NCBI RefSeq assembly: GCF_003355155.1
Contig: NZ_CP031320.1
Coordinates: 5,819,367-5,883,366, forward strand
DNA length: 64,000 nucleotides
Reading direction: 5' to 3'
From: Streptomyces armeniacus
Lineage (GTDB): Bacteria > Actinomycetota > Actinomycetes > Streptomycetales > Streptomycetaceae
Every line of letters starts with the position of its first letter. Positions within the stretch are counted from its first letter, which is position 1. The position numbers were made by a program, and so were the translations under genes. Shown here piece after piece: positions 1 to 64,000 of this stretch. The notes under the pieces are model-generated. The model was not told the DNA's origin. It did no database searches and saw only the letters and a list, made by a program, of their open reading frames with translations.

Positions 1-339
1 CTGAACGCCCGCATGTTCAACGTCGCCAACGCGGCGCCCACGCTGGCCGGTGCGACGACGACCGCCTCGTTCAACATCGGCAACACGCTCGGGCCGTGGC
101 TCGGCGGGCTCGTCATCGGCGCGGGCTGGGGGTACCCGGCCGTCGCCTGGACGGGCGCCGCGCTGGCCGCGGCGGCCGTGGGCACGACGGCGGTGGCGTC
201 GCGGCTGCACCGCCGGGTGGCGGCGACGCGGGTGGTGGCGGGCGGGGCGGGGACGGCGGCTTCGCCGGCGGCGGACGCGTCGGTGGACGCGTCGGTGGAC
301 GCGTCGGCGGCGTACGGCCGGGGCCCCTCGGCCCACTGA
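1..339 (+). CDS. MFS exporter, C-terminal part (5' end outside window)
   Basis: The frame is open from the first base and ends at TGA 337-339, so about 112 C-terminal residues are present. The stretch NVANAAPTLAGATTTASFNIG, followed by GPWLGGLVIG, is typical of the penultimate helices of DHA1-type drug exporters (chloramphenicol/arabinose efflux group). A final helix (YPAVAWTGAALAAAAVGTTAV) and a basic cytoplasmic tail follow. The tail contains a 12-bp tandem repeat (274-309, three copies, encoding DASV units). The substrate cannot be inferred. Family assignment is good; the gene is truncated only by the window edge. Confidence 0.8.
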   Translation: MNARMFNVANAAPTLAGATTTASFNIGNTLGPWLGGLVIGAGWGYPAVAWTGAALAAAAVGTTAVASRLHRRVAATRVVAGGAGTAASPAADASVDASVDASAAYGRGPSAH

Positions 340-716
340 CGCCGACCGGGCGCCAGCCCGCACCCCGTCCAATCCAGCCCGTCCGGCGCTTGAGGACGAA
401 CCGGGGCGGCCAACGGCCGGTGGCTGGCCCAGCCGAGCGGCCCACAACACGCAACCCATGGCCGAGGGCCGTCCTCAAACGCCGGACAGGCTCGATGTCG
501 TGGCCGACGTCCGTACTCAAGCAACGGGCCGAAGCGGCTGGATGAGGGCCGTTCGCCGGTTGAAAGTTTTGCCCGGCGGCGATCATCCCCGCAGCTCACA
601 GACGCGATCAGCGGACTAGACCACAGGCACGTCGCGTGCGCTCTTTCCGTCGCCCGCGCTGTCGCGTATTTGTGACATGTCTGCATCAGACACCACCCCT
701 GACCCAGGAGGCACTC
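340..716. other. Intergenic region with one inverted pair of dispersed repeats
   Basis: No credible gene is seen. A copy of the dispersed repeat core GTCCGGCGCTTGAGGAC lies at about 381-397, and an opposite-orientation copy (GTCCTCAAACGCCGGAC) at about 471-487. Together they could form a large stem. The promoter of the downstream lysozyme gene is presumably within about 600-700, but I cannot name clear hexamers. Confidence 0.6.
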
Positions 717-1658
717 ATGCGCAGACCCACCCCCCACAGCTTCTACGCGCGTAGGACCGCGGACCAGGCCGTGAACACGACCGCGAGCAGGGCCGTACGG
801 AGGACCGCCATGGCCGCCGGCGTCGTCGGTGCGGCGATGGCCCTCACGCTGACGACCGTCGGGACCTCGAACGCCGCCCCGGCCGGCGGCGAGGAGGAAG
901 GTTACCGGCTCGGCGAAGGCCGCATGGGCATCAGCGCGGAGAAGGAGGCGGCAGGCAAGGAGCGCCGTCAGATCGGCGCGCAGGACACCAGCGGTGTCCA
1001 GGGCATCGACGTGTCCCACTACCAGGGCAGCATCAACTGGGGCTCGGTGAAGAGTGCCGGCATCCAGTTCGCCTGGATCAAGGCCACCGAGGGCACCACC
1101 TACAAGGACCCGAAGTTCGGCGCCAACTACACCGGCGCCTACAACAACAAGGTCATCCGCGGCGCGTACCACTTCGCCCGCCCCGGCTCGTCGAGCGGTG
1201 CGGCGCAGGCAGACTTCTTCGCCAAGAACGGCGGAGCCTGGTCCGCGGACAACCTCACGCTTCCCGGCGTGCTGGACATCGAGAACGGCTCCAGCTCGCA
1301 GTGCCACGGGCTGAGCCAGGCCTCGATGCGCAACTGGATCTCCGACTTCCACTCGACCTACAAGTCGCGGACCTCCCGTGACGTGGTCATCTACACCACG
1401 GCCGACTGGTGGAAGAACTGCACGGGCAACTGGAGCGGCATGAGCGACAAGTCGCCGCTGTGGGTTGCGCACTGGACGACCGGCAGCCCCACCATCCCGT
1501 CCGGCTTCCCGTTCTGGACTGTCTGGCAGTACACGGACAGCGGGAACATCGGCGGGATCAACCCGGTCGACCGCAACAAGTTCAACGGCTCGCGGGACAG
1601 GCTGCTCGCCCTGGCGAACAACACCTCGCTGGCCAAGCCAATGGTGGACGCACGCTGA
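717..1658 (+). CDS. Secreted GH25 family lysozyme (N-acetylmuramidase)
   Basis: A 313-residue precursor. The first ~53 residues are an export signal with basic residues and a hydrophobic core, ending SNA before APAGG. The GH25 fold starts near residue 98 with GIDVSHYQGSINW, carrying the conserved catalytic-site aspartate, and continues with WIKATEG, GAYHFARP, VLDIENG and WQYTDSG, all hallmark strands of the family. It hydrolyses the MurNAc-GlcNAc beta-1,4 bond of peptidoglycan outside the cell. ATG 717 was chosen because AGGAGG lies at 706-711; the frame is open further upstream to 636 but without a site. The nearby muramic-acid recycling genes fit a cell-wall turnover theme. Confidence 0.93.
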   Translation: MRRPTPHSFYARRTADQAVNTTASRAVRRTAMAAGVVGAAMALTLTTVGTSNAAPAGGEEEGYRLGEGRMGISAEKEAAGKERRQIGAQDTSGVQGIDVSHYQGSINWGSVKSAGIQFAWIKATEGTTYKDPKFGANYTGAYNNKVIRGAYHFARPGSSSGAAQADFFAKNGGAWSADNLTLPGVLDIENGSSSQCHGLSQASMRNWISDFHSTYKSRTSRDVVIYTTADWWKNCTGNWSGMSDKSPLWVAHWTTGSPTIPSGFPFWTVWQYTDSGNIGGINPVDRNKFNGSRDRLLALANNTSLAKPMVDAR

Positions 1659-1925
1659 CCGATCCGCCCCAGCACAGGGTGAGTTGACCCATGTGACACG
1701 CGGGAGTAGCACGCGAGGCCGCGGAACTGGTCCGTGGACGGGAGGGCCACCTTCCGGTCATGGACCAGGGCCTACCAGTTGTGAAGACCTGACCGCTTCG
1801 CACTTTCATTCGGCCTCTCGTGCAACTTTCCAGCCGGTACGGACCTCTCACTTGTTACCCGGTAAGACCATCCGGGGGCGACTGCCGGGCGGCAGACACC
1901 GCAAAACGGGAGGGACAAGGCAAGC

Positions 1926-3311
1926 ATGAAGAGGACGACGGGCGGCGCACCCGAGGCCGGAGCAGCAGCCAAGGCCGCAGCCGAGGCCGTAACGGCGCGA
2001 ACAGACGACACACGTACGGGCACGGCCACGACCAGGGCCACGGCCACGCGCACGGCCGCACGCGTATCCCGCCGCACCGCGCTGACCGCGGGGGCCGGAG
2101 CGGCGGCGACGCTGGCCCTGGCCGGCTGCGGGACCCTGGACGACCTGCGGGGCTCCGACTCCGACGGCTCCGACGACTCCGACAAGGTGGGCCCGGAAGA
2201 CAGCGGCCCTTCGCTGAAGAACCCGAAGCTGATCGGGGACGGTTCCACGGCGTACACGGGGCGGCAGCCGAAGCAGCCCGAGGCGCCGGCCAAGCTGAAG
2301 CCGGGGCAGGCGCCGCCGCAGTTCGTGGTGTTCTCCTGGGACGGCGCGGGGGAGGTGGGCAACGGGCTGTTCCCGAGATTCCTCGACCTGGCCAAGAAGT
2401 ACGACGCCGGGATGACGTTCTTCCTGTCGGGCCTCTATCTGCTGCCGGAATCGAAGAAGCGGCTGTACCGGCCGCCGAACAACACCGTGGGCGCCTCCGA
2501 CATCGGCTACCTCCGCGACGCGAACATCAAGGAGACGCTGAAGTACGTACGCCGGGCCTGGCTCGAAGGCCACGAGATAGGCACGCACTTCAACGGGCAC
2601 TTCTGCGGTGAAGGCAGCGGCAGCGTGGCGCACTGGAGCTCCGCGCAGTGGCAGGACGAGATAGACCAGGCCAAGTCGTTCGTGAAGAACTGGCGGACGA
2701 ACACCGGCTGGCACGACCTGCCGCCGCTCCCGTTCGACTACGACAAGGAGCTCGTCGGCGCCCGTACACCCTGCCTGCTCGGCCAGGAGAAGCTGCTGCC
2801 CACCGCCCGCGAGCTGGGCTGGCGCTACGACGCCTCCTCGCCCGGCGGCGTCCAGCGCTGGCCGGTGAAGAAGAACGGGATCTGGGACCTGCCGCTGCAG
2901 GCCCTGCCCTTCCCGGGGCACGAGTTCGAGGTCCTGTCCATGGACTACAACATCCTCGCCAACCAGTCCAAGAATTCCACGAACGGCCCGCCCGCCAACC
3001 ATCCGGCCTGGCGCAAGGAGGCCACCGGCGCGTACGTGGCCGGGTTCAAGCGGGCGTACGAGGGCAACCGCGCGCCGCTGTTCATCGGGAACCACTTCGA
3101 GGAGTGGAACGGCGGCATCTACATGGACGCCGTGGAGGAGACGGTCAAGCAGATAGCCGGCCGCAAGGACGTACGCCTGGTCTCGTTCCGGCAGTTCACC
3201 GACTGGCTGGACGCCCAGGACCCGGCGGTGCTGGAGAAGCTGCGGGGCCTGGAGGTGGGGCAGTCGCCCACCGGGGGCTGGCAGCAGTACCTCGCGAAGG
3301 CGTCGGCGTAG
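1926..3311 (+). CDS. Tat/lipoprotein-type polysaccharide deacetylase-like protein
   Basis: 461 residues. An arginine pair (SRRTALTAG, residues ~48-56) and a lipobox ending LAGC (Cys ~68) suggest Tat export and lipid anchoring. A low-complexity linker follows, then a NodB-like barrel: VVFSWDGAGE (position of the usual TFDDG motif), later GHEIGTHFNGH (the metal-binding SHxxxH region in classic deacetylases) and GARTPCLLG. The aspartate pair and second histidine differ from canonical NodB (SWDG instead of FDDG, HFNGH instead of HTWNH), so activity is uncertain. It is a conserved actinobacterial family. The start at ATG 1926 is preceded by GGGAGGGACAAGG. Distance from the lysozyme gene is 267 bp, so it is likely transcribed separately. 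Confidence 0.8.
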   Translation: MKRTTGGAPEAGAAAKAAAEAVTARTDDTRTGTATTRATATRTAARVSRRTALTAGAGAAATLALAGCGTLDDLRGSDSDGSDDSDKVGPEDSGPSLKNPKLIGDGSTAYTGRQPKQPEAPAKLKPGQAPPQFVVFSWDGAGEVGNGLFPRFLDLAKKYDAGMTFFLSGLYLLPESKKRLYRPPNNTVGASDIGYLRDANIKETLKYVRRAWLEGHEIGTHFNGHFCGEGSGSVAHWSSAQWQDEIDQAKSFVKNWRTNTGWHDLPPLPFDYDKELVGARTPCLLGQEKLLPTARELGWRYDASSPGGVQRWPVKKNGIWDLPLQALPFPGHEFEVLSMDYNILANQSKNSTNGPPANHPAWRKEATGAYVAGFKRAYEGNRAPLFIGNHFEEWNGGIYMDAVEETVKQIAGRKDVRLVSFRQFTDWLDAQDPAVLEKLRGLEVGQSPTGGWQQYLAKASA

Positions 3312-3380
3312 CCGGGGAGCACGACGAAGCCGAAAGGCAGGGGGTAGCCGCCGGGCCCGGCGCAGCCGCCGGGCAGGGGG

Positions 3381-3641
3381 TCACTGCGGCCGCGGCCGCC
3401 GCAGGCCCGCCGAGGTGAGCCGTTGCAGCAGGTCCTTGCTGCCCACCTCCACCGCCCCCTGCCGCACCGCCGCCGCGTACCGCTCCGACGGCACGTCGTA
3501 GTGGTCCCGGTCGAACGCCCGCCGCGGGCAGCCGATGGCCTCCGCGAAGGCGTGCAGTTCCTCGTACGAGGAGTCGCTCACCATGTGGGACCACATCCGG
3601 CCGTGTCCGGGCCAGGTGGGCGGATCGATGTAGACGGTCAC
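3381..3641 (-). CDS. DUF4031 domain protein
   Basis: An 86-residue protein starting VTVYIDPPTWPGHGRMWSHM, the typical opening of DUF4031, with SYEELHAFAEAIG and CPRRAFDRDHYDVP further on. The function of the family is unknown; a histidine/aspartate-rich face suggests a small enzyme or metal-binding fold, but this is inference. The GTG start (3641) overlaps the stop of the upstream gene by 4 bp (GTGA), so the two are surely co-transcribed. It converges with the deacetylase-like gene. Confidence 0.85.
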   Translation of the reverse strand: MTVYIDPPTWPGHGRMWSHMVSDSSYEELHAFAEAIGCPRRAFDRDHYDVPSERYAAAVRQGAVEVGSKDLLQRLTSAGLRRPRPQ

Positions 3642-4012
3642 GTCAGCCGTCCCAGTCCCCCCACGCGGGCGACCGCCGTGGACGTCTTGCCGCACACCCA
3701 GTGGGGGTTCTCGCCGAGCTCCGGCTCGACCTCCAGGGCGTGCAGGTCGGCGCCGCCGCAGGCCGGGCACAGGGGCCAGCGGCCGTAGCGTTCCAGCAGC
3801 GCGTCCTGGACGTCCTGGGCGACGAGGCCGTCCACGAACGAGACGCCGTCCGGCCACTGTTCGACCCACCAGCGCCGGTGCACCACGGCGTCCTCCACCA
3901 GCGAGACGACGTCGGCCTGGTCGACGTCGCTCGCGTGCAGGTCGGCGAGGATGCGGGCGCGCGCCGTGTGCAGTGCCTGTTCGAGGGGCTGGGCCTCCGG
4001 TTGCTGCTCCAT
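3638..4012 (-). CDS. Conserved hypothetical protein with CPxCGG knuckle
   Basis: 124 residues, not assigned to a named family. The N-terminal two thirds look helical and acidic (LEQALHTARARILADLHASD). A CPACGG knuckle near residue 82 is followed by a second cysteine in HWVCGKT, giving a possible zinc ribbon. It is translationally coupled to the DUF4031 gene and divergent from the RpiR-type regulator, so its promoter lies in 4013-4080. No function is proposed. Confidence 0.7.
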   Translation of the reverse strand: MEQQPEAQPLEQALHTARARILADLHASDVDQADVVSLVEDAVVHRRWWVEQWPDGVSFVDGLVAQDVQDALLERYGRWPLCPACGGADLHALEVEPELGENPHWVCGKTSTAVARVGGLGRLT

Positions 4013-4077
4013 GTCTCAATTGGACCAAAGTTCGCGCGAGTACGGGTCCACGCCGGATGTCGCTTGCTACCGGGGGG

Positions 4078-4107
4078 TTGACTGGCCAGTAGGAATGAAA
4101 ATATCTT
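4078..4107 (+). promoter_or_regulatory. Probable promoter giving a leaderless RpiR-type regulator mRNA
   Basis: TTGACT at 4078-4083 and TATCTT at 4102-4107 are separated by 18 bp. The expected start point, about 7 bases after the -10, falls on GTG 4114, the best start of the gene. No ribosome binding site precedes that GTG, which agrees with leaderless transcription, common in Streptomyces. Confidence 0.55.
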
Positions 4108-4113
4108 TTGCCC

Positions 4114-5085
4114 GTGACGAACAGCGTGAAGGAAAGTTTCGCCAGCCGTGGCGGGCACGCACCCTCGCCCGTCCCCGCACCCGCGCCCCCGGTCCGTACG
4201 GCCGGCCCGCCCGGGCCCGCCGCCCTCGCCGCCAAGGTGCGCACGATGGCGCCGTCGATGACCCGCTCCATGCAGCGCGTGGCGGAGACCGTCGCGCACG
4301 ACCCGGCGGGCTGCGCGCGACTGACCGTCACGGGGCTCGCGGAGCGTACGGGCACCAGCGAGGCCACCGTCGTACGGACCTCGCGGCTGCTGGGCTATCC
4401 CGGTTATCGCGATCTGCGGCTCGCGCTCGCGGGCCTGGCCGCGCAGCAGGAGTCGGGTGCCGCGCCGTCCGTCACCGCCGACATAGCGGTGGACGATCCG
4501 ATCGGCGAGGTCATCAGCAAGCTCGCACAGGACGAGCAGCAGACCCTCGCGGACACGGCGGCCGGGCTGGACACCGCACAGGTCGAGGCGGCCGTCGGGG
4601 CGCTGGCCGCCGCCCGCCGGGTGGATGTGTACGGGGCGGCGGCGTCCGCGCTCGTCGGCCAGGACCTGGCGCAGAAGCTGCTGCGGATCGGCCTGGTCGC
4701 GCACGCCCACGCGGACCCGCATCTCGCGGTGACGAACGCGGTGCAGCTGCGCGCCGGCGACGTGGCGCTCGCGATCACGCACTCGGGCCGCACGGTCGAC
4801 GTGATCGAGCCGCTGCGCGTCGCCTTCGACCACGGCGCGACGACCATCGCCATCACGGGACGGCCCGACGGCGAGGTCGCGCAGTACGCCGACCATGTGC
4901 TGACCACCTCGACCGCCCGCGAGAGCGAGCTGAGACCGGCCGCGATGTCGAGCCGTACGAGCCAGCTCCTCGTGGTGGACTGCCTGTTCATAGGTGTGGC
5001 ACAACGGACGTACGAGTCCGCCGCGCCTGCCCTGTCCGCCTCGTACGAGGCGCTGGCACACCGCCACTCGCCCCGGGTGCGCTGA
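4114..5085 (+). CDS. MurR/RpiR family transcriptional regulator (HTH + SIS)
   Basis: 323 residues. A disordered Ala/Pro N-terminus is followed by an RpiR-type HTH (residues ~40-110: RSMQRVAETVAHDP, TVTGLAERTGTSEATVVRTSRLLG) and a SIS sugar-phosphate-binding domain (~150-290: RRVDVYGAAASALVGQDLAQKL, ALAITHSGRTVDVIEPLR, TTIAITG). The SIS domain presumably senses MurNAc-6-phosphate or a related sugar phosphate, because murQ lies 200 bp downstream on the same strand. GTG 4114 was preferred over TTG 4108 because of the promoter position. Regulation of murQ is inferred from position only. Confidence 0.9.
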   Translation: MTNSVKESFASRGGHAPSPVPAPAPPVRTAGPPGPAALAAKVRTMAPSMTRSMQRVAETVAHDPAGCARLTVTGLAERTGTSEATVVRTSRLLGYPGYRDLRLALAGLAAQQESGAAPSVTADIAVDDPIGEVISKLAQDEQQTLADTAAGLDTAQVEAAVGALAAARRVDVYGAAASALVGQDLAQKLLRIGLVAHAHADPHLAVTNAVQLRAGDVALAITHSGRTVDVIEPLRVAFDHGATTIAITGRPDGEVAQYADHVLTTSTARESELRPAAMSSRTSQLLVVDCLFIGVAQRTYESAAPALSASYEALAHRHSPRVR

Positions 5086-5285
5086 CCGCGCCCCGCACGG
5101 ACCGCGTGCAGGGCACGCACCGCCGGGACCGTACGGCGCGCGCTCGGCACGTACGCACGCGGCACGCGCGTCCGGCACCCGCGTACGGGCCCGCGCCGGC
5201 ACACCGCCGTGCAGCGCGGCACCGGCACCGGCATCAGCCACGGCATCAGCATCAGCACTCGCACCGGAAAGAGCCGCTCCTCGCC

Positions 5286-6230
5286 ATGACCTCCACCGCC
5301 GACTCGTCGTACAACGAACTGCGCGCCCAGCTGGACAGCATGACCACCGAGGCGTTCCGCAGCGAGCTGTCCGAGATCGACCAGCTGCCCACGCTGGAGA
5401 TCGCCAAGATCATGAACGGGGAGGACGCCACCGTCCCCGCCGCCGTCGCCGCCGCGCTGCCGCGCATCGCCGCCGCGATCGACGCCATCGCCGAACGGAT
5501 GGCCCGTGGCGGCCGCCTCCTCTACGCCGGCGCGGGCACCGCCGGACGGATGGGCCTGCTGGACGCCAGCGAGTGCCCGCCGACGTTCAACACCGGCCCG
5601 AACGAGGTCATGGGCCTCATCGCGGGCGGCCCCTCCGCCATGGTCAAGTCCGTGGAGGGCGCCGAGGACAGCGCCCGGCTGGCGGCCGCCGACCTGGACG
5701 AGCTGAAGGTGGGCGCGGACGACTCGGTCGTCGGCATCTCCGCCTCGGGCCGCACGCCGTACGCGGTGGGCGCCGTCGAGCACGCGCGTTCGCTGGGCGC
5801 GCTGACCGTCGGGCTCTCCTGCAACGCGGGCTCGGCGCTGGCCGGGGCCGCCGACCACGGAATCGAGATCGTCGTCGGGCCCGAGCTGCTGACCGGCTCG
5901 ACGCGCCTCAAGGCGGGCACGGCGCAGAAGCTCGTGCTCAACATGCTGTCGACGATCACCATGATCCGGCTGGGCAAGACGTACGGGAACCTGATGGTCG
6001 ACGTACGCGCCTCCAACGAGAAGCTGCGGGCCCGCTCGCGGCGGATCGTGTCCCTGGCGACGGGCGCCCCGGACGACGAGATCGAACGGGCGCTGGAGGC
6101 CACGGACGGCGAGGTGAAGCACGCGATCCTCACCATCCTCGGCCATGTCGACGGCCCCACCGCCGCCCGGCTGCTCACCGACTCGCACGGCCATCTGCGT
6201 GCGGCGCTCCAGGCGGCGGGCGGGTCGTAA
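5286..6230 (+). CDS. murQ: N-acetylmuramic acid 6-phosphate etherase
   Basis: 314 residues, the usual family length. It cleaves the lactyl ether of MurNAc-6-P to GlcNAc-6-P and D-lactate during peptidoglycan recycling. The signature is clear: LPTLEIAKIMNGED, GGRLLYAGAGTAGRMGLLDA, ECPPTFNT, VVGISASGRTPYAVGA, and LKAGTAQKLVLNMLST with TYGNLMVDVRASNEKL. The single SIS domain covers residues ~65-225. ATG 5286 follows a weak GGAAAGAG. It sits downstream of the RpiR-type regulator; the secreted lysozyme at 717-1658 could feed the same pathway. Confidence 0.96.
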   Translation: MTSTADSSYNELRAQLDSMTTEAFRSELSEIDQLPTLEIAKIMNGEDATVPAAVAAALPRIAAAIDAIAERMARGGRLLYAGAGTAGRMGLLDASECPPTFNTGPNEVMGLIAGGPSAMVKSVEGAEDSARLAAADLDELKVGADDSVVGISASGRTPYAVGAVEHARSLGALTVGLSCNAGSALAGAADHGIEIVVGPELLTGSTRLKAGTAQKLVLNMLSTITMIRLGKTYGNLMVDVRASNEKLRARSRRIVSLATGAPDDEIERALEATDGEVKHAILTILGHVDGPTAARLLTDSHGHLRAALQAAGGS

Positions 6231-6242
6231 CCGCACCCTCCC

Positions 6243-6629
6243 TCAGCAGCTCCCGGCCGCGCCGGCCGTGCCGCCCGCACCGCCCGTACCCGTGCCGCCC
6301 GCGGTGACGTCCCCGCCGACGCCCTCGGCGCCCGCCACCGCCAGCAGCGTCCCCATCAGGTCCGGGAAGCGGGCGTCGAGGTCGGCGCGGCGCAGCTCGA
6401 CGTAGCAGCGCGTGCCCTCCTGACGGGTGCGCGTGAGGCCCGCGTCCCGCAGGACCTTCATGTGGTGGCTGAGCGTGGACTTTGCCACGGGCGCCCGCAG
6501 TTCGCCCCAGCCGCGCTCGCGGCCGTCGGCCAGCAGCCGTACGACCCCGAGCCGTATGGGGTCGCTGAGCGCTGCCAGCACGCGCGGAAGCGTGATCTCG
6601 CCGGGAGCGGGGTGATGCGGATCCTTCAT
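6243..6629 (-). CDS. ArsR family winged-helix repressor
   Basis: 128 residues. The winged helix is plain: LPRVLAALSDPIRLGVVRLLADG, then KSTLSHHMKVLRDAGLTRTRQEGTRCYVELR. No metal-binding cysteines are visible in the recognition region, so it is probably not a metal sensor; HTH_20-type members next to SDR genes often respond to small organics. The C-terminus is a Gly/Ala/Thr-rich tail. It is divergent from the SDR gene over a 66-bp gap holding a 25-bp palindrome, so it likely represses itself and the SDR gene. Confidence 0.9.
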   Translation of the reverse strand: MKDPHHPAPGEITLPRVLAALSDPIRLGVVRLLADGRERGWGELRAPVAKSTLSHHMKVLRDAGLTRTRQEGTRCYVELRRADLDARFPDLMGTLLAVAGAEGVGGDVTAGGTGTGGAGGTAGAAGSC

Positions 6630-6646
6630 GCGCTCATGCTACCTTC

Positions 6647-6671
6647 GTTCGAAGTTCGCAGAACATCGAAC
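6647..6671. promoter_or_regulatory. Putative ArsR-type operator (25-bp palindrome)
   Basis: Arms GTTCGAAGTTC (6647-6657) and GAACATCGAAC (6661-6671) are inverted repeats matching at 10 of 11 positions around a 3-bp centre. The site lies between the divergent ArsR and SDR starts, where one bound dimer could cover both promoters. Confidence 0.7.
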
Positions 6672-6695
6672 ACCGGCGACCACTGGAGGACCACC

Positions 6696-7460
6696 GTGCG
6701 GACCCCGACGGCCGGCAGCTTCACCGACCAGGTCGTGATCGTGACCGGCGCCGGTTCCGGGATCGGCCGCGCCACCGCGGAGGCGTACGCCGAGGCCGGC
6801 GCGTACGTCCTCGGGGTCGGCCGCCGGGCCGAGGCCCTCGACAAGACCGCCGCCGCCCATACGGGCATCGCCGCCTTCCCCGCCGACATCACGGAGGAGG
6901 GCGGGCCCGAACGGGTCGTACGGGCCGCCGTCGAACGGTGGGGCCGGCTCGACGTCCTCGTCAACAACGCCGGAGCGTTCGCCGTACTGCCGTTGGCAGA
7001 GGCCACCGAGGACGGCATCGCGCGCATCCTGGCGACGAACGTCACCGCACCGAGCCTGCTGGCCCGCGCGGCGCTGCCGCACCTCAAGGCCGCGCGCGGG
7101 GCGATCGTCAACGTCTCCAGCACGTACGGGCACCGGCCCGCGCCCCACGCCGGCCACTACGCCGCCTCCAAGGCCGCGCTGGAACAGCTGACCCGCAGCT
7201 GGGCGGTGGAGCTGGCGCCCGACCGTATCCGCGTCAACGGCGTCGCCCCCGGCCCGACCGAGAGCGAGGCCCTGGCGGCCTCGGGCCTCCCCGACGCCGC
7301 GATCGACCGGATCAAGGCCGAGGAGGCGGCGCGCATCCCGCTGGGGCGCCGCGGTGAACCCGCCGAAGTCGCGGCGTGGATCGTACGGCTCAGCGACTCC
7401 CACACCGCCTGGCTGACCGGTCAGATCCTCACGGTCGACGGCGGACTCGAACTGCTCTGA
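6696..7460 (+). CDS. Short-chain dehydrogenase/reductase
   Basis: 254 residues, classical SDR length. Motifs: TGAGSGIGRATA (dinucleotide loop), VLVNNAGAF, IVNVSSTYGH with the catalytic Ser, YAASKAAL (catalytic Tyr/Lys), RVNGVAPGPTESEA, and the C-terminal LTGQILTVDGGLEL. An NAD(P)H-dependent oxidoreductase; substrate unknown. GTG 6696 follows GGAGGA at 6685-6690; the longer upstream frame (from 6462) overlaps the ArsR gene and is rejected. Regulation by the divergent ArsR protein is likely. Confidence 0.93.
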   Translation: MRTPTAGSFTDQVVIVTGAGSGIGRATAEAYAEAGAYVLGVGRRAEALDKTAAAHTGIAAFPADITEEGGPERVVRAAVERWGRLDVLVNNAGAFAVLPLAEATEDGIARILATNVTAPSLLARAALPHLKAARGAIVNVSSTYGHRPAPHAGHYAASKAALEQLTRSWAVELAPDRIRVNGVAPGPTESEALAASGLPDAAIDRIKAEEAARIPLGRRGEPAEVAAWIVRLSDSHTAWLTGQILTVDGGLELL

Positions 7461-7494
7461 GCGCCCGCGGCGGAGCGGCGCGCGCACGCATGAA

Positions 7495-7523
7495 GCGGCC
7501 CCACCCGCCAGGGGTGGGGCCGC
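7495..7523 (+). terminator. Terminator hairpin after the SDR gene
   Basis: A perfect 12-bp stem (GCGGCCCCACCC, 7495-7506) with a 5-base loop lies between the convergent SDR gene and the secreted protein at 7552-7983. It could serve both. Confidence 0.75.
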
Positions 7524-7551
7524 CCTCCAACCTGCCGGTCAGCAGGGGGTC

Positions 7552-7983
7552 TCAGCGGACGACCACGGACATCGGCTGCGACACGACGTCGCCGTGCCGG
7601 CCCGTGATCGTACGGAGCTGGTTCTTGCCCTTGACGCCCAGCTTCACGCGCAGGCTGTACGAGCCGTCGCGGTTGACGGTCGTGGAGACGGGCAGCGACT
7701 TCCAGGACGCGCCCTGCTTCTGCTGCAGCAGCACGGTGTAACCCGGCTTCACGCCCTGGGCCTTGCCCTGCACACGGAACTGCTGCCACGCCTTGACGGT
7801 GGTGGCGTCGGCCCGCGCGGTGATCAGCTGGTTGGCGGGCTGTACGGCCGCGGTGGACTGCGGGCCGCGCGGCGTCGGCTCCCCCACGGCGGCGGCGGTC
7901 GCGGCGGACGCGACGCCCGCGCCGAGCACGCCCAGGGCGAGCAAACCGGCGACGACGGGGCGGGCGGTGACGGTTCGGTTCAT
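7552..7983 (-). CDS. Small secreted protein, beta-sandwich-like
   Basis: 143 residues. A signal peptide (residues ~1-30, GLLALGVLGAGVASAATAA) is followed by a short linker and about 85 residues of alternating strands (QFRVQGKAQGVKPGYTVLLQ, then KSLPVSTTVNRDGSYSLRVK and QLRTITG). Such proteins resemble Ig-like modules and are common, uncharacterised secreted proteins in Streptomyces. No catalytic motif is visible. ATG 7983 has a GGAAGTT-like site upstream. Confidence 0.75.
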   Translation of the reverse strand: MNRTVTARPVVAGLLALGVLGAGVASAATAAAVGEPTPRGPQSTAAVQPANQLITARADATTVKAWQQFRVQGKAQGVKPGYTVLLQQKQGASWKSLPVSTTVNRDGSYSLRVKLGVKGKNQLRTITGRHGDVVSQPMSVVVR

Positions 7984-8193
7984 GCAACTTCCTGTTCTCG
8001 AAGAGCAAATGATGTCGAGTCACAGCAAACAGGAAGAAAAGCCGCGAATCATCGGCCGAACGGTCAGTCTTGAACAGCCGCCCCCGTTCCGCCCGAACGT
8101 ACGATCGCGACTCAGGCCGGGCAGGCCGGGGGAAGGCCACAGGAAGGCCAGGGGGAGGCCACGGGCCGGGGGTCGAGGGGCCACGCACGCCGA

Positions 8194-8220
8194 AGGGCGG
8201 CTCCCCGAGGGAGCCGCCCT
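8194..8220 (-). terminator. groEL terminator
   Basis: A perfect 12-bp stem (AGGGCGGCTCCC at 8194-8205, complement at 8209-8220) with a 3-base loop, 35 bases past the groEL stop. Confidence 0.85.
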
Positions 8221-8254
8221 TGGCGCGTACAGCGGAACCGCTGATCCGGAAGGA

Positions 8255-10018
<1,764 letters not shown>

Positions 10019-10035
10019 TCACCGAACCGGTCCTT

Positions 10036-10062
10036 CTGTCACTCTCACTCTCAGAGTGCTAA
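10036..10062 (-). promoter_or_regulatory. CIRCE element 1 (proximal, imperfect)
   Basis: On the minus strand a perfect TTAGCACTC half-site is followed by nine bases and GAGTGACAG, compared with the consensus GAGTGCTAA. It sits upstream of groEL and is the expected HrcA operator. Confidence 0.75.
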
Positions 10063-10071
10063 CGCCCATGA

Positions 10072-10098
10072 TTAGCACTCGACCCCCTCGAGTGCAAG
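10072..10098. promoter_or_regulatory. CIRCE element 2 (distal)
   Basis: TTAGCACTC at 10072-10080, nine bases, then GAGTGCAAG. The left half is perfect and the right half matches the first six consensus bases. The half-site orientation is opposite to element 1, and the two are separated by only 9 bp, so two HrcA dimers could bind side by side. Confidence 0.7.
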
Positions 10099-10130
10099 CG
10101 CGATCCTCCGACGGCGAACAAGCGGAAGGA

Positions 10131-10163
10131 CCCGCTCCGTGACCGTGGTGGTCGCGGAACGGG
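10131..10163 (-). terminator. Terminator of the cold-shock gene
   Basis: A 14-bp stem with two non-Watson-Crick positions (10131-10144 with 10150-10163), 34 bases past the csp stop codon. Confidence 0.7.
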
Positions 10164-10197
10164 CCCCTCGTAAAGCTTGTCGGTTCTGGTCGGCGCC

Positions 10198-10401
10198 TCA
10201 GCCGGCCACGCGGACCATGTCCGCCTGCGGCCCTTTCTGACCCTGCGAGATCTCGAACTCGACTCGCTGACCTTCATCCAGGGTGCGGTAGCCGTCCATC
10301 TGGATCGCGCTGTAGTGGACGAACACGTCCGCACCACCGTCGACCGCGATGAAGCCGTACCCCTTCTCCGCGTTGAACCACTTGACGGTGCCCTGAGCCA
10401 T
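10198..10401 (-). CDS. Cold shock protein (CspA family)
   Basis: 67 residues, a single OB-fold. RNP-1 (KGYGFIAV) and RNP-2 (VFVHYSAI) RNA-binding motifs are intact. It starts [14 protein letters not shown] and ends [10 protein letters not shown], as in streptomycete Csp proteins. It binds single-stranded RNA/DNA. The ATG is preceded by GGGGAGTT. The upstream leader is unusually AT-rich (see 10402-10745). It lies just upstream of groEL on the same strand, but two hairpins and CIRCE sites separate them. Confidence 0.96.
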
Positions 10402-10745
10402 GCCTAACTCCCCTATTACTGGCCCCTGCGCGAGCCCGCACTTCGCGAACCCGGGTCAGACCTCACCCCCGGCGGCAGCCGGAGATGTGCGCCGGAGCGC
10501 GTCGACCGCCGCTGAATGTATCTGCCCGAACGCCGTGTGCAACAGGTCAATCCGACGAGAATTCTGGGCACGGCATTTCGGCCGCAATCCGGAATACACC
10601 GCAAAAGGGGGGCAATTGGGATCGGGCATAACGAACTAACGCGACAATTGCGGCACCAAACCTGGGCACAAGTTGTCGCGTTCTCAATGCGTGCATACAC
10701 GTCGGGAGGGAGCGCATCCCACTCTACTCCCTTTCTAAACCTCTA
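10402..10745 (-). promoter_or_regulatory. AT-rich leader/promoter region of the cold-shock gene
   Basis: About 340 bp without a credible gene and clearly lower in G+C than the surroundings, especially 10520-10740. It contains an inverted repeat, ACGCGACAA at 10639-10647 pairing with TTGTCGCGT at about 10673-10681. Cold-shock mRNAs often carry long structured 5' leaders; this assignment is inference. Small open frames here show no codon bias. Confidence 0.45.
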
Positions 10746-10779
10746 ATTGCCCCCTCCGGTATGACACGGAGGGGGCAAT
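10746..10779. terminator. Strong bidirectional-looking terminator
   Basis: A perfect 13-bp stem, ATTGCCCCCTCCG (10746-10758) and its complement (10767-10779), with an 8-base loop, downstream of the MoaD-type gene. Confidence 0.85.
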
Positions 10780-10846
10780 CGGAAACGAGCCTCGGCCGTA
10801 ATGCCCGGTTAACCGCCGCGTGACGGCTGCCCGTTCGGGCGCCCGT

Positions 10847-11122
10847 TCAGCCGCCGGCGACGGCCGGGATGATCGAGACGCCGGCGCCGTCCGGCGTGGG
10901 CGTCTCCAGCCCTTCGGCGAACCGCACGTCGTCGTCGTTCACGTAGACGTTCACGAACCGGCGCAGCTTCCCCGCGTCGTCCAGCACGCGCGGGCCGATC
11001 CCGGTGTGCTTGGCCTCGAGGTCCGCGAGCACCTCGGCCAGCGTCGCCCCCTCCGCGGTGACTTCGGTCTGGCCGCCGGTGTACGTACGCAGGATGGTCG
11101 GGATTCGGACATTGACGCTCAT
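10847..11122 (-). CDS. MoaD/ThiS family sulfur-carrier protein
   Basis: 91 residues with a beta-grasp pattern and the diagnostic C-terminal Gly-Gly (SIIPAVAGG) that is adenylated and thiocarboxylated in this family. RRFVNVYVNDDDVRF is typical of the CysO-like branch. It could supply sulfur to cysteine or another product; the partner enzyme is not adjacent here. In other streptomycetes, as I recall, threonine synthase precedes this gene, but here sequence homology breaks within about 50 bp of the start (see 11170-11310). Confidence 0.88.
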   Translation of the reverse strand: MSVNVRIPTILRTYTGGQTEVTAEGATLAEVLADLEAKHTGIGPRVLDDAGKLRRFVNVYVNDDDVRFAEGLETPTPDGAGVSIIPAVAGG

Positions 11123-11169
11123 GCGGATTCACCTTCCGTGGATCAGGGGGTGGGAGGAGGTGGGGCGGT

Positions 11170-11310
11170 ACGAGCACCCGCCCCCACCCGCTGTTCGCCG
11201 GCCTGGTGAAGGCCGCGGTCGAGCGGCAGAGCGGCGGCGCGGCGGGTGCTCGTACGGCCGAGGGCGCTCGTACGGCCGAGGGTGCTCGTACCACCGAGAA
11301 GGAGGGCTGA
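11170..11310 (+). pseudogene. pyrG: 3' remnant of CTP synthase gene (pyrG)
   Basis: The frame ending at TGA 11308-11310 reads TRPHPLFAGLVKAAVERQSG and then three six-residue repeats (GARTAE-like). RPHPLFxGLVxAA is the conserved C-terminal end of actinobacterial PyrG. No more of the enzyme exists upstream: the next gene, only 50 bp away, is on the other strand. A 17-bp inverted repeat (11166-11182 with 11241-11257, 16 of 17 matching) straddles the breakpoint. In M. tuberculosis pyrG directly precedes the NUDIX gene, as here. So this is either a real rearrangement scar or a misassembly. A functional pyrG must exist elsewhere, since the enzyme is normally essential. Confidence 0.8.
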
Positions 11311-11313
11311 GCC

Positions 11314-11946
11314 CTGGCCAGACGGCTCGCCGACGGCCCGGAGGAGTGGCGGGTCACCGCCAGCGACATCCCGTTCCGCGGCAACAAGACCAGCGTCCGC
11401 ACGGACGAGGTGGTGATGCCGGACGGCACCGTCGTGAACCGCGACTACCAGGTGCACCCCGGCTCCGTCGCCGTCGTCGCCCTGGACGAACAGGACCGCG
11501 TGCTGGTCCTCAGCCAGTACCGGCACCCCGTACGGCAGAAGCTCTGGGAGATCCCCGCAGGCCTGCTCGACGTCCCCGGCGAGAACCCGCTGCACGCCGC
11601 CCAGCGCGAGCTGTACGAGGAAGCGCACATCAAGGCCGAGGACTGGCGGGTGCTCGCGGACGTCTACACGACGCCCGGCGGCTCCGACGAGGCCGTACGG
11701 GTCTTCCTCGCGCGCCAGATCTCCGACGCGGACGGCGAGCGGTACGCCGCCACCGAGGAGGAGGCCGAGATGGAGCAGGCGCGGGTGCCGCTGCCGGAGC
11801 TGGTCAGCTCGGTACTGGCCGGGGACCTGCACAACAACGTGCTGGTCGTGGGCACGATGTCGCTGTCGGCGGCGCTGGCGGGCGACGGCCTGGACGCGCT
11901 GCGTCCGGCGGACGCGCCGTGGCCGGCCCGCCCCTTCGACCCCTGA
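11314..11946 (+). CDS. NUDIX hydrolase, ADP-ribose pyrophosphatase type, with CTG start
   Basis: It hydrolyses ADP-ribose-like nucleotide sugars to monophosphates. The Nudix box is GLLDVPGENPLHAAQRELYEE, with the divergent spacing of this branch. The family N-terminus (EEWRVTASDIPFRGNKTSVR) is encoded upstream of the first ATG/GTG (11410), and no ATG, GTG or TTG exists between the pyrG stop (11308) and 11410 in frame. A perfect AAGGAGG at 11299-11305 lies 8 bases before CTG 11314, so CTG is the probable start, giving 210 residues. If only conventional starts are allowed, the protein begins at 11410 and lacks its first strands. Confidence 0.85.
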   Translation: MARRLADGPEEWRVTASDIPFRGNKTSVRTDEVVMPDGTVVNRDYQVHPGSVAVVALDEQDRVLVLSQYRHPVRQKLWEIPAGLLDVPGENPLHAAQRELYEEAHIKAEDWRVLADVYTTPGGSDEAVRVFLARQISDADGERYAATEEEAEMEQARVPLPELVSSVLAGDLHNNVLVVGTMSLSAALAGDGLDALRPADAPWPARPFDP

Positions 11947-12130
11947 CGGGCTCGCCCGCAACTTCAAGCCCGTCCGGCGCTTGAGGACGGCCCCCGGCCA
12001 CCCGTCCCAGCCCGTCCGGCGCTTGAGGACGGCCCTCGGCTACGGCGTGGCCGCAGTGTGGCGTGTGCGTGCGCCACATCAAGCCGGTCCGGCGCTTGAG
12101 GACGGCCCTCGGCCACGAGGGGCCTGCCGG
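11947..12130. repeat. Three forward copies of the dispersed 28-bp repeat
   Basis: Copies of CCGTCCGGCGCTTGAGGAC with flanking GGCCC follow one another at about 11970, 12011 and 12086 (the third with GGTCCGG). They lie between the NUDIX gene and the tandem array and have the same orientation. Open frames reading through these copies are artefacts of the repeat. Confidence 0.75.
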
Positions 12131-12446
12131 TGGCCCCACCGCTGAGGGACCACGCGCGGCGTTGTGGCCGCCCCGGTTCGTCCTCAAACGCCGGACGGGC
12201 TTGAGTGGGTGGCCCCACCGCTGAGGGACCACGCGCGGCGTTGTGGCCGCCCCGGTTCGTCCTCAAACGCCGGACGGGCTTGAGTGGGTGGCCCCACCGC
12301 TGAGGGACCACGCGCGGCGTTGTGGCCGCCCCGGTTCGTCCTCAAACGCCGGACGGGCTTGAGTGGGTGGCCCCACCGCTGAGGGACCACGCGCGGCGTT
12401 GTGGCCGCCCCGGTCCGTCCTCAAACGCCGGACGGGCTTGAGTGGG
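12131..12446. repeat. Tandem array, four 79-bp units
   Basis: Units start with TGGCCCCACCGCTGAGGGAC at 12131, 12210, 12289 and 12368, exactly 79 bp apart. Each contains one reverse-orientation copy of the dispersed core (GTCCTCAAACGCCGGACGGG). Units are virtually identical; the fourth has a T-to-C change. There is no spacer variation, so it is not CRISPR. It fills the space between the NUDIX and STAND genes. Confidence 0.92.
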
Positions 12447-12633
12447 CGGATGGATCCGATGCGGTGATCTTCCCTCCGTGCGCCCGTCGCGCGCTGCCCG
12501 CCCCCACCCGCCGGGTGACTTACGCTCGGTGCGTCCCCGCCGCCCGAGCGCGACGCGCGGCCGCAGACGCGCGGCAGCGGCTCGCGGCGTGGAGGGGCAT
12601 ACGCGCAGGCTCAGGTGGACGGGAGCGTGACCC

Positions 12634-14937
12634 GTGGCGGATCAGGCGGCAGTGCGGGGCGAGCCGATGCGACGCGGCGAGCCGCCCCGGCAGGGCGGAC
12701 CGGCGCGGGACGGCGCGCCGCCCCGGCCGGGCGACCCTCCGCAGCCGCACGGCAGCGGCGGCACAACCCCCCGCTTCGCAGGCCGCGAACGCGAACTCCG
12801 CGCCCTCCGCGCCGACATCGAACGCGCGGGCCTGAGCACCCTCGCCGGCCGCCCCGCCCCGCACAGCCGCGTGCTGCTGATCGCCGGGCGCCCCGGTTCC
12901 GGCCGTACGGCGCTCGCCGAGGAGCTGGCCCGGCGGCTCACCGCCGACTATCCGGACGGCGTGCTGCGCGCCCGGCTGACCGAGCCCGGCGGCACACCCG
13001 TGCCGACCGAGCACACCGTACGGGAGCTGCTGGCGGCCGCGGGCGCCGAACCCGTCGTGGCCGGGGCCGGAGAGGACGAGCTGACGGAGGCGCTCCGTAC
13101 GGTGCTCGCCGGGCGCCGCGCGCTCCTGCTGCTCGACGACGTGGCCGAGCCGGAGCAGCTCCTCGAACTGCTTCCGGAAAGCCGCGACTGCCTGGTGGTC
13201 GCCGTCGCCTCCGGACCGCTGACGGGCGTCTCCGATGTACGGCCGTGCACCCTCGGCGGGCTCGACCGGGCCGCCGCCGTCGAGTTGCTGCGTGCCCGCG
13301 CCGGGGCCGCGCCCCGTATCACCGTGGACCCGCGCCGTGCCGAGTCGCTGGCGGAGGCGTGCGGCGATCTGCCTGCCGCGCTGTGCCTGGTCGGCGGCTG
13401 GCTGGCCGCGCGGCCGAAGCTGTCGGTGTCGGACGCGACCGAGCAGCTGGAGCAGGTTCCGCCGCCGATGGACGAGCGGAATCCGGACTTCCTTGGCCGC
13501 GCCTTCCGCCTCGTACACGGCACGCTGCCGTCTCCCACCGCCCGGCTGCTGCGGCTGCTCGCACTGGCGCCGGCCGGTTTCGTGGACTGGCACACGGCCT
13601 CCGCGCTCGCCGGGTGCACGGTGCCCGCCGCGGGCAGCGCACTGGCGGAGCTGGCCGCGCTCGGCCTGCTGCACCCCGTCGCGCCCGGCTGCTACACCGT
13701 GCCGGGCTGCCTCGACCCGCTGCTGCGCGCGGCGCTGGAGGCGGCGGAGCGTCCGGCGGACGTGATGCTGGCCCGCGCCCGGATGCTGGAGCGGACCGTA
13801 CGGCTGCTGCGCGCGGCCTGGGCCGCGGGTGAACCGGACGGGTCGCCCGCGCGCAAGAAGCTCGCGGGGCTGCCGCGCGATCTGCGCTTCGCGGACGCGG
13901 CGGCGGCCCACGCGTGGCTGGAGCTGCGGCGGCCCGCCATACTCGCGGGCGCCCTGGCGGCGGTCGCGGAGGGCGGTGGCGAACTGGACACCCTGGCGCG
14001 CCGCCTGATCCACGCGGTGTCCCGCGCGTACGAGACGTACCGCAGGCCGGAGGAGGCCGCCCCCGAGGTCTACCGGCTGCACGAGCTGGTGCTCGAGGTC
14101 GCCGACCGTGGCGCCGACGGCCGGCCGCGGGAACGGGCCGCCGCGCTGCTCAACCTCGCGGACCTGGACGCCCGTACGGGCCGGCTGCGGCAGGCCGCCG
14201 CCCGTTACCGCGCCGCCCTGGACGCCTCCCGCGCCGCCGGGGACACCGCCGCGACCAGCCGCGCGCTGGAGTCACTGGGCGGCGCGTACGCCGAGCTGCG
14301 GGACTGGGCGCGCGCCGCCGACTGGTACGCGCGGGCGCTCGCGCTGCGGCAGGCACACGGCGACCTGGAGGGCGTGGCGCGGCTGCACGCCCGCGTGGGC
14401 GGCGCGCACACCTGCGCGGGCCGCCTCGACGCGGCGCTCCGCGAGTGGCGCGCGGCGGCGGCGACGCACCGCAGGCTGCGCGATCCGGGCGGGCACGCCA
14501 GGGCGCTCAGCGAGCTCGCGCGAGTGCAGGAGTACGCGGGGCGGCACCGCGATTCGCTGCGCGCCTGCCGCGACGCGTTGACCGCGGCGGAGCGCACCGA
14601 GGACGTACGCCTGCAGGCGGCGCTGCGCGTACGGCTCGCCGACGCCTGCGCGCGGCTGGGCGACGAGCGGGCGGCGCGCGCCCACCGCGCGGCCGCCGAG
14701 AGGCTGGTCCGGCACGCCGGGAGCGACGCGGAGAGCGGCACCGGTACGGGCACGGGGCGCGGCACCGGTACGGGCACGGGGCGCGGCGCCGGTACGGGCA
14801 CGGGGCGCGGCACCCGTACGGCTACCGGAACCGGCCCCGCCGGGGACACCGAGAGTGCCGGTCCGACGACCGGCGGTACGGACAGCGCTGTCAGTGGGCC
14901 AACCTGCGAAAGTAATAGCCATTCCGAGAAGGATTGA
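12634..14937 (+). CDS. STAND-type NTPase with TPR repeats
   Basis: 767 residues. A Pro/Gly/Arg-rich N-terminus (~45 residues) is followed by an NB-ARC/STAND module: RFAGRERELRALRADIERAG, Walker A GRPGSGRTAL (~residue 85), Walker B ALLLLDDVAE (~164), and the winged-helix region. About six TPR-like helix pairs cover ~480-690 (AAALLNLADLDARTG, TSRALESLGGAYAELRDWARAADWYARAL). The tail has Gly-Thr-Gly-Arg repeats (14740-14830). Such proteins act as nucleotide-controlled switches; the ligand is unknown. No effector or DNA-binding domain is present, unlike AfsR. GTG 12634 is the chosen start with GGGAG upstream. It precedes ald. Confidence 0.82.
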   Translation: MADQAAVRGEPMRRGEPPRQGGPARDGAPPRPGDPPQPHGSGGTTPRFAGRERELRALRADIERAGLSTLAGRPAPHSRVLLIAGRPGSGRTALAEELARRLTADYPDGVLRARLTEPGGTPVPTEHTVRELLAAAGAEPVVAGAGEDELTEALRTVLAGRRALLLLDDVAEPEQLLELLPESRDCLVVAVASGPLTGVSDVRPCTLGGLDRAAAVELLRARAGAAPRITVDPRRAESLAEACGDLPAALCLVGGWLAARPKLSVSDATEQLEQVPPPMDERNPDFLGRAFRLVHGTLPSPTARLLRLLALAPAGFVDWHTASALAGCTVPAAGSALAELAALGLLHPVAPGCYTVPGCLDPLLRAALEAAERPADVMLARARMLERTVRLLRAAWAAGEPDGSPARKKLAGLPRDLRFADAAAAHAWLELRRPAILAGALAAVAEGGGELDTLARRLIHAVSRAYETYRRPEEAAPEVYRLHELVLEVADRGADGRPRERAAALLNLADLDARTGRLRQAAARYRAALDASRAAGDTAATSRALESLGGAYAELRDWARAADWYARALALRQAHGDLEGVARLHARVGGAHTCAGRLDAALREWRAAAATHRRLRDPGGHARALSELARVQEYAGRHRDSLRACRDALTAAERTEDVRLQAALRVRLADACARLGDERAARAHRAAAERLVRHAGSDAESGTGTGTGRGTGTGTGRGAGTGTGRGTRTATGTGPAGDTESAGPTTGGTDSAVSGPTCESNSHSEKD

Positions 14938-15096
14938 CTCATTGCAAGGCTCGACAGGTCGGGATCCTTCATTAGACTGGTTCCGCTGTGCGCAGCCCAA
15001 TGGCATCCGGCATCTGCCCATAAGGCTCATGAATGCTGATGCAGTGGGATGTGCCTGGTCCCTATCGCACTCTCTCAGTCAAGGACCGTGATCGAC

Positions 15097-16212
15097 GTGA
15101 AGGTCGGCATCCCCAGCGAGGTCAAGAACAACGAGTTCCGCGTGGCCATCACCCCGGCCGGTGTGCACGAGCTCGTACGCAACGGACACGAGGTCCACGT
15201 TCAGCGCGGGGCCGGCACCGGCTCCTCCATCCCCGACGACGAGTTCACCGGCGCGGGCGCCGTCATCCACGACACCGCCGACGAGGTCTGGGCCACCGCC
15301 GACCTGCTGCTCAAGGTGAAGGAGCCGGTCGCCGAGGAGTACCACCGGCTGCGCAAGGACCAGACCCTCTTCACGTATCTGCATCTCGCCGCCTCCCGCG
15401 AGTGCACCGAGGCGCTGCTCCAGTCCGGCACCACGGCCATCGCGTACGAGACCGTCGAGACCGCCGGCCGCGCGCTGCCGCTGCTCGCCCCCATGTCCGA
15501 AGTGGCGGGCCGGATCGCGCCACAGGTCGGCGCGTACCATCTGATGCGTTCGGCCGGCGGGCGCGGGGTCCTGCCGGGCGGCGTGCCCGGTACGGGCGCG
15601 GGCCGCGCGGTCGTCATCGGTGGCGGCGTATCGGGCTGGAACGCCACGCAGATCGCCGTCGGCATGGGCTTCCACGTCACGCTGCTCGACAAGGACGTGA
15701 ACAAGCTGCGCGAGGCCGACCGGATCTTCGGTACGCGCGTGCAGACGGTCACGTCCAACGCGTACGCGCTCGAACAGGCCGTGCTCCAGGCGGACCTGGT
15801 GATCGGGGCGGTGCTCATCCCGGGCGCGAAGGCGCCGAAGCTGGTGACGAACGAGCTGGTGTCCCGGATGAAGCCGGGGAGTGTGCTTGTCGACATCGCG
15901 ATCGACCAGGGTGGCTGCTTCGAGGACTCGCGCCCGACGACGCACGCCGAACCGACGTTCCCGGTGCACGAGTCGGTGTTCTACTGCGTCGCGAACATGC
16001 CCGGCGCGGTGCCCAACACCTCCACGTACGCCCTGACCAACGCCACCCTCCCGTACATCGTGGAGCTGGCCAACCGCGGCTGGCGCGACGCCCTGCGGCG
16101 TGACGCGACGCTGGCCAAGGGGCTCAACACGCACGAGGGCGAGGTCGTTTACGGGCCGGTCGGCGAGGCGCACGGGCTGGCCGTGCAGGAGCTGAGCACG
16201 CTGCTCGGCTGA
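15097..16212 (+). CDS. ald: Alanine dehydrogenase
   Basis: 371 residues, the exact family length with the GTG 15097 start (VKVGIPSEVKNNEFRVAITP) and AAGGA 11 bases upstream. It interconverts L-alanine and pyruvate plus ammonia with NAD. The catalytic Lys/His region (LLLKVKEPV, TYLHLAA), the Rossmann motif VVIGGGVSGWNATQIA and the C-terminal TNATLPYIVELA are intact. A GTG at 15088 is possible but too close to the binding site. An additional in-frame upstream stretch (from 15049) has no homology. Confidence 0.96.
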   Translation: MKVGIPSEVKNNEFRVAITPAGVHELVRNGHEVHVQRGAGTGSSIPDDEFTGAGAVIHDTADEVWATADLLLKVKEPVAEEYHRLRKDQTLFTYLHLAASRECTEALLQSGTTAIAYETVETAGRALPLLAPMSEVAGRIAPQVGAYHLMRSAGGRGVLPGGVPGTGAGRAVVIGGGVSGWNATQIAVGMGFHVTLLDKDVNKLREADRIFGTRVQTVTSNAYALEQAVLQADLVIGAVLIPGAKAPKLVTNELVSRMKPGSVLVDIAIDQGGCFEDSRPTTHAEPTFPVHESVFYCVANMPGAVPNTSTYALTNATLPYIVELANRGWRDALRRDATLAKGLNTHEGEVVYGPVGEAHGLAVQELSTLLG

Positions 16213-16607
16213 CAAGTCGACCCGACGACCGCTCCGCGCCGCGCCGTACGTCTCGCACCGCACGCCGCGCGTCAACGTCGGCAACATCACGTCACCGTCT
16301 GTGTTTTGGAGGTCAAGGCCCTCCGAGGTGCGGACGGTGGCGTCGGCGTGCGCCACGCCGGGGGACGGAATCGCAAGTCAACTCGCCTTGAACATAACTG
16401 CTTAACCGATTCGCGCCCCCGCCAAACCCCGTTGACGCCCCCCTTGCGGCCTTGACATCGGGGCGTTCCATTGCCGACACATCGTGCCGTGTCCGGTGGA
16501 TTGTGTTGCTGCGGACCACCGACACGCCATAGAGTCGCCAATCGTCGGCATGGTGCAACGCTGACCTGTCTGGATGTTTCCTGGTCGCCAAGGAGGTAGG
16601 ACGACTT
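16213..16607. other. Intergenic region between ald and parA with probable parA promoter
   Basis: 395 bp without a gene. G+C drops in 16380-16560. A weak sigma-70-like pair, TTGCTG (16506) and TAGAGT (16530-16535) with 18-bp spacing, could drive parA. A second candidate -35 is TTGACA at 16454. AAGGAGG for parA is at 16590-16596. Confidence 0.4.
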
Positions 16608-17792
16608 GTGAATGAGTCGACATTTACTCCCGGGGGTGGTCAACCAGGAGCGCCGGTACGGGGCCAGGGCCCCGCGGGGCCCGAAGCTGTCGGCTCCGTC
16701 GCTGTCCGCGCCTTCACTGCCCACCAGAGCCCGTCACCGAGCACGACAGCCCACCAGAGCATGGACGGCCACAACGTGAACGCCATGGCCGGCGACCCGG
16801 CGGACGGTCAGTCCGCAAATCGACTCGCCGACTACGACCCGAACTACGGCGAACTTCCCAAGGGGCACTTCTACGACCCCGACGCGGAGTACGAACCCGA
16901 CCCCGAGTACGCGGCCACGCTCGCGCCCGACGCGGCGCGCCAGCGCCGCGAGCGCATCGGCCCCACGGGCCGGCCGCTGCCCTACTTCCCCATCCCGGGT
17001 CCCGTCGCGGAGCACGGCCCCGCGAAGATCATCGCGATGTGCAACCAGAAGGGCGGGGTCGGCAAGACGACCTCGACCATCAACCTGGGCGCGGCACTTG
17101 CCGAGTACGGGCGCCGTGTGCTGCTGGTCGACTTCGACCCGCAGGGCGCGCTCTCCGTCGGCCTCGGCGTGAACCCGATGGAGCTGGACCTCACCGTCTA
17201 CAACCTGCTGATGGAGCGCCGTATGGCGCCCGATGAGGTGCTGCTGAAGACGGCGGTCGCGGGCATGGACCTGCTTCCCAGCAATATCGACTTGTCGGCC
17301 GCCGAGGTGCAGTTGGTCAGCGAGGTGGCCCGCGAGTCGACACTGCAGCGCGCGCTGACGCCGCTGCTGCCCGACTACGACTTCATCGTCATCGACTGCC
17401 AGCCCTCGCTCGGCCTGCTGACGGTGAACGCGCTCACCGCCGCGCACAAGGTGATCGTTCCGCTGGAGTGCGAGTTCTTCGCGCTGCGCGGCGTCGCGCT
17501 GCTGACGGAGACCATCGAGAAGGTGCAGGAGCGGCTCAACCCGGAGCTGGAGCTCGACGGCATCCTGGCCACGATGTACGACTCGCGCACGGTGCACAGC
17601 CGCGAGGTGCTGGCCCGTGTCGTCGAGGCGTTCGACGACAACGTGTACCACACGGTCATCGGGCGCACCGTGCGCTTCCCCGAGACCACGGTCGCGGGCG
17701 AGCCGATCACGACGTACGCCTCCAACTCCGTTGGTGCGGCGGCCTACCGACAGCTGGCCAGGGAGGTGCTCGCCCGGTGCCACGCCGAGTGA
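16608..17792 (+). CDS. ParA/Soj-type partition ATPase of the SCP cluster
   Basis: 394 residues. A ~140-residue hydrophilic N-terminal extension precedes the deviant Walker A NQKGGVGKTTSTINLG (near residue 148), then VLLVDFDPQG, the switch region FIVIDCQPSLGLLTVNAL and the ParA C-terminal block TTYASNSVGAAAYRQLAREV. A full-length partition-type ATPase that would dimerise on ATP and bind DNA non-specifically. It is not the ParA of the parABS locus at oriC: the neighbours are scpA and scpB. GTG 16608 follows AAGGAGG by 11 bases. The next gene overlaps it by 16 bp. Confidence 0.92.
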   Translation: MNESTFTPGGGQPGAPVRGQGPAGPEAVGSVAVRAFTAHQSPSPSTTAHQSMDGHNVNAMAGDPADGQSANRLADYDPNYGELPKGHFYDPDAEYEPDPEYAATLAPDAARQRRERIGPTGRPLPYFPIPGPVAEHGPAKIIAMCNQKGGVGKTTSTINLGAALAEYGRRVLLVDFDPQGALSVGLGVNPMELDLTVYNLLMERRMAPDEVLLKTAVAGMDLLPSNIDLSAAEVQLVSEVARESTLQRALTPLLPDYDFIVIDCQPSLGLLTVNALTAAHKVIVPLECEFFALRGVALLTETIEKVQERLNPELELDGILATMYDSRTVHSREVLARVVEAFDDNVYHTVIGRTVRFPETTVAGEPITTYASNSVGAAAYRQLAREVLARCHAE

Positions 17793-18559
17793 GTCTCCCG
17801 GCAGCCGACGAACTGTTCCGTACGACGGGGGGCTCCGCGGTCCAGCCATCGGCGCCGCAGCAGCCCAATGGTGAACCCAGGGTGCCCGCACCCGCCGGCG
17901 AGCCCGACCAGGAGCGCACGGGCGAGCACACGACGGCGAACGAGTACGGCTCGCCGTCCTCCGGCACGGCGGCGGACGCCCCCGCCGGTGGCGCCGGTTC
18001 CGGAGGCACTGGCTCCGGTGAGCACAACGGGCGCGAGCAGCAGGCGTCCGCCGGTGCGGCGGCACCGGGCACGGTGCACGGCCGGCGCGACCAGGAGCAG
18101 GGCGGCGACGGTCAGGCAGGCCGCGACGTTCAGACAGGGCAGGGCGGCCAGAGCGGGGGCCAGACCGTCGGCCCGAACTCCGCCCAGCACAAGGGCAAGG
18201 ACCAGCAGGAGGGACGCCGCGCGCTCGGCCGTCCGGCTGCGCAGGCCGCGGCCGCCACCTCCGCCGCTCCGGCCCGCGGCCAGGCCAAGAGCCGCCAGGA
18301 CGCGGGCACTTCCGGCCGCCGCGGACGCGGCGCGAACCGGCGGCCCAGCGGGCGCGAACGGCACGACGAGAAGATCACGGTGTACGTCTCGGCCGAGGAG
18401 CTCATGGACCTCGAGCACGCGCGCCTCGTCCTGCGCGGCGAGCACGGCCTCGCCGTGGACCGGGGCCGCATCGTCCGGGAAGCCGTCGCGGTGGTCCTCG
18501 CGGACCTCGAGTCGCGGGGCGACGCGAGCATCCTCGTACGCCGCCTCCGGGGCCGCTGA
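17777..18559 (+). CDS. ParA-coupled protein with C-terminal ribbon-helix-helix-like domain
   Basis: 260 residues. Residues 1-195 are low-complexity (Gly/Gln/Ala/Ser). The last ~65 residues (KITVYVSAEELMDLEHARLV, then RGRIVREAVAVVLADLE) fit an RHH DNA-binding fold, or a related two-helix dimer. GTG 17777 with GGGAGG 10 bases upstream gives a 16-bp overlap with parA, so translation is coupled. By analogy with ParG/Omega adaptors of ParA systems, it may be the DNA- or partner-binding subunit; this is inference. The family has no assigned function that I know of. Confidence 0.75.
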   Translation: MPRRVSLPAADELFRTTGGSAVQPSAPQQPNGEPRVPAPAGEPDQERTGEHTTANEYGSPSSGTAADAPAGGAGSGGTGSGEHNGREQQASAGAAAPGTVHGRRDQEQGGDGQAGRDVQTGQGGQSGGQTVGPNSAQHKGKDQQEGRRALGRPAAQAAAATSAAPARGQAKSRQDAGTSGRRGRGANRRPSGRERHDEKITVYVSAEELMDLEHARLVLRGEHGLAVDRGRIVREAVAVVLADLESRGDASILVRRLRGR

Positions 18560-18664
18560 GCCGCTCAGCCGGCGCGTGCGGGATGTACGGGATGGAAACC
18601 GCAGGCGGCCGGTGGGGTGAGCCTGGACGTCCTCCCGGAGTGAAGCCCAGTACGCTGCCCCGCG

Positions 18665-20056
18665 ATGCCGACACCTGACGACCACGCGCCACCGCCCCGC
18701 TCCGCGCGCCGCCCCCTGGGCCGCGGCCCGGGCTCTGGCGCGCCCGGCGGCAGGGGCGCGACGGGGCTGGAGCCCGTACCGGCGGGGGCCGAGCCGGAGG
18801 CGGATGCCGGGAGCGGGGCCGGTCCCGAACCCGTGCCGGGTGCCGGGCCGGGTCCTGCGTACGGTCCTGAGACAGGGCCCGGTCCCGAGCCGGAGCCGGA
18901 GCCTGAGCCCGAGCCGGACCCTGAGCCGGAGGCCGAGCCGGAACTCGAACCCGAGTCGGTCCCGGAGCCCGGACCGGAACCCGGGGACGGCGGGCCAGAC
19001 CCCGAGCCGGAACCGGAGGCCGAGCCGGAGGCGGACCCCGGGGCTGGAGACGGTCCCGAACCCGGACCGGGTGCCGGGCTTGGTCCTGCCTACGGACCTG
19101 AGGCAGGGCCCGGTCCCGAGCCGGTCACGGAACCCGGACCGGAAGCCGAGGCGGCAGCCGGGCCGGACGCGGAGCCGGAGGCCGGGGACGCCGCCGACGG
19201 CGAGGCCGCCGCCGAGGAGGACGCCGTCGACGACGGCCGGTTCAAGGTCGTGCTCGACAACTTCGAGGGCCCGTTCGACCTTCTCCTGCAGCTCATCTCG
19301 AAGCACAAGCTCGATGTGACCGAGGTGGCGCTGTCGCGGGTCACGGACGAGTTCATGGTGCACATCCGGGCCATGGGGCCGGACTGGGACCTCGACCAGA
19401 CGACCGAGTTCCTGGTGGTCGCGGCGACCCTGCTGGACCTCAAGGCGGCGCGGCTGCTGCCCGCCGCCGAGGTCGAGGACGAGGCGGACCTCGCGCTGCT
19501 GGAGGCCAGGGACCTGCTGTTCGCGCGGCTGCTCCAGTACCGCGCGTACAAGGAGATCGCGGACATCTTCGCCGACCGGATGACCGCCGAGGCCCGCCGC
19601 CACCCCCGTACGGTCGGCCTCGAACCGCACCACGCCGAGCTGCTGCCCGAGGTGGCGCTGAGCATCGGGCCGGAGGGGTTCGCGCAGCTCGCCGTGAAGG
19701 CGATGCAGCCCAAGCCGAAGCCGCAGGTGTACGTCGAGCACATCCACGCGCCGCTGGTCAGCGTGCGCGAGCAGGCCGAGGTGGTGGTGTCCCGGCTGCG
19801 GGAGCTGGGCGAGGCCAGCTTCCAGCAGCTCGTCGCCGACGCACCGGACGGGCTCACCGTCGTCGCGCGCTTCCTGGCGCTGCTGGAGCTGTACCGCGAG
19901 CGTGTGGTGGCGCTCGACCAGGACGAGGCGCTGGGGCCGCTCACCGTCCGCTGGAGCGGCGGTGATGAGGAACAGCCGCTGGTGACGGACGAGTTCGACC
20001 AGGAGTCGCCGCAGCCCGCCCGGCGGCAGGAACCAGAACCAGAGGATGAGCCGTGA
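18665..20056 (+). CDS. scpA: Segregation and condensation protein ScpA with long acidic extension
   Basis: 463 residues. The kleisin core begins at about residue 192 ([20 protein letters not shown]) and continues through [18 protein letters not shown] and the C-terminal winged helix ([20 protein letters not shown], [12 protein letters not shown]). It bridges the SMC heads with ScpB. Residues ~40-190 are a Pro-Glu/Gly-Pro repeat ([20 protein letters not shown]), about 150 residues and strongly acidic. ATG 18665 is the first start in frame; a shorter product starting nearer the core cannot be excluded. It overlaps scpB by 4 bp. Confidence 0.93.
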
Positions 20057-20742
20057 GCGAAGAGCCGTACGAGACCCCGTCGCCGGAACCGGAAACGGAA
20101 TCCGAGCCGGACGACGAGACCGGCACCGCCCCCGAGGGCGTCGCCGCGCTCGACCTCAAGCCCGCCCTCGAAGCCGTCCTCATGGTCATCGACGAGCCGG
20201 TCACCGAGGAGCATCTCGCCAAGGTGCTGGAGCGGCCGCGCCGCGCGGTGTCGGACGCGCTGCGCGAGCTGACCGACGAGTACGCGCAGCAGCACCGCGG
20301 CTTTGACCTGCGACTGATCGCCGGCGGCTGGCGCTTCTACACGCGCCCGGAGTACGCGGCCGCGGTGGAGAGCTTCGTACTGGACGGCCAGCAGGCCCGG
20401 CTCACGCAGGCCGCGCTGGAGACGCTGGCGGTCGTCGCGTACCGGCAGCCGGTGAGCCGTTCCCGGGTCTCGGCGGTGCGCGGAGTGAACTGCGACGGCG
20501 TCATGCGCACGCTCCTCCAGCGCGGTCTGGTGGAGGAGGCGGGCGCGGAACCCGAAACAGGTGCGATCCTGTACAGGACGACGAACTACTTCCTGGAACG
20601 GATGGGCCTGCGTGGCCTGGACGAGCTCCCCGAACTCGCGCCCTTCCTCCCCGAGGCGGACGCGGTGGAGGGGGATACGCAGGAGGGAATGCCGTCGTTC
20701 GACGTAGACGACAGCGCAGACCCCCAGACGACGGACCATTGA
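20053..20742 (+). CDS. scpB: Segregation and condensation protein ScpB
   Basis: 229 residues. Two tandem winged-helix domains: [20 protein letters not shown] with [19 protein letters not shown], then [20 protein letters not shown] and [21 protein letters not shown]. It dimerises and holds the ScpA-SMC complex. The GTG start overlaps the scpA stop (GTGA), indicating coupled translation. The N-terminal 30 residues are acidic and Pro/Glu-rich, like ScpA. Confidence 0.96.
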
Positions 20743-22040
20743 TGCGAAGCAGCGGCAGTAACACCGGTAAATCCGGCGGTAACCGAAACACCCAGGGTGG
20801 AGGAAAGCAGGGGGCGGCACGCGGTGGCGCGTCCCGGGGGAGCGACGGCGCGAAGCGTTCCGGATCCGCACGGCTCCGGCCGGAGGAGCGGCGCCACGAG
20901 AAGAGCGGCCACCCCGCGGCCCGCGCCGGCGGCGCGAGCGCCCCGGGCACGAAGCCGGGCGCCAAGGGCGGCCCGAAGGCCGGGCCGAAGTCGGGTCCGA
21001 AGAGCGGCCCGAAGACCGGCGCCAAGGCAGGCCAGAAGCCGGGCCCGAAGACCGGCCCCAAGGCCGGGGCCAAGCCCGGCGGTGCGAAGTCCGGACCGAA
21101 GACCGGCCCCAAGGCCGGTGCAGGCAAGGCGGCCGCCGGCGGCGCCCGTACCGGCACCGGCGCCCCCAAGAGCGTCACCAAGAGCGGCGCCCCCAAGGCC
21201 CGCGCCCGCAGGACGTCGGCGCCCGCGCGCCCCCGCGAGTACGAGGCGCAGATCGAGGAGCGGAACAGGGCGCGGCACAGCAAGCCCGCCGTCAAGCTCC
21301 CGAAGACGTTCGGCGAGGAGGAGGGCGAGCGGCTGCAGAAGGTCCTCGCTCGCGCGGGCATGGGCTCGCGCCGCTCCTGCGAGGACCTGATCGAGCAGGC
21401 ACGCGTCGAGGTCAACGGCGAGATCGTGCGCGAGCAGGGCCTGCGGGTCGACCCCGCGAAGGACGAGATCAAGGTCGACGGGCTGACCATCGCCACCCAG
21501 TCGTACCTGTTCTTCGCGCTGAACAAGCCCGCCGGCGTCGTCTCCGCCATGGAGGACCCGGAGGGCCGCCAGTGCCTCGGGGACTACGTGCAGAACCGGG
21601 AGACCCGGCTGTTCCACGTCGGGCGCCTCGACACCGAGACCGAGGGCATCATCCTGCTCACCAACCACGGTGAGCTGTCGCACCGCCTCACCCACCCCCG
21701 TTACGGCGTGAAGAAGACCTATCTCGCCGCGATCCAGGGCCCCATCCCGCGCGACCTCGGCAAGCAGCTGAAGGACGGGATCAAGCTGGAGGACGGGTAC
21801 GCCCGCGCCGACCACTTCAAGGTCGTCGAGAACACCGGCAAGAACTACCTGGTCGAGGTCTCCCTGCACGAGGGCCGCCGGCACATCGTCCGCCGCATGC
21901 TGTCGGAGGCGGGCTTCCCGGTCGACAAGCTCGTACGGACGCGCTTCGGCCCGATCCCGCTGGGGGACCAGAAGTCGGGCTGGCTGCGCCGGCTGACCAA
22001 TACCGAGGTCGGCATGCTGATGAACGAGGTCGGCCTCTGA
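20742..22040 (+). CDS. rRNA large-subunit-type pseudouridine synthase (RsuA/RluB family) with basic repeat N-terminus
   Basis: 432 residues. Residues ~45-160 are Lys/Gly/Pro repeats (GPK, GAK units), a plausible RNA-binding tail. The S4 domain starts near residue 195 (ERLQKVLARAGMGSRRSCED). The catalytic block GRLDTETEGIILLTNHG (Asp near 295) and GRRHIVRRMLSEAGFPV identify the RsuA/RluB/E/F family. It isomerises a specific uridine in rRNA. ATG 20742 overlaps the scpB stop (TGATG). The same order (scpAB, pseudouridine synthase, cmk, der) is found in mycobacteria. Confidence 0.94.
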   Translation: MRSSGSNTGKSGGNRNTQGGGKQGAARGGASRGSDGAKRSGSARLRPEERRHEKSGHPAARAGGASAPGTKPGAKGGPKAGPKSGPKSGPKTGAKAGQKPGPKTGPKAGAKPGGAKSGPKTGPKAGAGKAAAGGARTGTGAPKSVTKSGAPKARARRTSAPARPREYEAQIEERNRARHSKPAVKLPKTFGEEEGERLQKVLARAGMGSRRSCEDLIEQARVEVNGEIVREQGLRVDPAKDEIKVDGLTIATQSYLFFALNKPAGVVSAMEDPEGRQCLGDYVQNRETRLFHVGRLDTETEGIILLTNHGELSHRLTHPRYGVKKTYLAAIQGPIPRDLGKQLKDGIKLEDGYARADHFKVVENTGKNYLVEVSLHEGRRHIVRRMLSEAGFPVDKLVRTRFGPIPLGDQKSGWLRRLTNTEVGMLMNEVGL

Positions 22041-22042
22041 CC

Positions 22043-22852
22043 GTGCCGTCCACGTCTCCGTACCCGTCCCGGCCCTCCGGCGCGTTCCTGGACCCCGCCC
22101 TGCCCGATCTGGCCCCCGTGCTGGCGGAGCAGGAGCGGGACCACCCGCTGGTCTTCGCGACCGTGTCCGGCGCGCACCTGTACGGGTTTCCGTCCCGCGA
22201 CTCCGACGTCGATCTGCGCGGTGTCCATCTGCTGCCCGCCGCCGACCTCGTCGGCCTGCGGGAGCCGGAGGAGACCCGGTCGCGGATGTGGGTGCGGGAG
22301 GGCGTCGAGATGGATCTGGTGACGCACGACCTGCGGAAGTTCGTACGGCTGATGCTCCGGCGCAACGGATACGTGCTGGAGCAGCTCCTCTCCCCGCTGG
22401 TCCCGCACACCACGGACACGCACGCCGAGCTCGTCGCGCTGGCGCCCGGCGTGCTCACCCGGCACCACGCGCACCACTACCGCGGGTTCGCCCGTACGCA
22501 GTGGCGGCTGTACGAGCGGAACGGCGGCCTCAAGCCGCTGCTCTACACGTACCGGGTGCTGCTCACCGGCATCCACCTCATGCGCAGCGGCGAGATCGTC
22601 GCCCAGCTGCCGACGCTGCTCGGCAGCGTGCCGGAGGCGCCCGCGCGGCTGCCCGCGCTGATCGAGGCGAAGGCCGCCGCCGAGCACGGGTCGGCGGACG
22701 GCCTGGCGGACACCGAGGCCGTACGGGCGGAGGTGGCGGCGCTGCACGCGGTGCTGGACGAGGCGCAGCAGGCGTCGCGGCTGCCCGGGGAGCCGTCCGG
22801 GTACGACGCGCTCGACGAGCTGGTCGTACGGGCGCGGCTGCGGGGGGTCTAG
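22043..22852 (+). CDS. Predicted nucleotidyltransferase (COG3541/YcgL-like) A
   Basis: 269 residues. The N-terminal Pol-beta-like core has GAHLYGFPSRDSDVDLRGVH (GS-like loop then DxD) and a third acidic position in EMDLVTHDLRKFVRLML. The remainder is helical (HHYRGFARTQWRLYER, LLYTYRVLLTGIHLMRSGE). Such enzymes transfer a nucleotide to an unknown acceptor. The start overlaps closely with the pseudouridine synthase stop (2-base gap), so it is in the same operon. It shares its architecture with the next gene, which faces it. Confidence 0.85.
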   Translation: MPSTSPYPSRPSGAFLDPALPDLAPVLAEQERDHPLVFATVSGAHLYGFPSRDSDVDLRGVHLLPAADLVGLREPEETRSRMWVREGVEMDLVTHDLRKFVRLMLRRNGYVLEQLLSPLVPHTTDTHAELVALAPGVLTRHHAHHYRGFARTQWRLYERNGGLKPLLYTYRVLLTGIHLMRSGEIVAQLPTLLGSVPEAPARLPALIEAKAAAEHGSADGLADTEAVRAEVAALHAVLDEAQQASRLPGEPSGYDALDELVVRARLRGV

Positions 22853-23637
22853 CGCCGCGCGGGCTGTCCGCCGGGTGGTCCGCCGGGCGGCTCGGCCGCC
22901 GCCGAGGCGCGGCGCACGGCGAGCAGGAAGTCCTCGACGCGCGCCGTGTCCGGCTCGGGCGGCAGCGGCGTACGGGCCGCCGCGTCGTCGGCCTCCGCGC
23001 GGAGGCGCCGCATCCACGACTCGACCTCGGGCCAGGGCAGTTCGCCGTGTTTGACCGCGAGCAGCCGTTCCCGGTGCGCGCTGACGTCGAGCCGCAGCTC
23101 GCCCGTACGCAGCAGGTCGCGGCAGCTCATCAGCAGCCGCACCAGGTGCATCGCGTGCTTGCCGCGGGGCGCGCCGTGCCGGCGTACGTCCGCCTCCAGC
23201 TTCCGCCGCTGCCCGTCCGCGTAGCCGACGAACGTGCGGTGCGCGTGCCGGGACAGGAACGCGCCCCGCAGCTCCAGCAGCGCGCGGCCGGTCGCGTCGG
23301 CGTGCTCGACGAGCGGGGAGTGGAGGCACTCCAGGATGTTCGGGTTGGCGCGCAGCGCGAGGACGCAGAAGCGCTCCAGTTCCCAGGAGAACTGCTCCTC
23401 CGCGGGACCCTCCACATGCGTCGGCGGCTTGTCGAGGCGCCAGAACAGCGGCGTGGGCGCGGCGAACACCCCTCTGCGATCGGTGTCGCTGCCGTCCGTG
23501 GCGAGGCCGAAGGCGCGCGAGCCCATGACGCACGCGTAGACGGTGTGGTCGCGTACGAGTGCGTGCGGCCCGTACGCCGGGGGCCCGTGCGCGACGGGCC
23601 CGTACGCAGCCGCCGCGGCGCCGTCGTCAGAGGTCAC
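22849..23637 (-). CDS. Predicted nucleotidyltransferase (COG3541/YcgL-like) B
   Basis: 262 residues, a paralogue of the preceding protein. Core motif CVMGSRAFGLATDGSDTDRRGV has the GSxxxG...SDxD pattern, then FSWELERFCVLALRANPNIL, HRTFVGYADGQRRKLE and KHAMHLVRLLMSCRDLLRTGEL, parallel to gene A. It is convergent with gene A and overlaps it by 4 bp at the stops. Substrate unknown. The N-terminus is Ala/Gly/Pro-rich. Confidence 0.85.
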   Translation of the reverse strand: MTSDDGAAAAAYGPVAHGPPAYGPHALVRDHTVYACVMGSRAFGLATDGSDTDRRGVFAAPTPLFWRLDKPPTHVEGPAEEQFSWELERFCVLALRANPNILECLHSPLVEHADATGRALLELRGAFLSRHAHRTFVGYADGQRRKLEADVRRHGAPRGKHAMHLVRLLMSCRDLLRTGELRLDVSAHRERLLAVKHGELPWPEVESWMRRLRAEADDAAARTPLPPEPDTARVEDFLLAVRRASAAAEPPGGPPGGQPARR

Positions 23638-23825
23638 GGCGCCATCATCGCAGGGTCACGTACGGGCCCGGGTCTCGCCGGTCGGACGCGGGGCGCGTAC
23701 GGGCCGCACCCGCATTACGCTGGCCGCCATGCAGGACAGTCAGGGGCGATCAGGGACAGTGCGGTACGAAACGGTGCGGCGCGGTACGGCTCCGGGCGGA
23801 CGCGGCTGCGAGCAGAGGAGCACAG

Positions 23826-24188
23826 GTGGCGGTGCGGGCGGTACGTGGCGCGGTGCAGCTGGACCGTGACGAGTCGGACCACATGGGCGTCCGCGTCTCC
23901 GGACTGATCTGCGCCGTGCTGCGGCGCAACCGGCTCACGCCCACCGACCTGATCAGCGTGTGGTTCACCGCCACCCCCGACCTGCACAGCGACTTCCCGG
24001 CGGCCGCGGCACGCGAGCTGGGCATCGTGGACGTACCGCTGATCTGCGCGCAGGAGATGGAAGTCGAGGGCGCGATGCCGCGGGTCGTGCGTATCCTCGC
24101 CCATGTCGAGACGGATCTCGCACGGGACGAGGTCCAGCACGTGTATCTCGGCGCCGCCTCCGCTCTCCGCAAGGACATCGCACAGTAA
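23826..24188 (+). CDS. aroH: Chorismate mutase, AroH type
   Basis: 120 residues. It converts chorismate to prephenate. The AroH trimer signature is plain: VRAVRGAVQLDRDESDHM, TPTDLISVWFTATPDLHSDF, RELGIVDVPLICAQEMEVEG and RVVRILAHVET. GTG 23826 follows AGAGGAG. It abuts tyrA with no gap (TAAATG), so mutase and dehydrogenase form the prephenate branch to tyrosine in one transcript. Confidence 0.95.
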   Translation: MAVRAVRGAVQLDRDESDHMGVRVSGLICAVLRRNRLTPTDLISVWFTATPDLHSDFPAAAARELGIVDVPLICAQEMEVEGAMPRVVRILAHVETDLARDEVQHVYLGAASALRKDIAQ

Positions 24189-25277
24189 ATGCGTACCGCT
24201 CTCGTCATCGGCACCGGACTCATCGGCACCTCTGCCGCGCTCGCGCTCGCCGCCCGCGGCGTACGCGTCCACCTGCGCGACCACGACCCGGAGCGGGCCC
24301 GTACAGCCGCCGCGCTCGGCGCGGGCACCGACCGGGACCCGGAAGGGCGGGTCGACCTCGCGCTGGTGGCCGTGCCGCCCGCGCGGGTCGCCGAGGCCGT
24401 CCTGGAGGCGCAGCGGCAGGACGTGGCCCGCGGCTACCTCGACGTCGGCAGCGTCAAGGGCTCACTCCGCGGCGATCTGCGCGCGGGCGGCTGCGACCCG
24501 GCGTCGTACCTCGGTACGCACCCCATGGCCGGCAGTGAGAAGTCCGGGCCGCTCGCGGCGACCGCCGACCTGTTCGAGGGGCGGCCCTGGGTGCTCACGC
24601 CGACCACCGAGACGGACACCGAGGTGCTGAACCTCGCCCTGGAACTCGTGGCGCTCTGCCGCGCCGTCCCGGTGGTGATGGACGCGGACGCCCACGACCG
24701 CGCCGTCGCGCTCGTCTCGCACACCCCGCAGCTGCTGTCCAGCATGGTCGCGGCCCGGCTGGAGAAGGCCGACGAGACGGCCGTACGGCTGTGCGGCCAG
24801 GGCATCCGCGACGTCACGCGCATCGCCGCCTCCGACTCCGCGATGTGGCTGGACATCCTCGCCGCCAACCCCGGCCCGGTCGCCGACGTCCTCGAGGAGC
24901 TGGCGGCCGACCTGGAGGGCACCGTACAGGCGCTGCGCGGGCTGCAGTCCGCGGACGAGGAGAAGCACGGGAACAGCTCCCTCGCCCTCGCCAACGTGCT
25001 GACGCGCGGCCGGGAAGGCAGCGCGCGGGTCCCCGGCAAGCACGGCCAGGCACCGGCCACGTACGAGACGGTGGCCGTCCTGATCAGCGACCGCCCCGGC
25101 GAGCTGGCCCGCATCTTCGCGGACGCGGGCGCCGTCGGCGTCAACATCGAGGACGTCCGTATCGAGCACGCCACCGGCCAGCAGGCCGGGCACGTACAGC
25201 TGATGGTCGAGTCCGGCGCGGCCCAGTCGCTCGCCACGGCGCTGCGCGAGCGCGGGTGGGCACTGCGCACGCAGTGA
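24189..25277 (+). CDS. tyrA: Prephenate dehydrogenase with C-terminal ACT domain
   Basis: 362 residues. Rossmann motif VIGTGLIGTS at residues 6-15, catalytic stretch THPMAGSEKSGP, SHTPQLLSSMVA and RIAASDSAMWLDIL. An ACT domain (~residues 295-360: VAVLISDRPGELARIFADAG) suggests feedback by tyrosine. It is immediately downstream of aroH. Confidence 0.95.
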   Translation: MRTALVIGTGLIGTSAALALAARGVRVHLRDHDPERARTAAALGAGTDRDPEGRVDLALVAVPPARVAEAVLEAQRQDVARGYLDVGSVKGSLRGDLRAGGCDPASYLGTHPMAGSEKSGPLAATADLFEGRPWVLTPTTETDTEVLNLALELVALCRAVPVVMDADAHDRAVALVSHTPQLLSSMVAARLEKADETAVRLCGQGIRDVTRIAASDSAMWLDILAANPGPVADVLEELAADLEGTVQALRGLQSADEEKHGNSSLALANVLTRGREGSARVPGKHGQAPATYETVAVLISDRPGELARIFADAGAVGVNIEDVRIEHATGQQAGHVQLMVESGAAQSLATALRERGWALRTQ

Positions 25278-25392
25278 CGGAGGCACCGCGGCAGCCGGTA
25301 GCCTTGTGCGGGGCCGCCGTGCGGCCCGATCCCCGTACGCCGTCCCCGTACCACCGCCCCGCGCCCGTGCATCGAGAAAGGTCACACCCACC

Positions 25393-26115
25393 GTGCAAAC
25401 CGCACCGGCTCCCGTCATCGTCGCCATCGACGGCCCCTCCGGCACGGGCAAGTCCAGCACCTCCAAGGCCGTGGCCGCCGAGCTGGGCCTGAGCTACCTC
25501 GACACGGGCGCGCAGTACCGCGCGATCACCTGGTGGATGCTGTCCAACGGCATCGACGTCGAGGACCCCGCCGCCGTCGCCGCCGCGGCCGGCAAACCCA
25601 TGATCGTCTCCGGCACGGACCCGGCCCTGCCCACCATCTCGGTGGACGGCGAAGACGCCTCCGGGCCCATCCGTACGCAGGAGGTCACCGCCGCGGTCAG
25701 CGCCGTCAGCGCGGTGGCCGAGGTGCGCGCCCGCATCACCGGGCTGCAGAGGTCCATCGCGGCGGAGGCCGCGGAGGGCGGCCCGTCCGCGGAGGGCAAG
25801 GGCCGGGGGATCGTCGTCGAGGGCCGCGACATCGGCTCGACCGTCCTGCCCGACGCCGACCTCAAGATCTTCCTGACCGCCTCGCCCGAGGCGCGCGCCG
25901 CGCGCCGCAGCGGCGAGCTGCGCGGCAAGGAGGGCGCGGACCTGGCCGCCACCCAGGCGGCGCTGCTGAAGCGGGACACGGCGGATTCGAGCCGTAAGAC
26001 GTCCCCGCTGAAGAAGGCGGACGACGCGGTCGAGGTGGACACCACCGAGCTGACGCTGGAACAGGTCGTCGAATGCGTGGTGACCCTCGTCAAAGAGAAG
26101 CAGCTGGCCGAGTGA
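25393..26115 (+). CDS. cmk: Cytidylate kinase
   Basis: 240 residues. It phosphorylates CMP and dCMP. P-loop GPSGTGKSSTSKAVA, the CMP-binding insert YLDTGAQYRAITWWML, VVEGRDIGSTVLPDADLKIF and RRSGELRGKEGADL are conserved. The GTG start (VQTAPAPVIVAIDG) has only a weak GAAAGG upstream, so an upstream in-frame GTG is possible though unlikely. It overlaps the acyltransferase start by 4 bp. Confidence 0.96.
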   Translation: MQTAPAPVIVAIDGPSGTGKSSTSKAVAAELGLSYLDTGAQYRAITWWMLSNGIDVEDPAAVAAAAGKPMIVSGTDPALPTISVDGEDASGPIRTQEVTAAVSAVSAVAEVRARITGLQRSIAAEAAEGGPSAEGKGRGIVVEGRDIGSTVLPDADLKIFLTASPEARAARRSGELRGKEGADLAATQAALLKRDTADSSRKTSPLKKADDAVEVDTTELTLEQVVECVVTLVKEKQLAE

Positions 26116-26762
26116 GCGACGACGTCCCACCACCCAGGGGCGCGGCGGTCGGACGCCGGATCGGGACCGGCGTGATGTACGGGCTGTGGCGCCCGCGCGT
26201 GCTCGGCGCCTGGCGGGTCCCGGGCAGCGGCCCGGTGATCCTGGCCGGCAACCACGCGCATCTGATCGACGGCCCGATGCTGCTCGGCACCGCGCCGCGG
26301 CCGGTGCACTTCCTGGTCAAGAAGGAGGCGTTCACCGGTCCGCTGGACCCGTTCCTGCGGTCCATCGGCCAGGTGAAGGTGGACCGGAGCGTTCCGGACC
26401 GGGCGGCGATCGGCAGGGCGCTGAGCGTGCTGGAGCGCGGCGGTGTCCTCGGGATCTTCCCGGAGGGCACCCGCGGCAACGGTGACTTCGGCGAGGTGCG
26501 TGCCGGGCTGGCGTACTTCGCCGTACGTTCCGGCGCGCCCGTCGTGCCGGTGGCGGTGCTGGGCACCGCGGAGCGGCGCGGCCGGGTCGTGGGGGCGCTG
26601 CCGCCGCTGCGGGGGCGGGTGGACGTCGTGTTCGGCGAACCGTTCGCCGCGGACGACGGCAGCGGGCGCCGTACCCGTAAGGCCCTGGACGCCGCGACCG
26701 CGCGCATCCAGGAGCGGCTGACACGGCACCTGGCGGACGCCAGGCGCCGCACCGGCCGCTGA
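26112..26762 (+). CDS. 1-acyl-glycerol-3-phosphate acyltransferase (PlsC family)
   Basis: 216 residues. Acyltransferase box NHAHLIDG (NHx4D), then [28 protein letters not shown] and [14 protein letters not shown]. It probably makes phosphatidic acid at the membrane. The GTGA overlap with cmk shows coupling; der follows within 32 bp. Confidence 0.92.
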
Positions 26763-26794
26763 AACTGAACATGACTGTGAACGAGGACGAGACC

Positions 26795-28261
26795 ATGAAC
26801 GACCAGACCCAGTCCGGCGACGGGCACGAGCACGGTGAGCTCGGCGACGCCGAGTACGCGGAGTTCATGGAGCTCGCCGCCGAGGAGGGCTTCGACGCCG
26901 AGGAGGTGGAGGGCGCGCTCGGCGAGGCCGGCCACGGCCCGCTGCCCGTGCTCGCCGTCATCGGCCGCCCGAACGTCGGCAAGTCGACACTGGTGAACCG
27001 GATCCTCGGCCGCCGCGAGGCCGTCGTCGAGGACCGGCCCGGCGTCACCAGGGACCGTGTGACATACGAGGCGGAGTGGGCCGGCCGCCGGTTCAAGGTC
27101 GTCGACACCGGCGGCTGGGAGCAGGACGTGCTCGGCATCGACGCGTCCGTGGCCGCGCAGGCGGAGTTCGCGATCGAGGCCGCCGACGCGGTCGTGTTCG
27201 TCGTGGACGCCAAGGTGGGCGCGACGGACACCGACGAGGCCGTGGTGAAGCTGCTGCGCCGGTCCGGCAAGCCGGTGGTGCTGTGCGCCAACAAGGTTGA
27301 CGGGCCCTCCGGCGAGGCCGACGCGGCGTACCTGTGGTCGCTCGGCCTCGGCGAGCCCCAGCCCGTGTCCGCGCTGCACGGGCGCGGCACCGGCGACATG
27401 CTCGACGAGGTGCTGCGCGTCATGCCCGACGCGCCCGCCGAGACCTTCGGTGCCGTCCTCGGCGGACCGCGCAGGGTGGCGCTCATCGGCCGCCCGAACG
27501 TCGGCAAGTCGTCCCTGCTGAACAAGGTCGCCCGGGAGGACCGTGTCGTCGTCCACGAGATCGCCGGCACCACCCGCGACCCGGTGGACGAGCTGATCGA
27601 CCTCGGCGGCAAGACCTGGAAGTTCGTGGACACCGCCGGTATCCGGCGCCGAGTACACCTCCAGGAGGGCGCCGACTACTACGCCTCGCTGCGCACCGCC
27701 GCAGCACTGGAGAAGGCGGAGGTCGCGGTCGTCCTCATCGACGTCACCGAGCCGATCAGCGTGCAGGACCTGCGGATCATCAGCATGGCGGTGGACGCGG
27801 GACGGGCGCTCGTCCTCGCGTACAACAAGTGGGACACCCTCGACGAGGAGCGCCGCTACTACCTGGAGCGGGAGATCGAACGCGACCTCGTCCAGGTGCA
27901 GTGGGCGCCCCGCGTGAACGTGTCCGCGCGTACGGGCCGCCACATGGAGAAGCTGGTGCCCGCCATCGAGACCGCGCTGGAGGGCTGGGAGACGCGGGTG
28001 CCGACGGGCCGGCTGAACGCCTTCCTCGGCGAGATCGTCGCGTCGCACCCGCACCCCGTACGGGGCGGCAAGCAGCCGCGCATCCTCTTCGGCACGCAGG
28101 CGGGCACGAAGCCGCCGCGGTTCGTGCTGTTCGCCTCGGGCTTCCTGGAGGCGGGCTACCGGCGCTTCATCGAGCGGCGGCTGCGCGAGCAGTTCGGCTT
28201 CGAGGGAACGCCGGTGCACCTGTCGGTACGGGTGCGGGAGAAGCGCGGCAGGAAGAAGTAG
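26795..28261 (+). CDS. der: Ribosome biogenesis GTPase Der (EngA)
   Basis: 488 residues. Two G domains in tandem: first P-loop [12 protein letters not shown] (~residue 57), second [12 protein letters not shown] (~231), with NKVD and NKWD base-recognition motifs, then the KH-like domain ([15 protein letters not shown] to [11 protein letters not shown]). It acts in 50S assembly. ATG 26795 has GAGGACGAG just upstream; ATG 26771, used in a longer reading, lacks a site. The N-terminal acidic ~50 residues are typical of actinobacteria. Confidence 0.96.
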
Positions 28262-28297
28262 CCGGACCCCGGGGCGGCGGGCCTGGGCCTCCGGGCT

Positions 28298-28560
28298 CAA
28301 CCGCCCGGAGGCGAGCGGCCCCCTCGCGAGCCAAAGGGCGCGCCGGTGTCGAGAGTGACGAGGCCGAGGGAGCGAGGGACGAGCGACCGCGGGCCGACGG
28401 AGTGTCGACGCCGGGTACAACCGCCCGGAGGCGAGGGATCCCCTCGCGAGCCAAAGGGCGCGCCGGTGTCGAGAGTGACGAGGCCGAGGGAGCGAGGGAC
28501 GAGCGACCGCGGGCCGACGGAGTGTCGACGCCGGGTACAAGTGCCCGGAGGCGAGGGAGG
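28298..28560. repeat. 120-bp tandem repeat, two units plus a partial third
   Basis: Units start with CAACCGCCCGGAGGCGAG at 28298 and 28418, exactly 120 bp apart; the third begins at 28538 and stops after about 23 bases. The two full units are almost identical (differences only in the first ~20 bases). Because 120 is a multiple of three, long open frames appear on both strands, but none has a credible start. It lies directly after der. Confidence 0.9.
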
Positions 28561-28568
28561 AGTAGCAG

Positions 28569-28823
28569 TCACAACCCGTAGCGGTGGCCGTCCCGTGGGG
28601 CGGGCGGCAGCGCGGCGGGGAGTGCTCCGCCGCGCTGCCGCAGGGTGTCGCCCCAGCGGCCCGTACCGGTGCCGTGCACCGTCCCGAACCGCTCGAACCT
28701 GAAGTCCTCCTCGCCGGAACGGTCCCCGGGCAGCGCCCGGAACAGCCGCCTGTACTCGGCGTACAGCGCGTCGTAGATCGGCGTACCCGATCCGCCGGGT
28801 GATGCCGTGTCAGGCTCGCGCAT
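28569..28823 (-). CDS. Conserved hypothetical protein
   Basis: About 84 residues from ATG 28823 (MREPDTASPGGSGTPIYDAL). The segment IYDALYAEYRRLFRALPGDR, then FRFERFGT, looks like a conserved streptomycete helix-rich protein; the rest is Arg/Gly-rich. A longer start (GTG 28886) is open but lacks a binding site. No function is proposed. Confidence 0.55.
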   Translation of the reverse strand: MREPDTASPGGSGTPIYDALYAEYRRLFRALPGDRSGEEDFRFERFGTVHGTGTGRWGDTLRQRGGALPAALPPAPRDGHRYGL

Positions 28824-29011
28824 TCCGGGGAGGTGGCTCTGGCCGAGATGGTTCCGTACGGGGGAGGAGGGTTCGTAGGGCTGCACGACTGGTCAAACGA
28901 CCACGCCGCCCGGCGGATGCGGGCCCGCGCGGCGAATGACCTGTTCGCAGGGTGTACGAAGGCAGCGCGGGCCCTCCGTTACGACGGCTCGCGCCCTCCG
29001 CGCCGCGCCGC

Positions 29012-29962
29012 TCAGGTGCCCGCGAGCGGCATCGAGCCCGCCACGAGGGCACCGTGCGCCGCGGCCCGCTCCAGCGCCTCACGCAGCAGGTCCTCGCGCG
29101 GCTGCTGGCCGATCGAGCCGACGGGGGCGGCGTACACCAGCACCGTGTGGCTCTTGTTCGCCGCGGTGCGCCAGCCGTCCGTGACGTCCAGCGGCTGGTG
29201 CGCCTGCCACCACGACACCGGCTGGCTGGAACCCGCCGGTGGCGGCTGCAGGATGCCGTGCAGCTGGCCCATCGCCAGCAGCACCGACCAGCCCTCGATG
29301 GGCGCGGGCACCTGGTCCAGGTTCATCACGGGGTGGAAGCCCTGCTCGATGAGGAGCGGCAGGAAGTCGTCGCCGGGGCCGTCCGAACCGGGCCGGGCGA
29401 TGGGCCCGTTCGGCTCGACGACGATGGCGGGGTGCAGCGTGTCGCCGATCAGCACCTGCCCGCAGGTCACGCCGAGGACGGCCTGCCGGGGCGCGGCACC
29501 GGCCGCGCTCTCGGGGGTGGCGGGCGTGCTGTCGGCGGCGCCGGGGCCTCCGCCCGCAGTCGCGGGCTGGGTGCCCCCGTCCGGCACCGGCTGCTGGCCG
29601 ATCTGCTGGCCGATCTGCGGGCCGGGCCGGCCTCCGGGCTGCCGGCCGGCCGGCGCACCGGGCTGGCCGCCCTGCTGGCCCGCCTGCTGGCCGGTGATGG
29701 AGCGTACGGCGCCCTGGAGCTGTTCCTCGGAGACCGAGACGACCTGCGAGGGGACGCACGTGGCGTGGGCGAAGGCGAGTACGGCCGTCTCCTCGCCGAC
29801 GAACAGCACCGTGCTGGTGCGCTCGCGCTCGGTGTCGCCGGGGGTGCGGCAGGAGGTGCAGTCGTAGCTGCCCGGGGCGTTCTCCCCGGCGAGCAGCCGG
29901 GTGGCTTCGTCTTCGCCGATCTCGGCGCGTACGTCTTCGCTGACGTCGAGCATGGGGGGCAC
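29012..29962 (-). CDS. Conserved hypothetical protein, two alpha/beta modules with Gln/Pro linker
   Basis: 316 residues. The N-terminal module (residues ~1-95) has a YDCTSCRTPGD motif (CxxC) and strands (TSTVLFVGEETAVLAFAHAT). A Gly/Gln/Pro linker (~100-165) contains repeats such as GQQIGQQ. The C-terminal module (~170-316) includes VLGVTCGQVLIGDTLHPAIV and WSVLLAMGQLHGILQPP. It is cytoplasmic by appearance, with no signal. I do not recognise the family. GTG 29962 was chosen because AGGAG lies 6 bases upstream; the frame is open to 30196. Confidence 0.72.
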   Translation of the reverse strand: MPPMLDVSEDVRAEIGEDEATRLLAGENAPGSYDCTSCRTPGDTERERTSTVLFVGEETAVLAFAHATCVPSQVVSVSEEQLQGAVRSITGQQAGQQGGQPGAPAGRQPGGRPGPQIGQQIGQQPVPDGGTQPATAGGGPGAADSTPATPESAAGAAPRQAVLGVTCGQVLIGDTLHPAIVVEPNGPIARPGSDGPGDDFLPLLIEQGFHPVMNLDQVPAPIEGWSVLLAMGQLHGILQPPPAGSSQPVSWWQAHQPLDVTDGWRTAANKSHTVLVYAAPVGSIGQQPREDLLREALERAAAHGALVAGSMPLAGT

Positions 29963-30315
29963 GGGGGACTCCTGGCTTCTTGCGGTTCGGACTTGCGGGT
30001 TCGGGCTGGTCTGGGAAACGAGGTCGGGATGGTGCCGGCCGGCCAGGCTGGTCAGGCTGACCGGACGGGTACGCCGGCCAGGCTGGTCAGGCTGTCGGGC
30101 CGGACGGCGCTCGGTTCTGTCCGTAGGGCTGATCCGTAGGGCTAACGGGTGCGCGGTGCTCGCGGTCACGCGTCGGCGCCCGGTCAATCGCCGCATCGGG
30201 CTACGTACGGGGCCGACGTGCGGGCCCCTGCGCCCGGCGCCGTCTGCTCCGACCGGGTGGGGCGCCGTGGCCGTGCGGGCGCGGTGGGACGGGACACGCC
30301 GAGGGCCGTGCCTAG

Positions 30316-31008
<693 letters not shown>

Positions 31009-31086
31009 TTCCCGGATTCCGCCACGGGGCGGCTCGGACGGCTCGCCGCTGAACGCGACCGTCCCGCGCCGCAGTTCGTACACCAC

Positions 31087-31137
31087 GGCCGTCGCGGCCC
31101 GCAGCGCCAGTGTGAGGTGCTGCGGGCCGCGACGGCC
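31087..31137 (+). terminator. Long perfect hairpin after the Rpf-like gene
   Basis: A 19-bp perfect stem (31087-31105 with 31119-31137) and a 13-base loop, about 80 bases past the stop. Stem length is unusual for a simple terminator; it may instead be a duplication scar. Confidence 0.6.
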
Positions 31138-31672
31138 GTACGGCTCACCGCGAAGGTCACGAACGTTCAGAACCGGTCGTCGTCGGTCGCGAAGGACTAC
31201 AAGAACGCGCCACGTTGCCGCAACGCGCTCCGGGCGACCGGCAGCAGCCGTAAGCACGAGGACACGGACCACCTCGCGGTGTGCGGCAGTGGCAGCTGGA
31301 GGGCCGGGCCGCGGCGAGGTGGTTCGCGGACGCGGCGGAGTCCTGGACAGGTCAGGAGGAGATGACCGAAAACTGCTATACGGTCCCACAGCTCGCGTAC
31401 CGTCCCTGACATCTTTCGCTCGTCAGCGACCGTCCCCGAACGCCAGTGAAGGCAATGTGATCGTCAGGGTTCCCATCAGCGCCTCACAATGTCAGAACAC
31501 TTACAGAACAAGGTGGTGAATCGGGCCAACCCCGGCACGCCTTTTGGGGTCTATCCAGGTGTCAGGCGGTCAGTGGGGGAACTGAGCGCGCGGCCCCGTG
31601 GAATCTGGGAAAGATGCGCAATTCGCTACGAGACCGCACATTCCACCCCCGCATGCTCGGAGGACTCTCCGC
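31138..31672. other. Intergenic region, no supported gene
   Basis: Several short open frames exist on both strands, but none has codon bias plus a binding site. A 15-codon frame at 31362 has AGGAGG only two bases upstream. 31380-31560 is lower in G+C and probably holds the promoter of the gene at 31673. Confidence 0.5.
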
Positions 31673-32728
31673 ATGACCCTGCCGAGGACCCCCGGTGAGG
31701 GCGGCACTTCGCCTGCCTCGCCCGGCTCGCACCCTCCGCGCACCGGGCTGAGAGCCGACTGCACCGCGGACACCGCGGGCGGCCTGACCTTCGACCTCGT
31801 GCTGCCGGACGGCTCCGCGGCCGGCCGCTGGGACGCCGCGCTCCTGCTGGAGAGACGCCCGCCCGGCCGCCGCGCCCCGGCCCACGCGTACGCGCCCGCG
31901 GGCGCCCACGCGCCCGGCGCCGCCGCCCCCTACGGCCACGCCGCCCCGGCCGACCGTGCCGACTCCGGTGAGCACGCCGACCCGTTCGCGCCCGGCGACG
32001 CCACCGACACCGCCGACCACTGGGTGCGCCTGCCGCTTTTCCCGTTCGGCGAGGACCGGCTGCGTGCGGCACTGCCGAGCACCATGACGCTGGCCGAGGG
32101 CCGCTGGGACGCGTACGTCGCGCTCGGCGAGGACGAGCCGCAGCGCCTGCGCCCCGGACTTCTCGACCTGCGCTCGCTCGGCGAGCGGGACCCGAGCGCG
32201 CACCGCACCTGGCTCGGCGTACGCATCCCGTACGCCGCCCGGCAGGGCGACCTGGCCGTACGGGCCTGGCTGCGCTGGCCGCACGCCGAACTGCAGGAAC
32301 TGCGCGTCGCGGACGGCGGCATGAGCCTGCGCGGGCGGCTGTTCGGCGCACCGCTCGACGAAGGCGCCCGGCTCGAGGCGCGGCTCCGGAGCGGCGCCGA
32401 GTGCGTCACCGCCGGCGTACGCGAGGCGCCCGGCGGCGGCACCGGCTTCAGCGCCACGCTGCCCTTCGACGCCCTGTTCGACGCGTCCGACGCCGCACTC
32501 CACGCCGCCGCCCCGGCCGACGGCACGCGCGCACCCCGCGTCTGGGACGTGTGGCTGCGCCCCTCGGACGGAACGGCGCCGGTACGGGTGGGCCGCATCC
32601 TGGACGACGTTCCGGACAAGAAGCGGACCGTCGTCTATCCGTCGCACTCCGCCGCGGCCGGCACGGCCACCCCGTACTACACCCGCGACAACGACCTCGC
32701 GGTGCGGCTGCAGAGCCCGCCCGGCTGA
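31673..32728 (+). CDS. Conserved hypothetical protein (often labelled transferase)
   Basis: 351 residues. Two beta-rich halves are joined by an Ala/Gly/Pro linker (~60-100): GLRADCTADTAGGLTFDLVL, then DHWVRLPLFPF and WDAYVALGEDEPQRL, and later GMSLRGRLFGAPLDEGARLE with VWDVWLRPSDGTAPVRVGRI. This repeated module also occurs at the ends of polymer-type glycosyltransferases, but no catalytic domain is present here. GGAGG at 31659-31663 supports ATG 31673. Function unknown; transfer activity is not supported by the sequence. Confidence 0.65.
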   Translation: MTLPRTPGEGGTSPASPGSHPPRTGLRADCTADTAGGLTFDLVLPDGSAAGRWDAALLLERRPPGRRAPAHAYAPAGAHAPGAAAPYGHAAPADRADSGEHADPFAPGDATDTADHWVRLPLFPFGEDRLRAALPSTMTLAEGRWDAYVALGEDEPQRLRPGLLDLRSLGERDPSAHRTWLGVRIPYAARQGDLAVRAWLRWPHAELQELRVADGGMSLRGRLFGAPLDEGARLEARLRSGAECVTAGVREAPGGGTGFSATLPFDALFDASDAALHAAAPADGTRAPRVWDVWLRPSDGTAPVRVGRILDDVPDKKRTVVYPSHSAAAGTATPYYTRDNDLAVRLQSPPG

Positions 32729-32786
32729 GCCGCGGGCGCTCCCCTTGCGGACCGTGGGTGTCCGCAACCGCTGCCAGACTCGAGGC

Positions 32787-33848
32787 ATGTTGGAGACCTC
32801 GGCACGGCTGCTGCGACTGCTCTCACTGCTTCAGGCACACCGCGAATGGTCCGGCGGCGACCTTGCCGACCGCCTCGGCGTCACCCCGCGCACGGTGCGC
32901 CGCGACATCGACCGGCTGCGCGGCCTCGGCTATCCGGTCCACTCCAGCACCGGCACCGCCGGCGGCTACCAGCTGGGCGCGGGCGCCGAACTGCCGCCGC
33001 TGCTGCTGGACGACGAGGAGGCCGTCGCTGTCGCCGTCGGGCTCCAGGGCGCCGCGAACGGCGGCGTGCAGGGCATCGAGGAGGCGTCCGTACAGGCACT
33101 CGCCAAGCTGGAGCAGGTGCTCCCGCACCGGCTGCGCCGCCGGGTCAGCGCGCTCAACGCGTACACCGTGTCGATGACCCGCGAGTACCGCGGCCCCGCC
33201 GCCGACCCGCGCACCATCACCGAACTCGCGCACGCCTGCCGGGACCACGAGCGGCTGCGCTTCGAGTACCTCTCGCACGACGGCACGCCGTCGCGCCGCA
33301 CCGTCGAGCCGTACCGGCTGGTGAGCAGCCACCGCCGCTGGTACCTCGTCGGCTGGGACACGGACCGCGGGGACTGGCGTACGTACCGGGCCGACCGCAT
33401 CACCCTCAAGCCGCCGCACGGCCCCCGCTTCGCCCCGCGCACACCGCCCGCCGAGGACCTCGCGGCCTGGGTCTCCCAGGGCGTGTCCACACGCGCGTAC
33501 ACGGAGCAGGCGACCGCCCTGCTGCGGGCGCCGATCGAGGAGGCGGCCGAGCACATCTCGCCGACCACCGGCACGCTGGAGGCGGTCGACGAGCACACCT
33601 GCCTGCTGCGTACGGGCGCGCACTCGCTGGACGTCATGGTGATCCACCTGCTGATGCTCGGCATCGACTTCGAGGTACGGGAGCCCGCGGCGCTCGTGGA
33701 CCGCGTCCGGCTCGCCCGTGACCGCCTGTCGCGGGCGCTGGGGGAGCCCGAGGGGGCGGACGCGGTGGCGGGTGCGCCCTCGGCCGCACCCGGCCGCGAA
33801 GGGGCCGGCGCGGGGACCGGTGCAGAGGGAACTCACCGCCGCGGCTGA
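32787..33848 (+). CDS. WYL-domain transcriptional regulator (YafY type)
   Basis: 353 residues. An N-terminal HTH (SARLLRLLSLLQAHREWSGG, VTPRTVRRDIDRLRGLGYPV) is followed by a linker and the WYL domain (~residues 140-220: LRFEYLSHDGTPSRRTVEPY, RRWYLVGWDTDRGDWRTYR) and a WCX-type C-terminal extension. Such regulators sense nucleic acid fragments or small ligands. The tail is Ala/Gly-rich. The target genes are not evident from context. Confidence 0.92.
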   Translation: MLETSARLLRLLSLLQAHREWSGGDLADRLGVTPRTVRRDIDRLRGLGYPVHSSTGTAGGYQLGAGAELPPLLLDDEEAVAVAVGLQGAANGGVQGIEEASVQALAKLEQVLPHRLRRRVSALNAYTVSMTREYRGPAADPRTITELAHACRDHERLRFEYLSHDGTPSRRTVEPYRLVSSHRRWYLVGWDTDRGDWRTYRADRITLKPPHGPRFAPRTPPAEDLAAWVSQGVSTRAYTEQATALLRAPIEEAAEHISPTTGTLEAVDEHTCLLRTGAHSLDVMVIHLLMLGIDFEVREPAALVDRVRLARDRLSRALGEPEGADAVAGAPSAAPGREGAGAGTGAEGTHRRG

Positions 33849-34102
33849 GCCGTTCGGCACGTCGCGTGCGCGCGCGAGACGCTATTCCCGTGCGCCCGCG
33901 GAAACGGAATTGGGAGCACCGCAATTTCTCCGGAAGCCCCGGTGAGAGGCTTTTCTCCGCGGATAAATACGACTGGTCGAAAAGCCACGTTCGGGTGACA
34001 AACACAACTCCGAACAGACCGCGGCCCGTGACACAAGTGTGACGAGGCAACGATAGGGGCGGGACTTCCGGGTGCCCCGCCCGAGGTCGTACGGTGGCTG
34101 CC

Positions 34103-34333
34103 ATGGCACCCGATTCCGCAGCTCCGGACTCCCCGCAGGACGATCCCGAACGTGACGATCCCGAACGTTATGTCGGACTCTCCTCCGAGACCGCGGAGCA
34201 GCGGGCACACGCGCGGGGCTGGTCCACGGTGCGCGTGCTCGCGCCGGACGCGATCATCACCATGGAGTTCCTGTCCGGGCGGCTGAATCTCGCCGTACAG
34301 GACGGCACGGTCGTCCGCTGCTGGAAGGGCTGA
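34103..34333 (+). CDS. Small I78-like peptidase inhibitor family protein
   Basis: 76 residues. The C-terminal half (GWSTVRVLAPDAIITMEFLS, then GRLNLAVQDGTVVRCWKG) matches the I78 inhibitor pattern, where the loop before the final strand binds serine proteases. There is no signal peptide, so it would act inside the cell or be a relative without inhibitor function. GTG 34094 has GAGGT upstream and is an alternative start. Confidence 0.72.
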   Translation: MAPDSAAPDSPQDDPERDDPERYVGLSSETAEQRAHARGWSTVRVLAPDAIITMEFLSGRLNLAVQDGTVVRCWKG

Positions 34334-34382
34334 CCGCCCCTGCGGGTCCCGCCACGGGTACGGCCCCCGCCGTGCCCGTACG

Positions 34383-35540
34383 TCACTTCCCGCGCGGGCC
34401 CAGGGGTGCGGTGGGCGTCGGCGCCGTGCGGTCCGTGCCGGCGGGGCGGCGGCCGCCGCCGCCCTGGCCCGCGGGGGCGCGTTCCGCGGCGCGTACGGGA
34501 TGCGGCCGCGCCGTGTGGTGCACGCGGGCGGGCGGTGCGCCGGGTGTGCCCGGGACGGGCGGCACGGCGGCGCCGTCGGAGGGCTGCGGCTCGGCCGGCC
34601 AGGCGGGCTCCTCGGCGTGCGGTTCACCTTCGGGGTGCTCTGAGGCCGACTCCTCGTCGGCCGCGGCCCCGGCACCCGCGTACGGGCGCGGGGAACGCCC
34701 GCCGGACCGGTGCCCGGCCGCCGAGTACTGGCCGTTGGAGCGCCCCAGCGCGGGCGCCGGCGACGGGGACGCGGTGGACACCGGCAGGGGAGCCTGCCGC
34801 CGGCGCAGGGCGCGCAGCCGCTCGCGGTACTCGAGGACCAGCGACTCGGCGCGGGCGATGGCCGGTTCGCACCACGGCAGGCCGAGCAGGATCAGCAGGC
34901 CGGCCGCCCAGCCCAGGAGCACGTCGCTGACCCAGTGCGTACCGAGGTAGACCGTGGTGGCGCCGACGCCGAGGGCGGCGAACGCGGCGACCAGCGAGAG
35001 CATCCGGCGGGCCCGCGGCGTGCTGGCGAGGTAGGCGAGGATGCCCCAGGTCACGACGGCGTTCGCGGTGTGGCCGGAGGGGAATATATCGCCGCCGGCG
35101 AAGAGTTCGGCGGAGCCGACCTCGGTGGCGTAGTGCGGCCCGAGCCTGCCGAGCCCGATCTTGACCGCGCCGACGGACACGTTGAGCAGCAGCAGCGCCA
35201 GGGCGAGGATCAGCAGGGGGCGCGGTGTGCGCTGCCGCCAGGAGCGCCAGCCGAGCCAGGCCGCGACGAGCACGGCGGTCGGGGCGCGCTGGCCGAGGAC
35301 CACGAAGTAGTCCAGGAACGCGTGGTACTCCGGCCACTGCTTGTACGGCCGGAACAGCATCACCTGCCAGTCCACCCGTACGAGAATGCTCTTCAGGAGG
35401 ACCGCGGCGACAATGACCGCATACAGCACCACAGTTGAGCCGAACAGCACCCTGCGGTGTCGGCTCATCCGCGGGACATCGCGGCTGCTCGGTCGCTCAG
35501 GCTCTTGCTCGAGCCTGGCGAGGATTCGCTCGGTACGCAC
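34383..35540 (-). CDS. PAP2 family membrane phosphatase
   Basis: 385 residues. Six membrane segments within ~45-245 and the three phosphatase motifs: KIGLGRLGP (relaxed KxxxxxxRP), FPSGHTANA (PSGH), and TVYLGTHWVSDVLLG (SRxxxxxHxxxD-like). It probably dephosphorylates lipid phosphates. The C-terminal ~140 residues are a Pro/Ala-rich cytoplasmic tail. GTG 35540 (MRTERILARLEQEPERP) fits streptomycete relatives; the frame extends to 35624 without support. Confidence 0.88.
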   Translation of the reverse strand: MRTERILARLEQEPERPSSRDVPRMSRHRRVLFGSTVVLYAVIVAAVLLKSILVRVDWQVMLFRPYKQWPEYHAFLDYFVVLGQRAPTAVLVAAWLGWRSWRQRTPRPLLILALALLLLNVSVGAVKIGLGRLGPHYATEVGSAELFAGGDIFPSGHTANAVVTWGILAYLASTPRARRMLSLVAAFAALGVGATTVYLGTHWVSDVLLGWAAGLLILLGLPWCEPAIARAESLVLEYRERLRALRRRQAPLPVSTASPSPAPALGRSNGQYSAAGHRSGGRSPRPYAGAGAAADEESASEHPEGEPHAEEPAWPAEPQPSDGAAVPPVPGTPGAPPARVHHTARPHPVRAAERAPAGQGGGGRRPAGTDRTAPTPTAPLGPRGK

Positions 35541-36164
35541 CCAATCGACGTTACAACGCGTCTGAGAGGTGAACGTACTAGTCACCGCCTTTGTGATGAC
35601 GATGTGATGTGGAGTGCGTCTCATCCCGGCTTTTATCCCGCGTATTCCGGTGGCTTATCCGGGCTCCCGATCACGCGTTTAGGCGTTGCTTAACAACGGC
35701 GTATCCCGGTCTCTCTGTATTCCGTTCACCAGTGCTTAATCCGGAATTATCCCTTCGCTTCCCGGGTGCGCGCACACCCTTGCACAGACTCCCTGACCAG
35801 GGGCGGGTACCCCCGCGCGGAGCGCCCGAACGCGGTCCCGCGGCCCGCCAGCGTACGGCCACGGCGGGCCCGCCCGCGTACGGGCCGCACGGACCCGCCC
35901 GCGCGGGGGAGCCCGTACGAACGCTCCGTCCGAAGCCCGTACGACGCCCGCGCCGGCCGCCCCTCCGACGCCCGTACGCCCGCCCGCGCGGGACCCGTAC
36001 GCCCGCCCGCCTGCGGTCCGAGGTGAGACGCGCCACTCGACCACCGCGCCGCGTCGCGTACCCTGACGCCCATCCGTCCCGCTGTGCCGGGCCGGGCGCC
36101 GCCCCCGGAGCGCTCCGGCTTTCCCCCCGGTACGACGAGGCCGGATGCAAGAGGAGGTGCGTAC
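35541..36164. other. Intergenic region between divergent PAP2 and MFS genes
   Basis: 35541-35760 is comparatively AT-rich and should carry the PAP2 promoter and part of the MFS promoter. 35800-36080 is extremely G+C-rich and dense in CGTACG and GTACGG words. Open frames here (both strands) lack codon bias or binding sites. GAGGAGG at 36151-36157 serves the MFS gene. Confidence 0.5.
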
Positions 36165-37895
36165 ATGTCAGGGACGCCCACGGCCGGTACCCAGGCCGAC
36201 GTCCCCGCACAGCGAGTGGGCCCGCCGCCCGGTGAGGCCGGTGCCGCGAACCGCTGGACCGTTCTCGTCGTCCTCTGCGCCAGTCTTCTTCTCGTGGCCC
36301 TGGACGCCACCGTGCTCCACGTCGCGGTCCCCGCCGTGGCAGCGGACCTCCGTCCCGGTTCGCAGCAGCTGCTCTGGATCGTCGACGCGTATCCGCTCGT
36401 CTGTGCCTCGCTGCTCATCCTCTTCGGCACGCTCGGAGACCGGATCGGGAGACGGCGGGTACTGCTGTTCGGCTACGCCCTGTTCGCCCTCGCCTCGGCC
36501 GTCGCGGCCTACGCCCACACGCCGGAGCTGCTCATCGGCGCCCGCGCGCTGCTCGGCGTCGGCGGCGCGATGATCATGCCCGCCACCCTCTCGATCCTCC
36601 GGCAGGTCTTCCCCGACCGCCGTGAACGCGCGGTGGCCGTCGGCATCTGGAGCGCCGTCGCCGCGGTCGGCGCCGCGGTCGGGCCGCTCTTCGGCGGGCT
36701 GCTGCTGGAGCACTTCTGGTGGGGCTCCGTCTTCCTGATCAACATCCCGCTGATGGCGGCCAGCCTGCCCATCGGCCGTCTGCTGCTGCCCGAGTCCACC
36801 AGCCGCCGCGAGGGCCCGTGGGACGTGCTGGGCGCCGCGATGGCGGCGGCCGGGCTGTTCGGCGTCATCTACGGCGTGAAGGCGGCCGGTTCCGGCAGCG
36901 CCCTCTCCCCGGACGGGCTGCTGCCGCTGACGACGGGCGCGGCGCTGCTGATCCTGTTCGTACGGCGGCAGCGGCGGCGCCCGCATCCGCTCATCGACAT
37001 CGCCGCGATCGCCCGCCCCGCGTTCGGCACCGCGGTCGGCTGCATCGTGCTCACCGTGCTGGCGCTGGTCGGGCTGGCGCTGATCGCCGCGCAGTACCTT
37101 CAGCTCGTACTGGGACTGTCCCCGCTGGAGACCGGGCTGCGGCTGCTGCCGCTGTCCGTGGCCGCCATCGCGGCGGGCCTCACCGGGTCGCGGCTGCTGC
37201 ACCGGCTGGGGCCGCGCCGTATGGTCGCGTTCGGCTTCCTGCTCACGGCGTTCGCCGTGCTCCTCCTGACCATGACGGGCCAGGAGGACCGGCCGGTCTT
37301 CCTCGTCGCCTGCTTCGTGCTGCTCGGCTTCGGCCTGGAGACGACGCTGTTCGGCTGCTACGAGTCGATGCTCAGCAACTCGTCGGCGGACCGCGCGGGC
37401 GGCGCCGCGGCGGTCGGCGAGACCGCGTACCAGCTGGGCGCGGGCATCGGCATCGCGCTCCTCGGCAGCGTCATGAACGCCGCCTACGCCCCCCGCGTAC
37501 GCGAGGTGTCCGGTGTGCCCAGCGACGCGCGGGGCGACGCGAGCCACTCGCTGGGCGAGGCGTACGGCGTCGCTTCCCACCTCGGCGACCCGGCGGGCGG
37601 TGTGCTGCTGCACGCGGCGCGCGTCTCGTTCGTACACGGGCTGCACGTGACGCTGCTCGTCAGCGCCGGACTGCTGCTGCTCGGTGCGCTCGCGGCGCTG
37701 CGGCTGCCGCGGACGATGGAGTGCGCGAGCCAGCAGGAGGAGGAGTCGGCGCGGAACGACGCGGCGCACGGGGAGACGCCGCGGGATGACGCGGCACGCG
37801 GGGACGCCGCGCGGGGCGACGTGGCGCGGACGGACACCGTACGGAAGGACGCGGCGGGCGGGCCGCTCGTGTCGACCGGGGTCACCCGGTCGTAG
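36165..37895 (+). CDS. DHA2 family (14-TM) MFS multidrug exporter
   Basis: 576 residues. The N-terminal half has LDATVLHVAVPAVAADL (antiporter motif D1), LWIVDAYPLVCASLLILFGT, GDRIGRRRVLLFG (motif A) and GARALLGVGGAMIMPATLSI, all close to QacA/SmvA exporters. The last 60 residues are hydrophilic repeats (DAARGDAARGDVARTDTVRK). It presumably exports toxic cations or antibiotics. No regulator gene is adjacent. ATG 36165 follows GAGGAGG by 7 bases. Confidence 0.93.
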   Translation: MSGTPTAGTQADVPAQRVGPPPGEAGAANRWTVLVVLCASLLLVALDATVLHVAVPAVAADLRPGSQQLLWIVDAYPLVCASLLILFGTLGDRIGRRRVLLFGYALFALASAVAAYAHTPELLIGARALLGVGGAMIMPATLSILRQVFPDRRERAVAVGIWSAVAAVGAAVGPLFGGLLLEHFWWGSVFLINIPLMAASLPIGRLLLPESTSRREGPWDVLGAAMAAAGLFGVIYGVKAAGSGSALSPDGLLPLTTGAALLILFVRRQRRRPHPLIDIAAIARPAFGTAVGCIVLTVLALVGLALIAAQYLQLVLGLSPLETGLRLLPLSVAAIAAGLTGSRLLHRLGPRRMVAFGFLLTAFAVLLLTMTGQEDRPVFLVACFVLLGFGLETTLFGCYESMLSNSSADRAGGAAAVGETAYQLGAGIGIALLGSVMNAAYAPRVREVSGVPSDARGDASHSLGEAYGVASHLGDPAGGVLLHAARVSFVHGLHVTLLVSAGLLLLGALAALRLPRTMECASQQEEESARNDAAHGETPRDDAARGDAARGDVARTDTVRKDAAGGPLVSTGVTRS

Positions 37896-38103
37896 CCCGG
37901 CGGAGGTCGCCGGGAGGCCCACAGGGGAGGCCGGGGAAAGGCGCCGAGGGGCGCCGAGGGGCGTCGGCGCGGCGGCATGACGGCGCGACGGGTCGCGTCC
38001 CGGCCGCCCCCGGGCCGTCGGACCACGGGGGCGGCGCTCGTACGGCCGCCGCCTGCGCACCCGGCTCAACGCCGGGCGTTCGCCGGGGTCTGTCAGCCAG
38101 ACC

Positions 38104-38547
38104 CTAGCTCTGGTTGAAGAAGCCGCCCTCGGTGCGGCGGTCCTCACCGTTCACGATCTTGTATTCGGCCGGCGTCAGCAGGAAGACCCGCGTGGCCACA
38201 CGGTCGATGGAACCGCGCAGGCCGAAGATCAGCCCTGCGCAGAAATCCACGACGCGCTTCGCGTCGTCCGAGTCCATCCCCGTGAGATTCACGATCACCG
38301 GGACCCCGTCGCGGAACAGTTCCCCGATTCCGCGTGCGTCCCGGAAACCGTCCGGGGTGACCGTCGCGATCCGGGCGCCCTGATCCTGGGCGGCCTCGGC
38401 CGTCACCCGGACCCGCGGGTCCGTCACCCACGGTTCGCGAGCGGCGTCTCCGGGCTCCGGTCCCTCGGCGTAGTCGTCGTCGTAGTAACGCATCTCGCTG
38501 TCGTCGACGAGGCCCAGCCAGGCACTCGCCTTGCGCACCGATCCCAT
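38104..38547 (-). CDS. sflA: SepF-like cell-division protein
   Basis: 147 residues. The SepF core ([75 protein letters not shown]) is complete. It lacks ftsZ-cluster neighbours, so it is likely the SepF-like SflA rather than SepF itself; in S. coelicolor, as I recall, sflA (SCO1749) has a comparable neighbourhood. Such proteins influence FtsZ and hyphal branching. AGGAGG lies just before the ATG at 38547. The N-terminus ([16 protein letters not shown]) is the membrane-associated part. Confidence 0.9.
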
Positions 38548-38854
38548 TGGACGCCTCCTCTCCTCTGCGTCGCGGCGTCGAAAACTGTCGATAGCGGCAC
38601 CGCCGCGGGTTCCGCAATCCTATGGTCATGCATGATGCGGAGGTTGTGCCAAGTAGATTGGCGCTACAGACGGGATTCGTGACGGTTCTGGTGCAGAACA
38701 CATGGCGCCGGATCAGGGATCTTTCCGTGTACGGGTGGTGACGGTGTGCTGGATCCACGCCGTCCCGCCGGACGGGTGGCCACCACTGACAGACGGGTGA
38801 GAGAGCTTGTGCCCCGGATAACGTGATCCGGCGTCACAAAGGAACGGGGGAAGC
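38548..38854. other. Divergent promoter region sepF-like / DUF5685
   Basis: 307 bp without a gene. Moderately lower G+C around 38600-38720. No clear operator. GGGGGAAGC precedes GTG 38855. Confidence 0.45.
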
Positions 38855-40123
38855 GTGTTCGGAATCGTCAGGCCCTGCCGCCACCGGCTGGGCGACGGGC
38901 TGCTGACATCGTGGACGGCGCACCTGTGCGGGCTCTGCCTCGCACTCCGCGGCGACCACGGGCAGTTCGCCAGGGTGGTGACCAACTACGACGGCCTGCT
39001 TGTCTCGGTGCTGACCGAGGCGCAGTCGCCGCGTACGGAGGAGCTGCGCCGTACGGCCGGGCCCTGCCCACTGCGCGGCATGCGTACCGCGTCCGTCGCG
39101 CGCGGCGAAGGGGCGCGGCTGGCCGCGTCCGTGTCGCTCGTGCTCGCCTCCGCGAAGACGCGGGACCACATCGCCGACGGCGACGGGCTGCTGGCGCGCC
39201 GCCCCGTGGCCGCCGCCGCGCGCCGGGTGGCCGCGGGCTGGGACCAGGCGGGCGCGCGTACGGGAGCGGACCTCGGCTTCGACACGGGCGTCCTGACCGC
39301 GGCCATCGACCGGCAGCCGGAGGTCGAGGCCGCCGCACGGCCGGGCAGCCCGCTGCTGGCCGTCACGGAGCCCACCGAGACGGCGACGGCGGCCGCCTTC
39401 GCGCACACCGCGCTGCTCGCCGGGCGGCCCGCGAACGTGGCGCCGCTGACGGAGGCGGGGCGGCTGTTCGGCCGTCTCGCGCATCTCCTGGACGCCGTCG
39501 AGGATCTGACGGCCGATGAGGCGTCGGGCGCGTGGAACCCGGTCGCGGCCACCGCCACGCCCCTGGCGGAGGTGCGGCGGCTGTGCGACGACGCGGCGCA
39601 CGGCGTACGGCTCGCCCTGCGGGACGCGGAGTTCACCGACGGCAGGCTGGCGCACGTGCTGCTCGTACACGAGCTGCCGAGGGCGGTGGACCGGGCGTTC
39701 GGGGTGACGTGCGCGCACGGCGGCGCGCCGCACGGCGTCCACGGTGGGCGGGGCGTGCACGGTGCGCACGGAGGCGCGTACGGACCCGGCGGCGGGAATC
39801 CGTACGGGCAGCAGCCGCCGGCGGGCGGCGGGAACCCGTACGGCGGCGATCCCTACGGCGGCGGGAATCCGTACGGCGGCAATCCGTACGGTGGCGGCGC
39901 ACCGGGTGGTCCCGGCGGCCCGTACGGCGGCGGGCTGGGCCCCGGGCCCGGCGGCAGGCCGCCGAAGCGGTCGTTCCTCGCCGGCTGCGGCGCCTTCCTC
40001 GCCCTGTGCTGCACGTGCCGGATGTGCTGCAAGGAGGAGTACGAGGGGCCGTGGAGCCGTAAGAAGCGCGAGGGCTGTTGCCACAAGTGCGACTGCTGCG
40101 ACTGCTGCTCGTGTGACTGCTGA
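38855..40123 (+). CDS. DUF5685 family protein with Gly-Tyr linker and Cys-rich tail
   Basis: 422 residues. N-terminal ~285 residues: MFGIVRPCRHRL, HLCGLCLALRGDHGQFARVV, then a helical body (AAAFAHTALLAGRPANVAPL, DAVEDLTADEASGAWNP) as in DUF5685. A Gly/Tyr/Pro linker (~295-375, GGNPYGG units) follows. The last ~45 residues hold about 15 cysteines in CC and CxC clusters (CCTCRMCC, CCHKCDCCDCCSCDC). The tail could bind metal or be lipid-modified. The family has no known function. It is divergent from the sepF-like gene. Confidence 0.82.
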   Translation: MFGIVRPCRHRLGDGLLTSWTAHLCGLCLALRGDHGQFARVVTNYDGLLVSVLTEAQSPRTEELRRTAGPCPLRGMRTASVARGEGARLAASVSLVLASAKTRDHIADGDGLLARRPVAAAARRVAAGWDQAGARTGADLGFDTGVLTAAIDRQPEVEAAARPGSPLLAVTEPTETATAAAFAHTALLAGRPANVAPLTEAGRLFGRLAHLLDAVEDLTADEASGAWNPVAATATPLAEVRRLCDDAAHGVRLALRDAEFTDGRLAHVLLVHELPRAVDRAFGVTCAHGGAPHGVHGGRGVHGAHGGAYGPGGGNPYGQQPPAGGGNPYGGDPYGGGNPYGGNPYGGGAPGGPGGPYGGGLGPGPGGRPPKRSFLAGCGAFLALCCTCRMCCKEEYEGPWSRKKREGCCHKCDCCDCCSCDC

Positions 40124-40295
40124 CGAGGGGCGCCGGCGGCACTGCGCACCGTGGTGAGGGGACTGCTGACCGTACGGGCACGGGTCGTGTCCGTACGGTG
40201 CGCTCCACGTGGCCGCAAGGCACATCGGTGCGGGGCTCGACCACCGGTCGGGACGAGGTTTACCGTTGTGTGTATACCGGACTTTGGGGGCCGTA

Positions 40296-41393
40296 ATGGT
40301 CTTGGAGTTGGTCGCAGCGGGGCTCGGCGGTGGCGTGCTCTACGTCATGGCGGCGGCCCGGGTGGTGAGGCAGTACGAGCGAGGGCTCGTGTTCCGTCTC
40401 GGTCGGCTCCGAGGTGGCCTGAAGCAGCCCGGATTCACCATGATCATCCCGGCGGTGGACCGGCTCCAGAAGGTGAACATGCAGGTCGTGACCCTGCCGG
40501 TGCCCGCGCAGGAGGGCATCACGCGGGACAACGTCACGGTCCGCGTCGACGCGGTGGTGTACTTCAAGGTCGTCGACCCCGCGGACGCGATCATCCGCGT
40601 CGAGGACTACCGCTTCGCGGTCTCCCAGATGGCGCAGACCGCGCTCCGTTCGATCATCGGCAAGAGCGAGCTGGACGATCTGCTCTCCAACCGGGAGAAG
40701 CTGAACCAGGGCCTGGAGCTGATGATCGACAGTCCCGCCGTGGAGTGGGGCGTGACGATCGACCGCGTGGAGATCAAGGACGTTTCGCTGCCGGAGACGA
40801 TGAAGCGATCCATGGCCCGGCAGGCGGAGGCGACGCGCGACAGGCGCGCCCGGGTGATCAACGCGGACGCCGAGCTGCAGGCGTCGAAGAAGCTCGCGCA
40901 GGCCGCCGACGCGATGGCCGACACACCGGCCGCGCTCCAGCTGCGGCTGCTGCAGACGGTCGCCTCGGTCGCGACGGAGAAGAACTCCACGCTGGTGCTG
41001 CCGTTCCCCGTTGAGCTGCTCCGGTTCCTGGACCGTACGCAGCACGGCTCGCAGGAGCACGGCGAAGAGGCGGAGCAGCGGGCGCGTGCGGCGCGTACGG
41101 CTGCCCGCGCGGCCGAGAGCACGGCCGACGCCGCGGCGTCGGAGCGCGCGGCCGAGATGGACGCGGCGCAGGCGGAGGAGCAGGCGCCGCTGCTGGACGC
41201 GGAGTCGCCGACGTCGCTCGCGTCCCTGGAGCAGGGCGGAGCGCTCGACGAGACCGAGGCGCTGGAGCCCCTGGAGCCGCTGGTGCTGGGTGAACCGCCC
41301 GAGGACGACGTGGCGCTGCCGGAATCCGGGCGGGAGTCCGAGGCGGAGCCCGAGACGGAGTCCGGGCGGGAGGAACGGCGGAAGAGGATCTAG
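40296..41393 (+). CDS. SPFH/band-7 (slipin-type) membrane protein
   Basis: 365 residues. One N-terminal membrane segment (VLELVAAGLGGGVLYVMAAA), then the stomatin signature: QYERGLVFRLGRLRGGLKQP, ITRDNVTVRVDAVVYFKVVD, SIIGKSELDDLL and EIKDVSLPETMKRSMARQAE. It would scaffold membrane microdomains. The C-terminal ~100 residues are an Ala/Glu-rich coiled region. It follows the DUF5685 gene by 172 bp on the same strand. ATG 40296 is preceded by GGGGGCC. Confidence 0.93.
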   Translation: MVLELVAAGLGGGVLYVMAAARVVRQYERGLVFRLGRLRGGLKQPGFTMIIPAVDRLQKVNMQVVTLPVPAQEGITRDNVTVRVDAVVYFKVVDPADAIIRVEDYRFAVSQMAQTALRSIIGKSELDDLLSNREKLNQGLELMIDSPAVEWGVTIDRVEIKDVSLPETMKRSMARQAEATRDRRARVINADAELQASKKLAQAADAMADTPAALQLRLLQTVASVATEKNSTLVLPFPVELLRFLDRTQHGSQEHGEEAEQRARAARTAARAAESTADAAASERAAEMDAAQAEEQAPLLDAESPTSLASLEQGGALDETEALEPLEPLVLGEPPEDDVALPESGRESEAEPETESGREERRKRI

Positions 41394-41636
41394 CCCGCAC
41401 CCGGTCCAGGGCTGACATCTCTGCGCGAACCGCGCGAAAACCCCCCGGAATCCGGAATCTGACGGGCAATTACCGGACAGCACCCGCCTCCGCCCTTGTG
41501 TGTTAACCGACGTTCGCGCAATACTCAGCGCGCAAGTTGGCATGGACGCGACTTTCTTCAAGTGAGAAGGCCTGTGTCCGTACTTCCTCCGGGCGCGCTC
41601 TGACTCGGGTGTGCCCAACCCCCACTGGAGGCGGAG

Positions 41637-42707
41637 TTGAGACACAACCGTCGTATATCCAAGCGCCGTATGGCCGTTGCCGGAGCGAGCGTGGCGGCCC
41701 TGGCCGCTGGAGCGCTCACCCTGTCGAACGCCAACGCGGCGGACTCGCCGGCCGTTGACACCATGTCGCAGACCAAGGCGACCACCCTTGCCCAGGACCT
41801 CGTGTCCGAGATCAAGGGCGACGCCGGTGCCTACTACGACGCCAAGGCGAAGAAGCTCGTCGTCAACGTCGTGGACGAGGCCGCCAAGTCGAAGGTCGAG
41901 TCGGCCGGTGCCGAGGCCAAGGTCGTCGACCACACCATGGCGCAGCTGAACAGCGTCAAGAAGACGCTCACCGAGAACGACATGGTGGGCACCTCGCGCG
42001 CCGTCGACCCGAAGACCAACAAGGTCGTCATCACGGCCGACAAGACGGTCACCGGCGCCAAGCTGGCCAAGCTGAAGAAGCAGGTCGCGGCTCAGGACGG
42101 CAAGGCCGTACTGAAGCGCACCGAGGGCAAGTTCACCACCAAGATCGCCGGTGGCGACGCCATCTATGGCTCCGGCTCCCGCTGCTCCCTCGGCTTCAAC
42201 GTCACCGTGAACGGCGAGGCCGGCTTCCTGACCGCCGGTCACTGCACCAACGCCGTCGACAGCTGGTCCGACTCGCAGGGCGGCGGCGAAATCGCGGCCA
42301 CGCAGGACGGCAGCTTCCCGGGCGACGACTACGGCCTGGCGATGTACACGGCCGACACCCCGCACCCGAGCGAGGTCAACCTCTACAACGGCAGCACCCA
42401 GGCCATCTCCGGCGCGGGTGAGGCCCAGGTCGGCCAGACCGTCCAGCGCAGCGGCAGCACCACGCAGCTGCACGACGGCGAGGTCCTCGCGGTCGACGCC
42501 TCCGTCTCCTACCCCGAAGGTACGGTCGACGGTCTCATCCACACCAACGTCTGCGCCGAGCCCGGCGACAGCGGCGGCGCACTGTTCGCCGAGGACAAGG
42601 CGCTGGGTATGACCTCCGGCGGCAGCGGTGACTGCTCCTCCGGTGGCGAGACCTACTTCCAGCCCGTCGGTGAGGCTCTCGACAAGTTCGGCGCGCAGAT
42701 CGGCTGA
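41637..42707 (+). CDS. Secreted S1 family serine protease (streptogrisin type)
   Basis: 356 residues as prepro-enzyme. A TTG start at 41637 with GGAGG at 41627-41631; signal peptide ~1-35 (RRMAVAGASVAALAAGALTL to NANA). The propeptide of ~130 residues (KLVVNVVDEAAKSKVESAGA) is the alpha-lytic-protease type foldase. The mature enzyme starts near IAGGDAIYGSG and has the triad His (LTAGHC), Asp (GDDYGLAMY) and Ser (EPGDSGGAL). Extracellular endoprotease. A strong terminator follows. Confidence 0.95.
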   Translation: MRHNRRISKRRMAVAGASVAALAAGALTLSNANAADSPAVDTMSQTKATTLAQDLVSEIKGDAGAYYDAKAKKLVVNVVDEAAKSKVESAGAEAKVVDHTMAQLNSVKKTLTENDMVGTSRAVDPKTNKVVITADKTVTGAKLAKLKKQVAAQDGKAVLKRTEGKFTTKIAGGDAIYGSGSRCSLGFNVTVNGEAGFLTAGHCTNAVDSWSDSQGGGEIAATQDGSFPGDDYGLAMYTADTPHPSEVNLYNGSTQAISGAGEAQVGQTVQRSGSTTQLHDGEVLAVDASVSYPEGTVDGLIHTNVCAEPGDSGGALFAEDKALGMTSGGSGDCSSGGETYFQPVGEALDKFGAQIG

Positions 42708-42730
42708 TCTCCACAGCGATTGACCCCCCA

Positions 42731-42770
42731 CGCAACGGAACCCCCCGGAAAACCGGGGGGTTTCGTTGCG
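42731..42770 (+). terminator. Strong terminator after the S1 protease
   Basis: An extended near-perfect stem: CGCAACG and CCCCCCGG on the left, CCGGGGGG and CGTTGCG on the right, with an AAAA loop. Confidence 0.9.
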
Positions 42771-42880
42771 CTTGCGTCCGCGCTTGCGTCTGCGTCTGCG
42801 CTTACCGCGGTTCTTGCGCCTTGTGCCTGTTTCGATCCGGGAGGGCAAGGGCCGGTGCTCGGACAGGTGTTGAATGCGTG

Positions 42881-42943
42881 ATGGGTTCTGACCGTGTGGA
42901 AGGGGATGCCGTGGAGCCGCTGGCGTTGGGGGACCCGGTACGT
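42881..42943 (+). pseudogene. Start of a gene cut by the adapter join (possible Ser/Thr kinase)
   Basis: An open frame from ATG 42881 (GTG 42878 possible) reads MGSDRVEGDAVEPLALGDPV and then Arg, before the adapter sequence begins near 42945. The PLALGDPVR end resembles the segment before the glycine-rich loop of streptomycete Ser/Thr kinases (PL..DDP.RIGPYRLL). Only 21 residues are present, so this is tentative. The remainder must lie on another contig. Confidence 0.4.
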
Positions 42944-42944
42944 G

Positions 42945-43118
42945 TGGTCTCTTATCCCCATCTGACGCTGCCGACGAAGTGTTGGGTGTAGTCTCCTGTG
43001 GGCGCCGGATCCTTAAAAAATAAGATACAACAATTTGTTTGTTTGTTCAACGATCCGGCGCCTCCCTGGCTTTACGCCTACGCCTTGTGCGGCAGCGTGA
43101 GATGTTGATAAGAGCCAG
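42945..43118. other. Sequencing-adapter artefact: inverted Nextera P5 adapters (false join)
   Basis: 42945-43014 aligns base-for-base with the reverse complement of mosaic end, Read-1 stem, 8-base index and P5. By my alignment the mosaic end matches 15 of 19, the stem 14 of 14 (42964-42977), and P5 21 of 29. 43049-43118 aligns with the forward adapter: P5 19 of 29, index CTACGCCT (versus known i5 CTAAGCCT), stem 10 of 14, mosaic end 16 of 19. All segment lengths are exact (29+8+14+19). The 34 bases between are A/T-rich, as after adapter read-through. Not genomic. Confidence 0.9.
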
Positions 43119-43841
43119 GAACTCCGCGTGCAGCGCGCGGAGTTCGGGCCCGGGGTCGGTGCCGAGCCGGTCGGCCAGCGTGACCCGCACTTCCTCGTAC
43201 GCCGCCAGCGCCTCGGCCGTACGCCCGGCGTCGCGCAGCGCGCGCAGGTGCAGGGCGTGCAGGGGCTCGTCCAGCGGGTGCGCGGCGGCGAGTTCGCGCA
43301 GTGCGGGCAGCGCCGTCTCGGGGCGGCTCAGCGCGCAGTCCGCCGCCAGCCGGTCGCGGCGCGCGGCGAGGTGCCGGGCGCGGGCGCGTACGCCGGTGGC
43401 GCCGCCGCCGTCGGGGAGGTCCGCGAGCGCAGGCCCGCGCCAGAGCGCCAGCGCGTCGTCCAGCTGCCCGGCGGCCTTCTCCGCGTCGCCGTCCGCGAGC
43501 GCGCGGGCCCCGTCATCGGCCAGCCGCTCGAAGCGGAAGAGGTCGATGTCGTCCCGGTCGGCCACCAGCCGGTAGCCGCCGGCGCCCGAGGCCACGGCCT
43601 CCCGGCCGAGCGCCCGCCGCAGCCGCCCGACCAGGGCCTGGAGTGCGGCGACCTCCTCCGTGGGCGGGTCCTCGCCGGCCGCCCATACGGACCGCACCAG
43701 CGCCTCGGTGCTCACCGTGCTCCCGCCCGCCACCGCGAGCGCGGTCAGCAGGGCGCGCAGCCGCGCCCCGCCGAGCGGCACCGTGGTGCCGTCCGTGCGG
43801 ATTGCCTGCGTGGTCCCCAGAACGCAATAGCGGTAGCGCAC
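43047..43841 (-). CDS. AfsR/SARP-type regulator (winged helix + BTAD), 3' end replaced by adapter
   Basis: The frame has 264 residues, but only 43119-43841 is genomic. The N-terminal OmpR-like DNA-binding domain (VLGTTQAIRTDGTTVPLGGA, LRALLTALAVAGG, LQALVGRLRRALG) and the bacterial transcriptional activator domain (LFRFERLADDGARALADG, RDRLAADCALSRPETALPAL, EALAAYEEVRVTLADRLGTD) are intact to LRALHAEF. The last ~24 residues (LALINISRCRTRRRRKAREA and on) are translated adapter. Whether the real protein is a short SARP or a long AfsR-like one with NB-ARC and TPR is unknown. GTG 43841 fits the domain start. Confidence 0.85.
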   Translation of the reverse strand: MRYRYCVLGTTQAIRTDGTTVPLGGARLRALLTALAVAGGSTVSTEALVRSVWAAGEDPPTEEVAALQALVGRLRRALGREAVASGAGGYRLVADRDDIDLFRFERLADDGARALADGDAEKAAGQLDDALALWRGPALADLPDGGGATGVRARARHLAARRDRLAADCALSRPETALPALRELAAAHPLDEPLHALHLRALRDAGRTAEALAAYEEVRVTLADRLGTDPGPELRALHAEFLALINISRCRTRRRRKAREAPDR

Positions 43842-44729
43842 CTGTTCATACTGCCAGGTCACCCCGAGCGCCGAACGGCCGCACCGGGGGCTGCCGCGGC
43901 CGCGCCGCGGGTTATCCCGGCGGGAAAAAGGCCGCCCAAGGCAGCTGTTCCCGCGTGGTATATGCGGGAGTTCTTTTGCGCAGCCACGGCCGCTCCGCAC
44001 CGTGAATTGGTGACGCTTTCAATCAATCCCCGCCGCCACCCGGCGGAATCCGGACGTCCGGACGCACAAGCGGAACCTCCAGGCGAGAGCGCTAGGACCC
44101 CTTGTACGGGCCCCGCGCGGACCGTACGGCCGCCCGCACCCGCCCCGTTCCACGCCGGTCCGCGCACGCCCGCGCGACAATGCGGCCCGTACGCTGACGG
44201 ACACCTCCGCCCGAGTGACCGCCCATGTCAGCGGGGGTCGCCGCCAAGGCGCCGCGGCAATCCGGAGGAATGTTTCAGAAAGCGTCCGCGGCGGCTCGCG
44301 TCCGGCCGAGCCGCGACGCGTTCCTTTGCCGCCGCACCGGCGAAAAGTGGCCTGAAATCCTCAGCCCGCAGGCATCTCGGAGCCTGGTAAGGAAGCGCTC
44401 TCGTTCGTATAGTGGGTTTTGCCGGGAAGTATGCAACTCCCCCCACGTGTAGGTCTCGAGGCGCCTCGATCGACCGCTCGGCAACCTCGATCGACCTGCG
44501 GGCATCGACCGGCCCGGTTCGGCTGCGCGCCGCGCAGAGCTCTCTCGTTCTTCGCACTCGAAACGCGCAATTGCCATGCCCTCTGCCCATTCCGTACGGG
44601 ATGCGCGGAGGTGAACAGTCCCGCGGTTCACCGTGCGGGCGAAGCCTGCCCGGAAACCGGCACCCCCACGTGCGGCGCCACCGCACATTCCGTCCCCCGG
44701 CGCCGCTCACGACGCTCGAAAGGACAAAC
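43842..44729. other. Long intergenic region upstream of DUF4360 genes
   Basis: About 890 bp with no supported gene. Open frames on both strands lack codon bias and sites. G+C is lower than in coding regions around 43900-44050 and 44240-44460. It should contain promoters for the SARP gene and the DUF4360 pair, plus the direct repeats at 44464-44510. Confidence 0.5.
44464..44510. repeat. Direct repeats CCTCGATCGACC upstream of DUF4360 genes
   Basis: Two perfect 12-bp copies at 44464-44475 and 44485-44496 are 21 bp apart (two helical turns). A shorter ATCGACC recurs at 44504-44510. Each copy contains the palindrome TCGATCGA. The spacing suggests a regulator-binding array; SARP proteins bind direct repeats at 11- or 22-bp spacing, so a link to the neighbouring regulator is possible but unproven. 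Confidence 0.45.
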
Positions 44730-45377
44730 ATGTCAGGTGCTCTTCTCGCAGGTGGCGCGGTCGCGGCACTCTTCGCGTCGACCATGTCCGCGCAAAGCGC
44801 GCCAGCGTCAGCGGAATCCGAAGTCCCGTCTCAGAGAATCGAGATCGGCATCCAGACGGTAAACGGCTCTGGCTGCCCCAAGGGAACGGCCGCGGTGGCG
44901 ACCGCCCAGGACAACACCGCCTTCACCGTGACCTACAGCGACTATCTCGCCCAGGTCGGCGGCGGCGCCAGCCCCACCGACGTACGGAAGAACTGCCAGC
45001 TGAACCTCGACGTACACGTGCCGCAGGGCTTCACGTACGCCGTCGCCGCCGTCGACTACCGCGGCTTCGCACAGCTGCAGAACGGCGCGAAGGGGCTCCA
45101 GAAGGCCAGCTACTACTTCCAGGGCTCCCCGCACACCGCGCACCAGAACCACGAGTTCAAGGGCCCCTTCACCGACAACTGGCAGACCAGGGACAGCACC
45201 GACTACAGCGAACTGGTCTGGGCCCCGTGCGGAGAGGACAAGAACTTCAACATCAACTCCGAACTGCGCGTCAGCGCGGGCACCTCGGACAGCGACTCGT
45301 CGACGAGCTTCATGACCATGGACTCGACCGACGGAAGCGTCAGCACCATCTTCCAGCTCTCCTGGAAGAAGTGCTGA
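44730..45377 (+). CDS. DUF4360 secreted protein A
   Basis: 215 residues. Short signal peptide (LLAGGAVAALFASTMSAQSA), then the DUF4360 body: VNGSGCPKGTAAVATAQDNT, FTVTYSDYLAQVGGG, RKNCQLNLDVHVPQGFTYAV, DYRGFAQLQNGAKG, SYYFQGSPHTAH and the end STIFQLSWKKC. Four conserved cysteines probably form two disulfides. An extracellular beta-rich protein of unknown role. AAGGA is 6 bases before ATG 44730. It is the first of a tandem pair. Confidence 0.9.
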   Translation: MSGALLAGGAVAALFASTMSAQSAPASAESEVPSQRIEIGIQTVNGSGCPKGTAAVATAQDNTAFTVTYSDYLAQVGGGASPTDVRKNCQLNLDVHVPQGFTYAVAAVDYRGFAQLQNGAKGLQKASYYFQGSPHTAHQNHEFKGPFTDNWQTRDSTDYSELVWAPCGEDKNFNINSELRVSAGTSDSDSSTSFMTMDSTDGSVSTIFQLSWKKC

Positions 45378-45420
45378 TCACCAGCGCGTACCTCTCAGTC
45401 AGACTTGCGATGGGAGAACC

Positions 45421-46095
45421 ATGCCCGGTGTTCTTCTCGCGGGCGGCGCACTCGCTGCGCTGTTCGCCTCGACGCTCTCCGTCCAGAACCCGCACGCCAC
45501 ACCGCCGTACTTCGAGGATCCGCCCGAGGACGAGATCGTGATCACGGTGGCAACGGTCAACGGTTCGGGGTGTCCGAAGGGGACGGCAGCGGTCGCCGTG
45601 TCCCCGGACAACAAGGCGTTCACGGTCACCTACTCCGACTATCTGGCACAGGTCGGCAAGGGCTCCACGCCCACCGACTTCCGGAAGAACTGCCAGCTCA
45701 GCCTCGTCATGCACGTACCGCACGGGTTCACGTACGCCATCGCGAGCGTGGACTACCGCGGTTACGCCTTCCTGGAGCCGGGCGCATCGAGCATCTCGAA
45801 GGCGTCGTACTACTTCCAGGGCTCCTCGGAGACCACGCACCACGAACACCCGTACACCGGCGCCTACAACGACAACTGGCAGGCCACGGACGAGACCGAA
45901 TGGGCTCACATGGTCTGGGCGCCCTGCGGCGAACTGCGCAACTTCAACATCAACACCGAGCTGCGCGTCAACGCGGGCACCTCGGACACGAAGAACACGA
46001 CGAGTTTCATGACCATGGACTCGACGGACGGCGAGGTCGGCACGACGTACCACTTCGCCTGGAAGAAGTGTGAGAAGGCGCCCGCCAAGCGCTGA
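45421..46095 (+). CDS. DUF4360 secreted protein B
   Basis: 224 residues, clearly a paralogue of the preceding protein with collinear motifs (VNGSGCPKGTAAVAVSPDNK, RKNCQLSLVMHVPHGFTYAI, SYYFQGSSETTHHEH, FNINTELRVNAGTSDTKN). Signal peptide ~1-25. The C-terminus extends past the last cysteine with EKAPAKR. It starts 43 bp after gene A with GGGAGAACC before the ATG, so the two are one operon arising by duplication. Confidence 0.9.
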   Translation: MPGVLLAGGALAALFASTLSVQNPHATPPYFEDPPEDEIVITVATVNGSGCPKGTAAVAVSPDNKAFTVTYSDYLAQVGKGSTPTDFRKNCQLSLVMHVPHGFTYAIASVDYRGYAFLEPGASSISKASYYFQGSSETTHHEHPYTGAYNDNWQATDETEWAHMVWAPCGELRNFNINTELRVNAGTSDTKNTTSFMTMDSTDGEVGTTYHFAWKKCEKAPAKR

Positions 46096-46385
46096 TCCCA
46101 CACGCCCCTTCAGCCCGTCCGGCGCGCGCCTCTCACGTACGGCGCGTGACCGCGCGCCCTTTCAGCCCGTCCGGCGATTGAGGACGGCCCTCGGCCACGA
46201 CGCCGGCGCACTTGGCCACAGCCCGTCGGTCCACCGACAGGTCGTGGCCGCCCCGGTCCGTCCTCAAACGCCGGACAGGCTTGGATTGGGCTGAGCTTGC
46301 CCGCCCAACGGGGCGGCCGTTCGCCCGCCGGTGGAGCCGACGGGCTGTGGCTCAGCGTGTGCCGCGCCGGGTACGGTCTGACGCT
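46096..46385. repeat. Intergenic region with dispersed repeat copies
   Basis: Forward copies occur at about 46110 (truncated after GTCCGGCGC) and at 46163 (GTCCGGCGATTGAGGAC). A reverse copy is at 46259 (GTCCTCAAACGCCGGAC). Flanks such as GGCCCTCGGCCACGA also match the copies near 12090. No gene is seen. Confidence 0.75.
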
Positions 46386-47198
46386 ATGACCAGCGCCGCC
46401 TCCGTACGCCACGAGCACCGCCGGCCGAGTCCCGTCTTTCTGGGGCTGGTTGCCGTGATGGGGGTGTCCGGGTGGGCGGTCTGGGGCGGGTTCGCCGGGG
46501 TGACCGGGCTCGCGGTGTTCCTCTTCGTGGTGTCGGGCTGGATCGTGTCGCTCTGCCTGCACGAGTACGCGCACGCCCGTTCCGCGCTGCACGGCGGGGA
46601 CGTGTCGGTCGGCGCGAAGGGCTATCTCACGCTCAACCCGCTGAAGTACACGCACGCGCTGCTCAGCATCGTGCTGCCGGTGCTGTTCGTCGTCATGGGC
46701 GGGATCGGGCTGCCCGGCGGCGCGGTGTTCATCGAACGGGGGCGTATCCGCGGCCGTTGGCGGCACAGTCTGATCTCCGCCGCCGGGCCGCTGACGAACG
46801 CGCTGTTCGCGGTGGTGCTCACCGCCCCGTGGTGGCTGGACGCGATGGACGGGGTGCCGGTGGCGTTCCGCTGCGCGCTCGCGTTCCTGGCGATGCTCCA
46901 GGTGACGGCGGCGATCCTGAACTTCCTGCCGGTGCCCGGGCTGGACGGCTACGGCGTGATCGAGCCGTGGCTGTCGCACCGCACGCGCGCCCAGGCCGAG
47001 CCGTTCGCGCCGTACGGTCTGCTCGTCGTCTTCGGGTGCCTGTGGATTCCGCAGGTCAACGAGGTGTTCTGGGACGCGATCGACGCGGTGATGCGGTCGC
47101 TGGGCGTCTCGGACGCGGAGACCTACTTCGGCCTCGAGTACTTCCGCTTCTGGGCGGGCGAGCCGGAGAACGTGTTCGTGGGGCTCGGCCTGCTCTGA
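46386..47198 (+). CDS. M50 family site-2-type metalloprotease
   Basis: 270 residues, about six membrane segments. Zinc motif HEYAHA (HExxH, near residue 59) in the second helix, and the third-ligand segment LNFLPVPGLDGYG (the usual NPxPxxDG region). An intramembrane protease with no PDZ or CBS domain visible. The substrate is unknown; it may process a membrane-bound anti-sigma factor or signal. ATG 46386 is in frame with a longer open stretch into the repeats, which is not coding. Confidence 0.9.
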   Translation: MTSAASVRHEHRRPSPVFLGLVAVMGVSGWAVWGGFAGVTGLAVFLFVVSGWIVSLCLHEYAHARSALHGGDVSVGAKGYLTLNPLKYTHALLSIVLPVLFVVMGGIGLPGGAVFIERGRIRGRWRHSLISAAGPLTNALFAVVLTAPWWLDAMDGVPVAFRCALAFLAMLQVTAAILNFLPVPGLDGYGVIEPWLSHRTRAQAEPFAPYGLLVVFGCLWIPQVNEVFWDAIDAVMRSLGVSDAETYFGLEYFRFWAGEPENVFVGLGLL

Positions 47199-47228
47199 CG
47201 GTGCGGCGTGTTCTGACCGTCCGTACGG

Positions 47229-47510
47229 TCAGCCCCGCGCGCCCGCGTCCGTACGGTCCGCGTCCGTACGGGCGGCCGCCGCCTCCGCGCGGCCGCGGCG
47301 CACGTAGTACCACGCCATGTTGGACGTGAGCCCCGCCAGCAGCACCCACACGATCCCCAGCCAGCTGCCCTTGGCGAACGACACCACCGCCGCCACGACC
47401 GCCAGCAGGCAGACGACCGTGCTGTACAGCGCGATCCCCCGGGGCGGGCGCGGCACGCGGGACCGGGACGGCGCGGGGGCGGTGCTGGGGCTGGGGGTCG
47501 GGGCGGTCAT
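47229..47510 (-). CDS. Small two-helix membrane protein
   Basis: 93 residues with two hydrophobic segments (IALYSTVVCLLAVVAAVVSF and LGIVWVLLAGLTSNMAWYYV) between an Ser/Pro-rich N-terminus and an Ala/Asp/Arg tail. A conserved type of actinobacterial small membrane protein, function unknown. GGAG precedes ATG 47510 by 9 bases. It converges with the M50 gene. Confidence 0.7.
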   Translation of the reverse strand: MTAPTPSPSTAPAPSRSRVPRPPRGIALYSTVVCLLAVVAAVVSFAKGSWLGIVWVLLAGLTSNMAWYYVRRGRAEAAAARTDADRTDAGARG

Positions 47511-47659
47511 ACGGGCGGGCTCCAGTCGGCGGTGCGGGCTCAGGGCGTACGGACCGTACGGGACGGTACGTGACGGGCGGCGCGTACGTGACGGGCGGCG
47601 CGTACGCACCCGGGTGCGGTGGACGTACGGGTGCCATTGTCGCCCATCGCCCCGCCGCC

Positions 47660-48364
47660 TCAGACGTCGGTGAGCCGTACCCCCGCGTGCGCGCGGTAGC
47701 GGCGGTTGACGGAGATCAGGTTGGCGACGAGCGACTCGACCTGGTGCGCGTTGCGCAGCCGCCCCGCGTAGACGCCGCGCATCCCGGGGATGCGGCCGGC
47801 CAGCGCCTGCACGATCTCGCAGTCGTCCCGCACCTCGCCGAGCACCATCACGTCGGTCTCGATCTCCTCGACGGCGGGGTCCGCGAGGAGGACGGCGGAG
47901 AGGTGGTGGAACGCGGCCGTGACACGGGAGTCGGGCAGGAGCGCGGCGGCCTGCTCGGCGGCGCTGCCCTCCTCCGGCTTCAGGGCGTAGGCGCCCTTCT
48001 TGTCGAAACCGAGCGGGTTCACGCAGTCGACGACCAGCTTGCCCGCCAGGTCGTCGCGGAGCGCCTCGAGCGTCTTGCCGTGGCCCTCCCAGGGAACGGC
48101 GATGATCACCACGTCGGAACGGCGCGCGCACTCGGCGTTCTCGGCGCCCTCGACGCCCTCGCCGAGTTCACCGGCGGCCTGCTGGGCGCGCTCGGCGGCG
48201 CGCGAGCCGATGATCACCCGCTGGCCCGCCCTGGCCAGCCGGTACGCGAGGCCGCGCCCCTGGTCGCCGGTGCCCCCGAGCACGCCTACGGTGAGCCCGG
48301 ACACGTCGGGGAGGTCCCAGGGGTCCTTCTTCGGAGCGGCCTTCGGTGCGGCAGGTGAGGTCAT
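47660..48364 (-). CDS. npdG: F420H2:NADP+ oxidoreductase (NADPH-dependent F420 reductase)
   Basis: 234 residues. It transfers hydride between NADPH and coenzyme F420. The Rossmann loop VGVLGGTGDQGRGLAYRLA (residues ~26-44), IIGSR, VVIIAVPWEGH, VVDCVNPLGF and the substrate-side SRVTAAFHHLSAVLL are typical of the Fno family. The first ~20 residues are a variable Ala/Lys/Pro stretch. Cytoplasmic. Confidence 0.93.
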   Translation of the reverse strand: MTSPAAPKAAPKKDPWDLPDVSGLTVGVLGGTGDQGRGLAYRLARAGQRVIIGSRAAERAQQAAGELGEGVEGAENAECARRSDVVIIAVPWEGHGKTLEALRDDLAGKLVVDCVNPLGFDKKGAYALKPEEGSAAEQAAALLPDSRVTAAFHHLSAVLLADPAVEEIETDVMVLGEVRDDCEIVQALAGRIPGMRGVYAGRLRNAHQVESLVANLISVNRRYRAHAGVRLTDV

Positions 48365-48552
48365 ACGGAGATCTTGCCAGCCCGGACCGGAACTCGCCGT
48401 ACCGGAGAGTAGTGAAGGTCATCACGCGCCATGCGCCCACGCGCGAACCCGGGGGCGCACCGCCCCCGCCCGTGCGCCGCACGCGCGCGGCGCACGGGCC
48501 TGTCACGGCAATCCGCCACGCCACACCCGTCCCGTCCGGCATCATGCGCGCC

Positions 48553-49212
48553 ATGGATGCCGTACGGGTCGCGCTGCTGCGTGAAGTGCTCGCCGGGACC
48601 GAGTGGTTGGACTCCACGCGCCGGTTCGCCGGGTCGCTGCGTACGTCGGTCGCGCCGCGCCGCCGCGGCGGGCTGCTGCTGGTCGGCAGCGAGGACCACG
48701 AGCCGTGGCATCTGGCCGCGCACCTGGACGACGAGGCGGCCTGGTCGGGGCTGCCGGAGCTGTCGCCGACGCTCGTACGGCACCGGGTGCCGGACTCCGC
48801 CCCCGCGCACCTGTCCGTCGGGCTCGGCCGCGTCGCGGCGGCGGGGCGCGGCGAGACGCTGCTCGTGGTGACGCCGGAGGAGCCCGGCGCGGGGCTGCTG
48901 GAACGCGTACAGGACGCGCGCCGCGCCGGGGCCACCGTGCTCGCGATGGACGGCGGGGAGGCGGGCGGCGGTGGCGCGGGCGGCGCGCCCGAGCTGCGCG
49001 GCCTCGCGCACGACGCGCTCACCGCCGACCCGGACGAGGTCGACCTGGACACGCTGCAGCACCTGGTGAGCGCCGCGGCCGGGGAGAACTCCGCCGGCCC
49101 GTACGGGACGAACGCCGGTGCCGCCGGCCCGCGCAAGCGCGCCCGCGGCTTCCGGGACCGCCTCTCGCGGCTGGCCGACCAGCTGACGGCGCCACCGCCC
49201 ACGCGCTGGTAG
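48553..49212 (+). CDS. Conserved hypothetical protein
   Basis: 219 residues from ATG 48553 (MDAVRVALLREVLAGTEWLD); ATG 48544 is also possible. An alpha/beta protein with GGLLLVGSEDHEPWHLAAHL, GETLLVVTPEEPGAGLLERV, and ATVLAMDGGE, and a basic C-terminal tail (GPRKRARGFRDRLSRLADQL). I do not recognise a family; the fold resembles a single Rossmann-like sheet. It is co-oriented with the downstream MFS gene. Confidence 0.65.
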   Translation: MDAVRVALLREVLAGTEWLDSTRRFAGSLRTSVAPRRRGGLLLVGSEDHEPWHLAAHLDDEAAWSGLPELSPTLVRHRVPDSAPAHLSVGLGRVAAAGRGETLLVVTPEEPGAGLLERVQDARRAGATVLAMDGGEAGGGGAGGAPELRGLAHDALTADPDEVDLDTLQHLVSAAAGENSAGPYGTNAGAAGPRKRARGFRDRLSRLADQLTAPPPTRW

Positions 49213-49309
49213 ACGCGCCCGCGGACACCACGCGCCCCGGCCCCGGGGCCGCCGCCCGCGGCGGATATTCCGTTGCCCGCCCGTTCGGCACGGTGAACGA
49301 TGACCTCTC

Positions 49310-50596
49310 GTGTCCCCCAAGCTCCGGGCGCTGCTGCCCGACCTCGCCCCCTGGCACGCGTCGCGGGACTTCCGCCTCATGTGGATCGCCGGCGCCGTCA
49401 CGGTGTTCGGCAGCTTCCTCTCGTTTGTCGCGCTGCCGTACCAGCTCAAGGAGTTGACGGGGTCGCCGGTCGCGGTGGGCGCACTGGGCGCGGTGCAGCT
49501 GGTGCCGCTGGTGGTGTTCGGCCTGTACGGGGGCGCGCTCGCGGATGCCGCGGACAAACGGAAGTTGATCTTCTGGAGCGAGGTCGCGCTCGGTGTCTCC
49601 GCGCTCGGGCTGCTCCTCAACACCCTGCTGCCGTCGCCCATGATCTGGCCGCTGTACGTCGCGGGCGCGCTGACCAGCGCGCTCGCCGGCATCCAGCAGC
49701 CCGCCCTGGACGCGCTCGTGCCCCGGATCGTCGCCCACGACCAACTCAGCGCCGCCGCCGCGCTGAACGCCCTCCGCTGGCAGATCGGCGGCGTCGTCGG
49801 CCCAGCCCTCGCCGGCCTGCTGATCGCCTACGCCGGGCTGGAGGTCGCGTACGCCCTGGACGTCCTCACCTTCGTCGTGTCCGTCGCGCTGGCCTGGCAG
49901 CTGCGGCCGTCGCCGGCCGCGCACGACGCGGAGAAGCCGTCCCTCAGCGGCATTCTCGCGGGCGCCCGCTACGCGTGGAGCAGGAAGGAGCTGCTGGGCA
50001 CGTACGCGATCGACCTGGCGGCGATGCTGTTCGCCTTCCCGCTGGCGCTGTTCCCGTTCCTGGCCGACGACTTGGACGCGGAGTGGGCGCTGGGGCTGAT
50101 GTACGCGACGCTCCCGTTCGGCTCGATGCTGGTGAGCGCGACGAGCGGGTGGAGCAGACGCATCCACCGGCACGGGCGCGTGGTCGCGCTCGCGGCGGTG
50201 TGCTGGGGCGCGTCGATGGCGGTGGCCGGGGCGATGCAGAACATCTGGCTGGTGCTGCTGTTCCTCACCATGTCGGGCGGCTTCGACATGGTGAGCGGGA
50301 TCTTCCGTTCGACGATGTGGAACCAGTCCATCCCCGACGAACTGCGCGGCCGCCTCGCCGGCATCGAGCTGCTGTCGTACTCGCTGGGGCCGCAGCTCGG
50401 ACAGGTGCGGTCGGGCGGCGTGGCCGCGCTGACCTCCGTACGGACGTCGGTGTGGAGCGGCGGACTCGCGTGCGTGGCGGCGGCGGGGCTGCTGGCGCTC
50501 GCGCTGCCGAAGCTGATGGCGTACGACGCGCGGACGAGCCCGCACGCGAAGGCGGTCCGCGAGGCCCGCATGAGCCGTACGCAGGAGTCGCTCTAG
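49310..50596 (+). CDS. MFS transporter (EntS/MFS_3 type)
   Basis: 428 residues, 12 predicted helices. Motifs: [40 protein letters not shown] (motif A variant), [37 protein letters not shown] and [20 protein letters not shown]. This branch includes the enterobactin exporter EntS. The downstream heme/iron genes make a siderophore-export role conceivable, but four genes intervene and there is no iron box here. The GTG start has no strong binding site. Confidence 0.9.
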
Positions 50597-50660
50597 GCGC
50601 CGGGGCCGCGCCAGGCGGCTCCGGCGCGGGACGCGGTTCGGCGTGGTGCCGGCGGCGCGT

Positions 50661-50909
50661 TCAGCGGCCCTCCTCCTCGTCCGCCTCCTCGTCCTCCGCC
50701 GGCGTCGCGTCGTGCCAGCGCGGGTCGTTCTCCCATTTCAGATTGCGTTCGCGGGCCGTCTCCATGGCGTGCGCGGCCTCCTCGCGGCTCGCGTACGGCC
50801 CGAAACGGTCCTTGCCCGGGCACTCGGGACCCTCCTCGACCGTCTGGTGCTCGAGGCAGTAGAACCACTCGCCCGGCTTGCCGACCGTCTTGCGCTTGAA
50901 GAGTGCCAT
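50661..50909 (-). CDS. Small conserved actinobacterial protein
   Basis: 82 residues: [40 protein letters not shown] and [20 protein letters not shown], with an acidic tail. Two cysteines and the GPYASREEA segment resemble SPOR-like small folds. It is divergent from map, an arrangement I believe is conserved in streptomycetes. Function unknown. Confidence 0.78.
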
Positions 50910-50960
50910 GCGTTCATGCTGCCCCAGGGCCGTGCCGGTGACCACAGCTACACTCGCGAC

Positions 50961-51818
50961 ATGTCTGGCCAGTCTCTTCTCGTTCCCGGCACACTCTCTC
51001 CGCAGCGTGCCGTCCCGCCCTCGATCCCGCGTCCCGAGTACGTCGGCAAGCCCGCCCCCACCCCGTACACCGGGCCCGAAGTGCAGGATTCCGAGACGAT
51101 CGAGCGGATGCGCGTCGCCGGCCGCATCGCCGCCCGCGCGATGGAGGAGGCCGCGCAGCACATCGCGCCCGGCGTGACCACCGACAAGCTGGACGAGATC
51201 GCGCACGCGTACATGTGCGACCACGGCGCGTACCCCTCGACGCTCGGTTACCGCAAGTTCCCCAAGTCCCTCTGCTCCTCGGTCAACGAAGTCATCTGCC
51301 ACGGCATCCCCGACTCCACCGTCCTCCGCGACGGCGACATCGTGAACCTGGACGTCACGGCCTTCATCGGCGGCGTACACGGCGACAACAACGCCACGTA
51401 CCTGTGCGGTGACGTGGACGAGGAGTCCCGCCTGCTCGTGGAGCGGACCCGGGAGTCGCTGCGGCGCGCGATCAAGGCCGTACGGCCGGGCCGCCAGGTG
51501 AACGTGATCGGGCGCGTCATCGAGTCGTACGCCAAGCGCTTCGGATACGGCGTCGTACGGGACTTCACCGGCCACGGCGTCAACTCGTCGTTCCACTCCG
51601 GGCTGATCATCCCGCACTACGACGACGAGCGCGCCACCACCGTGATGAAGCCCGGCATGACGTTCACGATCGAGCCGATGCTGACGCTGGGCACGTACGA
51701 GTGGGACATGTGGGACGACGGCTGGACGGTCGTCACGAAGGACCGCAAGCGGTCGGCGCAGTTCGAGCACACGCTCGTGGTGACGGAGACGGGTGCGGAG
51801 ATCCTCACGCTGCCCTGA
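50961..51818 (+). CDS. map: Methionine aminopeptidase type I
   Basis: 285 residues. It removes N-terminal Met from nascent proteins. An N-terminal ~40-residue extension precedes the pita-bread fold. Metal ligands: Asp in [18 protein letters not shown] (two Asp), His in [12 protein letters not shown], Glu in TIEPM and Glu in QFEHT. ATG 50961 gives the family N-terminus ([20 protein letters not shown]). Confidence 0.96.
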
Positions 51819-51885
51819 GGGTCTCCCGTGGGGATCTCCGCGGCACGGGTCAGATTTGCCGACAGCGCGTCGGCAAAACATTGAC

Positions 51886-51904
51886 TTAGGTAAGCCTAAG
51901 TAGG
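51886..51904 (+). promoter_or_regulatory. Iron-box-like site upstream of hmuO
   Basis: The 19-bp window beginning TTAGGTAAGCCTAA matches the DtxR/IdeR/DmdR consensus at about 12 of 19 positions, and ACTTAGG-n4-CCTAAGT (51884-51901) is a perfect inverted repeat. A TTGACT -35-like hexamer overlaps it at 51881, so binding would block transcription. Confidence 0.65.
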
Positions 51905-51979
51905 AGGATCGGCGGAGCGTCGGCATGCTCGCACCGCCGTCCGTCCCCTTTTGCCCCGGCACCCACGGAGGCCCCCGCC

Positions 51980-52675
51980 ATGGCCGCGTCCGATGTCACC
52001 TCCGATGTCACGGCCCAGTCCGCCGCGACGCCGTTCTCCACGCTCATCCGCACCGCCTCGAAGGAGCAGCACGAGGAGGCGGAGACGTCGGCGTTCATGA
52101 GCCACCTCCTCGGCGGGCGGCTCGGCGTGGACGCGTACCGGCGCTACACCGAGCAGCTGTGGTTCGTCTACGACGCCATGGAATCCGCCGCCGACGGCCT
52201 CCGCGCCGACCCGGTCGCCGGGCCGTTCATCGACCCCGGCCTGTTCCGGCTGCCGTCCCTGCGGCGCGACCTGGACCACCTGCACGGCGGCACGGACTGG
52301 CGTACGCGCGTACGGCCGCTCCCGGCCACGGGCGCGTACGCGGCACGGATCGCGGAGCTCGCGCGGGACTGGCCGGGCGGCTACGTCGCGCACCACTACA
52401 CCCGCTACCTCGGCGACCTCTCCGGCGGCCAGATCATCCGCGGAAAGGCGGAACAGACCTGGGGCTTCGCGCGCAAGGGCGACGGCGTGCGGTTCTACGT
52501 CTTCGAGGAGATCGGCAACCCGGCGGCATTCAAGCGCGCGTACCGCGAACGGCTGGACGCGCTGCCGCTGGACGACCTGGAGAAGCAGCGGGTGGTGGAC
52601 GAGTGCAAGCGGGCGTTCGCGCTGAACACGGCGGTGTTCCGGGAACTGGGCGAGGAGTTCCCGGCGAGCGCGTAG
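51980..52675 (+). CDS. hmuO: Heme oxygenase (biliverdin-producing)
   Basis: 231 residues. It opens heme to biliverdin, CO and iron. Proximal helix IRTASKEQHEEAE with the heme-ligand His, and distal helix YTRYLGDLSGGQIIRGKAEQ with the GxxxG-type glycines. Close to HmuO of corynebacteria and streptomycetes. ATG 51980 sits ~75 bases after the iron box. It converges with the htaA genes, so the whole cluster handles heme iron. Confidence 0.95.
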   Translation: MAASDVTSDVTAQSAATPFSTLIRTASKEQHEEAETSAFMSHLLGGRLGVDAYRRYTEQLWFVYDAMESAADGLRADPVAGPFIDPGLFRLPSLRRDLDHLHGGTDWRTRVRPLPATGAYAARIAELARDWPGGYVAHHYTRYLGDLSGGQIIRGKAEQTWGFARKGDGVRFYVFEEIGNPAAFKRAYRERLDALPLDDLEKQRVVDECKRAFALNTAVFRELGEEFPASA

Positions 52676-52699
52676 CCCCTCTGGCACCTCAGCCCATTC

Positions 52700-52893
52700 C
52701 AGCCCGTCCGGCGCTCACCTGATCCGGCACCTCAGCCCATTCCAGCCCGTCCGGCGATTGAGGACGGCCCCCGGCCACGACCGCGGGACGGGTGACCCTG
52801 GCGGGTCACCTCGGCGTACGCGTGGGCGCGGCCGGGGGCCGACCTCGGCTCGGACTCCGGCTGAGGGCTGTCCTCAAACGCCGGACGGGCTGG
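52700..52893. repeat. Dispersed repeat copies between hmuO and htaA
   Basis: One truncated copy at about 52700-52714, one forward copy at 52745-52766 (GTCCGGCGATTGAGGAC), and one reverse copy at 52871-52890. The last copy overlaps the htaA 3' end and supplies its final codons and stop. Confidence 0.75.
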
Positions 52894-54568
52894 AAGGGCC
52901 GCGGCGGCGGGTGGCGTATGCCGCTGCCGCACCGATCAGGGCCAGGCCGCCCGCTCCGCCCAGCAGAGCCGCGACAGGCGTACCCGTACCGGTCGAGGCG
53001 AGGCTGCCCGAGCCGCCGGTGTCACCGCCGCCGACCGTTCCGGCCGACGACGACGAGCCGGACGAGCCGTCCGAGCCGGACGAGTCCGAGGAACCGGACG
53101 TACCGTCCGACCCACCGCCCGGAAGCTCCGCACCCTCGTCCAGCGCAACGGAGACGGTCACGGGATCAAGGGCGTCGCCCTTCTCGTAGAAGCCGCCGAA
53201 CGCCTTCGCGCCGTCGGCCGTCAGCGTCGCGGGCAGCTTGTCGAGGGTGACGATGTCCTCGTCCGGCGTGAGGGCGCCGTCGGGAACCGTGAGCGAGGCG
53301 ACCGTCAGGGCGTCGTACTCGCTCACTTCACCCGTCTTCCGGTCCTTGGCCGCCACGTCTGCGACCAGCGACCCCTCGGTGCCGTCGGTCTCCACGCGCA
53401 GCGCGGAGAACTTCAGGTCCAGGGCGTACTCCTGGCCCTGGCCCGACTCCTTGTGGGCGAGGAAGCGGACGGCGCCGTCGAAGTCCGCGTCGAGGGAGCC
53501 TGCGCCGGAGTCGAGGTCGCCGTTGCCGCCGGGGAAGCGGTAGCCGTCGCCGTTGTCCTGTGCGCCGCCGGAGAGTTCGACCTTGCCGCCGCCGATCGGG
53601 CCGGTGACATACGTACGGAAGGACTCCTTCACGCCCCAGTCCAGGTTGCCGTCGACGACCTCGCCGGACTCGGCGGTCGCGGGGTCGGCGGGGTCGGCGG
53701 GGTCGCTGCCCGAGCCCGTACCGGGGGCGGGGCCGGTGTCGGCGCCGGTGCCGCCTGACGCACCCGTACTGCCAGCGCCACCCGTACCGCCCGTACTGCC
53801 CGTGCCCGCCGAGCCGTTGCCGCTCTCGCCGCCACCACCGGCGGCACCCGTACCGCCCGTACCACTGGTTACGGGGCGCACCGCGAGCGTGGCGGGGTCG
53901 AGGTCGTCGCCCTCCTTGTAGAAGCCGTTGAACGCCTTCGCGCCCTCGGCCGTCAGCGTCGCGGGGACGTCCGCGAAGGTCATCTCGCCGCCCTCGCCCT
54001 GCCCGGGCTCGACCGCGGCCAGGTCGAGCGCGGCCACCTCGACGTCGTCGCTCGACGTACCGCCCGTGCTGACGTCGGCGGTGATCGTGCCCTGCCGCCC
54101 GTCGTCCGAGGTCACCTTGAGGTCGGCGAAGGCGAGATCCAACTGCCCGCCGTGCGCGGCGAAGCGGACGCTGCCCTCGAACGCGACGTCCACGCCGTGG
54201 CTGCCCGGGTCGTACGTGCCGGTGCCCGCGGTGAAGCGGAAGGTGCCGTCCGGGTTCTCTTCGGCGCCGTCGCCGACGGTGATGTCGCCGCCGCCGATCG
54301 GGCCGGTGACGTAGTCGCGGAACGACTTCTTGACGCCCCAGTCCAGGGTGCCGTCGGTCAGTTCGACGGCGGCGGGCGCCTGTGCGGCCGTACGGTCGCG
54401 GGCGCCGCCGCCGTCGTCGGCGGCGACGGCGGCGGCGGTCGCGGGCAGGGCGAGGAACGCGGTCGCGGCGAGAACGGTCGCGGTGGCGGCGGCGAGCGCC
54501 GCGCCGTGTACGGCGGGCCTGCCGGGACCGGCGGGCCTGGTGGGTCTGGTGCTCCTGGTGGCGGTCAT
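52874..54568 (-). CDS. HtaA-type heme-binding surface protein with LASTG sortase signal
   Basis: 564 residues. Signal peptide ~1-50. Two HtaA/CR domains (residues ~70-230 and ~305-480), each opening with LDWGVKKSFRDYVTGPIGGG or LDWGVKESFRTYVTGPIGGG and containing the GxYDPGSHGVDVAFEGSVRF-type strand; the Tyr/His in these modules bind heme in corynebacterial HtaA. A Gly/Ser/Thr spacer joins them. The C-terminus has LASTG (523-527), a hydrophobic stretch and RRR, fitting class E sortase anchoring. It overlaps the preceding gene by 4 bp. Confidence 0.92.
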   Translation of the reverse strand: MTATRSTRPTRPAGPGRPAVHGAALAAATATVLAATAFLALPATAAAVAADDGGGARDRTAAQAPAAVELTDGTLDWGVKKSFRDYVTGPIGGGDITVGDGAEENPDGTFRFTAGTGTYDPGSHGVDVAFEGSVRFAAHGGQLDLAFADLKVTSDDGRQGTITADVSTGGTSSDDVEVAALDLAAVEPGQGEGGEMTFADVPATLTAEGAKAFNGFYKEGDDLDPATLAVRPVTSGTGGTGAAGGGGESGNGSAGTGSTGGTGGAGSTGASGGTGADTGPAPGTGSGSDPADPADPATAESGEVVDGNLDWGVKESFRTYVTGPIGGGKVELSGGAQDNGDGYRFPGGNGDLDSGAGSLDADFDGAVRFLAHKESGQGQEYALDLKFSALRVETDGTEGSLVADVAAKDRKTGEVSEYDALTVASLTVPDGALTPDEDIVTLDKLPATLTADGAKAFGGFYEKGDALDPVTVSVALDEGAELPGGGSDGTSGSSDSSGSDGSSGSSSSAGTVGGGDTGGSGSLASTGTGTPVAALLGGAGGLALIGAAAAYATRRRGPSSPSGV

Positions 54569-56052
54569 TCGGGCTGCTGCTCCTTGGAGTTGGCTGCTGA
54601 GTCGCGATCGGGATCGGGATGGGTTACGGACGTGGGGACCGCGGCCGCCGTACGGACATGGCGCCGGCCGCGCAGGTACCAGAAGACGCCGCCGAGGACC
54701 GCCAGCGAGGCGGCGGTGAGCGCGACCGGCAGCGCGGCCCCGGACCCGGACGCGGCGGTCTCGGCCGTGCCCGCGTCCGGGTCCGCCGCGGCCGGGCGCG
54801 CGGAAACCGAAGCGGACGGGGAAGCGGAAGCGGACGGGGCGGTGCCGATGTCGGGCAGCGCGGGCAGTTCGGCGTCCTCGGTCAGGGCGACGGCGAGGGA
54901 CACGGGCGCCATGTCGGTGCCCTTCGCGTAAACGCCGCCGAAGAACTCCGCGCCGTCCGCGGTGAGTTCGGCCGGTGCCTCGGTGACGCGGAGCAGGCCG
55001 TCGCGTGCCGCGCCGGGCTTCAGCGCCTTCACCGGGAAGGTCACCAGCGGTGTGCCGTCCGCGGACAGCGTGCCGCTCCGGTCCCGTACCCGTACGGACA
55101 CCCCGCTCAGGGCCGTGTCCAGGTGCTTGCCGGTGAACCGGACGGTGCCGCCGAACTCCGCGTCCAGTTCGCCCTTGGCCAGGTCGTAGCGGCCGGTGCC
55201 GGCGGGGAAGCGGTAGGCGGCGCCGCCGTCCCGCGCCCCTCCCGAGAGCTGCCAGCGGCCCCTGGCGACCGGCCCGGTGACGTACTCGCGGAACGTGCGC
55301 CGCACGCCCCAGTCGACGGCGGCGTCCGTGAACTTCCCCCGTACGGCGGCCTGTCGCGGCGAGCCGGAGGCACCGCCCTCGTCGTCACCCGCGCCGCCCG
55401 GCGTACGGCCCGCGCCGCCCGCCGCCCGTACGTCCGCCGACAGGCTCACCGGGTCGAGCGCCGTGCCCGCCGGGTAGTAGCCCGCGAACGACTCGGCGCC
55501 CTCGGCGGTCAGCTTGGCGGGCACGTTGGCGAGGGTGAGGGGCGTGCCGCCGCCGCGCATGTCGACACCGGACAGGTCGAGCGAGGCCAGCGGCACCTGC
55601 CTGCTCTCGGTGACCTTCCCGGACCCCTTCGCCCTGCTGCGCAGGTCGGCACGGAGCGAGCCCGAACCGCCCGCGGTGACGCGGACGGTGGGGTTGCTGA
55701 TCGTGAGGTCCAGCTCCTTCGTGCCGTCTGGCTTCGGATGCCCGGTGAACCGCACGCCGCCCCGGAAGCCCGCCTGCAACGCGCCGTCCGCCGGGTCGTA
55801 CGAACCGGAAGCCGAGTGGAACCGGAACTGGCTTTCCCCGGCCGTGCTCGCTCCCCCGCGGAGGGTCCAGCCGCCCTCGGCGACAGGCCCGGTGACGTAG
55901 CGCTGGAACGACGCCTTGACGCTCCAGTCGAGCCGACCGCCGGCGACCGTACGGTCCGCCGCCCGCGCGCCGTCGGCCGGGAGCAGCGCGACGGCGAGCA
56001 CCGCCGCGGGCAGTGCGGCGGCGAGCACGCGGAGGGTTCTGAACGCGGACAC
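54565..56052 (-). CDS. HtaA-type heme-binding protein, membrane-anchored
   Basis: 495 residues. Signal peptide ~1-31. Two HtaA domains: LDWSVKASFQRYVTGPVAEG (~40) and VDWGVRRTFREYVTGPVARG (~245), with the conserved Tyr and RFTGH/RFTGK strands. The C-terminal helix ALPVALTAASLAVLGGVFWY plus RGRR forms a membrane anchor; no LPxTG or LAxTG motif is visible before it. First gene of the operon, reading away from hmuT, with an iron box in the shared promoter. It probably passes heme to HmuT. Confidence 0.92.
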   Translation of the reverse strand: MSAFRTLRVLAAALPAAVLAVALLPADGARAADRTVAGGRLDWSVKASFQRYVTGPVAEGGWTLRGGASTAGESQFRFHSASGSYDPADGALQAGFRGGVRFTGHPKPDGTKELDLTISNPTVRVTAGGSGSLRADLRSRAKGSGKVTESRQVPLASLDLSGVDMRGGGTPLTLANVPAKLTAEGAESFAGYYPAGTALDPVSLSADVRAAGGAGRTPGGAGDDEGGASGSPRQAAVRGKFTDAAVDWGVRRTFREYVTGPVARGRWQLSGGARDGGAAYRFPAGTGRYDLAKGELDAEFGGTVRFTGKHLDTALSGVSVRVRDRSGTLSADGTPLVTFPVKALKPGAARDGLLRVTEAPAELTADGAEFFGGVYAKGTDMAPVSLAVALTEDAELPALPDIGTAPSASASPSASVSARPAAADPDAGTAETAASGSGAALPVALTAASLAVLGGVFWYLRGRRHVRTAAAVPTSVTHPDPDRDSAANSKEQQPE

Positions 56053-56100
56053 AGCGGACCTCCCTGGGCAGACCAGGCTGGGCAGATCAAGACTGGAAAC

Positions 56101-56119
56101 AAAGGTAAGGCTAACCTAA
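56101..56119. promoter_or_regulatory. Iron box between htaA and hmuT
   Basis: The 19-bp site ending AAGGCTAACCTAA matches the DtxR/IdeR/DmdR consensus at about 16 of 19 positions. It lies between divergent htaA and hmuT starts, so both arms would be repressed by iron-loaded regulator. Confidence 0.85.
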
Positions 56120-56168
56120 GCTATCCCCGGTCCCGCTGGAACCCCCTCCCCCTGGAAGGCAGTGCGCC

Positions 56169-57299
56169 GTGCGTCAACCACCGCGTGTCCTGGGCGTGTT
56201 GGCCGCCCTGCTCAGTTCCGCCCTCGTCCTCACCGCGTGCGGCGGCACGGGCGGCGCGGACGCGGGCGGCGAGCCCGCGCGCGCCAAGGCGTCCGCTCGC
56301 GCCGACCGGGCCGAGCCGCTGACCGGGCCCGCGCCGAACCCGCGCCTGCCGGTCACGGTCGGCACGGCGAAGCCGGGCGGCAGCGGCGGCAGCAAGGGCG
56401 GCGGCAGCGGCGGCAGTTCAGACGACGGCGGCAGCGTGACCGTCGAGAGCGCCGAACGGATCGTGCCCCTCTCCGGCTCGCTCTCCGAGATCGTCTTCTC
56501 CCTCGGCCTCGGCGACCGGGTCGTGGCACGGGACGTGTCGGCCACTTTCGAACAGGCGGCGAAACTGCCGCTGGTGACCCGCGGGCACGACGTCTCCGCC
56601 GAGGGCGTGCTCGCGCTCAAGCCGACGGTCGTCCTGGCCGAGACCACCACCGGCCCCGACGAGGCTGTACGGCAGCTGCGGGACGCGGGCGTGCCGGTCG
56701 TCGTGGTCGCCGCCGCACGGGAGTTGGACGATGTCGGCACGCGTATCGACATGGTCGCCGCCGCCCTCGGGGTGACGAAGGCGGGCGACCGGCTCCGTAC
56801 GCGCACCGAGCAGCGGATCGCGAAGGCCCGCCAGGACATCCCCGGCGGCAACGGCGGCAACGGCGGCAATGACCACAGCGGCGACAGCGGCGGCGACGGG
56901 CAGGGCACGGACGGAAAGCCGCGCGTCGCGTTCCTCTATCTGCGCGGCACGGCGTCCGTCTACCTGCTGGGCGGGGCGGGTTCGGGCGCGAGTTCGCTCA
57001 TCGAGGCGGCGGGCGGCGTGGACGCGGGCAAGGAGTCGGGGCTGCGCAAGGACTTCACGGCGCTCACCAGCGAGGCGCTGGTCAAGGCCGCGCCCGACGT
57101 GATCCTGGTGATGGCCAAGGGCCTGGAGTCCGTCGGCGGTGTGGACGGCCTGGTGCAGGTCCCGGGCGTCGCGCAGACCCCGGCGGGCATGGACCGCCGC
57201 GTCGCGAGCGTCGACGACGGCGTGCTGCTCAGCTACGGGCCGCGTACGGACCGGGTGCTGCGCGCGCTGGTACGGCAGTTCCACGAGGGAGCCGGGTGA
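56169..57299 (+). CDS. hmuT: Heme ABC transporter substrate-binding lipoprotein
   Basis: 376 residues. Lipobox LTAC with Cys 24. After a Gly/Ser linker the class III binding-protein fold begins (ERIVPLSGSLSEIVFSLGLG, DRVVARDVSATF, VSAEGVLALKPTVVLAETTT). A second Gly-rich insert (GGNGGNGGN, ~222-250) divides the lobes. ALVKAAPDVILVMAKGLESV and GPRTDRVLRAL end it. It binds heme outside the membrane. A GTGA overlap links it to the permease. Confidence 0.92.
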   Translation: MRQPPRVLGVLAALLSSALVLTACGGTGGADAGGEPARAKASARADRAEPLTGPAPNPRLPVTVGTAKPGGSGGSKGGGSGGSSDDGGSVTVESAERIVPLSGSLSEIVFSLGLGDRVVARDVSATFEQAAKLPLVTRGHDVSAEGVLALKPTVVLAETTTGPDEAVRQLRDAGVPVVVVAAARELDDVGTRIDMVAAALGVTKAGDRLRTRTEQRIAKARQDIPGGNGGNGGNDHSGDSGGDGQGTDGKPRVAFLYLRGTASVYLLGGAGSGASSLIEAAGGVDAGKESGLRKDFTALTSEALVKAAPDVILVMAKGLESVGGVDGLVQVPGVAQTPAGMDRRVASVDDGVLLSYGPRTDRVLRALVRQFHEGAG

Positions 57300-58450
57300 C
57301 CGCGGAAGCCGGTGCGGCGGCCGTGACCGAGGACGGCGAGACACACGACGAGGCCACCGCCCCGGCGCGTGCGCCGAGCCCGACCCCGGACCCGCACCGC
57401 ACCCGCACCCGCACCCGCCCGCGCCGCGCCCGTACGGCCCTGCTCACCGCCGTACTCGCCGCCGCGCTCGCCGTCCTGGCACTCCTGTCCGTCGGCAGCG
57501 GCGCGTACGGCATCCCGCTCTCCGACGTCCTCGGCTCCCTCGCCCACCGGGCCGGGCTCGGGGGCGCGCCGCTCGACCGGGTCGGCGAGAGCGTGCTGTG
57601 GAACGTGCGCCTCCCGCGCGTCGTGCTCGGGCTGCTCGTCGGGGCGTCGCTGGGCTGCGCCGGCGCGCTGATGCAGGGCATGTTCGGCAATCCGCTCGCC
57701 GAGCCGGGCGTCATCGGCATCTCGTCGGGCGCGGCGGTCGGCGCGGTCGCGTCGATCGCGTTCGGGCTCGGCTTCCTCGGCAACTGGACGGTCACCGTGT
57801 GCGCGTTCGCCGCCGGGCTCGCCACGGTGCTGCTCGTGTACGTGCTGTCGCGGTCCGGCGGCCGTACGGAGGTCGTCACGCTCATTCTCACCGGCATCGC
57901 CGTGAACGCCTTCGCGGGCGCCCTCATCGGCCTGTTCCTCTTCTTCGCCGACAACGCGGCGCTCACCCAGATCACGTTCTGGCAGCTCGGTTCCCTGGCG
58001 CAGGCCACCTGGGCCAAGGTGCTGGCCGTGCTGCCGTGCGCGCTGGCGGGGCTGTGCGTGGCGCCGCTGTACGCGCGGCGGCTGGATCTGCTGGCGCTCG
58101 GCGAGCGGCCCGCGCGCCATCTGGGCGTGGACGTCGAGCGGTTGCGGATCGTACTGGTGCTGGTGGTCGCGCTGCTCACGGCGGCGGCCGTGGCAGTGGC
58201 CGGGATCATCACGTTCGTCGGGCTGGTGATTCCGCATCTGCTGCGGATGGCCGCGGGCCCCGGCCACCGCTTCCTGGTGCCGGGCAGCGCGCTCGGCGGC
58301 GCGGTGGTGCTGGTGGCCGCCGACCTGGCGGCCCGCACGGTCGTGGCGCCGGCGGAGCTGCCGCTGGGCGTGCTGACGGCGCTGATCGGCTCGCCGTTCT
58401 TCTTCTGGCTGCTGCGCAGGACGCGGCGGCGGCAGGGAGGCTGGGCGTGA
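57296..58450 (+). CDS. hmuU: Heme ABC transporter permease (FecCD family)
   Basis: 384 residues, about nine helices after a hydrophilic N-terminus (~45 residues). FecCD motifs: LWNVRLPRVVLGLLVGASLG, ALMQGMFGNPLAEPGVIGIS, LILTGIAVNAFAGALIGLFL and GIITFVGLVIPHLLRMAAGP. It overlaps both hmuT and hmuV by 4 bp. Confidence 0.94.
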   Translation: MTAEAGAAAVTEDGETHDEATAPARAPSPTPDPHRTRTRTRPRRARTALLTAVLAAALAVLALLSVGSGAYGIPLSDVLGSLAHRAGLGGAPLDRVGESVLWNVRLPRVVLGLLVGASLGCAGALMQGMFGNPLAEPGVIGISSGAAVGAVASIAFGLGFLGNWTVTVCAFAAGLATVLLVYVLSRSGGRTEVVTLILTGIAVNAFAGALIGLFLFFADNAALTQITFWQLGSLAQATWAKVLAVLPCALAGLCVAPLYARRLDLLALGERPARHLGVDVERLRIVLVLVVALLTAAAVAVAGIITFVGLVIPHLLRMAAGPGHRFLVPGSALGGAVVLVAADLAARTVVAPAELPLGVLTALIGSPFFFWLLRRTRRRQGGWA

Positions 58451-59325
58451 ACGGGCCGTACCGCAGGCGGCTGCGTGCCGTACGGGTGTGGGGCGCGGCG
58501 GGGCGTGCGCTGCCGGAGGCGGCCCGTACGGGTACGACGGTCGCCGCGGCGCGCGGGCTCTCCGTACGGATCGGCTCCCGTACGGTGCTCAACGGCGTCG
58601 ATCTGGCGCTGTCCGCAGGCGAGTTGCTCGCCCTCGTCGGGCCGAACGGCGCGGGCAAGTCCACGCTCCTCGGGGCGCTCGCCGGGGACTTCGCGCCCGG
58701 CGCGGGCGAGGTGCGCCTCGGTGGCCGCCGCTGCGCCGACTGGTCGGCGCCCGAACTCGCCCTGCGCCGCGCGGTGCTGCCGCAGGCCGCCGAGCTGGCC
58801 TTCCCGTTCACGGTCGAGGAGGTCGTACGGATGGGCCGGGCGCCGTGGGCCGGCACGGACGCCGAGGACGAGGACGACGAGGCGGTGGCCGCCGCCATGG
58901 CCGACACGGAGGTCGCGGACTTCGCCGCCCGCCCGTTCTCCGCGCTGTCCGGCGGCGAGCGGGCCCGCGTCGCGCTCGCCCGCGTTCTAGCGCAGCGCGC
59001 GCCCGTACTGCTGCTGGACGAGCCGACCGCCGCGCTGGACCTGCGCCATCAGGAGCTGGTGCTGCGGCTGTGCCGGGCGCGGGCGGCGGCGGGCACGGCG
59101 GTGGCGGTGGTGCTGCACGACCTCGGGTTGGCGGCGGCGTACGCGGACCGGGCGGCGGTGCTGGACGAGGGGCGGATCGCGCTGGAGGGGCCGCCGGACG
59201 GGGTGTTCACGGCGGAGGCGCTCTCGCGGATCTACGAGCAGCCGGTGGAGATCGTCCAACATCCGCGTACGGGCGCCCGCCTGGTGCTGCCCGTGCGCGG
59301 CGCGCGGAGTGCGCGGGGCGCGTGA
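58447..59325 (+). CDS. hmuV: Heme ABC transporter ATP-binding protein
   Basis: 292 residues. Walker A GPNGAGKSTLLGAL, Q-loop near LPQAAELAFPFTVEEVVRMG, signature LSGGERARVALARVLAQ, Walker B VLLLDEPTAALDLRHQ, and H-loop VLHDLGLAAAYAD. The VRMGRAPW segment is typical of HmuV. The GTG start overlaps the hmuU stop. An N-terminal ~35-residue Arg-rich extension is unusual but short. Confidence 0.94.
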   Translation: MNGPYRRRLRAVRVWGAAGRALPEAARTGTTVAAARGLSVRIGSRTVLNGVDLALSAGELLALVGPNGAGKSTLLGALAGDFAPGAGEVRLGGRRCADWSAPELALRRAVLPQAAELAFPFTVEEVVRMGRAPWAGTDAEDEDDEAVAAAMADTEVADFAARPFSALSGGERARVALARVLAQRAPVLLLDEPTAALDLRHQELVLRLCRARAAAGTAVAVVLHDLGLAAAYADRAAVLDEGRIALEGPPDGVFTAEALSRIYEQPVEIVQHPRTGARLVLPVRGARSARGA

Positions 59326-59389
59326 CGCGCGGACGGCGCGCGGTGGCCTCCGGGGCGCGCTGGGCGGTGCGCCCCGCCCGGCGATGACC

Positions 59390-59408
59390 CTCGGTGAGGC
59401 TCACCGGA
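59390..59408 (+). promoter_or_regulatory. Iron-box-like palindrome in 59326-59716 intergenic region
   Basis: CTCGGTGAGGCTCACCGGA matches the DmdR1/IdeR consensus at about 14 of 19 positions, and CGGTGAG-n1-CTCACCG is a perfect inverted repeat. It is 65 bp after hmuV and ~310 bp before the small zinc-ribbon gene. The rest of the 391-bp gap shows no gene. Confidence 0.5.
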
Positions 59409-59716
59409 ATGGTTGCCTCATGTGCAACACCGCAGCTCGGCGCGGCGCTGTAGAGCTGTACGCCATTTCCACCGCCGCACCGTTTCGGCGCGTTGTGACT
59501 CCCCGGTCACAGGGCGCCGCGCGGACTCGGCGACCGACGCGAGGCGTCGGTCCGGGGCGCGGCCGGGACAGCGAGGAGCCCGACGATGCACGACGCCGGC
59601 CAGCACCCCGTACCACCGCGGCGGCACCGCTCACGCCGTCACGGGGGACGGCACGGACCCGACGGGCGGGAGCGGCGGGACGCCCGGACGGCCCGGAGAC
59701 GCCGGGGGGCCGCGGC

Positions 59717-59899
59717 ATGAGCGACCAGTTAACGCTGCGGCTGTGCCGCTGGTGCGGGCGGCTGTCCGTGCCGGAACGCACCGCACACGGCGGCGCGTAC
59801 GTCTGCGGCACCTGCCGGAAGCGCGGCGGCACCGAGCAGTTGGCGCCACCGCGCCCGCACGCGGCCGTACACGCCGCACACACGGCTCCGTCCCGCTGA
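59717..59899 (+). CDS. Small zinc-ribbon protein with a TTA leucine codon
   Basis: 60 residues. CRWCGRLSVP and YVCGTCRKRG give two CxxC knuckles, a likely zinc ribbon. Codon 5 is TTA (59729-59731), the rare leucine codon read by the bldA tRNA, so translation may be restricted to late growth. The tail is Ala/His/Pro-rich. GGGGGGCC lies upstream. The role is unknown; it might bind nucleic acid or a protein partner. Confidence 0.7.
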   Translation: MSDQLTLRLCRWCGRLSVPERTAHGGAYVCGTCRKRGGTEQLAPPRPHAAVHAAHTAPSR

Positions 59900-59965
59900 G
59901 AGAGCTCCAGGGCGCACCCCGTGCCGTCCTCCGTGCTGCGATGCTGGCCGTATGAGGGCACACGC

Positions 59966-60931
59966 ATGAAGGCACACGAACGCGTCCGGCTCGGCCGTAC
60001 GGACCTGTCGGTGACGCGCCTCGGACTCGGACTCGCCTCCATCGGCGGCCTGTTCACGCCCGTGCCCGGGGCGCAGGCGCGCGCCACCGTCGACCGGGCC
60101 TGGGAGCTGGGGCTCCGCTTCTTCGACACGGCGCCCGTGTACGGCTACGGCCGGTCCGAGGCCCGCGCCGGGCGTGCGCTCCGGGCGCGTCCGCGCGCGG
60201 AGTACGTGCTGTGCACCAAGGTCGGCAGGCTGATCGAGCCCGGCGGCACGGACACGCAGCCCGTCTGGGCCGATCCGCCGCCTGGCGTCGGGCCGCGCCG
60301 CGACCACTCGTACGACGCCGCGCACCGCTCCGTGGTCGAGAGCCTGGACCGGCTCGGCCTGGACCGGATCGACGTGCTGCACGTCCACGACCCGGACGAG
60401 GACTACCCCACCGCGCTCCACGGCGCCTACCCCGCCCTGGCCGAGCTGCGCGAACGCGGCGCCGTCGGCGCCGTGTCCCTCGGCGTCAACCACGCCGACG
60501 TCGCCGCCCGCTTCCTCCGCGAGGCGCCAGCGCCGGGCCCCGACTGCGTGCTGCTGGCGGGCCGTTACGGGCTGCTCGACCAGTCGGGGCTGGCGGATCT
60601 GCTGCCGCTCTGCGCGGAGCGCGGCGTCGCCGTCATCGCGGCGGGCGTCTTCCAGGGCGGGCTGCTGACGGACGCGGACTCGCGCGACGAACGCGTGCAC
60701 GCGCTGCGGGCGGTCTGCGCGCGGTACGGGGTGTCGCCGCTCGCCGCCGCGCTGCAGTTCCCTCCGGCGCACCCGGCGGTCGCCACGACGCTGGTCGGCG
60801 CCCGTACGCCGGATGAAGTCGCCGCCAGCGTGGCGCACTTCGAACGTCCGGTGCCCACCGCGCTCTGGGCCGCGCTGAAGTCGGACGGGCTGCTGCGGGC
60901 GGACGCGCCGACGCCGTCGGCGGACGCCTGA
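59966..60931 (+). CDS. Aldo/keto reductase (D-threo-aldose/L-fucose dehydrogenase-like)
   Basis: 321 residues, TIM barrel. GRTDLSVTRLGLGLASIGGL, RAWELGLRFFDTAPVYGYGR (catalytic Asp/Tyr), EYVLCTKVGRLIEP (Lys), DRLGLDRIDVLHVHDPDEDY and VAVIAAGVFQGGLL follow AKR order and match the D-threo-aldose 1-dehydrogenase group, whose substrates include L-fucose. The GDP-fucose genes downstream fit a fucose context, but the pathways (use versus synthesis) differ. ATG 59966 has no strong site. Confidence 0.88.
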   Translation: MKAHERVRLGRTDLSVTRLGLGLASIGGLFTPVPGAQARATVDRAWELGLRFFDTAPVYGYGRSEARAGRALRARPRAEYVLCTKVGRLIEPGGTDTQPVWADPPPGVGPRRDHSYDAAHRSVVESLDRLGLDRIDVLHVHDPDEDYPTALHGAYPALAELRERGAVGAVSLGVNHADVAARFLREAPAPGPDCVLLAGRYGLLDQSGLADLLPLCAERGVAVIAAGVFQGGLLTDADSRDERVHALRAVCARYGVSPLAAALQFPPAHPAVATTLVGARTPDEVAASVAHFERPVPTALWAALKSDGLLRADAPTPSADA

Positions 60932-61120
60932 GACTTCCTGCGCGGTTTCGGCGGAATGGCTGGAAAGTATCGCCATGACTCCAACAAGTTGGACATCACA
61001 GCGAATTTTGAACAAACAGCGGTGGAACCCCTTCCGTATGACTTATGGTCGCTGACACACGGCACCCTGGGCTTGGGGAGGTTCAGTGCGCCGTTTGGGG
61101 TTGATGCATCTGGGGGGTTC

Positions 61121-62740
61121 ATGCGGCGTGATGCCATTTTTCTGTCCGGTCAGCGCAGACCCGTGCGAAGACCGGCCACCGGTTCCGTGCCGGCCGGAGA
61201 GCTTCGGCGCGCCCGGGACAAGGCGGTGTGGTACGTACCGTTGGCCGTGGCCGCCGACATCCTGGGGACCGCGCTGCCGGTCCTCTTCGTGTACAGAGCC
61301 GCCGCGCAGCCGCACCCCGAAGTCGCCGCGGCCACGGCGGCGCTCATCTGGCTCGGGGTCCAGCTCGCGCACAAACGCTACGTGCACAGGTCTCTCGGCG
61401 AGTCACGCGGGCTCGTCTCCGCACTGCAGGACTGGCTGACACTGCTCGGTCTGCTGGCCGTCATCCGCGCCGCGACCGGGGAGAGTTCGGCACCCGCGTA
61501 CGCGCTGCTGGCGCTCACCCCCGTGGTCGTGCTGACCGTCGCCTGCCGTACGCTCACGCACCGCCATCTGACCGCCCAGCGGCGCGCGGCGCAGGCCGTG
61601 TGCCGGGCGCTCGTCGTCGGCGAGGCGGGCGCGGTCGACGAGGTGGTGGGGCAGCTGGCGTCCGGTACGGACCACGCGTACGTGGTGATCGGCGCGGTGC
61701 CGGTGGGCGACGCCCCGCTGCGCAGCGGCGTTCCCGAGTCGGGGCGGCTGAACGCGGCGCCGGACGGGGAGCGTTCGGCGGACGCGGGCCTGGACGCCGA
61801 TGCCGCAGCCGCCCTGGCCGGCGAGATCACGCTCAACCTCGGCATCCCCGTCCCGCCCGCCGCGCCCGCGGGCCCGGACGGCGCGCAGGCAGCGGCCTAC
61901 GTCACCGACGGCGAAACGGTTCTGGAGGCGTCCCGGCGGCACGGCGCGGAGATGGTGCTCGTCGTGCCGGGGGCGCAGCTCGGCGGCGACCGGCTGCGGC
62001 GGCTGTCCTGGGCGGTCCAGGACGCGGGCCTGCGCCTGGTGATCGCCTCCGGGCTGACGGAGGTGGCGCTGCGGCGCGTACGGCTGGACACGGCCGCCGG
62101 GCTGAACCTGCTGCACGTGGCAGCGCCCGTACGGCGCGGCCCGCAGCTCGTCGTCAAGAACACGCTGGACCGGTCCGGCGCGGCGCTCGGACTGCTGCTG
62201 CTGGCACCGCTGTTCGCGGTGCTGGCCGCGGTCGTACGGCTCGACTCGCGCGGGCCGGTGCTCTACCGGCAGCTCCGGATCGGGCACCGTGGTGTCCCGT
62301 TCACCATGTGGAAGTTCCGCTCGATGGTGACGGAGGCCGAGCAGCTGCGGCCCGCGCTGGCGGCGGCGGACGAGCAGGACGGGCCGACGTTCAAGATCCG
62401 CCGCGACCCGCGCGTGACGCGCGCCGGGCGGCTGCTGCGGCGCACCTCGCTGGACGAGCTGCCGCAGCTGGTGAACGTGCTGCGCGGCGAGATGTCCCTG
62501 GTGGGCCCGCGCCCGCCGCTGCCCGACGAGGTGGCGGCGTACGGCCCCGTGGAGCTGCGGCGGCTGCACGTGAAGCCGGGGATGACCGGGCCGTGGCAGG
62601 TCGGCGGGCGGTCGGAGCTGACCTGGGACGAGAGCCTGGCGCTCGATCTGCGCTACGCCGACAACTGGTCGCTCACCATGGACGCGGACGTGCTCGCCCG
62701 CACATTCCGTGCCGTGGCCGACGGACGCGGGGCGTACTGA
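61121..62740 (+). CDS. Polyprenyl-phosphate sugar-1-phosphate transferase (WbaP/CpsE type)
   Basis: 539 residues. About five helices in the N-terminal half (ADILGTALPVLFVYRAA, ALQDWLTLLGLLAVIRA), a Rossmann-like middle region, and the catalytic bacterial sugar transferase domain from ~345: KNTLDRSGAALGLLLLAPLF, PFTMWKFRSMV, TRAGRLLRRTSLDELPQLVN, GEMSLVGPRPPLP and HVKPGMTGPWQVGGRSELTW. It starts lipid-linked polysaccharide synthesis at the membrane. ATG 61121 was chosen; the frame opens at 60956, but that part is AT-richer, has a TTA codon (61043-61045), and looks like promoter. Confidence 0.9.
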   Translation: MRRDAIFLSGQRRPVRRPATGSVPAGELRRARDKAVWYVPLAVAADILGTALPVLFVYRAAAQPHPEVAAATAALIWLGVQLAHKRYVHRSLGESRGLVSALQDWLTLLGLLAVIRAATGESSAPAYALLALTPVVVLTVACRTLTHRHLTAQRRAAQAVCRALVVGEAGAVDEVVGQLASGTDHAYVVIGAVPVGDAPLRSGVPESGRLNAAPDGERSADAGLDADAAAALAGEITLNLGIPVPPAAPAGPDGAQAAAYVTDGETVLEASRRHGAEMVLVVPGAQLGGDRLRRLSWAVQDAGLRLVIASGLTEVALRRVRLDTAAGLNLLHVAAPVRRGPQLVVKNTLDRSGAALGLLLLAPLFAVLAAVVRLDSRGPVLYRQLRIGHRGVPFTMWKFRSMVTEAEQLRPALAAADEQDGPTFKIRRDPRVTRAGRLLRRTSLDELPQLVNVLRGEMSLVGPRPPLPDEVAAYGPVELRRLHVKPGMTGPWQVGGRSELTWDESLALDLRYADNWSLTMDADVLARTFRAVADGRGAY

Positions 62741-62862
62741 TGCGCCCCGCGCCACCGCCGTACGAGCCGCACGAACCGCACGCGTACGAGCCGCACGAGC
62801 CCCGCGCGGACGAGCCGTACAAGCCGTACGCGGACGAGCCGCGCCCGCGGCCCCCGCTGCCG

Positions 62863-63819
62863 CTAGGCGGAAGCGGCCCCGGAGCGCAGCCACCACTCGT
62901 ACGTGTCCCGGATGCCGTCCGCCAGCGGGACGCGCGGCGCGAAGCCCAGCTTGCGGAGCCGCGACACGTCGAGCAGCTTGCGCGGCGTGCCGTCCGGCTT
63001 CGAGGTGTCGAAGGCGATGCGCCCGGTGAAGCCGGTCACGTCCCGTACGGTCTCGGCGAGTTCGCGGATGGTCAGGTCCTCGCCGCAGCCGATGTTCACC
63101 GGCGTCCCGTCGTCGTACGTCCGCAGCAGCAGCGAGCACGCCCGCGCCAGGTCGTCCACGTGCAGGAACTCGCGGCGCGGTGTGCCGCTCCCCCACAGCA
63201 CGACCTCCTCGCGGCCGTCCCGCACGGCCTCGTGGAAGCGGCGGATCAGGGCGGGCAGCACGTGCGAGGTCTCCAGGTCGAAGTTGTCGCCCGGACCGTA
63301 GAGGTTGGTCGGCATGGCGGAGATGTACGCGGCGCCGTACTGCTGCCGGTAGCCGCGCACCTGTGTGATGCCGGCGATCTTGGCGATGGCGTACGGCTCG
63401 TTCGTCGGCTCCAACGGGCCGGTGAGCAGCGCCTCTTCGGTGATCGGCTGCGGTGCGAGCTTGGGGTAGATGCAGGACGAGCCGAGGAACAGCAGCCGTC
63501 CCACGCCGGCCGCGTGCGCCCCGCCGATCACGCTGAGCTGGATGCGGAGGTTGTCCTCCAGGAACGGGACCGGGAAGTTCTGGTTGGCCATGATGCCTCC
63601 CACCGTGGCCGCCGCCAGCACGACCGCGTCCGGGCGTACGTCCCGCAGGTACGCCTCGGTGCCCGCCGCGTCGCGCAGGTCGAGCGCGGCACGGCCGCGG
63701 GTCAGCACCTCGTGGCCCTCGTCGGCGAGCTGCCGGGCGACGGCGGAGCCCACGAGGCCCCGGTGGCCCGCGACGAAGATCCGGGCGCGGGGCGGCAACA
63801 GCTCTCTCGGTGGCGTCAT
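62863..63819 (-). CDS. fcl: GDP-L-fucose synthase
   Basis: 318 residues. It converts GDP-4-keto-6-deoxymannose to GDP-L-fucose. Rossmann motif FVAGHRGLVGSAVARQL, AAATVGGIMANQNFPVPFLE, LFLGSSCIYPK, catalytic NEPYAIAKIAGI (YxxxK), MPTNLYGPGDNFDLE and REFLHVDDLARA are all present. ATG 63819 is the family start; upstream in-frame proline repeats belong to the divergent gene. It converges with the sugar transferase and is divergent from gmd. Confidence 0.95.
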   Translation of the reverse strand: MTPPRELLPPRARIFVAGHRGLVGSAVARQLADEGHEVLTRGRAALDLRDAAGTEAYLRDVRPDAVVLAAATVGGIMANQNFPVPFLEDNLRIQLSVIGGAHAAGVGRLLFLGSSCIYPKLAPQPITEEALLTGPLEPTNEPYAIAKIAGITQVRGYRQQYGAAYISAMPTNLYGPGDNFDLETSHVLPALIRRFHEAVRDGREEVVLWGSGTPRREFLHVDDLARACSLLLRTYDDGTPVNIGCGEDLTIRELAETVRDVTGFTGRIAFDTSKPDGTPRKLLDVSRLRKLGFAPRVPLADGIRDTYEWWLRSGAASA

Positions 63820-63883
63820 ACCACCGGATTCTGCCAGCGCACCGGGCGCGGCGGACCACATACCCGAAGCAGGGGGGCACTCG

Positions 63884-64000
63884 ATGACTGACGGCAGTAC
63901 GGACGGCAGACCCGGCGGCACAGGCCGCACAGGCGGCGGCACGGGTGGCGGCACGGGCGGCGGCACAGGTGGCGGCACAGGCGGCAAAAGCGCTCTGATC
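63884..64000 (+). CDS. gmd: GDP-mannose 4,6-dehydratase, N-terminal start (3' end outside window)
   Basis: 39 residues are visible. A Gly-Thr repeat (GGGTGGGTGGGTGGGTGG) precedes KSALI, the exact opening of the first strand of GDP-mannose dehydratases (KSALITGITGQDG). Context (divergent fcl) supports gmd. A GGGGGG stretch is upstream of ATG 63884. If translated from here, the repeat tail is an unusual N-terminal extension; the true start may be closer to KSALI. Confidence 0.65.
   Translation, partial: MTDGSTDGRPGGTGRTGGGTGGGTGGGTGGGTGGKSALI

Follow-up and report, generated by a model that had tools for sequence, protein, structure and literature searches.

Paired Nextera adapter arms at an apparent false join inside the one-contig chromosome record of Streptomyces armeniacus

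At positions 42945-43118 of a 64,000-base stretch of the Streptomyces armeniacus genome (here, the window), an untrimmed Nextera adapter almost certainly joins two chromosome segments that are not neighbors; a gene to the right is interrupted by this join, as is probably another to the left. We put the probability of this reading at approximately 0.98. The window corresponds to G000:5819367-5883366, in which G000 is a one-contig record of 8,083,249 bases with a completeness of 100 and a gene content that appears to be that of a Streptomyces. A literature search returned nothing on this genome.

Two adapter arms at the join

The query was the 70-base Nextera i5 adapter, composed of P5 (29 bases), the index (8 bases), the Read-1 stem (14 bases), and the mosaic end (19 bases), with 62 fixed bases in total. 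The mosaic-end sequence has no occurrence in the text of PMC8225968. The adapter was compared, ungapped, with every position on either strand of the window, and 200 shuffled adapters served as the null. The two best places lie head-to-head on opposite strands with 34 bases between them and match at 50 and 45 of the 62 bases, while the third-best place scored 33 and the shuffled adapters reached 34 at most over the whole window. The site is laid out as follows.

42945..43014, minus strand: left Nextera arm, 50/62 against a shuffled maximum of 34
Parts of the left arm, minus strand: mosaic end 42945-42963, Read-1 stem 42964-42977, index 42978-42985, P5 42986-43014
43015..43048, no strand: A/T-rich spacer of 34 bases, read-through past P5 from both arms
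43049..43118, plus strand: right Nextera arm, 45/62 against a shuffled maximum of 34
Parts of the right arm, plus strand: P5 43049-43077, index 43078-43085, Read-1 stem 43086-43099, mosaic end 43100-43118

In both arms, the mosaic end, the stem, the 8-base index, and P5 follow one another in order and without gaps, as is characteristic of a read-through artifact. The first-pass annotation had described the site as two ungapped 70-base Nextera halves in opposite orientation and had suggested adapter alignment as a check; that alignment gave a significant match. Its further details held as well: the stem at 42964-42977 matches at 14 of 14 bases, the A/T-rich spacer at 43015-43048 has the character of read-through past P5, and the exact 11-base palindrome at 43001-43011/43052-43062, which had been read as P5 against its complement, sits within the P5 arms. 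The forward index had been placed one base from a known i5, and the right-arm index CTACGCCT indeed matches i5 508 (CTAAGCCT) at 7 of 8 bases; the left-arm index CCAACACT matches 508 at 5 of 8 bases and ties with 516. The mosaic end matches at 15/19 in the left arm and 16/19 in the right arm. P5 by itself is weak (21/29 on the left and 19/29 on the right, the latter score being equaled by a chance place at 24591), and the P5 portions are persuasive through their position alone. Taken together, the imperfect match of both arms, a P5 near chance, and the index tie on the left are observations that count against the adapter reading.

A pattern search of the window that tolerated as many as three mismatches across mosaic end and stem gave no match because the two copies differ from the pattern at 4 and 7 positions. 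For the P7 adapter, the best score in the window (31/58) does not exceed chance, as 100 shuffles reached up to 34, and a 60-base piece of the join site had no match in a collection of genome contigs from which the window's own genome may have been omitted. Adjoining the right arm, at 43119-43145, is a 13-base inverted repeat with a 1-base loop, and hairpins such as this one may be places where short-read coverage failed.

Recurrence of the adapter in the genome

A BLAST search of the genome with the index-508 adapter and E values up to 10 gave at least 43 matches, of which 41 have E values of 1.4e-4 or lower; the count is a minimum because 40 of 83 candidates were scored. An additional two-armed adapter site at L260:1548-1711 (G000:7857547-7857710; 26/33 and 24/33) is absent from the BLAST list, and the true number of sites is therefore higher. 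We fetched 39 stretches covering all 43 matches, including the window's own site, and counted as an arm any place with at least 24 of 33 matches on stem plus mosaic end. Based on this cut-off, arms are present in 38 of the 39 stretches, with 42 arms in total, and L028 (23 matches) was dropped.

Among the 42 arms, identity to the adapter declines with distance from the insert, from 0.85 in the mosaic end and 0.88 in the stem to 0.74 in the index, 0.61 in the near half of P5, and 0.52 in the far half, and an A-rich tail follows P5, as expected for read-through. The spacer in the window has its counterpart in these tails: at least 6 A among the 12 bases past P5 were found in 25 of the 42 arms, compared with 0.4% of 20,000 random window stretches. 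Within the first 33 bases of the arms, T-to-C, A-to-C, and T-to-G changes are the most frequent errors.

Using the 16 i5 indices in the available part of the primer list in PMC8225968, which includes 508, we found that 508 is the sole best index for 34 of the 42 arms, the remainder being 4 ties and 4 arms that fit other indices best; the majority-consensus index CTAGGCCT is one letter from 508. A single library index thus recurs at many sites, and we infer that 508 was the index of the library. P7-type arms with at least 23/34 matches occur in 5 of the 39 stretches (L020, L023, L025, L036, and L054), and 3 of the 39 contain runs of N (L020, L036, and L045). The 14-base Read-1 stem has nine exact places in the genome, of which seven coincide with adapter matches and two with none.

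Genes and gene order on either side

The features flanking the arms that are used below are the following; the marker and regulator names are presumptive.

42881..42944, plus strand: start of an open frame, MGSDRVEGDAVEPLALGDPVR, 21 residues in translation, running into the adapter
43119..43860, minus strand: N-terminal part of a regulator gene, truncated by the adapter; it matches residues 2-248 of a relative's 1101-residue protein
38107-38547: SepF-like marker, left side
47663-48364: NpdG-like marker, right side

On the right, the truncated gene encodes a long regulator that we take to be of the SARP/BTAD type. The matching frame spans 1102-1307 codons from stop to stop in the stretches of eight of nine relatives, while the ninth (L124) gave no match. 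When the L117 protein was searched against the genome, its residues 2-248 aligned to the window and its residues 235-1100 to G000:5655080-5657713, a region 205 kb from the join, with 58% identity and one internal stop. Judged by eye, real similarity in the distant part begins at approximately residue 255-260, just beyond the end of the window copy. Because the genome also contains a full-length homologue of the regulator (G000:5246110-5249556; piecewise matches of 31-71%), identity alone is insufficient to assign the distant part, and we assign it to the gene at 43119-43860 mainly because of collinearity in relatives. There, in eight of nine stretches (L116-L123), the distant part (L131:7042-9684) is adjacent to the window part. 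In seven of those eight, collinearity with the right block of the window extends over all of L131:229-9684, the exception being L116, which has an inversion of the block's far part. The distant part ends at a second join, at L131 position ~9684 (G000 ~5657683), without a recognizable adapter; beside it lies a stretch that we take to resemble an rRNA-operon leader and an RNase J-like gene.

On the left, the frame at 42881-42944 resembles the start of a Ser/Thr kinase and is probably a kinase start cut off by the adapter. Hence, the claim in the first-pass annotation that coding sequence is interrupted on each side stands for the right flank, where the regulator gene is broken, and comes down on the left to a frame of 21 residues with a putative kinase likeness. 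Among 49 Pkinase matches in the genome, three with incomplete starts were looked at. One of these, at 7856850-7857524 on the minus strand, is without the first 23 Pfam positions and adjoins the two-armed adapter site mentioned above (arms at 7857547, 26/33, and 7857678, 24/33); this gene, 2.0 Mb away, is a plausible candidate for the missing part. Its block had no match in the relatives' stretches, and a 23-base fragment from the left flank has a single occurrence in the genome, with no overlapping copy of that end. A motif search of the loci around the protease in relatives (stretches from six relatives) gave no kinase, so that synteny did not point to a left partner, and this result counts against our reading. 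In those loci, the protease is followed by a gene that we presume to be DnaE-like. The DnaE-like gene is split in G000, with residues 159-1161 at 5894425-5897463 and residues 12-141 at 7635187-7635570, 1.7 Mb apart, which is probably the result of another false join. The larger piece is located 32 kb beyond the join on the right-hand side; the left block may therefore be close to its proper position, and the right block may have been wedged in.

Gene order across the join was compared with that in nine relatives picked from 40 for their low contig number. In the window, the SepF-like and NpdG-like markers are 9.6 kb apart on the same strand. In all nine relatives, they are separated by 547 kb (G005) to 2.66 Mb (G012), the spacing being 0.55-0.71 Mb in the eight other than G012, and they lie on opposite strands in eight of the nine. 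The SepF-like gene and the protease were found together in three of six relatives' stretches; in the other three, the protease alone was matched. The relatives are not close, at about 70-80% DNA identity, and some differences in order could therefore be real. As judged by comparison with relatives only, the two flanks are not contiguous in the real chromosome, and these sequence comparisons indicate that the join at 42945-43118 is false. The distance to the regulator remainder and the marker spacing thus bear out the artificial join that had been proposed, so that the earlier observation is confirmed and its interpretation supported.

These data also weigh on the alternatives. It is very unlikely that a scaffold gap between true neighbors was filled with adapter, with little real sequence lost. 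The runs of N at adapter stretches point to scaffolding and gap filling, and the piece of the DnaE-like gene 32 kb to the right would fit a left block that is roughly placed; however, the true neighbor of the right block is 205 kb away, and the markers are far apart in every relative compared and on opposite strands in nearly all of them, whereas here they share a strand. A real rearrangement or a Tn5-type insertion, in which the adapter likeness would be secondary, is more improbable still. The mosaic end derives from Tn5 and chromosomes in this group rearrange, and the deviating marker spacing in G012 is in line with the latter. However, the stem, index, and P5 are parts of sequencing libraries and not of transposons, the 34 bases between the arms leave no room for a gene-bearing element, and the same arms with one index occur at dozens of places. 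In the arms, the mosaic end (15 and 16 of 19) fits better than either the Tn5 outside ends, with 12 and 14 matches, or the inside ends, with 12 and 13. We rejected a Tn5/IS50 insertion, as natural outside or inside ends bounding genes were not found and the synthetic mosaic end fits better. A fortuitous resemblance between genomic sequence and the adapter, to which the near-chance P5 and the two exact stem places without an adapter match might point, is refuted by the shuffles, which stay far below the full-length scores, and by the recurrence, and has a negligible probability.

Origin of the fault, its reach, and known parallels

Under the reading of the site as an untrimmed adapter between non-neighboring segments, short Nextera inserts would have been read through from the mosaic end into the Read-1 stem, the i5 508 index, P5, and finally A-rich noise. 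Such error-rich read tails would have lengthened two contig ends or filled a scaffold gap, and we infer that the responsible assembler step was contig extension or gap filling. Two A/T-rich tails could then have fused, placing non-neighboring segments side by side and truncating the regulator gene on one side and probably a second gene on the other.

The segment at 42945-43118 is an assembly artifact of a known kind and without biological interest; less usual is its location inside a one-contig record. It is likely that the single-contig chromosome consists of short-read contigs glued together at several dozen adapter sites plus some adapter-free joins. If so, its gene order, its split genes, and any apparent rearrangements cannot be relied on along much of the chromosome. 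No meaning can be read into gene neighborhoods that span 42945-43118, where at least one gene has been falsely truncated. The record serves as a warning in that it looks complete, with one contig and a completeness of 100, yet the fault repeats at dozens of sites. The adapter sites need masking before this genome is used in comparisons of gene order, gene clusters, or regulators.

The closest parallel is the Illumina Nextera i5-508 adapter itself, with which both arms share the order and spacing of P5, index, stem, and mosaic end; the arms differ from it at 12 and 17 of the 62 fixed bases, as error-rich read tails do. An exact Nextera scan of the genome-contig collection gave matches in at least 120 stretches, and in 115 of the 120 stretches listed, every Nextera match was within 100 bases of a stretch end. 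Two stretches from Streptomyces contigs (L140, S. novaecaesareae NRRL B-1267, and L144, S. catenulae NRRL B-2342) carry an exact Nextera sequence 17 bases from the stretch end. Adapter contamination concentrated at contig ends has been described in microbial genome databases (PMC11536531), in a paper that nowhere uses the term Nextera. There too, untrimmed adapter was carried into assemblies, but the available passages place it at contig ends, whereas here it sits within a one-contig record, flanked by segments that were wrongly joined.
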